Shown in pieces: positions 1 to 39,375 of a DNA stretch of 39,375 nucleotides. Under the pieces are notes generated by a model that saw nothing but the letters and a program-made list of their open reading frames with translations, made no database searches and was not told where the DNA came from. The position numbers and the translations under genes were made by a program. Origin of the DNA: Clostridia bacterium (GTDB taxonomy: Bacteria > Bacillota > Clostridia > Oscillospirales > Acutalibacteraceae); assembly GCA_017436285.1 (NCBI GenBank), contig JAFSDL010000011.1:1-39375 (forward strand), given 5' to 3'. Position 1 is the stretch's first letter. Each line of letters starts with the position of its first letter.

Positions 1-1
1 A

Positions 2-104
2 GCATAAAACATTATTTTTTCTTGTTTTTTGAGTTTTGAATATGTTTATGGGGTTCTTACAGCTTTTTTACTGTAGGAACCCCTTGGTATATATGGTTTT
101 ATGC
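2..104. repeat. Hairpin nested in an outer inverted repeat, downstream of aroF
   Basis: A 13-bp stem pairs 50-62 with 71-83 around an 8-base T-rich loop. It is perfect if one G-U pair is allowed in plus-strand RNA; in minus-strand RNA that position is an A-C mismatch. A perfect 9-bp outer repeat encloses it (GCATAAAAC at 2-10, GTTTTATGC at 96-104). It lies just past the aroF stop and could end the aromatic operon transcript, but no run of U follows the stem on the minus strand. The sign of the wobble pair suggests the RNA may instead be read on the plus strand. It could also be a small structured element of unknown role. Confidence 0.45.
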
Positions 105-138
105 GGTCTGCGCTTTTTTTACATCCCCTTCTAATTTT

Positions 139-1167
139 TTATACCTGTTCTGCAATATCGTAGATAAGTCTTTCGGTTTTTTCCCAACCGAGACAAGGGT
201 CGGTAATTGATTTACCATAGATACCGTCACCGATTTTCTGGCATCCGTCTTCAATATAGCTTTCAATCATAATACCCTTAACAAGCTTTTTGATATCATC
301 GTTATGATTTCTGCTATAAAGAATATCCTTGGAAATACGGATTTGTTCGAGATATTTTTTGCCTGAGTTAGCGTGGTTCGCATCAACAATGCACGAAGGA
401 TTTTTAAGTCCTGATTTTGCATACGCATCATAAAGATTCAACAAATCCTCATAGTGATAGTTAGAAATGTTATGACCATCTCTGTCAACAAAGCCTCTCA
501 TAATAGCGTGTGCATAGGGGTTGCCGTCGCTTTCAACCTCCCATCCTCTGTAAAGGAAGGTGTGACTGCTCTGTGCAGCAGTGATAGCATTCATCATAAC
601 AGAAATATCGCCACCTGTGGGGTTTTTCATACCAACAGGAATATCAAAGCCACTTGAAGCAAGTCTGTGCTCCTGATTTTCAACTGAGCGGGCACCGATT
701 GCAACATAGGAAAGCAAGTCGGAAAGGTAACGGAAGTTTGCAGGATAAAGCATTTCATCTGCACATGAGAAGCCATAATCACGAAGAGCGCACATATGCA
801 ATTCACGGATTGAAATGATACCGTGAAGCATATCGGGCTTTTCGTTGGGGTCGGGCTGATGAAGCATACCCTTATAGCCTGCGCCTGTTGTTCTGGGCTT
901 ACCTGTGTAAATACGGGGAACAATAACAATTTTATCCTTTACCTTTTCTCTTACCTCTGCAAGCCTTGAAATATAATCAAGAACAGGCTCCTTTGAATCT
1001 GCAGAGCAGGGTCCGATTACAAGAATAAGCTTATCAGACTCACCTGTGAAAACCTTTTTTATTTCTATATCGTTTCTGTCCTTCTGCTCTGCCATTTTGG
1101 CTGTTAAAGGAAACTGCTCCTTAATCTCCATTGGAATGGGAAGCTTTCTTTTGAAATTCATACTCAT
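139..1167 (-). CDS. aroF: 3-deoxy-7-phosphoheptulonate synthase, type I (AroFGH class)
   Basis: Condenses phosphoenolpyruvate and erythrose 4-phosphate to DAHP, the committed cytosolic step of the shikimate pathway. The 342-residue length suits the AroF/G/H (type I-alpha) class. GPCSAD is at residues 52-57 and the substrate-binding KPRTTGAGYKG segment at 90-100; DANHANSGKK lies further on. The ATG at 1167 follows AGGAG by 9 bases. It is the last gene of the aromatic operon, 19 bp after aroA. Its place under a Tyr/Phe leader is consistent with end-product control. Enzymes of this class are usually feedback inhibited, but the sequence alone does not tell me which amino acid acts here. Confidence 0.95.
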   Translation of the reverse strand: MSMNFKRKLPIPMEIKEQFPLTAKMAEQKDRNDIEIKKVFTGESDKLILVIGPCSADSKEPVLDYISRLAEVREKVKDKIVIVPRIYTGKPRTTGAGYKGMLHQPDPNEKPDMLHGIISIRELHMCALRDYGFSCADEMLYPANFRYLSDLLSYVAIGARSVENQEHRLASSGFDIPVGMKNPTGGDISVMMNAITAAQSSHTFLYRGWEVESDGNPYAHAIMRGFVDRDGHNISNYHYEDLLNLYDAYAKSGLKNPSCIVDANHANSGKKYLEQIRISKDILYSRNHNDDIKKLVKGIMIESYIEDGCQKIGDGIYGKSITDPCLGWEKTERLIYDIAEQV

Positions 1168-1186
1168 TTTTAATTTCTCCTATCTT

Positions 1187-2392
1187 TTATGTGATATCAT
1201 ATTGTATGCCCAGGGTTTTGATATCATCAAAAAACTCAGGGTAACTTTTATTAACACATTGGGCGTTTTCAAGTGTTCCGCCCACCTTACTGCACAAAAT
1301 TGCAAGCGACATTGCAATTCTGTGGTCATTGTGACAATTCAGACTCAGGGTTGGTGCTTTTATTTCACTCTCAGGAATGATTATTTCATCATCATTTACG
1401 ATTATTTCAACACCGAATTTTGAAAGCTCTGCCTTCATAGCCTCTGCTCTGTCACTCTCTTTAATTTTCAGGCGCTTTGTACCTATCAGCCTTGCACCAT
1501 TACATAGGGTGGCACAAGCCATAAGCACAGGACCTAAATCGGGACAATCTGTAATATCAAGAGTTGGTGTGCCTGCTTTTAATTCTTCAAAGAACTGTAT
1601 GTAAGCCTTGTCACCCTGATAGCTTGCTTCATTCATTCCGTTAACCTTTACATTTCCGCCTATAAGGTTAAAGGCATCAAGGAATGCAGAGTTGGACCAA
1701 TCCCCCTCAACAGAAGTGCTTTGGGGTAAATACTTTTGATTACCCTTTATATAAAAGCTTTTATCTGTTTTTCTGATTTCAACACCAAACCGGGATAAAA
1801 CATCAATTGTTATATCAACATAAGGTGCGCTCTGAAGGGGTGTTGTGAGAATAATTTGGCTATCACCCTCTAAAAGCGGAAGAGTGAAGAAAAGCCCCGT
1901 AAGAAACTGACTGCTTACATCACCACGTATTTTATATGCACCGCTTTTAAGTTCACCGCCTGCTTCAAGGCATTTTTCAGTTTTTTTGAGGTAACAACCC
2001 ATTTCACCGAAAAGCTCCTCATAAACGCTCTGAGGGCGTTCTAAAAGCCTTGGGCTACCACTAAAGGAGACTGTTTTTGAAAACAACAGGCTCAAAGGAA
2101 TTAAAAATCTCAAGGTGCTTCCGCTTTCGTTACAAAAAAGGTTAATGCACTCTTTTTTCCTTTTTATATCTATTCCGTAAACAACAGCTTTGTTGCCTTT
2201 GGTTTCTATATTTGCACCTAATTCCTTCAGGCAGGAAATTGTTGCAATAATATCATCATTGGTTCCGATATTATCAATTACACTTTTCCCTTCTGAAAGA
2301 GAGGCACATATAAGAAGCCTGTGAGCACAGCTTTTTGATGGTGGTGCATTTATTTCACCAGTAGCCACACTCGGTTTTATTGTGACATTCAT
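1187..2392 (-). CDS. aroA: 3-phosphoshikimate 1-carboxyvinyltransferase (EPSP synthase)
   Basis: Transfers the enolpyruvyl group of PEP to shikimate 3-phosphate, the sixth step of the shikimate pathway. The 401 residues form the usual two-domain enzyme. PPSKS at 17-21 supplies the N-terminal lysine and serine that bind substrate. NESGSTLRF at 88-96 is the family's first signature, DCPDLGPVL sits in the C-terminal half, and the KESDRAEAM and HNDHRIAMS segments follow. The start overlaps the aroQ stop by 4 bp (ATGA), which implies translational coupling. An EPSPS signature normally reads LFLGNAGTA in class I enzymes; this protein's NESGSTLRF is closer to divergent Firmicutes forms. Confidence 0.95.
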   Translation of the reverse strand: MNVTIKPSVATGEINAPPSKSCAHRLLICASLSEGKSVIDNIGTNDDIIATISCLKELGANIETKGNKAVVYGIDIKRKKECINLFCNESGSTLRFLIPLSLLFSKTVSFSGSPRLLERPQSVYEELFGEMGCYLKKTEKCLEAGGELKSGAYKIRGDVSSQFLTGLFFTLPLLEGDSQIILTTPLQSAPYVDITIDVLSRFGVEIRKTDKSFYIKGNQKYLPQSTSVEGDWSNSAFLDAFNLIGGNVKVNGMNEASYQGDKAYIQFFEELKAGTPTLDITDCPDLGPVLMACATLCNGARLIGTKRLKIKESDRAEAMKAELSKFGVEIIVNDDEIIIPESEIKAPTLSLNCHNDHRIAMSLAILCSKVGGTLENAQCVNKSYPEFFDDIKTLGIQYDIT

Positions 2393-2823
2393 TCTGCCAC
2401 CCTCTTTATTAAAGCATCAATTGCAAGAAGATATCCGTCAGTACCCTTTCCGCTTATTGTTTCAAAGCAGGCATTTCTTACATAGCTTATTTTTCTGAAT
2501 TCCTCACGGGAATCAACATCGGAAATATGAACCTCAACCGCAGGAATATTAACCGCCTTCAAGGCATCTAAAATTGCAATGCTTGTGTGAGTATAAGCAC
2601 CGGGGTTTATAACAATTCCGTCACAAACACCAAACGCCTTCTGAATCGCATCCACCAAATCGCCCTCGTGATTTGACTGATAGCAATTCACATCTATGCT
2701 TTTATCTTTAGCATAACCTTCAATTTTTTCAACAAGAGAATTATATGTTTCCTTGCCGTAGATATCAGGCTCTCTTATACCGAGCATATTAAGATTTGGT
2801 CCGTTAATTACAAGAATATTCAT
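2389..2823 (-). CDS. aroQ: 3-dehydroquinate dehydratase, type II
   Basis: Dehydrates 3-dehydroquinate to 3-dehydroshikimate. The 144-residue length and the motifs identify the small dodecameric type II class, unrelated to type I AroD. NGPNLNMLG is at 7-15, the catalytic tyrosine is at about 22, NPGAYTHTS spans 73-81 and EVHISDV has its catalytic histidine at 99. It starts inside the 3' end of aroE-aroK, with a 20-bp overlap, and its stop overlaps the aroA start by 4 bp. The three genes are therefore tightly packed and probably translationally coupled. Confidence 0.96.
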   Translation of the reverse strand: MNILVINGPNLNMLGIREPDIYGKETYNSLVEKIEGYAKDKSIDVNCYQSNHEGDLVDAIQKAFGVCDGIVINPGAYTHTSIAILDALKAVNIPAVEVHISDVDSREEFRKISYVRNACFETISGKGTDGYLLAIDALIKRVAE

Positions 2824-4054
2824 AATAATCCTCCTCTATTATTTTTGCAACCTCTTCAACTGCTTTTGAGCCATCAACCACAACATCCGCGCAAGCCTTA
2901 TAAAGCTCATATCTTTCATTATATCGCTTTTCTAAATCTGCTCTGTTGCTTGAAAGAGGTCTGTCGAAAGTGGTTATGAGCATTTCCAAGGGTCTGTCAA
3001 GGAAATAAATTCTTGAATTACCTTTCAGATTTTCTATATTTTCGGGATTAAGAATCGCTCCCCCACCTGTTGAAATCACCTGAGAATTCAACATTGAAAT
3101 GTCCTTTATAACATTTTTTTCAACATTCCTGAAATAACCCTCACCCTCTTGTGAGAATATTTCAGGGATGGTTCTGTCTTCTCTTTTAACAATTTCTTCG
3201 TCACTGTCAACAAAAGCCTTATTAAGCCTTTGGCAAAGCACCTTGCCCACGCTTGTTTTTCCGCTTGCGGGCATACCCACAAGAGCGATATTCATTTTCT
3301 GCTTATAAAGGTTTTGGAAAATCTCCTCAACCTTGTTATTATCAACAGGTGCATCAATAAACCTTTCAACTGCGTATGCCGCCTGAGAAACAAGCATATA
3401 AAGTCCGCCCACTGCGGTTATATTTCTATTTTTTGCGTCAAGAATAAGCTTTGATTTTAACGGATTATAAACCGCATCAAAAACCGCTTCAATCTTAGGA
3501 AGCTTGTTTAAATCAACTGCAGAAGCACCCGGGTTGGGATACATTCCGCAAGGAGTTGTGTTAATTATAATTTCGCAGTTGCTATATTTCTCATAAAGCT
3601 CGTTATATGTGATATAACCATCTTTTTTGTTTCTGGAAACCTTTAAAACTGCTTGAGCTTCCATATAATTTGCTACTGCAAAAGCGGTATTTGATGTTCC
3701 GCCGCTACCTAAAACAATAACCTTTTTCCCCTTTAAAGAAACATTTTCTTTTTCTATAAGGGCTTTAAGTCCGTAAAAATCCGTATTATAGCCGTAAAGC
3801 TTACCGCTTTTATTAACAATTGTATTTACTGCGTTAATCGATTTGGCTTCATCAGAAATCCAATCAAGATATTCTATAACATCCTGCTTATAAGGAATTG
3901 TTACATTTATTGCTTTAAAATCCTTGTTTTTGAAAAATTCAGGTAACTCTTCCCTTTTCAGTTCTTTTAAGGAATACTCATATTCCGCAAGAGCATTATG
4001 AATTTCCTTTGAAAAGCTATGCCCTAATTTTTCACCGATACAACCATATTCCAT
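2804..4054 (-). CDS. Shikimate dehydrogenase - shikimate kinase fusion (AroE-AroK)
   Basis: One 416-residue frame carries two consecutive shikimate enzymes. Residues 1 to about 250 are shikimate dehydrogenase (3-dehydroshikimate to shikimate): GHSFSK at 11-16, NVTIPYK with the catalytic Lys56, and the NADP-binding GSGGTS at 116-121. Residues 254-416 are shikimate kinase (shikimate to shikimate 3-phosphate): P-loop GMPASGKT at 260-267, DSDEE at 283-287 and the substrate-binding GGG at 330-332. Each half is close to the normal length of its free-standing enzyme. No stop, frameshift or long linker lies between them, so this is a real fusion. Its start shares one base with the aroC stop (TAATG), and its 3' end overlaps aroQ by 20 bp. 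Confidence 0.95.
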   Translation of the reverse strand: MEYGCIGEKLGHSFSKEIHNALAEYEYSLKELKREELPEFFKNKDFKAINVTIPYKQDVIEYLDWISDEAKSINAVNTIVNKSGKLYGYNTDFYGLKALIEKENVSLKGKKVIVLGSGGTSNTAFAVANYMEAQAVLKVSRNKKDGYITYNELYEKYSNCEIIINTTPCGMYPNPGASAVDLNKLPKIEAVFDAVYNPLKSKLILDAKNRNITAVGGLYMLVSQAAYAVERFIDAPVDNNKVEEIFQNLYKQKMNIALVGMPASGKTSVGKVLCQRLNKAFVDSDEEIVKREDRTIPEIFSQEGEGYFRNVEKNVIKDISMLNSQVISTGGGAILNPENIENLKGNSRIYFLDRPLEMLITTFDRPLSSNRADLEKRYNERYELYKACADVVVDGSKAVEEVAKIIEEDYYEYSCN

Positions 4055-5148
4055 TAATTATCACCAAGCCAATCGGTACCGAATTTTTGTGATAATAAAT
4101 CGCACAAGGCAAGTGCGGTTATGCTATCAACAACAACTCTTGCTCTGTGAACAATGCAAGGGTCGTGCCTGCCGTTAACACTTAATGTTGTGTTTTCTTT
4201 TTTAATAAAATCAACAGTTTCCTGCTCCTTTGATATTGAAGGAGTGGGCTTTATTGCACATCTGAAAATAACAGGCATACCATTTGTTATGCCACCGTTA
4301 ATACCGCCATTATTATTGGTTTTGGTTGTGATTTTTCCATCTGTAACAGTAAAGCAATCATTCATTTTGCTACCCAACATATCTGCACAGGAAAAGCCTG
4401 CACCAAACTCAACGCCCTTGACTGCAGGAATTGAGAAAAGAGCGTGAGAAATAACGCTTTCAACAGAATCAAACCAAGGCTCACCGACACCAACGGGCAA
4501 TCCGATTACTGCAGTTTCAAGAATACCGCCTACGCTATCACCCTGCGCACCTGCATTTTCAATATTTTTTATCATCTGCCCGCCCTTTTCATCATTGAGA
4601 ACTGCAAACATTTTATCAGAAAGAGTATTTATATTGCTTTCGTATTCTGTAAAGCTATCATCCTCAACACCCGCACATTTTGAAATATGAGTGCCAATTT
4701 TTACGCCTTTTTTCGAAAGCAAATCAATAGCAATTGCACCTGCCGCAACAAGACCTGCGGTAATCCTTCCGCTGAAATGACCGCCACCGCGATAATCCTC
4801 GCAACCATTATACTTGCAAAAAGCAGTATAATCCGCGTGCCCCGGTCTTGCTTTGCCATAAGTTTTTGAATAATCCTTGGACTGTGTGTTTTCGTTGGGA
4901 ATTACTATACATATAGGCGTACCTGTTGTTTTACCATTAAAAACACCGCTTACAATATTAAATTTATCTGCTTCCTTGCGAGGTGTTGAAATTTTGCCCA
5001 CGGGTCTTCTCAAATCAAGCTGATGTGAAATAAAATCCTCATTCACACTTATACCTGCAGGTAAGCCATCAACAACAGCACCAATAGCAGTACCGTGACT
5101 TTCTCCGAAGAGAGTTACACTCACATTATTGCCTAAAGTGTTTTTCAC
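4054..5148 (-). CDS. aroC: Chorismate synthase
   Basis: Converts EPSP to chorismate with reduced FMN, the last shikimate-pathway step. The 364 residues match the family. GESHG is at 15-19, RRPVGKISTPRKEAD runs from about 48, GARPGHADYT and DYRGGGHFSGR form the FMN and substrate-binding core, and GRHDPC lies near the C-terminus. The start overlaps the aroB stop by 4 bp (ATGA) and the stop shares a base with the next start. In Firmicutes the flavin is normally supplied reduced by a partner enzyme; I see no flavin reductase domain or gene nearby. Confidence 0.97.
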   Translation of the reverse strand: MKNTLGNNVSVTLFGESHGTAIGAVVDGLPAGISVNEDFISHQLDLRRPVGKISTPRKEADKFNIVSGVFNGKTTGTPICIVIPNENTQSKDYSKTYGKARPGHADYTAFCKYNGCEDYRGGGHFSGRITAGLVAAGAIAIDLLSKKGVKIGTHISKCAGVEDDSFTEYESNINTLSDKMFAVLNDEKGGQMIKNIENAGAQGDSVGGILETAVIGLPVGVGEPWFDSVESVISHALFSIPAVKGVEFGAGFSCADMLGSKMNDCFTVTDGKITTKTNNNGGINGGITNGMPVIFRCAIKPTPSISKEQETVDFIKKENTTLSVNGRHDPCIVHRARVVVDSITALALCDLLSQKFGTDWLGDN

Positions 5149-6158
5149 TCTGAATACGCCTCCTTTACCAATTTATCTAATTCAGGAAATGTTAAAAACT
5201 TAAATTCAAAGCTACCGATTTTCTCAACAAACACAACATTCACTCCGTTGCCCTTTGCCTTTTTATCGTGCCGAAGAGCAGTCAGTATTTCATCTGGCGA
5301 AAAGCCGAATTTTATTGGTAAATTATATTTTGTTAAAACATTTATAAGTCTTTCTCTTACACTCTCAGAACAGAATGCCAACATACCCATTGAAACACAT
5401 TCACCGTGAAGATAGTCAGAAAGACCTGCGGCAGTTTCTATTGCGTGACCTGCAGTGTGACCAAAATTGAGAACCTTACGAAGACCAAGCTCCTTTTCAT
5501 CCTCTTCCACAACCGCTTTCTTGATTTTCAAAGAGCGCTCAATGACTGTATCAATAATGTCCTCTGCATTGTTACCTTCAATAAGCTCAAAAAGCTCTTT
5601 ATCACTTGTTGCAGCCATTTTAACGCTTTCCGCCAAGCCATTATTGAACTGCCTTTTTGAAAGGGTTTTCAAAACATCCGGGTCTATAATAACTGCCTTT
5701 GGTTGATAAAAGGCACCAACAGTATTTTTGTAGCCACCAAAATCGATAGCGGTTTTTCCGCCTATTGAGGAATCCACCTGAGAAAGAAGTGTTGTGGGTA
5801 TATTGATAAAATCAACGCCTCGCATATAGGTTGCGGCAGTAAAGCCTGAAAGGTCGCCAACAACACCGCCACCAACTGCAACTATGCAATCTGCTCTTGA
5901 AAATGCATTTTCATTCAACACCTCAAGAAGCTCCTTATATGTATCAAAGGATTTGCTTTTTTCTCCCTGAGGAATAACCTTGACTACAGCCTCTTTAAAC
6001 TGCTTCGAAACCGCTTCGGCATATTGGAACGGTACACCGCTATCTGTTACTATAAGTGCTTTTTTATCAGTATTACAATACTCGGAAAGAGTGCTTATTG
6101 CGCCTCTTTCAATTGTTATATTGTAATCACCCATTGATGTTTTAACTGTTAATTTCAT
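5145..6158 (-). CDS. aroB: 3-dehydroquinate synthase
   Basis: Cyclises DAHP to 3-dehydroquinate with catalytic NAD and a divalent metal. The 337-residue length is typical. GEKSKSF at 65-71 and GGGVVGD at 96-102 bind NAD. PTTLLSQVDSSIGGKTA from residue 121 binds substrate. The metal ligands are the glutamate in GLAESVK and the histidines in NFGHTAGH and HGECVSMGM. The gene lies 4 bp after pheA and overlaps aroC by 4 bp, in the middle of the aromatic operon. Confidence 0.96.
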   Translation of the reverse strand: MKLTVKTSMGDYNITIERGAISTLSEYCNTDKKALIVTDSGVPFQYAEAVSKQFKEAVVKVIPQGEKSKSFDTYKELLEVLNENAFSRADCIVAVGGGVVGDLSGFTAATYMRGVDFINIPTTLLSQVDSSIGGKTAIDFGGYKNTVGAFYQPKAVIIDPDVLKTLSKRQFNNGLAESVKMAATSDKELFELIEGNNAEDIIDTVIERSLKIKKAVVEEDEKELGLRKVLNFGHTAGHAIETAAGLSDYLHGECVSMGMLAFCSESVRERLINVLTKYNLPIKFGFSPDEILTALRHDKKAKGNGVNVVFVEKIGSFEFKFLTFPELDKLVKEAYSE

Positions 6159-6162
6159 AACT

Positions 6163-7263
6163 TTATATACTCTGCTCTTTTCCGTATCTGCCTACAAGGC
6201 GCACGTTTGTGCAAACCTCTGACAGTTTTTCCAACATATTTTTTTCATCTTCATTTGAAAGCTTACCCTCACCCTCAAGGAAAAAATAATAATTCCATAT
6301 AACATCCTTTGAGGGACGGCTTTTTAAGGCTTTCAGGTTATATCCGCAATCACCGAAAACAGAAATCGCTTTACTTAATGAGCCCGCCTCGTCACGAACA
6401 GTAAAAAGAACAATGAAGTTCTCATCGCCCATTGATTCGCCCCTTGGAATTCGGGAGAATACTGCAAAGCGGGTTGTGTTCTTGCTATCCTTATTGATTT
6501 TGCGGTCAATGAGCTTAAGACCATATTCGTGACCTGCTTCAAGGCTACAAATAACACCAACAGACGCATCCCCATTTTGTGAAACCGCTTGAGCTGCAAG
6601 GGCGGTATTAACTGCCTCCTCTGTTTCCAGGCCTCTTTCGGAAATATATTCCGCACACTGACCTAATGCCTGAGGATGACTGATAACCCTTTTAATAGTG
6701 TTTCTGTGAGAATCAGGTGTACCGAAAAGGTGCTGCTCAACCGCCATATCATAAACACCATTAATGAAAAGAGAGCCGAAATAGGTTAAATCCATAACTC
6801 TTGCAACATCACCCTCATAGCTGTTTTCAATAGGCAGAACCGCACATTCACAATCGCCGTTTTCAACCGCCTTATAAGCAGATTTAAAATCGGAGAATGC
6901 AACAGGCTTACCGTCGGGGAAAATGCGCTTAACTGCAATTTCTGCAAAGGCACCCTTAACTCCTGAAAAAGCAATCCTCGTTCCGTCAAGAATTTTGTGT
7001 TGAAAATCCTTGGACAAATCCATAGTTTTTTTCTGAAAGTTTATGTAATATGAGCGGATTTCATCATCAGAAATCAATGCGCTGTTTTTTTCGAGAAGTG
7101 CAGCTTCTCTCACAGTATCTTCAACAGGAACACCATTTACCTTTTTATATTCGGCAACATCCTTGACTGCTTCCATTCTCTTTTCAAAAAGAACTGCAAT
7201 CTCCTTATCAATATCACCGATTGTTTTTCTGGCGTTCTGAAACTTAATTTCGTAATCAGTCAT
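6163..7263 (-). CDS. pheA: Bifunctional chorismate mutase / prephenate dehydratase (P-protein)
   Basis: Converts chorismate to prephenate and then to phenylpyruvate, the phenylalanine branch. The start at 7263 gives 366 residues: GAGGA lies 8 bases upstream and the start overlaps the aminotransferase stop by 8 bp. A longer frame from 7326 lacks a good ribosome site. The mutase domain spans about 1-88 and the dehydratase about 96-270, with TRF at 264-266. The ACT domain spans about 280-366. In the ACT domain the usual ESRP phenylalanine-binding motif reads KSRP (314-317) and GALV reads GSLS (294-297). The charge change suggests altered feedback inhibition; this is inference. Confidence 0.94.
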   Translation of the reverse strand: MTDYEIKFQNARKTIGDIDKEIAVLFEKRMEAVKDVAEYKKVNGVPVEDTVREAALLEKNSALISDDEIRSYYINFQKKTMDLSKDFQHKILDGTRIAFSGVKGAFAEIAVKRIFPDGKPVAFSDFKSAYKAVENGDCECAVLPIENSYEGDVARVMDLTYFGSLFINGVYDMAVEQHLFGTPDSHRNTIKRVISHPQALGQCAEYISERGLETEEAVNTALAAQAVSQNGDASVGVICSLEAGHEYGLKLIDRKINKDSKNTTRFAVFSRIPRGESMGDENFIVLFTVRDEAGSLSKAISVFGDCGYNLKALKSRPSKDVIWNYYFFLEGEGKLSNEDEKNMLEKLSEVCTNVRLVGRYGKEQSI

Positions 7264-8446
7264 TTTTATAATCCTCGTAAAGTGATTTAAAAGCCGGTAT
7301 TGAGCGTTCAATAAGCTCTGTATCAACGCAATAGGAAATTCTTACAAAGCCTTCAACACCAAAAGAATCGCTCGGCACAAGAAGAAGCTCGAATTTCTTT
7401 GCTCTTTCATAGAATTTATTTGCATCCTCTTCAAGTGCTTTTACAAACATATAGAATGCGCCATCGGGCTTAATAACTGTATAGCCGATTTCTGTGAGAG
7501 CATCATAAAGAATTTTTCTGTTTTTCTCATATATGGAAATATCTGCAGTATCCTCAAGGCACTCTGAAATTGTATATTGCATAAGGCTTGGTGCACAAAC
7601 ATAGCCCAGGGCTCTTCCTGAGCCACAGATTGCTGCATACACATCCCCAGCATCCTTCATATCAGGTGAAACAAAGATATAACCTATGCGCTCACCGGGT
7701 AATGAAAGAGCTTTACTGTATGAATAGCAAACGAAGGTGTTGTTGTAATAGCAAGGAATATAGGGAACCATTTCACCTGTGAAAACAAGTTCTCTGTAGG
7801 GCTCATCAGATATAACAAAAATCTCTTTATTATATTCCTTTTGCTTTTCTTTAAGTAAATCAGTTAAAGCGATTACATCCTTTTCAGGAATAATAACACC
7901 CGAGGGGTTATTGGGAGAATTCACTATGATTGCTTTTGTGTTGGGGGTAATTGCTTTTTCAAGGGCATCGAAATCAATCTGCAAATCCTCTTTTTTGCAG
8001 GCAACAACAACTAATTTTGCACCTGCCTGCTCTGCAAAAACTCTGTATTCGGGGAAAAACGGTGCAAGGGCAATAACCTCATCACCATCTTCAACAATTG
8101 CATTAAGCGTAATTGTAAGAGAGGCTGCCGCACCACAGGTCATATAAATAAGACCTGCATTTGCTTTAACACCGAATTTATTATTTATGTATTCTGCTAT
8201 TTTATTTCTGACATTCAAATCACCGGGAGCAGATGTGTAGCCGTGAAGAAGCTCTGCGGGAGTTTCTGCAATAAGCTTATTCATAACATCAGTAACCTTC
8301 TGAGGTGCGGGAACGCTTGGGTTACCCAAGCTGAAATCAAAAACATTTTCTGCTCCTATTTCAGCCTTTCTCTTTTTACCATACTCAAAAATCTCACGGA
8401 TTATTGAGCTTTTTTTACCTAATTGCATCATTTTTTCTGAAATCAT
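7256..8446 (-). CDS. PLP-dependent class I/II aminotransferase, probably aromatic
   Basis: A 396-residue fold-type I aminotransferase. NSPNNPSG is at 176-183 and SDEPY at 213-217. Lys245 in SYSKALSLPGERIGY is the expected Schiff-base lysine. It is the first structural gene of the aromatic operon, directly after the Tyr/Phe attenuator and overlapping pheA. Context therefore points to transamination of phenylpyruvate and 4-hydroxyphenylpyruvate. Sequence alone cannot exclude aspartate or another acceptor, so no symbol is given. AAGGA lies 9 bases before the ATG at 8446. Confidence 0.9.
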   Translation of the reverse strand: MISEKMMQLGKKSSIIREIFEYGKKRKAEIGAENVFDFSLGNPSVPAPQKVTDVMNKLIAETPAELLHGYTSAPGDLNVRNKIAEYINNKFGVKANAGLIYMTCGAAASLTITLNAIVEDGDEVIALAPFFPEYRVFAEQAGAKLVVVACKKEDLQIDFDALEKAITPNTKAIIVNSPNNPSGVIIPEKDVIALTDLLKEKQKEYNKEIFVISDEPYRELVFTGEMVPYIPCYYNNTFVCYSYSKALSLPGERIGYIFVSPDMKDAGDVYAAICGSGRALGYVCAPSLMQYTISECLEDTADISIYEKNRKILYDALTEIGYTVIKPDGAFYMFVKALEEDANKFYERAKKFELLLVPSDSFGVEGFVRISYCVDTELIERSIPAFKSLYEDYKND

Positions 8447-8468
8447 TGTTTAAATCCTTTCTGAAATG

Positions 8469-8522
8469 AAAAATCCGCAAACCGTTATGTTTTAAACATA
8501 GCAGAATGCGGACTGTCTATAC
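8469..8522 (-). terminator. Attenuator terminator with competing antiterminator arm
   Basis: On the minus strand TCCGCA (8512-8507) pairs with TGCGGA (8479-8474). Inside are a CTG/CGG step and a TATG/CATA step separated by small symmetric internal loops, and five U residues follow (8473-8469). Residues 8522-8509 (GTAT then AGACAGTCCG) can instead pair with 8570-8555. That alternative uses the first four bases of the terminator's 5' arm, so the two folds exclude each other. The terminator ends 22 bases before the aminotransferase ATG. Confidence 0.75.
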
Positions 8523-8535
8523 ACTTTTGTTGCAA

Positions 8536-8613
8536 TCACTTGCAAATCTGAGTGGTATGAAGACAATCCGTGTTATTATAATAAAATCGATAGTATTCAT
8601 AACTACGGAACAT
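8536..8613 (-). CDS. Tyr/Phe-rich leader peptide of the aromatic operon
   Basis: A 25-codon ORF (ATG 8613, TGA 8536) sits between the operon promoter and its attenuator. GAGAGG lies about 8 bases upstream of the ATG. The peptide begins MFRSYEYYRFYYNNT: Tyr at positions 5, 7, 8, 11 and 12 and Phe at 2 and 10, which is 7 of the first 12 residues. The antiterminator's first segment (8570-8555) lies within codons 15-20, just past the Tyr/Phe run. The stop codon falls in the loop of a small hairpin (TTGCAA - GTGA - TTGCAA). Such placement is diagnostic of transcription attenuation by ribosome stalling at scarce charged tRNA. No T-box consensus is present. Confidence 0.8.
   Translation of the reverse strand: MFRSYEYYRFYYNNTDCLHTTQICK
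8555..8570 (-). promoter_or_regulatory. Antiterminator segment 2
   Basis: CGGATTGTCT, then a two-base bulge (TC), then ATAC on the minus strand. It complements GTAT-AGACAGTCCG at 8522-8509 over 14 base pairs, with one G-U pair. It lies immediately after the Tyr/Phe codons of the leader peptide, so ribosome position can decide whether it is free to pair. Confidence 0.65.
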
Positions 8614-8647
8614 CCTAAACACCTCTCAAATAAAAATTATGCTACTC

Positions 8648-8676
8648 ATTTTACTCCTGCAAATCGGCTTTGTCAA
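8648..8676 (-). promoter_or_regulatory. Promoter of the aromatic operon
   Basis: A perfect -35 TTGACA (8676-8671), a 17-bp spacer and a -10 TAAAAT (8653-8648) on the minus strand. Transcription would begin near 8641, giving a leader of about 195 bases that holds the leader peptide and the attenuator. The upstream membrane-protein gene ends only 32 bp before the -35. Confidence 0.85.
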
Positions 8677-8707
8677 GAGAAAAAACAACATAAAATGGTA
8701 TATTTAT

Positions 8708-9040
8708 TCATTTATTTTCATATTTTTCCACAATTTCTGCAAAACCATAAATTAAAGCGGAAATCAAGCGGGAAACCAACACCATAATAACCACAACACA
8801 AACAATGGGCACAATAAGAAGTGTCATCATCTGTGTTCCCACATAAACGCCGATTAAAACAACACCTACAGCTGCCGCAACAAGTGTTATAAACAAGTTC
8901 ATTACAAATATAATTAATGAAAATTTCTTTAATGTTGCAGAGCAATTTTTAAAAAATTTGAAATCTATGGCAATTTTTTCGTTAACTAACTCAACTTCAG
9001 GAGCAGGATTTATATTTTTAGTTTTACTTTTCTTAAACAT
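8708..9040 (-). CDS. Small membrane protein, two predicted helices, function unknown
   Basis: 110 residues from the ATG at 9040, preceded by AGAGGTG; a longer reading from 9061 would run through that ribosome site. The N-terminal third is charged and soluble (many Lys), followed by two hydrophobic helices at about 42-66 and 70-92 and a short charged C-terminus. I do not recognise a family. It is 11 bp downstream of the lipoprotein gene and probably co-transcribed with it and the HAD phosphatase. The pair could form a membrane-associated unit, but nothing in the sequence shows a function. Confidence 0.7.
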   Translation of the reverse strand: MFKKSKTKNINPAPEVELVNEKIAIDFKFFKNCSATLKKFSLIIFVMNLFITLVAAAVGVVLIGVYVGTQMMTLLIVPIVCVVVIMVLVSRLISALIYGFAEIVEKYENK

Positions 9041-9051
9041 AAATTCACCTC

Positions 9052-9807
9052 TTAATACCATCCGCCATCATTTAAGCTACCTGTTTCAAGAACAACGCCA
9101 CCACCATTAGGAGAAGTGGTTGTTGTGTTTGAAGGTTTGCTGTTAGGCTTTGTTGTTTTATCATTATCAGAAGAGTTATTTTTCTTGGTTGTGCTTTCTG
9201 TTTTGGAAGGTTTGTTTGGCTTGGTAACACCAATGGCATTATCAGTTGCTGATTGTGTTACATTATCGGGAATACCACCATTCTCCTCACTATAATCGGA
9301 ATCCAAAGTCAATTGACCGTCAACCCATGTATAAGAAAGAATATGCTCCTCTCCGTCAAGCTCTACACTTGAAAGTATTTTTTGATTTTCTGCATCAACT
9401 GAAATATTTTTCAACTCTGAAAGTATAACTGAATAATCAAACTCTTTGGTTGTGTCATTAAAGAGCCAACAATAATAGCTGATTTCTCCATCAACAGAAT
9501 TAACAGCAATATAAAAATCCTCTTTGCCGTCAAAATTCATATCAATAAATTCATTGTTTTGCTTAGCATATTTTTTATTAAATTTAACATCACTGTTTTT
9601 AGGATACTCTACTTCCTGATATTTTTCACCATCTTTACTTATTATGGCTTTGTCCTTTTCAATAACAACACTAAAGCCTGTTTCTTCAAAAACCTCGTTT
9701 GTTGTACCATCAGGATTTTTTTTGGTATTGTCACCGCATGCAGTAAACAAGGTTACTATAAGCACAAGCGATAATAACACGGAACATAAAGCAATAATTT
9801 TTTTCAT
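9052..9807 (-). CDS. Lipoprotein with a Dx[DN]xDGxxD-type loop and Ser/Thr/Asn/Lys-rich C-terminal linker
   Basis: 251 residues. The N-terminus is a lipoprotein signal (Lys-Lys, a hydrophobic core, then FTAC with Cys24 as the likely lipidated residue). D89-x-N91-x-D93-G-x-x-D97 resembles a calcium-type loop seen in many extracellular bacterial proteins. From about residue 185 to 235 the chain is low complexity (Thr, Ser, Lys, Asn, Pro), typical of a wall-spanning spacer. It then ends in a Gly-rich segment and the unusual tail DGGWY. AGGAGAG precedes the ATG. It is the middle gene of a three-gene cassette. The specific function is unknown. Confidence 0.75.
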   Translation of the reverse strand: MKKIIALCSVLLSLVLIVTLFTACGDNTKKNPDGTTNEVFEETGFSVVIEKDKAIISKDGEKYQEVEYPKNSDVKFNKKYAKQNNEFIDMNFDGKEDFYIAVNSVDGEISYYCWLFNDTTKEFDYSVILSELKNISVDAENQKILSSVELDGEEHILSYTWVDGQLTLDSDYSEENGGIPDNVTQSATDNAIGVTKPNKPSKTESTTKKNNSSDNDKTTKPNSKPSNTTTTSPNGGGVVLETGSLNDGGWY

Positions 9808-9820
9808 ATAGACTCTCCTT

Positions 9821-10429
9821 TTAAAAAATCACGCCTTCAGCGTTAAGAGCTTTTTCAAGATTTTTTATATCAAGGTTTTTAAAAACAAAACCCTTCATAC
9901 CATAATTTTTTGCACCCTCAATATTCTGAGGCATATCATCAATAAAGAAGCATTCCTCAGGATTTAATGAAAACTTATTGCAAAAGGCTTCATAAATCTC
10001 TTTCTGAGGCTTCAGCATTTTATAAACACAGGAAATGAAAAAGCCATCCATTAAGCTTAAAGCGGGAATATTGAGATAGTTATCAAAAAAACGAGGAGTT
10101 GCATTTGACAACAAATACACATTGTAACCTGCTTCTTTAATTCTTTTTATAAGCTCATACATTTCGGGAAATGGTGGCATATAGGAATAAAAATCCGAAA
10201 GCATTTCCTTTATGAGAGGCCTTGTTTCTTCAGGAATTCGGGGTAAAACAATTGAAATTGCTTCATCGTGCCGAAGATGACCACTATCTAATTTATGCCA
10301 GAGCTCACTACCGAAAACCTCTTGCATCAGAACATCGTGATACTCCCGGGGGAAATATGTAGTGATAGTCTTTCGGGCATTAAAATCTATGAGAACTCCG
10401 CCCATATCAAAAACGACATTTTTAATCAA
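9821..10429 (-). CDS. HAD-superfamily phosphatase, YihX-like subgroup
   Basis: 202 residues starting at TTG 10429, with AAGGTGG about 7 bases upstream and no better ATG nearby. Motif I is FDMGGVLID with Asp8 as the nucleophile. Where most HAD phosphatases have a second Asp two residues on, this protein has Gly, as in the YihX/epoxide-hydrolase-like subgroup. Motif II is LLSNAT (Ser108), motif III Lys140 in LKPQKEIY, and motif IV FFIDD (164-165). YihX hydrolyses glucose 1-phosphate and related sugar phosphates; the substrate here is not determined. It heads the HAD-lipoprotein-membrane protein cassette and is divergent from nagB. Confidence 0.85.
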   Translation of the reverse strand: MIKNVVFDMGGVLIDFNARKTITTYFPREYHDVLMQEVFGSELWHKLDSGHLRHDEAISIVLPRIPEETRPLIKEMLSDFYSYMPPFPEMYELIKRIKEAGYNVYLLSNATPRFFDNYLNIPALSLMDGFFISCVYKMLKPQKEIYEAFCNKFSLNPEECFFIDDMPQNIEGAKNYGMKGFVFKNLDIKNLEKALNAEGVIF

Positions 10430-10458
10430 AACACCGCCACCTTTTCTATTACCATTAC

Positions 10459-10486
10459 ATTATAGCATTTTATAAAAAAATTTCAA
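10459..10486 (-). promoter_or_regulatory. Promoter of the HAD-lipoprotein cassette
   Basis: On the minus strand TTGAAA (10486-10481), a 16-bp spacer and a perfect TATAAT (10464-10459), about 30 bp upstream of the TTG start. Confidence 0.7.
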
Positions 10487-10514
10487 TATTTATTGAAAAA
10501 ATCAAGAATTTCCC

Positions 10515-10542
10515 TTTGATTTTTTCATAAATATGTTATACT
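10515..10542 (+). promoter_or_regulatory. Probable nagB promoter
   Basis: The -10 is TATACT (10537-10542). The -35 is weak, either TTTGAT with a 16-bp spacer or TTGATT with 15. The start codon follows about 32 bp after the -10. Confidence 0.5.
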
Positions 10543-10574
10543 ATGTTAGTAATATTTGGAAAAGGGTGATTTTG

Positions 10575-11300
10575 ATGAAAGTTAATATTTTTAAAACTGC
10601 CTCAGAAATCGGTGAAGCAGTTGCAAGAATTTTTGTTGATGAGGTTAAAGCAAACCCCGATTGTGTTTTAGGTCTTGCTACAGGCGCAACACCTATCCCT
10701 ACATATGAATGCATCAAAAAAATGCACAAGGACGAAAACATTTCCTTCAAAGGCGTTAAAACTTATAACCTTGATGAATACTGCGACCTTCCGAAATCCG
10801 ATAAAAACAGTTATTATACTTTTATGCACGAGCAGCTTTTCAACGGTCTTGATATTCTTGAGGAAAATGTTCATTTTCTTGATGGTAATGCTGTTGACTG
10901 CGATGCAGAATGCAAAAGATATGATAACGAAATCAACGAAGCCGGCGGAATTGATATTCAGCTTTTAGGTATTGGTAACAATGCCCATATCGGTTTTAAT
11001 GAGCCTGCAGAAAGCTTTACAGATGGTTCATTCAAGGTAAAGCTCACAGATAGCACAATTGAAGCTAACAAAATCTACTTTGACGAAAATCCCATGCCTC
11101 ATTATGCGCTTACAATGGGTGTTAAGCAGATTATGGCTGCAAAGAAAATTATTCTCATTGCAACAGGCCCTAAAAAAGCAGAAGCGATTAAGAATATGGT
11201 AAAGGGTGAGGTTACTCCCCTTGTTCCTGCATCTGTTCTCCAAGAGCATAACGATGTTCTTATTTTCCTCGATGAAGCTGCTGCTTCCTTGCTTGATTAA
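10575..11300 (+). CDS. nagB: Glucosamine-6-phosphate deaminase
   Basis: Converts glucosamine 6-phosphate to fructose 6-phosphate and ammonia, feeding amino sugars into glycolysis. The start at 10575 gives 241 residues, the usual short Gram-positive length, with AAAGGGTGA just upstream. GLATGATP at 33-40 binds phosphate, the acid/base Asp67 lies in NLDEY, and IGNNAHIGFNEP is the active-site histidine loop. It stands alone in its direction with its own promoter and terminator; nagA is not in the window. Confidence 0.95.
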   Translation: MKVNIFKTASEIGEAVARIFVDEVKANPDCVLGLATGATPIPTYECIKKMHKDENISFKGVKTYNLDEYCDLPKSDKNSYYTFMHEQLFNGLDILEENVHFLDGNAVDCDAECKRYDNEINEAGGIDIQLLGIGNNAHIGFNEPAESFTDGSFKVKLTDSTIEANKIYFDENPMPHYALTMGVKQIMAAKKIILIATGPKKAEAIKNMVKGEVTPLVPASVLQEHNDVLIFLDEAAASLLD

Positions 11301-11312
11301 TCAATAAAGCCG

Positions 11313-11357
11313 AAGCCTCGCATTGTCAAAAGATAATGCGAGGCTTATTTTATTTCC
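11313..11357 (+). terminator. nagB terminator
   Basis: A perfect 12-bp stem (AAGCCTCGCATT at 11313-11324, AATGCGAGGCTT at 11335-11346), a 10-base loop, then TTATTTTATTT-like T-rich sequence. The 3' arm overlaps the stop codon of the convergent lipoprotein gene, so the hairpin probably serves both directions, though the tail is better on the plus strand. Confidence 0.8.
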
Positions 11358-11842
11358 ATAGAGTAAAATTTATTATCATTATATTCGTAGCATTCCAATG
11401 CCACAAAATAACCGTTTACATTCTTTTTTACATAATAGCATTGGCGCACCTTATCATAGGAGTCCAATATAATTTCACCCTCAAAGGAATGAAGAAAAGC
11501 TTTAACAACACAAGGCAGGAATGAAGAGCTCAGCTCAGCTATATCGCCTTCAAAAGCCATATTCTTATATGTTATTTTATAGCTACTGTTTGTTAAACAA
11601 ATATAGGCACCATTCAGCAAATCCTTTTCGTTTGTCAAATTAATTTCAAGGCGCTTATCCTTAAGAACAATAGTTGTATCGTAAATATGCTCATTAAAAG
11701 TAATCTGCACCCTCTGAGGTGCCCCAAAATCGACCTCCGATGAACCTTGTATAATATTCCCGGGCAACTCACAAGAAGAAGCTATCAGGCAAAATGCAAC
11801 GAGAAATATAATACAAAAGCCTTTATATTTACGCTTTTTCAT
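11345..11842 (-). CDS. Small lipoprotein, function unknown
   Basis: 165 residues. KKRKYK, a hydrophobic stretch and ASSC form a lipoprotein signal, with the lipidated Cys near residue 24. The rest is a soluble beta-rich-looking domain with no motif I recognise. The start lies inside the 3' end of nnrD (14-bp overlap), so the two are co-transcribed. The upstream ribosome site is weak, which suggests translation coupled to nnrD. The stop codon lies within the shared terminator. Confidence 0.75.
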   Translation of the reverse strand: MKKRKYKGFCIIFLVAFCLIASSCELPGNIIQGSSEVDFGAPQRVQITFNEHIYDTTIVLKDKRLEINLTNEKDLLNGAYICLTNSSYKITYKNMAFEGDIAELSSSFLPCVVKAFLHSFEGEIILDSYDKVRQCYYVKKNVNGYFVALECYEYNDNKFYSMEIK

Positions 11843-12725
11843 TCTCTAAAAGAGAATAAACCCTTCCTAAAGCTTTGGCGCAATCTGATGGTAAAATTGA
11901 ATATTCGGACATTTCTTTTTTTAATAAATCTGCGCTCATTCCGTGAACAAAAGCGCCTAAAGCGGCAGAATTAAAAAGGTTGCCCTTCATTGATGGGGTA
12001 AGACCTGCAATTATTCCTGAAAGCAAATCCCCTGCTCCCCCTTTTGAAAGACCTGTATTGCCTGTTTTATTGATATAAAGCGAATCTGCTTTTGAGTTGC
12101 AAATCAGGGTTTCGTACCCCTTAAGAAGAACATTTACTTTATATGTTTTGCAAAAATCAACAATTATTTCTTCTCGGTTTTCTTCAATATCTGCCACATT
12201 CAAGCCACACAGACGAGCCATTTCACCCGGATGAGGGGTCAAAAGAATTTCGCAATTTTTATTTAACAGAACATCATTGAATTCAGAAAGGCAATTAAGT
12301 GCATCTGCATCCATAATCAAGGGCTTTTCATTTTTTGTAACAAGAGCTTTAACAAGCTCCTTTATGCTTTCACTTGTTCCCAGACCGCAACCAACCATAA
12401 CAGCATCACTGTTTTTACAGGCATTAAGAATATTTTTAATACTATCAGAGCTGATGCATCCCTCCTTATTGGTTGAAAGAGGGAGAAATAAATTTTCTGT
12501 TAAGCGTGATGTGAGAGCATTATAAAGGCAATCGGGAAAGGCAAGATTAACAATACCGATTCCGCTTCTTAAAGCACCCTCGGTTGCAAGGGCGCAACAA
12601 CCAACCATATTTTTACTGCCACAAATAAGCAAAGCCCTACCAAAAGAGCCTTTGTGGGAGAAAGGTTCTCTTTTTGGTAAGAGCTTTGATGCAGTTTTTA
12701 TATCAAGGGAGTTTTTGTTAAGCAA
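11829..12725 (-). CDS. nnrD: ADP/ATP-dependent NAD(P)H-hydrate dehydratase
   Basis: Repairs hydrated NAD(P)H, which forms by enzyme error or heat. The fold is the ribokinase-like YjeF C-terminal domain. GSKNMVGCC (near residue 36), LTPHPGEMARL (near 180) and TGLSKGGAGDLLSG (near 240) are the family's binding motifs. The epimerase domain (NnrE) often fused at the N-terminus is absent. AGGAG lies 8 bases before the TTG at 12725, giving 298 residues; the GTG at 12734 would overlap that site. It overlaps the small lipoprotein gene downstream. Confidence 0.92.
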   Translation of the reverse strand: MLNKNSLDIKTASKLLPKREPFSHKGSFGRALLICGSKNMVGCCALATEGALRSGIGIVNLAFPDCLYNALTSRLTENLFLPLSTNKEGCISSDSIKNILNACKNSDAVMVGCGLGTSESIKELVKALVTKNEKPLIMDADALNCLSEFNDVLLNKNCEILLTPHPGEMARLCGLNVADIEENREEIIVDFCKTYKVNVLLKGYETLICNSKADSLYINKTGNTGLSKGGAGDLLSGIIAGLTPSMKGNLFNSAALGAFVHGMSADLLKKEMSEYSILPSDCAKALGRVYSLLENEKA

Positions 12726-12772
12726 AATAGTCACTCCTATTTCATAATTGAATATCTTTAAACATCCCTTAT

Positions 12773-12801
12773 ATTATACCCCTATACAGAGCTTTAGTCA
12801 A
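12773..12801 (-). promoter_or_regulatory. Promoter of nnrD and the small lipoprotein gene
   Basis: TTGACT (12801-12796), a 17-bp spacer and TATAAT (12778-12773) on the minus strand, about 47 bp upstream of the nnrD TTG. Confidence 0.8.
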
Positions 12802-12805
12802 TAAA

Positions 12806-13084
12806 TCAGGAAGCAATCTGAAAATCAACAACCTTTGAATTTTTATTTAAGGAATTAAGCATCTCTTCAAATTCAGTATTAACAAGAGGTGTTACATTCT
12901 CAGCTTCCTTTTTGGGAGCAAGCTTATCCTGAAGAGAATAATAAACCGCTTTAAAAAAGGCTTTTGTATATTTCCAGACTTTTCTTTCAAATCTGATTAA
13001 ATCCTTTTCACGATAAATTGCATAGCAAACGAGGCCAACTGCGGCACATTCAAGGAAAAATCTTATAAATACGAATACTGACAT
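12806..13084 (-). CDS. Small single-pass membrane protein, function unknown
   Basis: 92 residues from the ATG at 13084, preceded by GGAGGT at a 6-base distance; an in-frame ATG at 13102 lies upstream of that site. A hydrophobic helix covers about 1-22. A basic, aromatic amphipathic region follows (about 25-55, many Lys, Arg, Phe and Tyr), then a hydrophilic C-terminal tail. No LysM or other known domain is visible. It has its own strong promoter with SOS-box-like sites at the -35 and at the start point. A small, possibly damage-induced membrane protein recalls division inhibitors such as YneA, but the protein shows no homology I can see; this is inference. Confidence 0.7.
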   Translation of the reverse strand: MSVFVFIRFFLECAAVGLVCYAIYREKDLIRFERKVWKYTKAFFKAVYYSLQDKLAPKKEAENVTPLVNTEFEEMLNSLNKNSKVVDFQIAS

Positions 13085-13106
13085 ATATATACCTCCGAAC
13101 ATTTTG

Positions 13107-13120
13107 CGAACATTTGTTTT
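13107..13120. promoter_or_regulatory. SOS-box-like site at the start point of the 92-residue membrane protein gene
   Basis: CGAACATTTGTTTT on the plus strand fits a GAAC-N4-GTTY form of the Firmicutes LexA site (Bacillus consensus CGAAC-N4-GTTCG), but the last two bases differ. It lies about +2 to +15 relative to the predicted start point. Confidence 0.35.
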
Positions 13121-13128
13121 ATGGCTCT

Positions 13129-13156
13129 ATTATAGCACTATTTTTCCATTTGTCAA
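13129..13156 (-). promoter_or_regulatory. Promoter of the 92-residue membrane protein gene
   Basis: Perfect TTGACA (13156-13151) and perfect TATAAT (13134-13129) with a 16-bp spacer. A second CGAACATATGTG element (13168-13157) abuts the -35. Confidence 0.85.
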
Positions 13157-13222
13157 CACATATGTTCGTTTTTCTTGCTTTTTCAAGTACCTTTTTAGGT
13201 GCTTTCAGGGCGTTTTTTAGTT

Positions 13223-13331
13223 TTTTTGACGTTTTTTATCGATTTTTTTATATTTTTGATGGAATTATATTTGTTTTTTGTTCGGTTGATGTTCGCTTTC
13301 AAATCAACTTTTAAATAAAAAACGTCAAAAA
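13223..13331. repeat. 109-bp segment bounded by a perfect 17-bp inverted repeat
   Basis: TTTTTGACGTTTTTTAT (13223-13239) and its exact complement (13315-13331) enclose 75 bp that contain a smaller GTTGAT/ATCAAC hairpin. The segment lies in the 333-bp divergent spacer between the small membrane protein gene and obg, between their two promoters. No coding potential is convincing there. It may be a degenerate miniature element or a binding region. The repeat is AT-rich, so chance is not negligible. Confidence 0.5.
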
Positions 13332-13369
13332 TAATTAAAATAAGTATTTTATTTTATTAATATATATTG

Positions 13370-13375
13370 TATAAT
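13370..13375 (+). promoter_or_regulatory. Probable -10 element of obg
   Basis: TATAAT in AT-rich sequence 43 bp before the obg ATG. No clear -35 is visible (TTTTAT at the expected place). Confidence 0.45.
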
Positions 13376-13417
13376 ATTATGGAATATGACTAAATTTTTT
13401 CAGAAGGATTTAAAATT

Positions 13418-14689
13418 ATGTTTGTTGATAAGGCGAAAATTAAAATTATAGCAGGTAACGGTGGTAATGGTGCAGTTGCCTTCCATCGTGAAAAGTTTGT
13501 TAATGCAGGCGGTCCTGATGGTGGTGACGGTGGTCGCGGTGGTAATATTGTTTTTCAGGTTGATGACAATCTCTCTACCCTTTCCGATTTCCGCTACAAA
13601 AGAAAATATAAGGCGCAGAACGGTGAAAACGGTCGTGGCTCGCGCTGTAACGGTAAGCGTGGCGAGGATTTAATAATCAAGGTTCCTCGCGGTACTGTTA
13701 TCCGTGAGGAAGAAACAGGGCTTGTTATGGCAGATATGAGCATCGAGGAAACCTTTATTGCCGCAAAGGGTGGTAATGGTGGTTGGGGCAATCCCCACTT
13801 TGCTACTCCCACAAGGCAGGTTCCCCGTTTTGCAAAAGATGGTGCTCCCGGTGAGGAATGGGATGTTACGCTTGAATTAAAGCTTCTTGCTGATGTTGGC
13901 TTAATTGGCTTCCCCAATGTTGGTAAATCCACGCTTATTTCCGTTGTTAGCGAGGCTAAGCCCATTGTTGCTAACTATCACTTTACAACACTCACCCCTG
14001 TTCCCGGTGTTGTAAGAATGGGTCCTGAAAGCAGCTTTGTTATGGCTGACATTCCCGGAATTATTGAGGGTGCAAGTGCCGGTGTTGGCTTAGGTCACGA
14101 ATTTTTGCGCCATATTGAGCGTTGCAGATTACTTGTTCACGTTGTTGACGTTGCAGGCAGCGAGGGCAGAAATCCAATTGCTGATTTTGAGGCAATTAAC
14201 GAAGAGCTTGCAAAATACAATGAAGAATTAACTCAATACCCGCAGATTGTTGCAGGTAACAAAATTGACCTTGCAACCGATGAGCAAAGAGAAGAATTCA
14301 AAAATTATATTGAATCAAAGGGTCTTTCATATTTTGAAATTATTGCACCCATTGCCGAGGGAACTCAGGAGCTTATAAACAAGGTTGCCGCAGAGCTTCA
14401 GAAGCTCCCCCCTGTTAAGATTTATGAAAAACAGGAAATCACACCCAAGGACATTCTTAAAACTGCAAAGCGTGATTTCAAAATTCGTGTTGAAGGTGAT
14501 GTTTTCATTGTTGAAGCACCCTGGCTTGCAAAAATACTTATGAAAACAGACCTTAATGACTACTCCTCACTTCAGTATTTCCAGAATACTCTGCAGACAA
14601 GCGGAATTATTCAGGGTCTTATTGACCGAGGAATTACTGAGGGTGACACAGTAAGTATTTACGATTTGGAGTTTGACTATGTGCCCTGA
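13418..14689 (+). CDS. obg: Obg/CgtA family GTPase
   Basis: Essential GTPase of late large-subunit ribosome assembly, also linked to stress signalling. 423 residues in three parts. The glycine-rich Obg domain covers about 1-158. The G domain has GFPNVGKST, DIPGIIEGA and NKID. A C-terminal OCT domain of the Gram-positive type follows (about 340-423). The ATG follows AGAAGGA. The gene overlaps mrnC by 11 bp; obg, mrnC and lepA form one operon. Confidence 0.97.
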   Translation: MFVDKAKIKIIAGNGGNGAVAFHREKFVNAGGPDGGDGGRGGNIVFQVDDNLSTLSDFRYKRKYKAQNGENGRGSRCNGKRGEDLIIKVPRGTVIREEETGLVMADMSIEETFIAAKGGNGGWGNPHFATPTRQVPRFAKDGAPGEEWDVTLELKLLADVGLIGFPNVGKSTLISVVSEAKPIVANYHFTTLTPVPGVVRMGPESSFVMADIPGIIEGASAGVGLGHEFLRHIERCRLLVHVVDVAGSEGRNPIADFEAINEELAKYNEELTQYPQIVAGNKIDLATDEQREEFKNYIESKGLSYFEIIAPIAEGTQELINKVAAELQKLPPVKIYEKQEITPKDILKTAKRDFKIRVEGDVFIVEAPWLAKILMKTDLNDYSSLQYFQNTLQTSGIIQGLIDRGITEGDTVSIYDLEFDYVP

Positions 14690-15131
14690 TGATATTTTAA
14701 ACGGCATCTGCTCACCATTGGAAGAGCCAAAGGCAAGAATGTATAGCCCTCTCACATTGGCATTTTTAGGTGATGCAGTTTACAGCCTTCTTGTAAGAAA
14801 TATGCTTTCTGTTCAGGAAAATAAGCCTGCGGGAAAGCTACATAAGGAATCCATTAAATATGTAAATGCTTCTTTTCAGGCGCAGATAATTAAAGAGCTT
14901 TTACCCGCTTTAACTGAAAATGAGGTTGCGGTTTTTAAAAGAGGCAGAAATGCTCATAGCGGTCACTCCCCCAAAAATCAGGAGGCGGGAGATTACCGCT
15001 ACGCCACAGGCTTAGAGGCTCTGTATGGCTATCTGTATTTATGCGGTGAAGCAAATCGCATAAAAGAGATATTTGAAATGAGCACACACAAATATTTTAT
15101 TGAAGAAATTAACCGAAAGGAAACAGATTAA
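14679..15131 (+). CDS. mrnC: Mini-ribonuclease 3
   Basis: Matures 23S rRNA in Firmicutes; it has the RNase III catalytic domain but no dsRNA-binding domain. 150 residues from the ATG at 14679, with GGAG 7 bases upstream. A TTG two codons earlier is less likely. [14 protein letters not shown] carries the first catalytic acidic residue, and [10 protein letters not shown] the second. The RNase III dimer core is otherwise complete. It overlaps the obg stop and shares one base with the lepA start (TAATG). Confidence 0.93.
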
Positions 15132-16948
15132 TGTCCCTTGTAAAGAAAGAACACATCAGAAACTTTTCCATAATTGCCCATATCGACCACGGTAAATCCA
15201 CCCTTGCAGACCGACTGCTTGAGCTTACTCAAACAGTTGCAAAGCGTGATATGTCCGCTCAGATTCTTGATGATATGGATTTGGAGAAGGAAAGAGGAAT
15301 AACAATCAAAGCCCACGCAGTAAGGCTTGACTATAATGCCAACGATGGTAAAACATATCAGTTAAATCTTATTGACACTCCCGGTCACGTTGACTTTAAC
15401 TATGAGGTTTCCCGTTCTCTTGCGGCTTGCGAGGGTGCGGTGCTTATAGTTGATGCTTCTCAGGGTATTGAAGCGCAGACACTTGCCAACACATACCTTG
15501 CTCTTGACCACAACCTTGAGCTTGTTCCTGTTATCAATAAAATTGACTTACCATCCGCAGACCCTGACAGAGTTGCGGCAGATGTTGAAGATATTATCGG
15601 TCTTCCTTGCCAGGATGCGCCCCGTGTTTCTGCAAAAACAGGGCAGAATGTTGAGCAGGTGCTTGAGCAGATTGTTGAGCTTGTTCCCTGCCCCGAGGGT
15701 GATGACGATGCACCATTAAGAGCATTGATATTCGACTCTGTTTATGATAACTACAAGGGCGTTATTGTTTATGTTCGTGTTGTTGACGGAACAATTGAGG
15801 TTGGCGACACAATGAAAATGATGGCAACAGGTGCAGAGTTTAATGTTGTTGAGGTTGGCACTATGAAGGCGACCTCTCTTGAGCCCTGCGGAAAGCTTTG
15901 TGCAGGTGAGGTTGGTTACATTACCGGTTCAATTAAAACTGTTCGTGATGCGGTTGTTGGTGACACTGTTACACTTGCAACCAATCCTGCAAAAGAGGCT
16001 CTCCCCGGTTATCGTAAGGCAACACCAATGGTTTATTGCGGTATTTACCCTGCTGACGGTGCAGACTACGAAAACCTTCACGAAGCACTTGAAAAGCTTC
16101 AGTTAAATGATGCTTCACTTTCTTATGAGCCTGAAACATCAGGTGCTTTGGGCTTTGGCTTCCGTTGTGGCTTTTTAGGGCTTTTGCACCTTGAAATTAT
16201 TCAGGAAAGGCTCGAAAGAGAATATGACCTTGACCTTGTAACAACCGTCCCCAGCGTTGTTTATAAAATTCATTTAACAAATGGCGAGGTTGTTGAAATT
16301 GATAACCCCACCCACTACCCTGACCCTGCAGTTATTGACTACTGCGAGGAGCCTGTTGCAGATGCACACATTTATGCACCTTCGGAATATGTTGGCTCTG
16401 TTATGGAATTATGTCAGGAAAGGCGCGGTACATTCAAGAATATGGATTACATTTCAGGTGACCGTGTTGAAATCAAATATGATTTACCCCTTAACGAAAT
16501 AATTTACGATTTCTTTGATGCTCTTAAATCAAGAACCAGAGGCTATGCTTCACTTGACTATGAAATTTCTGCATATCAGCGTTCAAACCTTGTGAAGCTT
16601 GATGTTCTTCTCAATGGCGATATTGTTGATGCTCTTTCATTTATTGTTCACTCTGACAAGGCTTATGGCAGAGCAAGAAAAATTGCAGAAAAGCTCAAGG
16701 ATAACATCCCGAGACAGATGTTTGAAATTCCCATTCAGATGGCTATTGGTGGCAAGGTTATTGCAAGAGAAACCGTTAAGGCTATGAGAAAGGATGTTCT
16801 TGCAAAATGCTACGGTGGTGACATTACCCGTAAGAAAAAGCTTCTTGAAAAGCAAAAAGAGGGTAAAAAGAGAATGCGTACCTTTGGTACTGTTGAGGTT
16901 CCCCAGGAAGCATTTATGGCTATTCTTAAGCTTGATGACGATAAATAA
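15131..16948 (+). CDS. lepA: Elongation factor 4 (LepA)
   Basis: Translational GTPase related to EF-G that acts on the ribosome under stress and during initiation or assembly. 605 residues. AHIDHGKST is at 16-24, the switch region is [10 protein letters not shown], and DTPGH and NKIDLP complete the G domain. The LepA-specific C-terminal domain ends the protein, including [27 protein letters not shown] lies 9 bases upstream. It is the last gene of the obg-mrnC-lepA operon; no classic terminator follows. Confidence 0.98.
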
Positions 16949-16953
16949 AAATG

Positions 16954-17226
16954 AGGGTGAAACGAGTTATCCTAACCTGCCTAAAAGCAAATCTTTTTAA
17001 GTCTTTTCGGCGTTTCGGTCTTGAAAGGCGCTAGCCTATCTTCGCCCTCAACACCAAAAATCCAATAAAAATCTTTCGCTTTTAGGTGGTCGATTTTATA
17101 CAGTGCGGATTTTTGGTCAGCCAAGGCAAAAACGCAGCTAATCCTTTCGGATTGGCGAGTATTTTAACACAGGATGAAGGTCAATCCGCCTGTAGAAAAC
17201 ACGGTTCGGATAATTCCTTTCACCCT
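16954..17226. repeat. 273-bp structured intergenic element with 19-bp terminal inverted repeats
   Basis: This fills the gap between lepA and the alpha-galactosidase gene. AGGGTGAAACGAGTTATCC (16954-16972) pairs with 17208-17226 with two mismatches, and pairing resumes after one mismatch for four more bases. Inside are three further stems. CCTAAAAGC (16980-16988) pairs with 17078-17086, and ACCAAAAATCC (17053-17063) with 17107-17117. These two interleave like a pseudoknot. A GCTAATCC/GGATTGGC hairpin lies at 17137-17156. No frame looks coding. It could be a structured RNA or a non-autonomous repeat element; I recognise no known RNA family and see no target duplication. Confidence 0.65.
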
Positions 17227-17249
17227 ATAATTCCAAAGGGTTGATTTTA

Positions 17250-19379
17250 ATGGAAAACAACTATTTTGATATTTATTACCACAACGAAAAAAATCACCGT
17301 TTCTGTTACAGAAGCGGTGATATGGTATATGAAGAGGTTTTTGAGGGTGGGGCTTTGCTTTCTGCAGGCTGGAATGCTTCAGGCTACCCTCTTAATGTTC
17401 TGAAAAACTGCCCCTCATACCTTAACCCAAAAAGATATGCAGAGCCATTTGCTTTTAATATTGAGCTTGACGGGCAAAGCGTTGATTTTGGTTTGGAATT
17501 TGTTGATTTCAAAACAGAAAAAAGCGAAGAAAATGAGACCTCTGTTCTCACATTAAAAAGCAATATAAAGCCCGTCAATATTAAAATACATACTTTGATT
17601 GACAGCTCCCAAATGCTTTCAAGGTGGCTTGAAATTGAAAACCTTTCAGAAACACCCTTAAAATTAAACAAGCTTTCTGTTATGAGTGGCGGTATTGAAT
17701 CACTTGACGATGATGCTTTAGAGAATACCGAAAGTGTTAATGATGTTTACTCATTGGGCTATTTTGAAAATGACGGTTGGGGCAAGGAAGGTCAGTTCAA
17801 GTGGGAAGCTTTAAAACCAAACTGCACCTCTATTGACGGTAGATTCAAAAAAGACAGATTCCGCCATCCCCTTTTATTTATCAGAAATAACCTTACGGGT
17901 AAAATATGGTTTTCACAGATAGGCTTCAGTGGTGGCTACCGCTATACTGTTGATTACAATGCAAGACCCGACAAATGCAACACTCACCTTTCCTTTAAAG
18001 CGGAAATTACGGGTCACAATCCAATTTATGTTATTGCACCAAAAGGCAAATTTGTTTCTCTTGTTGTATATATGGGGCTTGTTCAAGGAAATATTGATGA
18101 TGCAATTAACGAAATGCATTCACACATCAGAAAATCTGTTCTCAATATGCCTGAAGCAGAGGGCAAAACCGCTCTTATTGGCTGTGGTATGGGTGCTGAA
18201 CACACTATGAATGTTGAGGACTCCAAGGCATTTATTGACCAATTTGCTCTTATGGGTGGCGAAGCATTCATAATTGATGCAGGATGGGAATGTCCACCCG
18301 ATGAGCAGATGGATTGGAGCTCCTATAACGGAAGAAACATTCCCGACAAAGACAGATACCCCAACGGTATCAAGGAGCTTCGTGATTACGCCCACTCAAA
18401 AGGCTTAAAATTTGGTTTATGGGTTGATATTGAAAGTGTTGGTAAATACTGCGCCATTCACCAAAAGCATCCCGAATGGCGAACAGTAAACGCCCTTGGT
18501 GAGAAATCAGGTAAGTTCCTCGATTTGTCAATTCCCGAATGTGCTGAATGGTGTAAAAGCGAGCTTACAAGAATTATTTCTGAATATGAGCTTGACCTTT
18601 TAAGAGTTGACCATAATGTTGATTATACTGAATATTTCGGTATGCGTGACACAGGCTTTGGTATCCCCGAATGTGTTTGCGTAAAGCACAACGAAGCAGT
18701 TTACAAAATGTATGAAAGCCTGAAAAAGAGTTTTCCCGATGTTATTTTTGAAAACTGTGCAGGTGGTGGCGGCAGAACAGATTTAGGTATGATGAAAAAT
18801 TTCAATCACACCTGGGTTTCAGACTGGCAGAAAATGCCCCGTTCAATTGCCATTACAAATGGTATGACTATGGCTCTCCCACCCGAAAGAGTTGACCGAC
18901 TTTTTGCAGGTATGGGCTGCCACACAATAGGCTCATTTGATGCACATTTGAGAAACACAATGCTCGGTCATATTTCTCTTAATGTAATCTCCCCTGCGGG
19001 TGCTGAAATTAACCAAAAGCAAATGGCGTTTATTAAGCACTCAACTGATATTTACAAGGAGTTTATAAGACCATTCCTTGCAGAATCCAAAATATATCAC
19101 CATACTCCTGATTTGAATGAAAGTGATTATTCAGTTCTTGAAATATCAGCACCTGATAAATCAAGAGGTGCTATTACGGTTATAACCCTTTGCGGTACAA
19201 ACGAAAAAGAAATAACAGTAAAGCCAAAGGGAATTAATATTTCAAAGGAATATCAGGTTACTTTAGATAACGAGGGCTTCACCTACACTATTTTAGGCGA
19301 AAAATTAAAGAGAAACGGAATTTGTGTTGATATTAAATCCTCACTTTCATCTGAATTGATTTTATATAAAGCTATATAA
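17250..19379 (+). CDS. Alpha-galactosidase, glycoside hydrolase family 36
   Basis: Hydrolyses terminal alpha-1,6-galactosides such as melibiose and raffinose-family sugars. 709 residues from the ATG at 17250, with AAAGGG upstream. An N-terminal beta-sandwich domain covers about 1-300. The (beta/alpha)8 barrel follows, with Asp454 in LLRVDHNVDY as the predicted nucleophile and Asp511 in CAGGGGRTD as the predicted acid/base; the 57-residue spacing fits GH36. A C-terminal beta domain ends the protein. No signal peptide is present, so it acts in the cytosol on imported oligosaccharides. galK, which would use the galactose, lies in the window in a separate operon. Confidence 0.92.
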   Translation: MENNYFDIYYHNEKNHRFCYRSGDMVYEEVFEGGALLSAGWNASGYPLNVLKNCPSYLNPKRYAEPFAFNIELDGQSVDFGLEFVDFKTEKSEENETSVLTLKSNIKPVNIKIHTLIDSSQMLSRWLEIENLSETPLKLNKLSVMSGGIESLDDDALENTESVNDVYSLGYFENDGWGKEGQFKWEALKPNCTSIDGRFKKDRFRHPLLFIRNNLTGKIWFSQIGFSGGYRYTVDYNARPDKCNTHLSFKAEITGHNPIYVIAPKGKFVSLVVYMGLVQGNIDDAINEMHSHIRKSVLNMPEAEGKTALIGCGMGAEHTMNVEDSKAFIDQFALMGGEAFIIDAGWECPPDEQMDWSSYNGRNIPDKDRYPNGIKELRDYAHSKGLKFGLWVDIESVGKYCAIHQKHPEWRTVNALGEKSGKFLDLSIPECAEWCKSELTRIISEYELDLLRVDHNVDYTEYFGMRDTGFGIPECVCVKHNEAVYKMYESLKKSFPDVIFENCAGGGGRTDLGMMKNFNHTWVSDWQKMPRSIAITNGMTMALPPERVDRLFAGMGCHTIGSFDAHLRNTMLGHISLNVISPAGAEINQKQMAFIKHSTDIYKEFIRPFLAESKIYHHTPDLNESDYSVLEISAPDKSRGAITVITLCGTNEKEITVKPKGINISKEYQVTLDNEGFTYTILGEKLKRNGICVDIKSSLSSELILYKAI

Positions 19380-19385
19380 ACACTA

Positions 19386-19426
19386 ATGCACCCCAAACTT
19401 TTTGTAATAAAGAGTTTGGGGTGCAT
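19386..19426. terminator. Bidirectional hairpin between the convergent GH36 and ysxC genes
   Basis: A perfect 14-bp stem (ATGCACCCCAAACT at 19386-19399, its complement at 19413-19426) with a 13-base loop. T tails are poor on both sides (AAAATTTTATAAA on plus). The location between converging genes supports a two-way terminator. Confidence 0.75.
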
Positions 19427-19432
19427 AAAATT

Positions 19433-20017
19433 TTATAAAACGCTTTCAATTATCTTTTTGAGTTCTTCTGCTCCCTCGCCTTTTTCTGAGGAGAAAGGAA
19501 GAATGGTGAGATTGTCGCCAAACTCGGCTAACTCTTCTCTGAGGGCGTTTTTGCGCTCATTATACTGTGTTTTATTAAGCTTATCGCTCTTTGTTGCGGC
19601 AACTATAAAGGGAAGCCCTGCCTCCTGTAAAAAGCGCATCATAATATAGTCATCCTCAGATGGCTTATGGCGCACATCAACAAGCTGAACAACAAGCTTA
19701 ATGTTACGGGGGCTTTGGAAATAGCCCTCCATCATTTCTGCCCAACGGCGTTTTTCACCTTTAGCAACCTTTGCGTAGCCATAACCGGGTAAGTCAACAA
19801 TACGAACATCATTTTCCACTTTAAAGAAGTTGATTGTTATTGTTTTACCTGGCATTGAAGAAACTCTTGCAAGATTCTTTCTGTTGAAAAGTCTGTTAAG
19901 CATTGAGGATTTGCCCACATTTGAACGACCTGCGAAAACAATTTCGGGCAAATCAGACTGAGGAATCTGCTTTAATGTACCGAATGCGGCTTCAAATTCA
20001 ACCTTATTATAATTCAT
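19433..20017 (-). CDS. ysxC: Ribosome biogenesis GTP-binding protein YsxC/EngB
   Basis: Small essential GTPase needed for 50S subunit assembly. 194 residues. P-loop GRSNVGKSS is at about 30-38, SMPGKTITINFF is switch I, DLPGYGYAK is the G3 motif, and TKSDK is the G4 motif. AGGAGG for its start lies inside the last codons of lon, 2 bp away, so lon and ysxC are translated from one message. The lon-ysxC pairing is a standard Firmicutes arrangement. Confidence 0.96.
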   Translation of the reverse strand: MNYNKVEFEAAFGTLKQIPQSDLPEIVFAGRSNVGKSSMLNRLFNRKNLARVSSMPGKTITINFFKVENDVRIVDLPGYGYAKVAKGEKRRWAEMMEGYFQSPRNIKLVVQLVDVRHKPSEDDYIMMRFLQEAGLPFIVAATKSDKLNKTQYNERKNALREELAEFGDNLTILPFSSEKGEGAEELKKIIESVL

Positions 20018-20019
20018 AA

Positions 20020-22452
20020 TTAAACCTCCTTACAGTAGACGGAAGTTGATTTTGTGTCTTTTCCGTTATTTATGGGGTTTGCTTTGGTATTATCTTTTTT
20101 CTTGGCTTCGGTTTTTGTGGTTTTCTTGCTTTCAAGAGCAATGCTCAAAACCTCATCAAGACTTGAAACGGGAATAAATTCAATTGCATTTTTGATTGAA
20201 TCGTTTACTTTTTCAAGGTCTGCCTCATTCTCTGCAGGAATGAGGACGGTTTTCATACCGTTTTTGAATGCTGCGGTTGATTTTTCACGAAGACCGCCTA
20301 TTGCAAGCACCTTGCCTCTTAAGGTTATTTCACCTGTCATCGCAACTGTTTTAACAACGGGAGTTTCAGTCAATGCGGAAACGAGGGCAGTTGTCATTGT
20401 TACACCTGCGGAAGGTCCGTCCTTGGGTACTGCGCCCTCGGGAACGTGAATATGAATATCTTTAGTTTTATAAAAATCACTTTCCACACCTAACTTTTCT
20501 GCATTTGCTCTTATATAGCTTATAGCAGCCTTTGCGGACTCCTTCATAACATCACCAAGTGAGCCTGTAAGCTCAAGCTTTCCGTTACCCTCTAAAGCGG
20601 CCACCTCAATCTGCATCATTTCGCCACCCACTGAGGTCCAGGCAAGTCCGTTTGCCGCACCAATCATTTTTTCAAAATCGAGCTTTGAAAGCTTATATTT
20701 AGGTGCACCAAGGAATTCGGGAAGATTTGCAGGAGAAATTGTGATTTTACCATCAAAGCCCTCTGCAAATTTAACTGCAGCTTTTCTGATAATTTTGGTA
20801 ATTGTTCTGTCAAGCGTACGAACACCCGCTTCCTTGGTGTAGCTACCGATAATTTCACGGATAGCGGCATCGGTAAAGCGAATCATTTTGGTGTTCATAC
20901 CAAAGTTTTTAACCTGCTTGGGAATAAGGTGCTTTTTAGCAATTAAGAATTTATCCTCTGCGGTGTAGCTGTAAAGCTCAATGATTTCCATTCTGTCATA
21001 AAGAGCAGAGGGAATCTGAGAAGCATCGTTTGCAGTTGTTATAAAGAGAACCTTGCTTAAATCAAAGGGAACATCAATATAGTGGTCATTGAAGGTATCG
21101 TTCTGCTCACCGTCAAGCACCTCTAAAAGTGCAGATGATGGGTCGCCCTTGAAATCACTGCCTAATTTATCAATTTCATCAAGAAGAATCAAGGGATTTG
21201 ATGAGCCTGCTTGTTCACTTGCGGTAATAATTCTGCCGGGCATTGAACCGATATATGTTCTTCTGTGACCTCTGATTTCTGCTTCGTCACGAACACCACC
21301 GAGAGAAATTCTCACATATTTTCTGCCCATAGCTTCCGCCAATGAACGGGCAATTGATGTTTTACCAACACCTGGAGGACCTACAAGGCAAAGAATCTGT
21401 GCATTTGCATCGGGAGCAAGCCTTTTGACTGCAACAAGCTCCAAAATGCGCTCCTTAACCTCTTCAAGACCATAGTGGTCTCTTTCAAGGGTTTTGCGGG
21501 CAGAAACAACATCAAGGTTATCATCGGTATATACTCCCCAAGGAAGAGATGTAACTCTTTCAAGATATGTTCTTGCAACATTAGCCTCAGGGCTACCGGG
21601 AGTGGTTTTAAGTAATCTTTCACACTCGTCAATAAGCTTTTTTCTTGACCTTTCATCAATGGGAAGGGTTGCAATTTTTTCCTTATAATTATTGGATTCT
21701 GCTATGGGAGAATCGTCCTCACCAAGCTCAACGGATGCCGCCTTTATCTGCTCACGCAGATAATATTCTCTTTGGTTTTTATCCATTCGCTCCTGAACCT
21801 TGTCGTTCAATTCCATTTCAATTTTGAGAATTTCTGCTTCTCTTGAAAGAATTGTGCAAAGAGCTTCAGTTCTTCTGAGAATATCAAGCTCTGAAAGAAG
21901 AGCCTGCTTATCCTCCATTTCAAGATGGAAATGCCCTGCCACACCATCGGTTGCAGTTGCAATATCTGATTCCTCTAATACTGCAAGGAAAACCTCGGGC
22001 GCAATTCTCGGACTTGCGCTGACATACTCCTCTACCCTTTCCTTAAGAAGACGAAGAGTTGCAACTGTTTTTAAATCCTTTGTATCAGGAAGAATTTCAG
22101 GGCATTGCTCAACAACGGCTCTCATAGAAAATCTTTCTTTGAGAACCTCTGTGATTTTGGCTCTGTAAAGACCTTCAACAACTATTTCAAAGCTTTTTCC
22201 GTCACCACTGATTTGCTTGATTTCCGCAACAACACCAACATCATAAAGCTCTTCGAATTTCGGGTCTTCAACGGTTGCATCCTTCTGAGTTACAAGAAAA
22301 ATGAGTCTGTCTGTTGAATCAACGGAATTTCTTATTGCTTTTATTGATTTGGGTCTGCCAACCTCGAAGCAAACTGTTTGCTCGGGAAAAACCACAAGGT
22401 TGCGAAGTGCCATAACCGGCAACGCTCTTTTTTCGTAAATTTCTTTTACCAT
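20020..22452 (-). CDS. lon: ATP-dependent Lon protease (LonA)
   Basis: Cytosolic serine-lysine AAA+ protease that degrades damaged and regulatory proteins. 810 residues. The N-terminal substrate-binding domain covers about 1-300. The Walker A GPPGVGKT is near 358-366. The catalytic Ser681 is in GPSAGV, and the partner lysine follows in GLREKSTAAF. The C-terminal 35 residues are an unusually Lys/Thr/Asn-rich tail. AAAGG lies about 12 bases upstream, a long spacing. It follows clpX after 75 bp and probably shares its transcript. Confidence 0.97.
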   Translation of the reverse strand: MVKEIYEKRALPVMALRNLVVFPEQTVCFEVGRPKSIKAIRNSVDSTDRLIFLVTQKDATVEDPKFEELYDVGVVAEIKQISGDGKSFEIVVEGLYRAKITEVLKERFSMRAVVEQCPEILPDTKDLKTVATLRLLKERVEEYVSASPRIAPEVFLAVLEESDIATATDGVAGHFHLEMEDKQALLSELDILRRTEALCTILSREAEILKIEMELNDKVQERMDKNQREYYLREQIKAASVELGEDDSPIAESNNYKEKIATLPIDERSRKKLIDECERLLKTTPGSPEANVARTYLERVTSLPWGVYTDDNLDVVSARKTLERDHYGLEEVKERILELVAVKRLAPDANAQILCLVGPPGVGKTSIARSLAEAMGRKYVRISLGGVRDEAEIRGHRRTYIGSMPGRIITASEQAGSSNPLILLDEIDKLGSDFKGDPSSALLEVLDGEQNDTFNDHYIDVPFDLSKVLFITTANDASQIPSALYDRMEIIELYSYTAEDKFLIAKKHLIPKQVKNFGMNTKMIRFTDAAIREIIGSYTKEAGVRTLDRTITKIIRKAAVKFAEGFDGKITISPANLPEFLGAPKYKLSKLDFEKMIGAANGLAWTSVGGEMMQIEVAALEGNGKLELTGSLGDVMKESAKAAISYIRANAEKLGVESDFYKTKDIHIHVPEGAVPKDGPSAGVTMTTALVSALTETPVVKTVAMTGEITLRGKVLAIGGLREKSTAAFKNGMKTVLIPAENEADLEKVNDSIKNAIEFIPVSSLDEVLSIALESKKTTKTEAKKKDNTKANPINNGKDTKSTSVYCKEV

Positions 22453-22481
22453 AAAAAATATGTACCTTTATAGAATTCAAT

Positions 22482-22512
22482 GGAGAATAAAGATTTTATA
22501 CCTTTACTCTCC
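22482..22512 (-). other. Hairpin between clpX and lon
   Basis: An 11-bp stem (22482-22492 with 22502-22512) that is complete on the minus strand through one G-U pair. No U run follows, so it may be a processing or weak attenuation hairpin that sets the clpX to lon ratio. On the plus strand the same position is a mismatch, which favours a minus-strand RNA function. Confidence 0.4.
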
Positions 22513-22527
22513 ATTATATTTTTTAAT

Positions 22528-23799
22528 TTATGCAGTTTGTTCTGCTGTGCCCTTGGGCTTTTTTACATAAGTGGGCTCGCCCTTACCATCAACAACATCC
22601 GCAGTAATTTTAACTACCTCAACTGTCGGGTCCGAGGGAACGGAATACATTATGGGCATTAACGTTTTTTCCATTATTGCACGAAGTCCGCGAGCACCTG
22701 TTTCCTTTTCAATGGTAAGCTCTGCAACTCTTCTCACTGCTTCATCTGTGAAATCAAGAGTCACCTTATCCATTTTGAAAAGGCTCTGATATTGCTTAAG
22801 CAAGGCATTTTTGGGCTTTGTAATAATATTCACAAGGGCATCTGCATCAAGATTCTGAAGAGATGTTATAACAGGAATACGACCAACAAGCTCAGGAATA
22901 AGACCGAACTTTACGAGGTCCTGAGGAATAACCTTGGAATATAAATCCATATTTTTAAGCTCGGATTTAGAATGAATTTCCGCACCGAAGCCTAAAACAC
23001 TTTTACCGAGTCTGTCCTCAACAAGCTTTTCAATTCCTGCGAAAGCACCGCCACAAATAAAAAGAATTTTTGAAGTATCAATCTGAATGAATTCCTGCTG
23101 AGGATGCTTTCTGCCACCCTGAGGCGGAACATTGGCAACAGTACCCTCAATGATTTTAAGAAGAGCCTGTTGAACCCCCTCACCGCTTACATCACGGGTA
23201 ATTGATGCATTTTCAGATTTTCTTGCAATCTTATCAATTTCATCAACATAAATAATGCCAAGCTCTGCTTTTTCAACATCGAAATCAGCAGCCTGAATAA
23301 GACGAAGAAGAATATTCTCAACATCTTCACCAACATAGCCCGCTTCAGTAAGTGTGGTAGCATCTGCAATTGCAAAGGGAACATCAAGTATCTTTGCAAG
23401 AGTTGATGCAAGGAGAGTTTTACCAACACCTGTAGGACCAAGGAGAAGAACGTTGCTTTTATTAATTTCAACATCATCGGGCGAGGTACGGAAAATGCGC
23501 TTATAATGGTTATAAACTGCAACGCTTAAGACCATTTTAGCATCGTCCTGACCGATAACATATTCATCAAGAATTGCTTTGATTTCCTGTGGCTTGGGAA
23601 GCTTTTTAGTTGCCTTTTTAACCTGCTGTGCCTCGGGTTGATTCTGAATACCCTCAACAATATCCATACAAAGCTCAACACACTGGTCACAAATATAAAC
23701 TCCGGGACCTGAAATCATCTGCCCTACCTGCGCCTGAGGCTTACCACAGAACGAACAACGGATTTTATCGTTTGTTCCTTTATTATCGTCACGTGCCAA
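22528..23799 (-). CDS. clpX: ATP-dependent Clp protease ATP-binding subunit ClpX
   Basis: AAA+ unfoldase that feeds substrates to ClpP. 423 residues from a TTG at 23799, with AGAGGT 8 bases upstream and no better ATG. The zinc-binding domain has Cys15, Cys18, Cys37 and Cys40. Walker A GPTGVGKT is near 120, the Walker B region is [10 protein letters not shown], and the ClpP-docking loop reads LGF (in VLGFGAE). It is 6 bp downstream of clpP, so the two partners are made from one message. Confidence 0.97.
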
Positions 23800-23805
23800 G
23801 GGTTT

Positions 23806-24387
23806 TTACCTCTTTTCGATAATCTTATCTGCAAGACCGTAAGCTACTGCTTCTTCTGCAGTGAGCCAATTATCTCTTTCAGTATCGTTGAAAATTTCTT
23901 CAACGCTCTTGCCTGTGTTTTCAGCAAGGATTTTATTTAATCTGTCCTTAGTTCTCTTGATGTGGTCTGCGGCAATAAGAATTTCTGTTGCCTGACCCTT
24001 TGCACCACCGAGAGGCTGATGAATCATAACCTCTGCGTTGGGAAGAATATATCTCTTACCCTTTGTGCCTGAAGAGAAAAGGAATGCACCCATTGATGCA
24101 GCCATACCCATACAGATTGTTGAAACATCGCATTTGATATACTGCATTGTATCATAGATAGCAAGACCTGCGGTTACGCTACCACCGGGGCTATTGATAT
24201 AAAAGCTGATGTCCTTTTCAGGGTCCTGACCCTCAAGATAAAGAAGCTGAGCAACAATAATGCTTGCAGTTGCATCATTAACCTCATCGGAAAGAACAAT
24301 GATTCTGTCGTTTAAAAGACGGGAAAAAATATCGTATGAACGCTCACCACGATTGGTTTGCTCCACAACATAAGGAATAAGTGCCAT
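23806..24387 (-). CDS. clpP: ATP-dependent Clp protease proteolytic subunit ClpP
   Basis: Tetradecameric serine peptidase, partner of ClpX. The start at 24387 (GGAGG 8 bases upstream) gives 193 residues; an earlier ATG two codons upstream is less well placed. The triad is Ser98 (MAASMG), His122 (MIHQP) and Asp171. It lies between tig and clpX in the conserved order. Confidence 0.97.
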
Positions 24388-24452
24388 AAACACAACCTCC
24401 TGAATAGATTTTGATTAGATTATTGGTGAAAATTCAACCTTTAATCAATAAA

Positions 24453-24477
24453 CCGCCCCAGAGTTTTACTGAGGCGG
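24453..24477 (-). terminator. tig terminator
   Basis: CCGCCTCAG (24477-24469) pairs with CTGGGGCGG (24461-24453) on the minus strand, with one U-G pair, followed by TTTATT. The wobble pairs only in minus-strand RNA, which supports the direction. It lies 13 bp past the tig stop. Some read-through into clpP is possible, since no strong clpP promoter is seen. Confidence 0.7.
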
Positions 24478-24489
24478 AAAAAATATTAA

Positions 24490-25929
24490 TTATTCAGCCT
24501 TTTCAGCGTCTGCTTTTTTCTTTGCAGGAGCTTTCTTTGCTGCGGGCTTCTTTTCAGCCTTTTCAGCATCAGCCTTTTTCTTTGCGGGAGCCTTCTTTGC
24601 GGGCTTTTCCTCTGCAACTGCATCCTCTGCTTTAGCAGCAGCCTTCTTCTTTGCACCTGCAACTGCTGTATCCTTTACAAGATCCATAGCCTTTCTGCAA
24701 GCAAGATCTGCCTTAACATCCTCTGCAGCAACAAGAGTTTTAATCTTGTCGAGAGGCATATTGTAAGCATCTGCATAAGTCTTAAGCTCTGTTTCGATAT
24801 CTTCATCAGAAATCTCGATTTTTTCAAGCTCTGCAACCTTTTCAAGAGCAAGACGAAGCTTAACCTGTTTTTCTGCGCCATCCTTGTAGCTATCGCGAAG
24901 AGCAGCAACATCCATACCAAGATACTGAAGGTAAACATCCATACTCATACCCTGTGAACGAAGTCTGTAATCAAATTCGTTAATCTGATTATCGATTTCC
25001 TTTTCAATCATAACTGCAGGGATTTCTGCGATAACATTGTCGCAAAGAGTATCCATAACTGCATTTTCAAATGCACGGTCTGCCTCAGCCTGCTTGCGAG
25101 CTTTGATTTCTTCCTCAAGGCTCTTTTCATAATCTGCGATTGTATCAAATTCGCTTACATCCTTAACGAATTCATCGTCATACTTGGGAAGCTCCTTCTT
25201 CATAATCTTATGAAGCTTGATTTTGAACACTGCTTCCTTGCCTGCAAGCTCTTCTGTGTATTCCTCGGGGAATGTAACATTAACATCAAATTCTTCATCA
25301 ACCTTGTGGCCGATAACCTGCTCTTCAAAGCCGGGAATGAAGCTACCTGAACCAAGCTCAAGGTCATAGTTCTCGCCTTTACCGCCTTCGAATGCAACAC
25401 CGTCAACAAAACCCTCAAAGTCGATTGTTGCGATATCGCCCTTCTTTGCAGCCTTGCCTTCAACAGCAACAAGCTTTGCATCCTTTTCAAGAGCTCTGTC
25501 AACCTCTGCCTTGATTTCTGCTTTTTTAACAGTAACCTTTTCTTTTTCTGCCTTGATGCCCTTGTAAGCCTTAAGCTCAACCTCGGGCTTAACAGTAACT
25601 TTAAGCTTTACTGTGAAGCCGTTTTCATCAAGAGAAACGATTTCATCCTCAAAGGGAGCAGAAACGGGAACGATGCCTGCTTCTTTAACTGCTTCTTCAA
25701 AGAGTGCGGGATACTCTGCATCAATTGCATCGTACCAGAAAACCTCTTTACCGTAGTAAGTTTCGATAATGTGCTTGGGAGCTTTACCCTTGCGGAAACC
25801 GGGTACATTATATTTACCTCTGTTTTTTGTATAAGCCTTTGTAACTGCCGCTTTGAAAGCATCGCCTTCAAAAGAAATTTCAAGAGCATATACATTTGTT
25901 TCAACTTTTTCGCAAGACTTTAAACTCAT
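24490..25929 (-). CDS. tig: Trigger factor with a lysine/alanine-rich C-terminal tail
   Basis: Ribosome-bound chaperone and peptidyl-prolyl isomerase for nascent chains. The start at 25929 (MSLKS) gives 479 residues. The ribosome-binding domain is N-terminal, an FKBP-type domain lies near 150-240 and the helical C-domain follows. The last 55 residues or so are extra: Lys, Ala, Glu, Asp and Pro only in long stretches, including a 15-residue unit KKAPAKKKADAEKAE present twice. The DNA copies of the repeat differ at several third positions, so the protein sequence rather than recent slippage is conserved. Such tails resemble histone H1-like basic tails. Function unknown. Confidence 0.95.
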   Translation of the reverse strand: MSLKSCEKVETNVYALEISFEGDAFKAAVTKAYTKNRGKYNVPGFRKGKAPKHIIETYYGKEVFWYDAIDAEYPALFEEAVKEAGIVPVSAPFEDEIVSLDENGFTVKLKVTVKPEVELKAYKGIKAEKEKVTVKKAEIKAEVDRALEKDAKLVAVEGKAAKKGDIATIDFEGFVDGVAFEGGKGENYDLELGSGSFIPGFEEQVIGHKVDEEFDVNVTFPEEYTEELAGKEAVFKIKLHKIMKKELPKYDDEFVKDVSEFDTIADYEKSLEEEIKARKQAEADRAFENAVMDTLCDNVIAEIPAVMIEKEIDNQINEFDYRLRSQGMSMDVYLQYLGMDVAALRDSYKDGAEKQVKLRLALEKVAELEKIEISDEDIETELKTYADAYNMPLDKIKTLVAAEDVKADLACRKAMDLVKDTAVAGAKKKAAAKAEDAVAEEKPAKKAPAKKKADAEKAEKKPAAKKAPAKKKADAEKAE

Positions 25930-25981
25930 TGTAAACATCCTTTCATTTGCGAACATATATTGTAATTATATTAACTGCGAA

Positions 25982-26010
25982 ATTATATCATAATAATTTG
26001 CAAATTTCCA
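25982..26010 (-). promoter_or_regulatory. tig promoter with extended -10
   Basis: TGATATAAT (perfect -10 at 25987-25982 with the TG extension) and a weak TGGAAA -35 (26010-26005) at 17 bp. A perfect 12-bp palindrome AATTTGCAAATT (25995-26006) covers the spacer and could be an operator. No CIRCE or CtsR site is recognisable. Confidence 0.65.
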
Positions 26011-26076
26011 CTATTTTTCCAATAAATTTCCATATGTATGTAAAATTTATTGATTTTATATTAATTTTTGACTTAA

Positions 26077-26775
26077 TTACTCCTCACTATGAGCAATAAG
26101 ACGAGGAACAAAGCCTAAATGGTCTGCAGAAATGAGGTTAAACTCGATTCCGTTCCATTCCAATTTAGCATTTTCGGGAGCAACAAAGCCGTGAAGATGC
26201 CCGAAATAGCAACGCTTAACAGGAAATTCCTTTAACACGGAAAGAATTTCCTCACATTCCTGATTGGCGCTTACGGGCGGATAATGAAGGAAGGCAATCA
26301 GCTCACCCCCAAGCTTACTTGCCTCCTGCAAGGAGGTACGAAGCCTGCCTGCTTCACGAAGAATAACCTTTTTATCTGCCTCGGCGGTATCATCATAAAA
26401 CCAACCGCGAGAGCCACCGATAGAAAAGCCCTCAACTGAATAAGCGTTGTTGTGAATTATCTTAATTGTATCAAAATTATTCTCTGCCAGAAACTTATTC
26501 ATTTTGGACATTGTGTTCCACCAATAATCGTGGTTGCCCTTGAGAATATATTTTGTGCCATTGAGGGAATTCAGAAACGAAAAATCCTTAACTGCCTCAT
26601 TGAAATTCATAGCCCACGAAATATCACCGGGAATTACAACACTGTCTTCAGGAGAAACAACCTTATTCCAATTGCTTTCCAGTCGGTCGATATAATCCGT
26701 CCACCCCCTGAAAATATCCATAGGCTTATCAACGGAAAGTGACAGATGAGTGTCACCAATTACGAACAATGACAA
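26077..26775 (-). CDS. Metallophosphoesterase
   Basis: 232 residues from a TTG at 26775, with GAGGTG 7 bases upstream. The calcineurin-like dimetal site is complete: GDTHLS near 7-12, PGDISWAM, GNHDYWWN and GHLHG. GDTH...NWxxVVxPEDSVVIPGD is a form common in Clostridia, of unknown substrate. It follows thrC by 11 bp and shares its transcript. That neighbour does not suggest a substrate. It could act on nucleotides, phosphodiesters or phosphoproteins; I do not choose between them. Confidence 0.88.
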   Translation of the reverse strand: MSLFVIGDTHLSLSVDKPMDIFRGWTDYIDRLESNWNKVVSPEDSVVIPGDISWAMNFNEAVKDFSFLNSLNGTKYILKGNHDYWWNTMSKMNKFLAENNFDTIKIIHNNAYSVEGFSIGGSRGWFYDDTAEADKKVILREAGRLRTSLQEASKLGGELIAFLHYPPVSANQECEEILSVLKEFPVKRCYFGHLHGFVAPENAKLEWNGIEFNLISADHLGFVPRLIAHSEE

Positions 26776-26786
26776 GGTGTGTCACC

Positions 26787-28283
26787 TCAAATACCGAGCA
26801 TATCGAAAACAACCTGAGCCATATCTTCCTTTGAGGTTACTTTATTGAAGCGAACCTCTTTACCCTTAAGAGCAGAAAGCTGTTCGGGTGCTTTAAGTGA
26901 AGAAATTTCTTCAAGAGCAGATACAGTTGCAAATTCATCGTCATACTCTTTATTTTCTTTATCAACTGCAGAAAGAACTGCCTTTGAGAACTTAAAGGGT
27001 GATGCGGTTGAAGCAATAACAACGGGGGCTTTATCCCCTGTTTTTTCTTCATAAGCATTGCAAACATTGATTGCAACTGCAGTATGGGTATCTGCAAGGT
27101 AGTTGTATTCTGAATATGTTTCGCTGATTGTTGCTTTTGTCATTTCATCATCACAGCAGCCTGCGGCAAAAAGCTCATTGATTTTTTCTTTAACATCATT
27201 GCTTACAGTATATTTACCGCAATCCTTAAGCTGACCGAACCACTCATTGATAGTATCTGAATTTCTGCCACAGAGAATATAAAGAAGTCTTTCAAGGTTG
27301 CTTGAAATGAGAATATCCATTGAGGGTGATGTTGTTGTATAGAAATCACGGTTTCTGTCATAAACACCGTTTTCAATGAAATCTGTGAGAACATTGTTTG
27401 CATTTGAAGCACAGATAAGCTTATTAACAGGTAAGCCCATTTCCTTTGCAAAATATGCAGCAAGAATGTTACCGAAGTTACCTGTGGGAACAACAATATT
27501 GATTTTATCGCCGAAAGCAACTGCGCCACTGTTTACCATATCGCAATATGCAGAAACATAGTAAACAATCTGAGGAGCAAGACGACCCCAGTTAATTGAG
27601 TTGGCAGAAGAGAAAACAAGGTTATTTTCTTCAAATCTTTTGAGAATTTCTTTATTTGTAAAGATAGATTTTACGCCTGTCTGAGCATCGTCAAAGTTGC
27701 CGTAGATAGCGCAAACGCCAACGTTATTACCTTCCTGAGTTGTCATCTGAAGCTTCTGCATGGGGCTGACGCCATCGTTGGGGTAGAAAACAAGAATTTT
27801 TGTGCCCTCAACATCCTTAAAGCCCTCGAGAGCTGCTTTGCCTGTGTCACCTGAGGTAGCAACAAGAATAACGATTTCTTTATCCTTAAGGTTCTTCTTT
27901 GCAGAAACTGTGAGAAGGTAAGGAAGAATCTGAAGAGCCATATCCTTGAAGGCACAAGTGGGTCCCTTGAAAAGCTCAAGAATATTAACATTATCGTGAA
28001 GCTTTACAACGGGAGCAACAGCCTCTGAAGAGAATTTGCCATCTGCATAAGCACCCTCAACACAATAATCAAGCTCTTCCTTTGTGAAATCTGAAAGATA
28101 AAGACCGAGAACCTTTTTTGCTCTTTCTTTATAATCTGCAGAGCAAAGTGCTTTGATTTCATCTGCAGATAAAGCAGGAATTTCAACAGGAATATAAAGT
28201 CCGCCATCGGGTGAAATACCATCGGTAATTGCCTTTGAAGCGGTTACCCTTACACTATTATCTCTTGTTGATGTATATAACAT
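26787..28283 (-). CDS. thrC: Threonine synthase
   Basis: PLP enzyme that converts O-phosphohomoserine to threonine. The 498 residues are the longer class of the family, with the N-terminal domain MLYTSTRDNSVRVTASKAI. The Schiff-base lysine is Lys113 in GPTCAFKDMALQ. The phosphate-binding loops VATSGDTGKAALEG and VPTGNFGNILAAYF follow. The promoter lies immediately upstream, and its -35 overlaps the dacA-type carboxypeptidase stop. No Thr leader peptide or T-box is seen in the roughly 50-base leader. Confidence 0.96.
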   Translation of the reverse strand: MLYTSTRDNSVRVTASKAITDGISPDGGLYIPVEIPALSADEIKALCSADYKERAKKVLGLYLSDFTKEELDYCVEGAYADGKFSSEAVAPVVKLHDNVNILELFKGPTCAFKDMALQILPYLLTVSAKKNLKDKEIVILVATSGDTGKAALEGFKDVEGTKILVFYPNDGVSPMQKLQMTTQEGNNVGVCAIYGNFDDAQTGVKSIFTNKEILKRFEENNLVFSSANSINWGRLAPQIVYYVSAYCDMVNSGAVAFGDKINIVVPTGNFGNILAAYFAKEMGLPVNKLICASNANNVLTDFIENGVYDRNRDFYTTTSPSMDILISSNLERLLYILCGRNSDTINEWFGQLKDCGKYTVSNDVKEKINELFAAGCCDDEMTKATISETYSEYNYLADTHTAVAINVCNAYEEKTGDKAPVVIASTASPFKFSKAVLSAVDKENKEYDDEFATVSALEEISSLKAPEQLSALKGKEVRFNKVTSKEDMAQVVFDMLGI

Positions 28284-28342
28284 AAAAACACATCCCTTAT
28301 TAAAATCAAATTACATAATAACCCATTATTTATTATCAATTG

Positions 28343-28371
28343 ATTTTAACAAAGGGATGAAAAAATGTCAA
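28343..28371 (-). promoter_or_regulatory. thrC promoter
   Basis: Perfect TTGACA (28371-28366), a 17-bp spacer and TAAAAT (28348-28343) on the minus strand. The -35 overlaps the stop codon of the carboxypeptidase gene, so the two units are adjacent but separable. Confidence 0.85.
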
Positions 28372-29627
28372 GCATTATCAAGGTTTTTCGGATATTTCAT
28401 TTCACCATTTGCAACAAAATTGGCAAGTTTTTTCATATAACCCCATAAGCCTAATTCTTCAACACTGTTTTTGGCGGTTATTTTATGCTCTGCAACATTT
28501 TTACCGCCCACCGAAATTTTAATATTACCGATGGTCTGTTTTTCAACAACAGGTGCTACAAGGCTTTCTTCAATTTCCACCTTAATATCTATTTTTTCCT
28601 CTTCACCCTTTTTTACAAGAACGGGTGAAAGCTTTGGGATTTTGGGTGAAACAAATTCAACCTTGCCCCCAACAACCTGCACCTTTTTCAAGTCCTTTTT
28701 GTTGATTTCGGGGGTTACGCAGGAATAATTTGAAAAGCCCCAATTAAGCATTGCCTTTGCAGTATTAAAGCGGTCGTTACTATTATCGCTACCCATAACA
28801 ACTGCCACTAAATGAAGTCCGTCACGCTCTGCAGAAGCACTGACACAGCACCCTGCCTTTGCGGTTGTGCCTGTTTTAAGACCCGTTGTGCCACTATAAA
28901 AACGAACAAGCTTATTAGTGTTTACAAGCTCGGTTTTACCGTCTCTCAAGGAATCCATCCATACTGTTGTGTAATCTCTTATAAAATCATATTTCAAAAG
29001 CTCACAGGACATTATCCCGATATCTCTTGCAGTGGTTAAATGGGTATCGGTTGTGTCATCAAGACCTGTTGCATTTTCAAAGTGGGTGTTCTTCATTTTG
29101 AGCTCTATTGCCCGCTCATTCATCATATCAATAAAGGCAGTTTCGCTACCTGCAACATATTCACCCAAAAGGGTTGCCGCATCATTTGCACTACCGATTG
29201 CAGTTGCCCGAAGAAGCTCATCAACAGTCATACTCTCCCCTTCCTCAAGCCAAATCTGAGAGCCACCCTTTGAGGCGGCGTTGGAAGAACAAGTGACTTT
29301 ATCTGCAAGGGTAATTTTTTTACTGCTTATAGCCTCGGCAACCAAAAGCATTGTCATAATTTTTGTAACAGAGGCAGGAAAAAGCTGTTTATCTGCATTA
29401 TATTCCATCAGAATTTCACCGCTTGTTACCTCCATTAAAACTGCGGATTTCGCCTTAATTTCAACAGGTAGACTTTCAAGCTTTTTCTGTTCTTCTTGGG
29501 TTATAACTGACTTTGCAACCTGAACATTTTCATCCTCTTTTACGATTGTTTTATCCGTTGCGAAGGCAGTTGTTGATATTGAAAAAACCGAAATAATTGA
29601 TAATAAAAAAGAAATAAACCTTTTCAT
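28368..29627 (-). CDS. D-alanyl-D-alanine carboxypeptidase (PBP5-like)
   Basis: Trims the pentapeptide stems of peptidoglycan outside the cell. 419 residues with a signal peptide (MKR, a hydrophobic core, cut after about residue 23, AFA). The serine-acyl site is Ser86-V-T-Lys89, the second motif is SAN (146-148), and the third is KTG (251-253); all are intact. A C-terminal beta domain follows, with an amphipathic end that could hold it at the membrane. A 16-bp inverted repeat in the 5' end of the message pairs over the start codon (see 29614-29666). The family may serve in vegetative wall turnover or sporulation; I cannot tell which. Confidence 0.92.
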   Translation of the reverse strand: MKRFISFLLSIISVFSISTTAFATDKTIVKEDENVQVAKSVITQEEQKKLESLPVEIKAKSAVLMEVTSGEILMEYNADKQLFPASVTKIMTMLLVAEAISSKKITLADKVTCSSNAASKGGSQIWLEEGESMTVDELLRATAIGSANDAATLLGEYVAGSETAFIDMMNERAIELKMKNTHFENATGLDDTTDTHLTTARDIGIMSCELLKYDFIRDYTTVWMDSLRDGKTELVNTNKLVRFYSGTTGLKTGTTAKAGCCVSASAERDGLHLVAVVMGSDNSNDRFNTAKAMLNWGFSNYSCVTPEINKKDLKKVQVVGGKVEFVSPKIPKLSPVLVKKGEEEKIDIKVEIEESLVAPVVEKQTIGNIKISVGGKNVAEHKITAKNSVEELGLWGYMKKLANFVANGEMKYPKNLDNA

Positions 29628-29666
29628 AATTCACACTCCTCTTAGAATGTTTATGAAAAGGTTTAT
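29614..29666 (-). promoter_or_regulatory. Hairpin sequestering the carboxypeptidase start codon
   Basis: On the minus strand ATAAACCTTTTCATAA (29666-29651) is perfectly complementary to TTATGAAAAGGTTTAT (29629-29614) over 16 bp. The second arm contains the ATG (29627-29625) and codons 2-4, and the 21-base loop contains the ribosome site AGAGGAG. The stem is AT-rich. If it forms in the message it hides the start codon and presents the ribosome site in a loop. Thermometer-like or protein-controlled translation would fit, but is not shown. Confidence 0.65.
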
Positions 29667-29669
29667 AAA

Positions 29670-29713
29670 TTAGAACTTTTACTTGTTCTAAGGTACAGGC
29701 AAGCCTGTACCTT
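29670..29713. repeat. Two adjacent hairpins upstream of the carboxypeptidase gene
   Basis: TTAGAAC/GTTCTAA (29670-29676 with 29685-29691) and AAGGTACAGGC/GCCTGTACCTT (29690-29700 with 29703-29713), the latter an 11-bp perfect palindrome around two bases. They follow the prmA stop on the minus strand. They may end or process that transcript, although only a weak U-rich tract follows. Confidence 0.6.
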
Positions 29714-29738
29714 ACGATGTGTTGAGATTTGCGAAGCT

Positions 29739-29796
29739 CTGGTGACTGGAGACTGGCGACTGGTGGCTAATTCCGAACTCCGCATTCCTCATTCAC
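29739..29796. repeat. Two 7-bp tandem arrays
   Basis: Four units CTGGTGA, CTGGAGA, CTGGCGA, CTGGTGG (29739-29766) are followed after two bases by AATTCCG, AACTCCG, CATTCCT and CATTCAC (29769-29796). The last two units run into prmA's stop codon at 29791-29789, which lies in the second array. Units are degenerate, so the array is old or has been shaped by selection. Confidence 0.6.
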
Positions 29797-30706
29797 AAAC
29801 AAGGCAGACCCAACCGCCGTGCTCGATGCGTTCAACTAATTTAAGTCCTGCGCTTTGAAGGGCGGTTACAACCTCGTCTGCTCTTGTATCAATGATACCC
29901 GAGGCGATGAACTTTGCGCCTTGCTTCATAAAGGCTCTTACCTGAGTGCTGAAAAGGATGATAATATCTGCAACGATGTTTGCCACAACAACATCATATT
30001 GCTTGGTTACCTTATCTGCCAAGTCACCACACACGAATTTAAGCTCGGGCTCGTCAAGTCCGTTCATTTTTCCGTTTTCCTTAGCGGTTTTAACTGCTAA
30101 TTCGTCAATATCAACACCAAAGCCCTCAGTTGCACCCAAAAGCATTGAAGCGATTGCAAGAATACCGCTACCGCAACCGATATCAAGAACCGTATCGCCC
30201 TCTTTGATAATTTTATCAAGGGTTTCAAGGCAAAGGCGGGTTGTGTCATGAGTGCCTGTGCCGAATGCTGCACCGGGCTCAATATTGAGAACTGCTCTCT
30301 CACCTGCATCATAATCATCAATCCATATAGGACGGACAAAAAGGCGTTCACCAACGGGGGTCGGCTTGAAAAACGCTTTCCATTTATCTGCCCAATCCTC
30401 CTCAGAGCAACCGTCCGTTTCAATTCTGAAATCGATTTTTTCTGCAGTTAATCTATCAGAAATAAAGGAAACCGCTTCTGCAGGGTTATTACCCTCTTCT
30501 ATGTAAATATGAACAATACTTTCAGCTCTGTTCTTTTGAAGCAAATCCTCGTCAATCAAATCAATATGGGCAATTTCCCAAGCGGCTTCAACAAGGTCGC
30601 TGTAATCCTCAATATAAATACCATAAGGCACAGCCATAACTGCTATATCTGAGGCTCTTTCGGTATCCTCGGTTTTTACATATATTTTAACTTCAGTATA
30701 ATTCAT
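29789..30706 (-). CDS. prmA: Ribosomal protein L11 methyltransferase
   Basis: Trimethylates ribosomal protein L11 with S-adenosylmethionine. The start at 30706 gives 305 residues and shares one base with the yhaM stop (TAATG); an upstream in-frame ATG at 30721 is less likely. The N-terminal substrate-recognition domain is followed by the class I methyltransferase fold. DIGCGSGILAIAS is the SAM-binding motif I and VVANIVADII matches the active-site NIxA-type segment. It is the last gene of the tcdA-yhaM-prmA operon. Its stop lies in a heptamer repeat array. Confidence 0.95.
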   Translation of the reverse strand: MNYTEVKIYVKTEDTERASDIAVMAVPYGIYIEDYSDLVEAAWEIAHIDLIDEDLLQKNRAESIVHIYIEEGNNPAEAVSFISDRLTAEKIDFRIETDGCSEEDWADKWKAFFKPTPVGERLFVRPIWIDDYDAGERAVLNIEPGAAFGTGTHDTTRLCLETLDKIIKEGDTVLDIGCGSGILAIASMLLGATEGFGVDIDELAVKTAKENGKMNGLDEPELKFVCGDLADKVTKQYDVVVANIVADIIILFSTQVRAFMKQGAKFIASGIIDTRADEVVTALQSAGLKLVERIEHGGWVCLVCE

Positions 30707-31686
30707 TATTCTTCCTCGCACATAATATTAGCCTGAGGCTCAACATCAATTCTGCCGTGATTATAAAGCTTTCTGTTATCAAGCATCCAGAGTCTGCCTG
30801 TAAACTCCCCTGCTTTAACACCGCCTACTGCCTCTGCCATTTCATACATATTGGCGTCAAAAAGGTCAAGCTGAGAAAGAACCTCGGCTTCAATAAAGGC
30901 GGGTCTTACTGCCGCACCGAACTCCAATTTTCCGTGATGGGAAATGAGCATATGCTGAAGAAGATATTTCTTTTCGGGTGTGATTTCAAGCTCGTCACAT
31001 TTTCTGCCTACATCCTCTGCACCCATAACAAGATGTCCTAAAAGCATACCCTCAAGGGTATGACCGTCAACGATGCCCGCACCGTTTACTGTGTATTCTC
31101 TCATTTTTGCAATATCGTGAAGAATTGCCCCTGAAAGAAGAAGCTCTCTGTCAATGCAGGGGTAAATACTGCAAACGCATTCTGCGAGACGAACAATTGA
31201 AAGAGTGTGGTATAAAAGTCCGCCCGTCATAGCGTGGTGAAGCTTTTCTGCCGCAGGGAAGGTTAAAATTCTTTCCTGATTATCTCTGAGCATTGAAAGA
31301 ACAACCCTTTTAAGCTCATCATCCTCAAAATCATTAACAAGTCTTATTATTGAGTCAAGCATATCGTTACCGCTATAATCAGAGGATTTAACAAAATCTG
31401 CCATATCGAATTCATCCTCTGTTGCAGGGCGCATTCTCTGAATAATAAACTGGTCATTTCCGTTATATTGCTGAATTGTGCCACGAATTTTGATAACTGT
31501 GTTCACCTCGGGAAGAGTCATATTGTCCTCTCTGAAATCCCAGAGCTTTGCGACCATTTCGCCGTCCTTATCGCCTAATTTGATATCAAGATAAAAGGTT
31601 CCGTTTTTTGCACTTTTTTTGTCACACGCTTTAACAAGGGCGAAGCCCTCAACCAAGCCGATTTTTTCTGTTTCTGTAAATTTCAT
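30706..31686 (-). CDS. yhaM: 3'-5' exoribonuclease YhaM family
   Basis: 326 residues. An N-terminal OB-fold domain (about 1-100, with the KNGTFYLDIKLGDKDG segment) is followed by an HD metal-dependent phosphohydrolase domain. The latter has LLYHTLSIVRLAE and the paired HDIAKMREY. YhaM degrades RNA and ssDNA from 3' ends in Firmicutes, with a Mn-dependent activity. It starts 2 bp after tcdA, with GAGGT upstream. Confidence 0.92.
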   Translation of the reverse strand: MKFTETEKIGLVEGFALVKACDKKSAKNGTFYLDIKLGDKDGEMVAKLWDFREDNMTLPEVNTVIKIRGTIQQYNGNDQFIIQRMRPATEDEFDMADFVKSSDYSGNDMLDSIIRLVNDFEDDELKRVVLSMLRDNQERILTFPAAEKLHHAMTGGLLYHTLSIVRLAECVCSIYPCIDRELLLSGAILHDIAKMREYTVNGAGIVDGHTLEGMLLGHLVMGAEDVGRKCDELEITPEKKYLLQHMLISHHGKLEFGAAVRPAFIEAEVLSQLDLFDANMYEMAEAVGGVKAGEFTGRLWMLDNRKLYNHGRIDVEPQANIMCEEE

Positions 31687-31688
31687 AT

Positions 31689-32375
31689 TTATACCTCTTC
31701 TATAAGTTTCTGTATCACATAAGATGCCATTAAATAGCCTGCAACAGGTGGTGTAAAGGAAGCCGAGCCCGGAACAGAGCCCTCTGTTTTAATCGGCTCT
31801 TCCTTTGAATAAACAACAGTTAATTTTTTTACACCTCTGTTTTTCAGTTCCCTTCTCATAACACGGGCTAACGGACATACACTTGTTTTATTAATATCTG
31901 CAATTTCAAAAAGCTCGGGATGAAGCTTATTGCCCGTTCCCATTGAGGAAATCACGGGAATATTAAGCTTATCGGCTCTTTCAATAAGCTCAAGCTTTGC
32001 GGTTACATTATCAATTGCATCAACTATAAAATCATACCCGGAAAGGTCAATTTCCTCTGCAGTTTCAGGCAGATAAAACAAATCGTATTTTTTGAAATTG
32101 ATGTTGGGGTTAATGCTCAAAGCCCTTTTCTCTGCCACATCAACCTTTTTCTCACCGATATTATCGTTGGTTGCAATAATCTGACGGTTGATGTTTGTGA
32201 TATCAACAGTATCCTTATCAACCACCGCAACAGTACCCACGCCACCTCTTACAAGTGCTTCAAGGACTGTGCCACCAACACCACCGATACCAAACACGAT
32301 AACCGATGATTTATTAAGCTTTTCCATTTTTTGTTCGCCTAAAATACGGCTCATACGGGAAAATCTTTCGTCCAT
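31689..32375 (-). CDS. tcdA: tRNA threonylcarbamoyladenosine dehydratase
   Basis: E1-like adenylating enzyme that cyclises t6A37 in tRNAs that decode ANN codons. 228 residues. The ATP-binding loop GIGGVGG is at 29-35, the NINRQI segment follows near 62, and SVCPLARV carries a conserved cysteine. GSVPGSASFTPPVAGYL is the C-terminal family signature. AAGGAGT precedes the ATG. It opens a three-gene operon of RNA-processing and translation functions (tcdA, yhaM, prmA), which is consistent. HesA/ThiF relatives are possible but fit less well. Confidence 0.9.
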   Translation of the reverse strand: MDERFSRMSRILGEQKMEKLNKSSVIVFGIGGVGGTVLEALVRGGVGTVAVVDKDTVDITNINRQIIATNDNIGEKKVDVAEKRALSINPNINFKKYDLFYLPETAEEIDLSGYDFIVDAIDNVTAKLELIERADKLNIPVISSMGTGNKLHPELFEIADINKTSVCPLARVMRRELKNRGVKKLTVVYSKEEPIKTEGSVPGSASFTPPVAGYLMASYVIQKLIEEV

Positions 32376-32403
32376 TTGTTACTCCTTAAAATAATATACA
32401 TTG

Positions 32404-32433
32404 ATTATATAATACTCTTGAAAAAGTTGTCAA
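32404..32433 (-). promoter_or_regulatory. Promoter of tcdA-yhaM-prmA
   Basis: Perfect TTGACA (32433-32428) and TATAAT (32409-32404) with an 18-bp spacer, on the minus strand. Confidence 0.75.
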
Positions 32434-32471
32434 CAATTAAAGTTAAGAATAATTTTTTGGTGGTGTTATTT

Positions 32472-34064
32472 TTGAAAAAAAGAGCAATTTCCGCTTTGTT
32501 GGTTATTATTATTTCATTTACCGCCCTTTCAGGCAGACTTTATTATATTTCCTCATCTGCAGATTTTGTTTCGGTACAGCCCCATATAAGAGTTCGTGAG
32601 TTAGGCACAAAAAAAGGAACAATTTATGACAGAAACGCAAGCCCCTTAACAAACTCAGAAGCAAAAACAATTCTCTGTGCTAAGCCCACAACAAAGAACT
32701 CGGTTTTAGTAAGCAATTTAAAGGGTAAAAAGTTTGCAAAAAGCACCATATTAAAAGGTTATTTCACAAGCTTTTTTATTGAGGAGAGTAAATCTGTAAC
32801 ACAAAATGACGATACAAGATGCTTTGAGATTTTTGAAAGATATTCGAACAATGTTGCATTACACATTTTAGGCTACACGGACATTGACGGAAACGGTGTT
32901 ACGGGTATTGAAAAATATTATCAGAATGAAATAAGCAAGCACAACGGAAGCTTATCTGTTGCTTATTCTGCAGATGCTTTGGGCAGGATGCTGATTGGTG
33001 AAGCGGTTGAGGTAAGAGATAATAATTATTACTCAAAGGGCGGAATTATGCTTACCTTGGACAAAGAAATCCAAGTAATTACTGAGAATGCTTTAAAAAA
33101 CTGTGGAATTGACAAGGGCGCGGCAGTTGTTTTAGATGTTGAAAGCTCTGCAATTTTAGCCTGCGCTTCCACACCGATTTATGAAAGAGATAACATTGAA
33201 AAGCATCTCAATTCCCCTGACTCGCCATTTCTTAACCGAGCCATTGAATGCTTTCCCGTTGGCTCTGTTTTCAAGCCTGTTACTGCGGCGGCGGCACTTG
33301 AAAGCAACATAACCCTGAGCGAATACAACTGCATAGGCTACATTGAAAAAAGCGGTAATAAATTCAAATGCAACAAAACAGAGGGACACGGAAACATTGA
33401 TTTCAACACCGCAATTGCTATGTCCTGCAATCCGTATTTTATTGAATACAGCACGCAAGCAGGGGCAAAAAAGCTTTTAAAAACCGCAAAGGCATTGGGC
33501 TTTGGCAAAAGCATTGATTTAGGTAATGATTTTATTACACCTTCGGGTAGCTTACCAACCACCAAGGAATTGAATAGCTCTGCAGCAGTAGGTAATTTAG
33601 GCTTCGGACAAGGTAAATTAACCGCCTCGCCTCTTCAGATTGCCACTTGCTTTGCCACAATTGCAAATGGCGGAATATATAACGAGCCATATATTTACAA
33701 GGGCGAAATTGATAAAAACGGTAATTTAACCCCTGCAATTCAAAGTGACGGGAAAAGAGTTTTATCAAAAAGCACTTGCCGGACAATAAAAAACGCAATG
33801 GCAAAAACCACAACTGAGGGCACGGGTACAGGTGCATACACCTCGCTTTTTGATTCCTGTACCAAAACTGCTACCGCCCAAAGCGGACAATATGATGAAA
33901 ACGGTGTTGAAATTAAATATTGTTGGTTTGTGGGGTTTTTCCCTATTGAAAAGCCCCGATATGTTATCTGCATACTAAAAGAAAACGGAAGCTCCGGCGG
34001 AACAGACGGAGCACCCGTTTTCAAGGAAATCAGTGAAAATATTTATATAAATGATTTAAGTTAA
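32472..34064 (+). CDS. Class B penicillin-binding protein (transpeptidase)
   Basis: Cross-links peptidoglycan outside the membrane. 530 residues from the TTG at 32472, with GGTGGT 8 bases upstream; no ATG fits as well. A single N-terminal membrane helix spans about 5-25. The dimerisation domain contains GTIYDRN. The transpeptidase has the acylating Ser265 and Lys268 (GSVFKP) and Ser318-C-N. The third motif is Lys465-T-Ala467 in CTKTATAQ, where most family members have KTG. It is divergent from tcdA, and its stop overlaps the convergent lyase-family gene by 4 bp. It may be division, elongation or sporulation specific; no shape-operon neighbours are present. Confidence 0.88.
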   Translation: MKKRAISALLVIIISFTALSGRLYYISSSADFVSVQPHIRVRELGTKKGTIYDRNASPLTNSEAKTILCAKPTTKNSVLVSNLKGKKFAKSTILKGYFTSFFIEESKSVTQNDDTRCFEIFERYSNNVALHILGYTDIDGNGVTGIEKYYQNEISKHNGSLSVAYSADALGRMLIGEAVEVRDNNYYSKGGIMLTLDKEIQVITENALKNCGIDKGAAVVLDVESSAILACASTPIYERDNIEKHLNSPDSPFLNRAIECFPVGSVFKPVTAAAALESNITLSEYNCIGYIEKSGNKFKCNKTEGHGNIDFNTAIAMSCNPYFIEYSTQAGAKKLLKTAKALGFGKSIDLGNDFITPSGSLPTTKELNSSAAVGNLGFGQGKLTASPLQIATCFATIANGGIYNEPYIYKGEIDKNGNLTPAIQSDGKRVLSKSTCRTIKNAMAKTTTEGTGTGAYTSLFDSCTKTATAQSGQYDENGVEIKYCWFVGFFPIEKPRYVICILKENGSSGGTDGAPVFKEISENIYINDLS

Positions 34065-35314
34065 TTAAGGTCCAAAACTCTTTGAGCACCTAAAAGAACA
34101 CCGATTTTTGCACTATGGAAATTAAGACCGCCCTGAAGCCACACTGCAAAGGGCTCTCTTAAGGGTGCATCTGCAGAAAGCTCAATTGATGAACCGTTAG
34201 TAAACGCACCTGCCGCCATAATAACATCACTGTCATAACCGGGCATTGCCCAGGGCTCAGGCACAACATAGCTATCAACCACAGACCCACTCTGAAGCCC
34301 CTGGCAGAATGCAATAAGCTTTTCTCTGTTGCCTAATTTTACACTCTGAATGATATCTGCGCGCTTCTCTGTGCTTGTTGGTGATACCCAATAGCCCATT
34401 TCTTCAAAAACCGAGGCGGTAAACACTGCGGTTTTAAGCGCTTCACCTGTTACATGGGGTGCATTAAAAAGCCCCATAAAAATATCTCTTGTATTGCCGA
34501 GAGTTGCACCAACCTCTTTACCGATACCGGGAGTTGTGAGTCTGTAAGAGCAAAGCTCAACAAGTGCTTTTTTACCCGCAATATAGCCACCGCATTTGGC
34601 AATACCGCCACCGGGGTTTTTAATTAGCGAGCCCGCAAAAATATCAACGCCGATTTCTGCAGGAGTTTCATATTCGGTAAACTCCCCATAGCAATTATCA
34701 AGCATTGTGATAGCCTTGCTATTCTGCTTTACAATATCAGTAATTTCCTTAATTTCCTTTGAGGTTAAGGTGGGTCTTAAGGAATACCCCCGTGAACGCT
34801 GAATATAAACTGCTTTATATTCCTTTTCGTTAAGCCTTTTCTTTAATTCATCAAGGTCTGTTGTGCCATCTTCCTTAAGGTCCACAATTTCAAAGCCTAT
34901 ACCGAAATCCTTTAACGAGCCCATACCCTCACCCGATAAACCGATAACTGAGTGAATAGTATCATAGGGCACACCTGTTGCACAAAGAACTGTATCACCG
35001 GGGCGAAGAACACCGAAAAGCATTACACACAAGGTATGAGTTCCGCTTGCAAAGCTATGGCGGATAAGGGCATCCTCTGCGCCGAAAATCTGTGCAGTCA
35101 CCTCGTCAAGCACCTCACGACCTCTGTCACCATAGCCATAGCCCGTTGAGCCTGCGAAATGAGATTCACTTACGCCGTTATCTATAAACGCCTTCAACAC
35201 TCTTTGCTGATTAAATTCTGTAATTTTATCAATTTCCGAAAATTTTTCGTTACACTTTAAAAGTGCCTTTTCAGAAATTGCTTTCATTTGTTCACTGAAA
35301 TTAAAGAATGACAT
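34061..35314 (-). CDS. Methionine gamma-lyase / aluminum-resistance family PLP protein
   Basis: 417 residues of the fold-type I family annotated as methionine gamma-lyase or aluminum resistance protein. YGYGDRGREVLDEV near 58-71 is the N-terminal signature, SLIKNPGGGIAKCGGY holds the likely PLP lysine, and the rest matches the family's full length. AAGGAAG precedes the ATG. It is the last gene of the VTT-galK-GNAT-lyase operon. The reaction in this organism is uncertain: degradation of methionine or cysteine derivatives is suggested by the family only. Confidence 0.82.
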   Translation of the reverse strand: MSFFNFSEQMKAISEKALLKCNEKFSEIDKITEFNQQRVLKAFIDNGVSESHFAGSTGYGYGDRGREVLDEVTAQIFGAEDALIRHSFASGTHTLCVMLFGVLRPGDTVLCATGVPYDTIHSVIGLSGEGMGSLKDFGIGFEIVDLKEDGTTDLDELKKRLNEKEYKAVYIQRSRGYSLRPTLTSKEIKEITDIVKQNSKAITMLDNCYGEFTEYETPAEIGVDIFAGSLIKNPGGGIAKCGGYIAGKKALVELCSYRLTTPGIGKEVGATLGNTRDIFMGLFNAPHVTGEALKTAVFTASVFEEMGYWVSPTSTEKRADIIQSVKLGNREKLIAFCQGLQSGSVVDSYVVPEPWAMPGYDSDVIMAAGAFTNGSSIELSADAPLREPFAVWLQGGLNFHSAKIGVLLGAQRVLDLN

Positions 35315-35315
35315 T

Positions 35316-36044
35316 TTATTCTTCCTTTTTTATATAGATTTTTCCGCATTGGGAAAAGCCGATATTTTCATATAATTTAATATTTTTATCTTCACACCAA
35401 AGGTAAACATCTTTTACTTTTTTACTGTGCAGTTCATTTAAAAGAGCCTTCACACACCTTGTTGCATAGCCTTTGTTTCTACTGCCTTCACTTGTAAAAA
35501 CTCCCGCAATCACAGCAGAATTGCCGAAAACGAATGGCGCAACCGCACAGCTGACGGGAGCATCATTTTCCTTCATATAAGCACCGCAGGAAAAGCCCTC
35601 GTTTATTTTGGCAGAAAGCAAGGGATACCACGCTTCAAAGAAACCGTTACAGGAAAGCAGCTTAAACACACTTTCATAATCACTCAATTTTGACAACGGT
35701 GTAATTGAAATAGTGTCGCTTATATTATCGCATTTGGGTGTTGCTCTTAAAACTGCTCTTTCCTCCAGGCAGATTCCCTCAAAAAAGAAGTCTGACAAAA
35801 TATTTTTTACACCTTGAAATCCAAGAAAGGAGGAAAGCTCTTCGGTATCTGCCTTTTCACTTAATCTGCATATTGTTGCAGTTACACCCCTTAAAGAAAA
35901 AAGGATTGTTTTTTCACCATTGATTTCCTGAAAATACACTCCGTCAGAAGCACCTCGGGTAAAACGGAAATCAGTATTGATTACAGACATAAACGGTGGA
36001 AATCCACCGTTTATGTCTGTAAATTGATTTATTTTTTTAATCAT
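35316..36044 (-). CDS. GNAT-family N-acetyltransferase
   Basis: 242 residues from the ATG at 36044, which overlaps the galK stop by 4 bp (ATGA). The C-terminal half is a GNAT domain: VIAGVFTSEGSRNKGYATRCV is cut here to its key part, SRNKGYA, the acetyl-CoA binding loop. The N-terminal half is less conserved. A 38-bp perfect palindrome lies within codons 9-21. The next in-frame ATG is at 35990, inside the palindrome. The substrate is unknown; the operon does not point to one. Confidence 0.8.
   Translation of the reverse strand: MIKKINQFTDINGGFPPFMSVINTDFRFTRGASDGVYFQEINGEKTILFSLRGVTATICRLSEKADTEELSSFLGFQGVKNILSDFFFEGICLEERAVLRATPKCDNISDTISITPLSKLSDYESVFKLLSCNGFFEAWYPLLSAKINEGFSCGAYMKENDAPVSCAVAPFVFGNSAVIAGVFTSEGSRNKGYATRCVKALLNELHSKKVKDVYLWCEDKNIKLYENIGFSQCGKIYIKKEE
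35983..36020. repeat. 38-bp palindrome in the GNAT coding sequence
   Basis: ACAGACATAAACGGTGGA (35983-36000), two bases (AA), then its exact complement (36003-36020): 18 perfect base pairs. It begins 24 bases after the GNAT start codon and encodes a continuous frame (T-D-I-N-G-G-F-P-P-F-M-S-V). In the message it would form a very stable near-loopless hairpin. Confidence 0.85.
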
Positions 36045-37303
36045 ATTTCGCAGCCGCCGTGGCTTCTTACCTTAAGTATGTAGCAGGAATTTTCGCCAAA
36101 AACCTTTTTCATAGCAGAAACATAATTTTCTGTTTCTTCAACGGGAACAAATGCCTGAATTGTGCCTGCAAAGCCACCACCGTGAACACGATACGCACCC
36201 TTACCCTTAAGAAGCTCTTCTGTAAGGCAAAGTGCAAGTGCAACGGGCTGAGAAGCAGGATTTGAAAGAGTAAAGCAATTCTGATTATACATATAAGAGG
36301 ATTTACCGCTTTCAATAATTGTTGCTTTAAAGCTTTCGAAATCACCCTTTGAAAGTGCATCTGCAAGGCGTTCAACACGCTTATTTTCATTATAAAAATG
36401 AATTGCTCTTTCAATAGCTCTGTCCCCTGTTTTCTTGCGGATTTCACCCATATTATCAAAAACATCCTTTTCGGGAACCTGACGAAGAACGCTCTTACCG
36501 AAAAATTCTGCAACAGAATTCATTTCAAGACGGATTGCCGCATAGTCACCTGTAAGGTCTGCGTGGTCACCGCCTGTATCAACAATGCAAAGGTTATACC
36601 CGTGCTTTGCAATATCAAAATCAACCTTATTGATTACGGGCTTTGCGGTATCCTCAAAATCAATCTGAACAAAACCGCCAACGGAACAAGCGGTCTGGTC
36701 CATAAGTCCGCAGGGCTTTTTGAAATAAACATTTTCTGCATACTGAGAAATCTGCGCTATTTCAACTGCACTGATTTTACCATCGTTATATAAGTAGTTA
36801 AGAATTGTGCCCATAAGCACCTCATAAGCAGCAGATGATGAAAGACCTGAGCCTGAAAGCACACGGGAGGTTACGCTTGCGTTAAAGCCACCGTATTTAT
36901 AGCCCAACTGACCGAAGCGAGCACATATACCTCTGATAAGAGCAGTTGACTTGCCCTCTTCCTCATCCTTAATTTCCAAATCTGCAGAATCAACAGAAAT
37001 GGGAGAATAGCCCTCGGAATTAACACAGATAATGCTATCATCACGAGCAGAAACTACTGCAACTGCATCAAGGTTAATTGCCGCCGCAAGAACCTTACCG
37101 TTGTTATGGTCGGTGTGGTTACCGCCAACCTCTGTTCTGCCGGGTGCAGAGAAAAATCTTAATTCTGCATTTTCAGAAAAATCCTTTTCAAAGCTTTCTG
37201 CAAGCTTTACATATCTTTCCTGCTGAAAATTTGCTTCATCGTTGCCATAAACTGCAACAAGCCTTTCAAGAAAAGCATCAGTTAAAATATCATTCTTTTT
37301 CAT
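36041..37303 (-). CDS. galK: Galactokinase
   Basis: Phosphorylates galactose at C1, the first Leloir step. 420 residues. GRTEVGGNHTDHNNG near 55-70 is the family signature, SGSGLSSSAAYEV is the phosphate loop of the GHMP kinase fold, and VHGGGFAGT lies near the C-terminus. AAGGA lies 8 bases upstream. It overlaps the VTT gene by 14 bp and the GNAT gene by 4 bp. galE and galT are not in the window. The GH36 enzyme at 17250 would supply its substrate. Confidence 0.96.
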   Translation of the reverse strand: MKKNDILTDAFLERLVAVYGNDEANFQQERYVKLAESFEKDFSENAELRFFSAPGRTEVGGNHTDHNNGKVLAAAINLDAVAVVSARDDSIICVNSEGYSPISVDSADLEIKDEEEGKSTALIRGICARFGQLGYKYGGFNASVTSRVLSGSGLSSSAAYEVLMGTILNYLYNDGKISAVEIAQISQYAENVYFKKPCGLMDQTACSVGGFVQIDFEDTAKPVINKVDFDIAKHGYNLCIVDTGGDHADLTGDYAAIRLEMNSVAEFFGKSVLRQVPEKDVFDNMGEIRKKTGDRAIERAIHFYNENKRVERLADALSKGDFESFKATIIESGKSSYMYNQNCFTLSNPASQPVALALCLTEELLKGKGAYRVHGGGFAGTIQAFVPVEETENYVSAMKKVFGENSCYILKVRSHGGCEI

Positions 37304-38033
37304 TTTTATCGTCCTTTCGGATTAATTTAAAAAGTAAATCAAGAAACAATAGTGAAACACCACTGATTACTAATAAAATGGCAATTGGTGTAAGAAATGC
37401 AGGAGTAAACGGGTCAAAAACATTGCAACCGATTACACTCCAGGAAATAAGCCTTGGTAAAAAGCCTAAAACAGAAAAGGCTATGAAGGGAGTCAGCTTC
37501 ATATCTGTTCCGCCATACGCCCTGCTGATTGTACCTGCAGGGGCAAAGGGAACGAAGCGCAAAACAACAAGCATCCACTTATTACCCTTACCGTTAAAAT
37601 CCATAAAATCCGAAAGAGTATCCGATTTTAACAAAAGCTGATACAAGCCACCGCCACCGAATTTTCTGCCCCACAAGAACTTTATTGCAATAAGCAAGCT
37701 AAATCCTATAACATTTACTAAAATGGCTATGGATGGCGAAAACACAAGACCTGCACTGATGAACAAAACAGAAAAAGGAATACATCCGAACACCATTTTA
37801 AACATAAAGAAAAAAATTATCAGTGCAAAGGCTGCTAATTTATCAAACTCTGCAATATAGAGTTCTATATTCGTAAACAGATTATTTATCTCTGTTATCT
37901 GATTTTTAAATTGTGGCAGAGTTAAGAGGAACATTGTAACTACCGCACAAACAGAGCCTATAAAGCAGGTTACACTTAAACGACGAAGATTTCTGCTTCT
38001 TCTTTCATCTACTGTTAAATTTTTAAAGCTCAA
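37290..38033 (-). CDS. VTT/TVP38-TMEM64 (DedA-related) membrane protein
   Basis: 247 residues from a TTG at 38033, with GGAG 7 bases upstream. About five hydrophobic helices are visible. Between them lie the family's glycine-rich segments: FGGGGLYQ and the PFAPAGTISRAYGG stretch, where DedA/VTT proteins carry their conserved prolines and glycines. Some relatives move lipids across membranes; the role here is unknown. It heads an operon with galK, GNAT and a PLP protein, which gives no clear functional link. Confidence 0.85.
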   Translation of the reverse strand: MSFKNLTVDERRSRNLRRLSVTCFIGSVCAVVTMFLLTLPQFKNQITEINNLFTNIELYIAEFDKLAAFALIIFFFMFKMVFGCIPFSVLFISAGLVFSPSIAILVNVIGFSLLIAIKFLWGRKFGGGGLYQLLLKSDTLSDFMDFNGKGNKWMLVVLRFVPFAPAGTISRAYGGTDMKLTPFIAFSVLGFLPRLISWSVIGCNVFDPFTPAFLTPIAILLVISGVSLLFLDLLFKLIRKDDKNEKE

Positions 38034-38065
38034 ATCCTCACTCCGTTTCTGAACATATATTGCTT

Positions 38066-38094
38066 ATTTTATAACAATATTTAATTTAGGTCAA
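38066..38094 (-). promoter_or_regulatory. Promoter of the VTT-galK operon
   Basis: TTGACC (38094-38089), a 17-bp spacer and TAAAAT (38071-38066) on the minus strand, 33 bp upstream of the TTG start. Confidence 0.7.
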
Positions 38095-38112
38095 GAGAAT
38101 ATGAAATAATCA

Positions 38113-38141
38113 TTGAAAGAAAAAGAATTTATGTGTATAAT
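38113..38141 (+). promoter_or_regulatory. Promoter of the hydroxyacid dehydrogenase gene
   Basis: TTGAAA (38113-38118), a 17-bp spacer and a perfect TATAAT (38136-38141). An upstream in-frame ATG at 38133 overlaps the -10, so translation must start at 38157, with a leader of only about 10 bases. Confidence 0.8.
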
Positions 38142-38156
38142 AAATTCGGTGATTTT

Positions 38157-39122
38157 ATGAAAGAAAAACTTAGAGCCGTAATTCTTGACGGCCACACAGA
38201 AAACCCCGGTGATTTATCCTGGGACTGCATCGGCAACTTAACAGACCTTACTGTTTATGACAGAACGCCTGAAGAGCTTGTTATTGAAAGAGCAAGGGAT
38301 GCAGACATTATCATTCTCAACAAGGTTAAGCTAACAGAAGAAATTATCGCTCAACTGCCTGAGCTTAAATTTGTGGGTACCCTTGCAACAGGCTATAATC
38401 AGATTGACGGTGTTGCATTGAGAAAAAGAGGCATTCCCCTTTCAAATATTCCCTCATATTCAACTAACGGTGTTGCACAGATGGTGTTTGCCTACATTTT
38501 AGAGTCTGTCAACAGAGTCAGTGAATATACCCTATCAGTTAAAAGTGGTGATTGGGAAAAATGCAAGGATTTTTGCTATTGGAATATGCCCTTATATGAG
38601 CTTGACGGTAAAACACTTGGTATTATCGGCTTCGGTAAAATCGGAAGAAGAGTTGCAGAAATTGCTTTGGCTTTTGGTATGAAGGTTCTTGTTTATACCC
38701 CATCAGGTAAAAAGGATGATGCACCCAACGTTGAATTTACCGATATGGACACTGTTCTTAAGAATTCTGACTTTATAACTGTTCATTGTCCCCTCACAGA
38801 AAAGACTGCAGGGCTTATAAACAAAGAGTTTATCGGTAAGCTTAAAGATGGTGCTTGTGTTATAAATACCGCCCGTGGCGGTGTTGCAAACGAAGATGAT
38901 ATTGCAAGCGCTCTCAAATCCGGCAGATTAGGGTTCTATTGTGCAGATGTTTTATCAACAGAGCCACCTAAAAGCGACAACCCTCTTCTTACTGCTCCCA
39001 ACTGCTACATAACACCTCATATTGCCTGGGCGGCTTATGAAACAAGGCTTCGTCTTATGGGTATTCTTGAGGGAAATGTAAAGGCTTTTCTTGAGGGTAA
39101 GCCAACTAATGTTGTTAACTGA
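38157..39122 (+). CDS. D-isomer-specific 2-hydroxyacid dehydrogenase (glycerate dehydrogenase-like)
   Basis: NAD-dependent reduction or oxidation of 2-hydroxy acids, cytosolic. 321 residues. The dinucleotide fold has GIIGFGKIGRRVAE near 139, the substrate-binding Arg lies in NTARGG, and TPHIAW carries the catalytic histidine. The overall form is close to glycerate/hydroxypyruvate reductases; phosphoglycerate or lactate activity cannot be excluded. GGTGA precedes the ATG. It stands directly upstream of gap, but each has its own promoter. Confidence 0.9.
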   Translation: MKEKLRAVILDGHTENPGDLSWDCIGNLTDLTVYDRTPEELVIERARDADIIILNKVKLTEEIIAQLPELKFVGTLATGYNQIDGVALRKRGIPLSNIPSYSTNGVAQMVFAYILESVNRVSEYTLSVKSGDWEKCKDFCYWNMPLYELDGKTLGIIGFGKIGRRVAEIALAFGMKVLVYTPSGKKDDAPNVEFTDMDTVLKNSDFITVHCPLTEKTAGLINKEFIGKLKDGACVINTARGGVANEDDIASALKSGRLGFYCADVLSTEPPKSDNPLLTAPNCYITPHIAWAAYETRLRLMGILEGNVKAFLEGKPTNVVN

Positions 39123-39182
39123 TTAAAATATATTGGAAATTAAACTATATTTTTCAATTTTATTGTTATATTTTTTTGCATT

Positions 39183-39220
39183 ATGACAAAACTTAAAAAT
39201 ATAAGTTAAAATTATGTCAA
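39183..39220. promoter_or_regulatory. Dyad-symmetric region upstream of gap
   Basis: ACTTA/TAAGT arms around an AAAATA centre are flanked by TGACA and TGTCA, over 36-38 bp. It lies just before the gap promoter and could be an operator; AT richness weakens the case. Confidence 0.35.
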
Positions 39221-39225
39221 AGTTC

Positions 39226-39253
39226 TTGCAATTATTCATTTTTATGATAAAAT
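39226..39253 (+). promoter_or_regulatory. gap promoter
   Basis: TTGCAA (39226-39231), a 16-bp spacer and TAAAAT (39248-39253), with TG one base upstream (TGATAAAAT). The ATG is about 48 bp downstream. Confidence 0.65.
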
Positions 39254-39301
39254 GATAAAGGTTAAAAATAAACTAACAAAAAATATTTGGAGGTAATTCA
39301 A

Positions 39302-39375
39302 ATGTCAGTTAAAGTTGCAATTAACGGTTTCGGTCGTATCGGCCGTCTCGCATTCCGTCAAATGTTTGGTGCTGA
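39302..39375 (+). CDS. gap: Glyceraldehyde-3-phosphate dehydrogenase, N-terminal fragment
   Basis: Only 24 complete codons before the window ends. The first residues, VKVAINGFGRIGRLAFR, are the NAD-binding fingerprint of GAPDH, the glycolytic dehydrogenase. GGAGG lies upstream at a normal distance. The gene is truncated by the window and not evidently broken. Confidence 0.93.
   Translation, partial: MSVKVAINGFGRIGRLAFRQMFGA

Follow-up and report, generated by a model that had tools for sequence, protein, structure and literature searches.

How does a clostridial bacterium adjust the transcription of an operon that makes aromatic amino acids? The window analysed here, a single contig (C3) of 39,375 nucleotides from a 2.05-Mb Clostridia genome that is 83.7% complete, carries on its minus strand an operon of eight genes, namely an aminotransferase, pheA, aroB, aroC, an aroE-aroK fusion, aroQ, aroA and aroF. 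In Clostridia, genes of this sort are usually controlled by T-boxes. A preliminary description, made from the letters of the window, had proposed a Tyr/Phe leader-peptide attenuator ahead of this operon, and the eight-gene extent that it gave, up to aroF, agrees with our protein matches. The elements of the leader and the genes that follow are, in the direction of transcription:

8676-8648, minus strand: sigma-70-type promoter, TTGACA at 8676-8671, a 17-nt spacer and TAAAAT at 8653-8648 (11 of 12 consensus bases).
8620-8627, minus strand: Shine-Dalgarno (SD) sequence GAGAGGTG of the leader ORF, six nt upstream of it (sequence).
8613-8536, minus strand: leader peptide ORF MFRSYEYYRFYYNNTDCLHTTQICK, 25 codons, with the stop codon UGA at 8538-8536 (sequence, conservation).
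8578-8601, minus strand: putative control codons Tyr5, Tyr7, Tyr8, Phe10, Tyr11 and Tyr12, with CGA (Arg9) at 8589-8587 (stall model, positional conservation).
8569-8555, minus strand: antiterminator 5' arm GGATTGTCT..ATAC, within codons 15-20 (covariation, fold).
8530-8545, minus strand: inner hairpin of the antiterminator, TTGCAA-GTGA-TTGCAA, with the leader stop codon in its loop (fold).
8522-8510, minus strand: antiterminator 3' arm GTATAGACAGTCC, overlapping the terminator 5' arm at 8512-8510 (covariation, fold).
8512-8469, minus strand: intrinsic terminator TCCGCA..TGCGGA, with upper stem TATGTT/AACATA and U5 at 8473-8469 (fold, covariation).
7256-8446, minus strand: class I/II aminotransferase (PRK06836 family), the first regulated gene (NCBIfam NF005305, 554.9 bits, cut-off 376).
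6163-7326 as the listed ORF, minus strand: pheA, chorismate mutase-prephenate dehydratase (CM-PDT; protein matches).
139-6158, minus strand: aroB, aroC, aroE-aroK fusion, aroQ, aroA and aroF, tightly packed (protein matches).

These elements very probably form a ribosome-mediated transcription attenuator that senses charged tRNA-Tyr and tRNA-Phe and apparently has no general protector hairpin. In the mechanism that we propose, transcription from the promoter at 8676-8648 would yield a leader mRNA, and a ribosome would translate its short ORF behind the advancing RNA polymerase. When charged tRNA-Tyr or tRNA-Phe is scarce, the ribosome would stall within Tyr5-Tyr11 and leave codons 15-20 free to pair with 8522-8510, which would sequester the terminator 5' arm and let the operon be transcribed. 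When both charged tRNAs are plentiful, the ribosome would instead enter the antiterminator 5' arm and reach the stop codon in the loop of the inner hairpin, and by advancing it would open the antiterminator so that the terminator at 8512-8469 could form. We infer the translation of the leader ORF, the sensing of tRNA and the control of read-through from the parts, conservation, covariation and geometry of the leader, all of which are directly observed.

Within the window, a promoter scan of 8400-8900 returned three promoter-like sites (2.3 in shuffles), among which the site at 8676-8648 ranks best, and TTGAC boxes were read by eye at a comparable position in leader-bearing relatives. The promoter had been called perfect, which is slightly too strong for a near-consensus match. 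The 25-codon ORF is present as first described, with seven Tyr/Phe among its first 12 residues; among 1224 start/stop combinations (15-40 codons, 39-kb window), no other has at least seven F/Y at these positions, and 20 windows simulated under a Markov-1 model contained one such ORF in all. The antiterminator, CGGATTGTCT..ATAC / GTATAGACAGTCCG, has a minimum free energy (MFE) of -20.5 kcal/mol (z about -3.5 relative to dinucleotide shuffles), and the stability of the terminator corresponds to a z of about -7.4 relative to shuffled sequence. The earlier claim that distal codons pair with a segment overlapping the 5' arm of a terminator ending in U5 is matched by the folds at 8569-8555/8522-8510 and 8512-8469. 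A generic terminator scan did not list the terminator at 8512-8469, probably because its stem contains internal loops.

Relatives reached via the aminotransferase show the same layout with other residues, e.g., MYQSFNRFYYFIKDCLYTAQNCN, MFYSFNKRFYYYTMDCLCTPRKCK and MIRNFKIRFFYFISADCLCAE. A covariance model (R1) was built from ten seed leaders on an alignment without the ORF start; it spans the codons from about -6 onward, counted from the antiterminator arm, and the start codon, the SD, the N-terminal residues and the downstream gene lie outside it. In whole-genome searches, R1 matched 35 of 398 genomes of the family at E<=0.1 (30 examined), 31 of 394 of the order at E<=0.01 (30 examined) and 6 of 391 of the class at E<=0.01 (all examined), the three samples overlapping. 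After strict filters, 30 family loci, 26 new loci from the order, four new loci from the class and L004 made up a set of 61 leaders. An equivalent short ORF of 17-29 codons is found in 61/61 (starts picked by script: ATG 54, GTG 5, TTG 2) and an SD core before the chosen start in 58/61, with none in L088, L089 and L091; this is the short ORF with a ribosome-binding site by which the class is recognised, and its translation is predicted. Phe and Tyr account for 402 of the 783 codons ahead of the antiterminator arm, and Trp for 1 of 1381 residues, the codon run thus specifying products of an operon that holds pheA and aro genes. The gene directly after the leader is the aminotransferase in 30, pheA in 17 and aroF in 14 of the 61 (20, 17 and 14, respectively, among the 51 leaders outside the seed). 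Since this first gene varies and is always aromatic, the leader keeps its place at the head of the operon. The comparison of relatives that had been suggested as a check therefore speaks for the original proposal: the ORF, the Tyr/Phe run, the geometry and both stems are conserved, the stems covary, and all 61 leaders head aromatic genes. Conservation, covariation and the stall model described below support the attenuator interpretation, from which a response to Tyr and Phe is predicted.

A second model built from all 61 leaders (R2) matched three of 299 genomes of the phylum at E<=0.1, namely the window's own, that of L119 and that of L120. The locus L119, which is outside both training sets, has an ORF of the same kind (MFKIFNRFYYGKTDFLSTAGCVR) before an aminotransferase. 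The match at L120, in a different family of the phylum (E 0.043), was rejected as chance, having no aromatic F/Y leader and no operon-protein match within the stretch examined. Also attributed to chance, and uncounted, were R1/R2 matches on the plus strand of the window at 8406-8518 (E 0.017) and 8409-8518 (E 0.29), which lie opposite the end of the leader and the start of the gene. The leader of L005 (MNVAVVRFYYCRQSGFSAFAEMR) can be recognised by eye yet is matched by neither R1 nor R2 and stands outside the 61, and prevalence is therefore underestimated. In 19 of the 25 family genomes with the aminotransferase, no leader was found directly before the aminotransferase gene, and at least one of those genomes (G056) has a leader before aroF instead; R1 left one (G397) of seven genus genomes unmatched. 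The nearest named relatives are metagenome-assembled genomes (Oscillospiraceae/Clostridia), and the record titles of two give deer rectum or cecum as the source. In one leader (L001:3707-4000), about 290 bases separate the terminator from the aminotransferase, and in the other 60 the first aligned gene residue lies 4-88 bases past the model match.

Counting codons from the antiterminator arm, we observe an F/Y share of 97% at -5, 98% at -4, 93% at -3, 64% at -2 and 7% at -1, with none at 0; these F/Y statistics, like those on CGA below, are partly model-selected from about -6 onward because R1 contains those codons. In our stall model, the ribosome shields 12 nt past the first base of the A-site codon, and four such edges were tried. 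With the 12-nt edge, the terminator 5' arm is on average sequestered with a probability of 0.93 for stalls no later than -4, of 0.37 for a stall at -3 and of 0.11 for one at -2, and with a 10-nt edge codon -3 gives 0.92. The model thus suggests that codon -4 is the last fully antiterminating stall position, or -3 if the footprint is shorter. Under all four edges, the effective positions are enriched in F/Y codons (odds ratios 7 to 16), in part because R1 already contains such codons; this is the placement of control codons expected of the class. The predicted blocking is sharp just after the run and weaker beyond it, codons after about +1 giving intermediate values of ~0.4 at which blocking is not clean. 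Codon -2 is Phe in 37/61 leaders, always encoded by TTT; a stall there should favour termination, and its presence is unaccounted for by the simple model.

Applied to the window, the stall model predicts that the antiterminator stays free when the ribosome stops at an aromatic codon no later than Tyr11 (8583), that Tyr12 (8580) is borderline, that codons 13-16 block, and that codons 20-22 give values up to 0.75. The preliminary description had argued that stalling at the early Tyr codons would free the antiterminator, with which the model agrees for all aromatic codons up to Tyr11. It had further supposed that a stall at the later Tyr pair would partly cover the antiterminator; in the model, Tyr12 is borderline and Tyr11 leaves the arm free. 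The stall logic that had been left open there appears mostly settled in silico. When the 61 leaders are folded with no ribosome, the terminator arm is sequestered with a probability of 0.82, and by the antiterminator arm with 0.61, the latter being dominant in 40/61 and below 0.5 in 21/61; a general protector (1:2) hairpin was not found in these folds. In trp-type systems, such a hairpin gives termination without translation. Most of the present leaders are predicted to read through without a ribosome, and termination therefore seems to need translation. In the folds, the leader stop codon lies wholly within an apical antiterminator loop in 30/61 and overlaps one in 40/61.

A narrower form of the proposal would have the attenuator sense mainly Tyr, the Phe codons being secondary, as might be suggested by the last fully effective codon at the 12-nt edge, -4, which is Tyr in 54/61 leaders and Phe in 6. 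However, Phe occupies codon -5 in 29/61 and codon -6 in 24/61, the operon contains pheA, and a separate Tyr-only leader precedes tyrA in four congeners, and we regard this narrower form as rather unlikely. The fate of tyrA was followed with PF02153 (TyrA), which is found in 57 of the 60 leader-bearing genomes; in 43 of these 57 it shares contig and strand with the leader and lies 1.3-7.8 kb further downstream, and in 14 it is on another contig. The same search of the window's own incomplete genome found none. In the five genus genomes with tyrA, the gene is always on another contig. At four of these five loci (L105-L108), the detached tyrA is preceded by a second leader, MKTNFAVTYYYYYYLVK and its relatives, with six consecutive Tyr, and at the remaining locus (L104, in G057) no second leader was found. 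In predicted folds, the Tyr run of the tyrA leader pairs with a segment after the stop codon, and this segment can also pair with the terminator, a trp-type arrangement. Three of the four tyrA-leader loci extend upstream into 23S rRNA. Draft assemblies break at such places, and this may explain why the window's genome shows no tyrA locus. At the remaining nine loci where tyrA lies on a separate contig, no F/Y-run leader was found within 520 bases before the matched domain; several of the nine follow what appears by eye to be the end of aroA, and are therefore probably contig breaks of the operon.

The pairing on which a sensor of both charged tRNAs would depend was assessed by covariation, counted on a plain MAFFT alignment (A4; 61 sequences, unfitted to structure) whose rows are the R1 matches and on which the helices were set by hand. 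In the antiterminator, both partners vary in 11 of 12 pairs. Pairing holds in 81.7% of cells, compared with 30-41% when the partner is slid, and 0/500 shuffles, which leave sequence relatedness in, reach any of five measures. In the outer terminator stem, 4 of 6 pairs are doubly changed and 93.2% of cells pair; 0/500 shuffles reach the percentage paired, the count of doubly changed cells or the covariation score, and the weaker measures are reached more often (pairs with double changes in 13/500, further pair types in 76/500). The two helices share A4 columns 116-118, and this is the competition between mutually exclusive antiterminator and terminator that characterises the class. A terminator helix drawn by RNAalifold on the first alignment (columns 152-155 with 185-188) was wrong and was discarded. 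As a separate observation, A4 columns 41/112 in the middle of the antiterminator have no standard pair in 33/61 sequences, 22 of which have C facing A.

The same covariation bears on a nascent-chain arrest peptide that would respond to a small molecule instead of to tRNA charging. Such a peptide would be in keeping with the conserved Asp-Cys-Leu or Gly-Cys-Pro after the run (D in 44, C in 51 and L in 32 of 61), but this stretch is what the antiterminator 5' arm encodes, and the non-coding 3' arm covaries with that arm, so that RNA pairing can account for the conservation. Within the run, moreover, F and Y occur in free order, unlike the residues of known arrest peptides, and we consider this explanation very improbable. 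Still less probable is a T-box, riboswitch or protein-binding leader with an incidental ORF: T-boxes often control amino-acid genes in Firmicutes and the window's own genome has nine T-box matches, but Rfam at gathering over the window gave no T-box and no other family, a search of 8440-8720 at E<=5 gave no T-box and only three unrelated sub-threshold matches, and the ORF and SD core are retained as given above with an F/Y codon run that tracks the predicted footprint. The T-box matches of the genome (L065-L073, six over the cut-off) precede trpB-like, leuA-like and acyl-CoA ligase-like genes, and the remaining ones, assigned by eye, precede tRNA synthetase-like genes and further ligases; those upstream of acyl-CoA ligases may point to aryl-acid salvage.

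We therefore retain an attenuator that responds to both charged tRNAs. Attenuators of this kind, with leader peptides controlling trp, phe and his operons, are classical in enterobacteria. With these, the clostridial leaders share a short ORF with a cognate codon run, an antiterminator and terminator that exclude each other, and a biosynthetic operon downstream; they differ in having no Rfam match, no general protector hairpin in the folds, a mixed Tyr/Phe run and a stop codon that often lies in the antiterminator loop. The preliminary description saw no T-box at the leader, as we do, and set the T-boxes usual in Firmicutes against stalling attenuators found mainly elsewhere; the genome does use T-boxes, but leader-peptide attenuators of Firmicutes are already in print. 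The comparisons that follow draw on parts of the papers cited. A leucine leader-peptide attenuator of ilv-leu in S. aureus, described there with genetic support, is also a case from Firmicutes but concerns branched-chain amino acids, and is likened here by kind, not homology (PMC5794164). His leader peptides of hisS paralogues in bacilli (PMC2965389) and of hisZ in C. difficile and Bacillus species (PMC4833913) likewise stand where Firmicutes usually have T-boxes, and differ in serving histidine and other genes. The uORFC-13-1 motif (24 representatives, Acholeplasma and environmental DNA, at least one Phe) shares a Phe-encoding uORF and a terminator before aroF, as far as its description allows comparison (PMC8632094). 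Stav et al. 2019 report two F/Y uORF candidates before shikimate genes, among five genomes including Clostridium novyi; these share the coding of Phe and Tyr before shikimate genes, again compared by description only, and could be relatives of the Oscillospirales leader family (PMC6429828). The kind of attenuator is already known, and the Phe/Tyr theme is already hinted at in print. In the open-access literature (text only, with subscription papers, figures and supplements outside), we found no report of the leader family in Oscillospirales. The present set adds a broad group of Clostridia to the bacteria with leader-peptide attenuation of Phe/Tyr synthesis.

The leaders also differ in codon usage from the genes that they precede. 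Where an Arg stands immediately ahead of two aromatic codons, CGA is the codon used in 25 of 26 cases, spread over 25 leaders (8589-8587 in the window), compared with 53 of 1075 Arg codons (5%) in the downstream genes, and TTT makes up 0.83 of the Phe codons in the leaders and 0.56 in the downstream genes. Because the 25 CGA leaders span several families of the order and class samples, common descent alone would seem a poor explanation, although R1 itself contains the CGA columns. A slow CGA codon in the effective zone could set the basal level of read-through.

A joint reading of these results, which we offer tentatively, would make the leaders an old, undescribed family of aromatic attenuators in Oscillospirales and a few neighbouring Clostridia: protectorless, with Tyr at the last antiterminating position and a stop codon that falls in the loop of the antiterminator, and with the rare CGA ahead of the run serving to pause the ribosome. 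Within the window's genus, this family would have split into a protectorless Phe/Tyr attenuator of the aro-phe operon and a trp-type six-Tyr attenuator of the detached tyrA. Such a split within one genus would offer a natural experiment on what becomes of an attenuator's wiring once one of the enzymes has moved out of the operon. The 61 natural variants, with their near-fixed geometry, suggest the codon position that a stalled ribosome must take, and allow the footprint, the choice of codons and the requirement for a protector hairpin to be tested directly.

Two minor observations concern the genes downstream. The true start of pheA probably lies inside the listed ORF at 6163-7326. At 2804-4054 of the window, a single protein fuses aroE and aroK, i.e., shikimate dehydrogenase and shikimate kinase.
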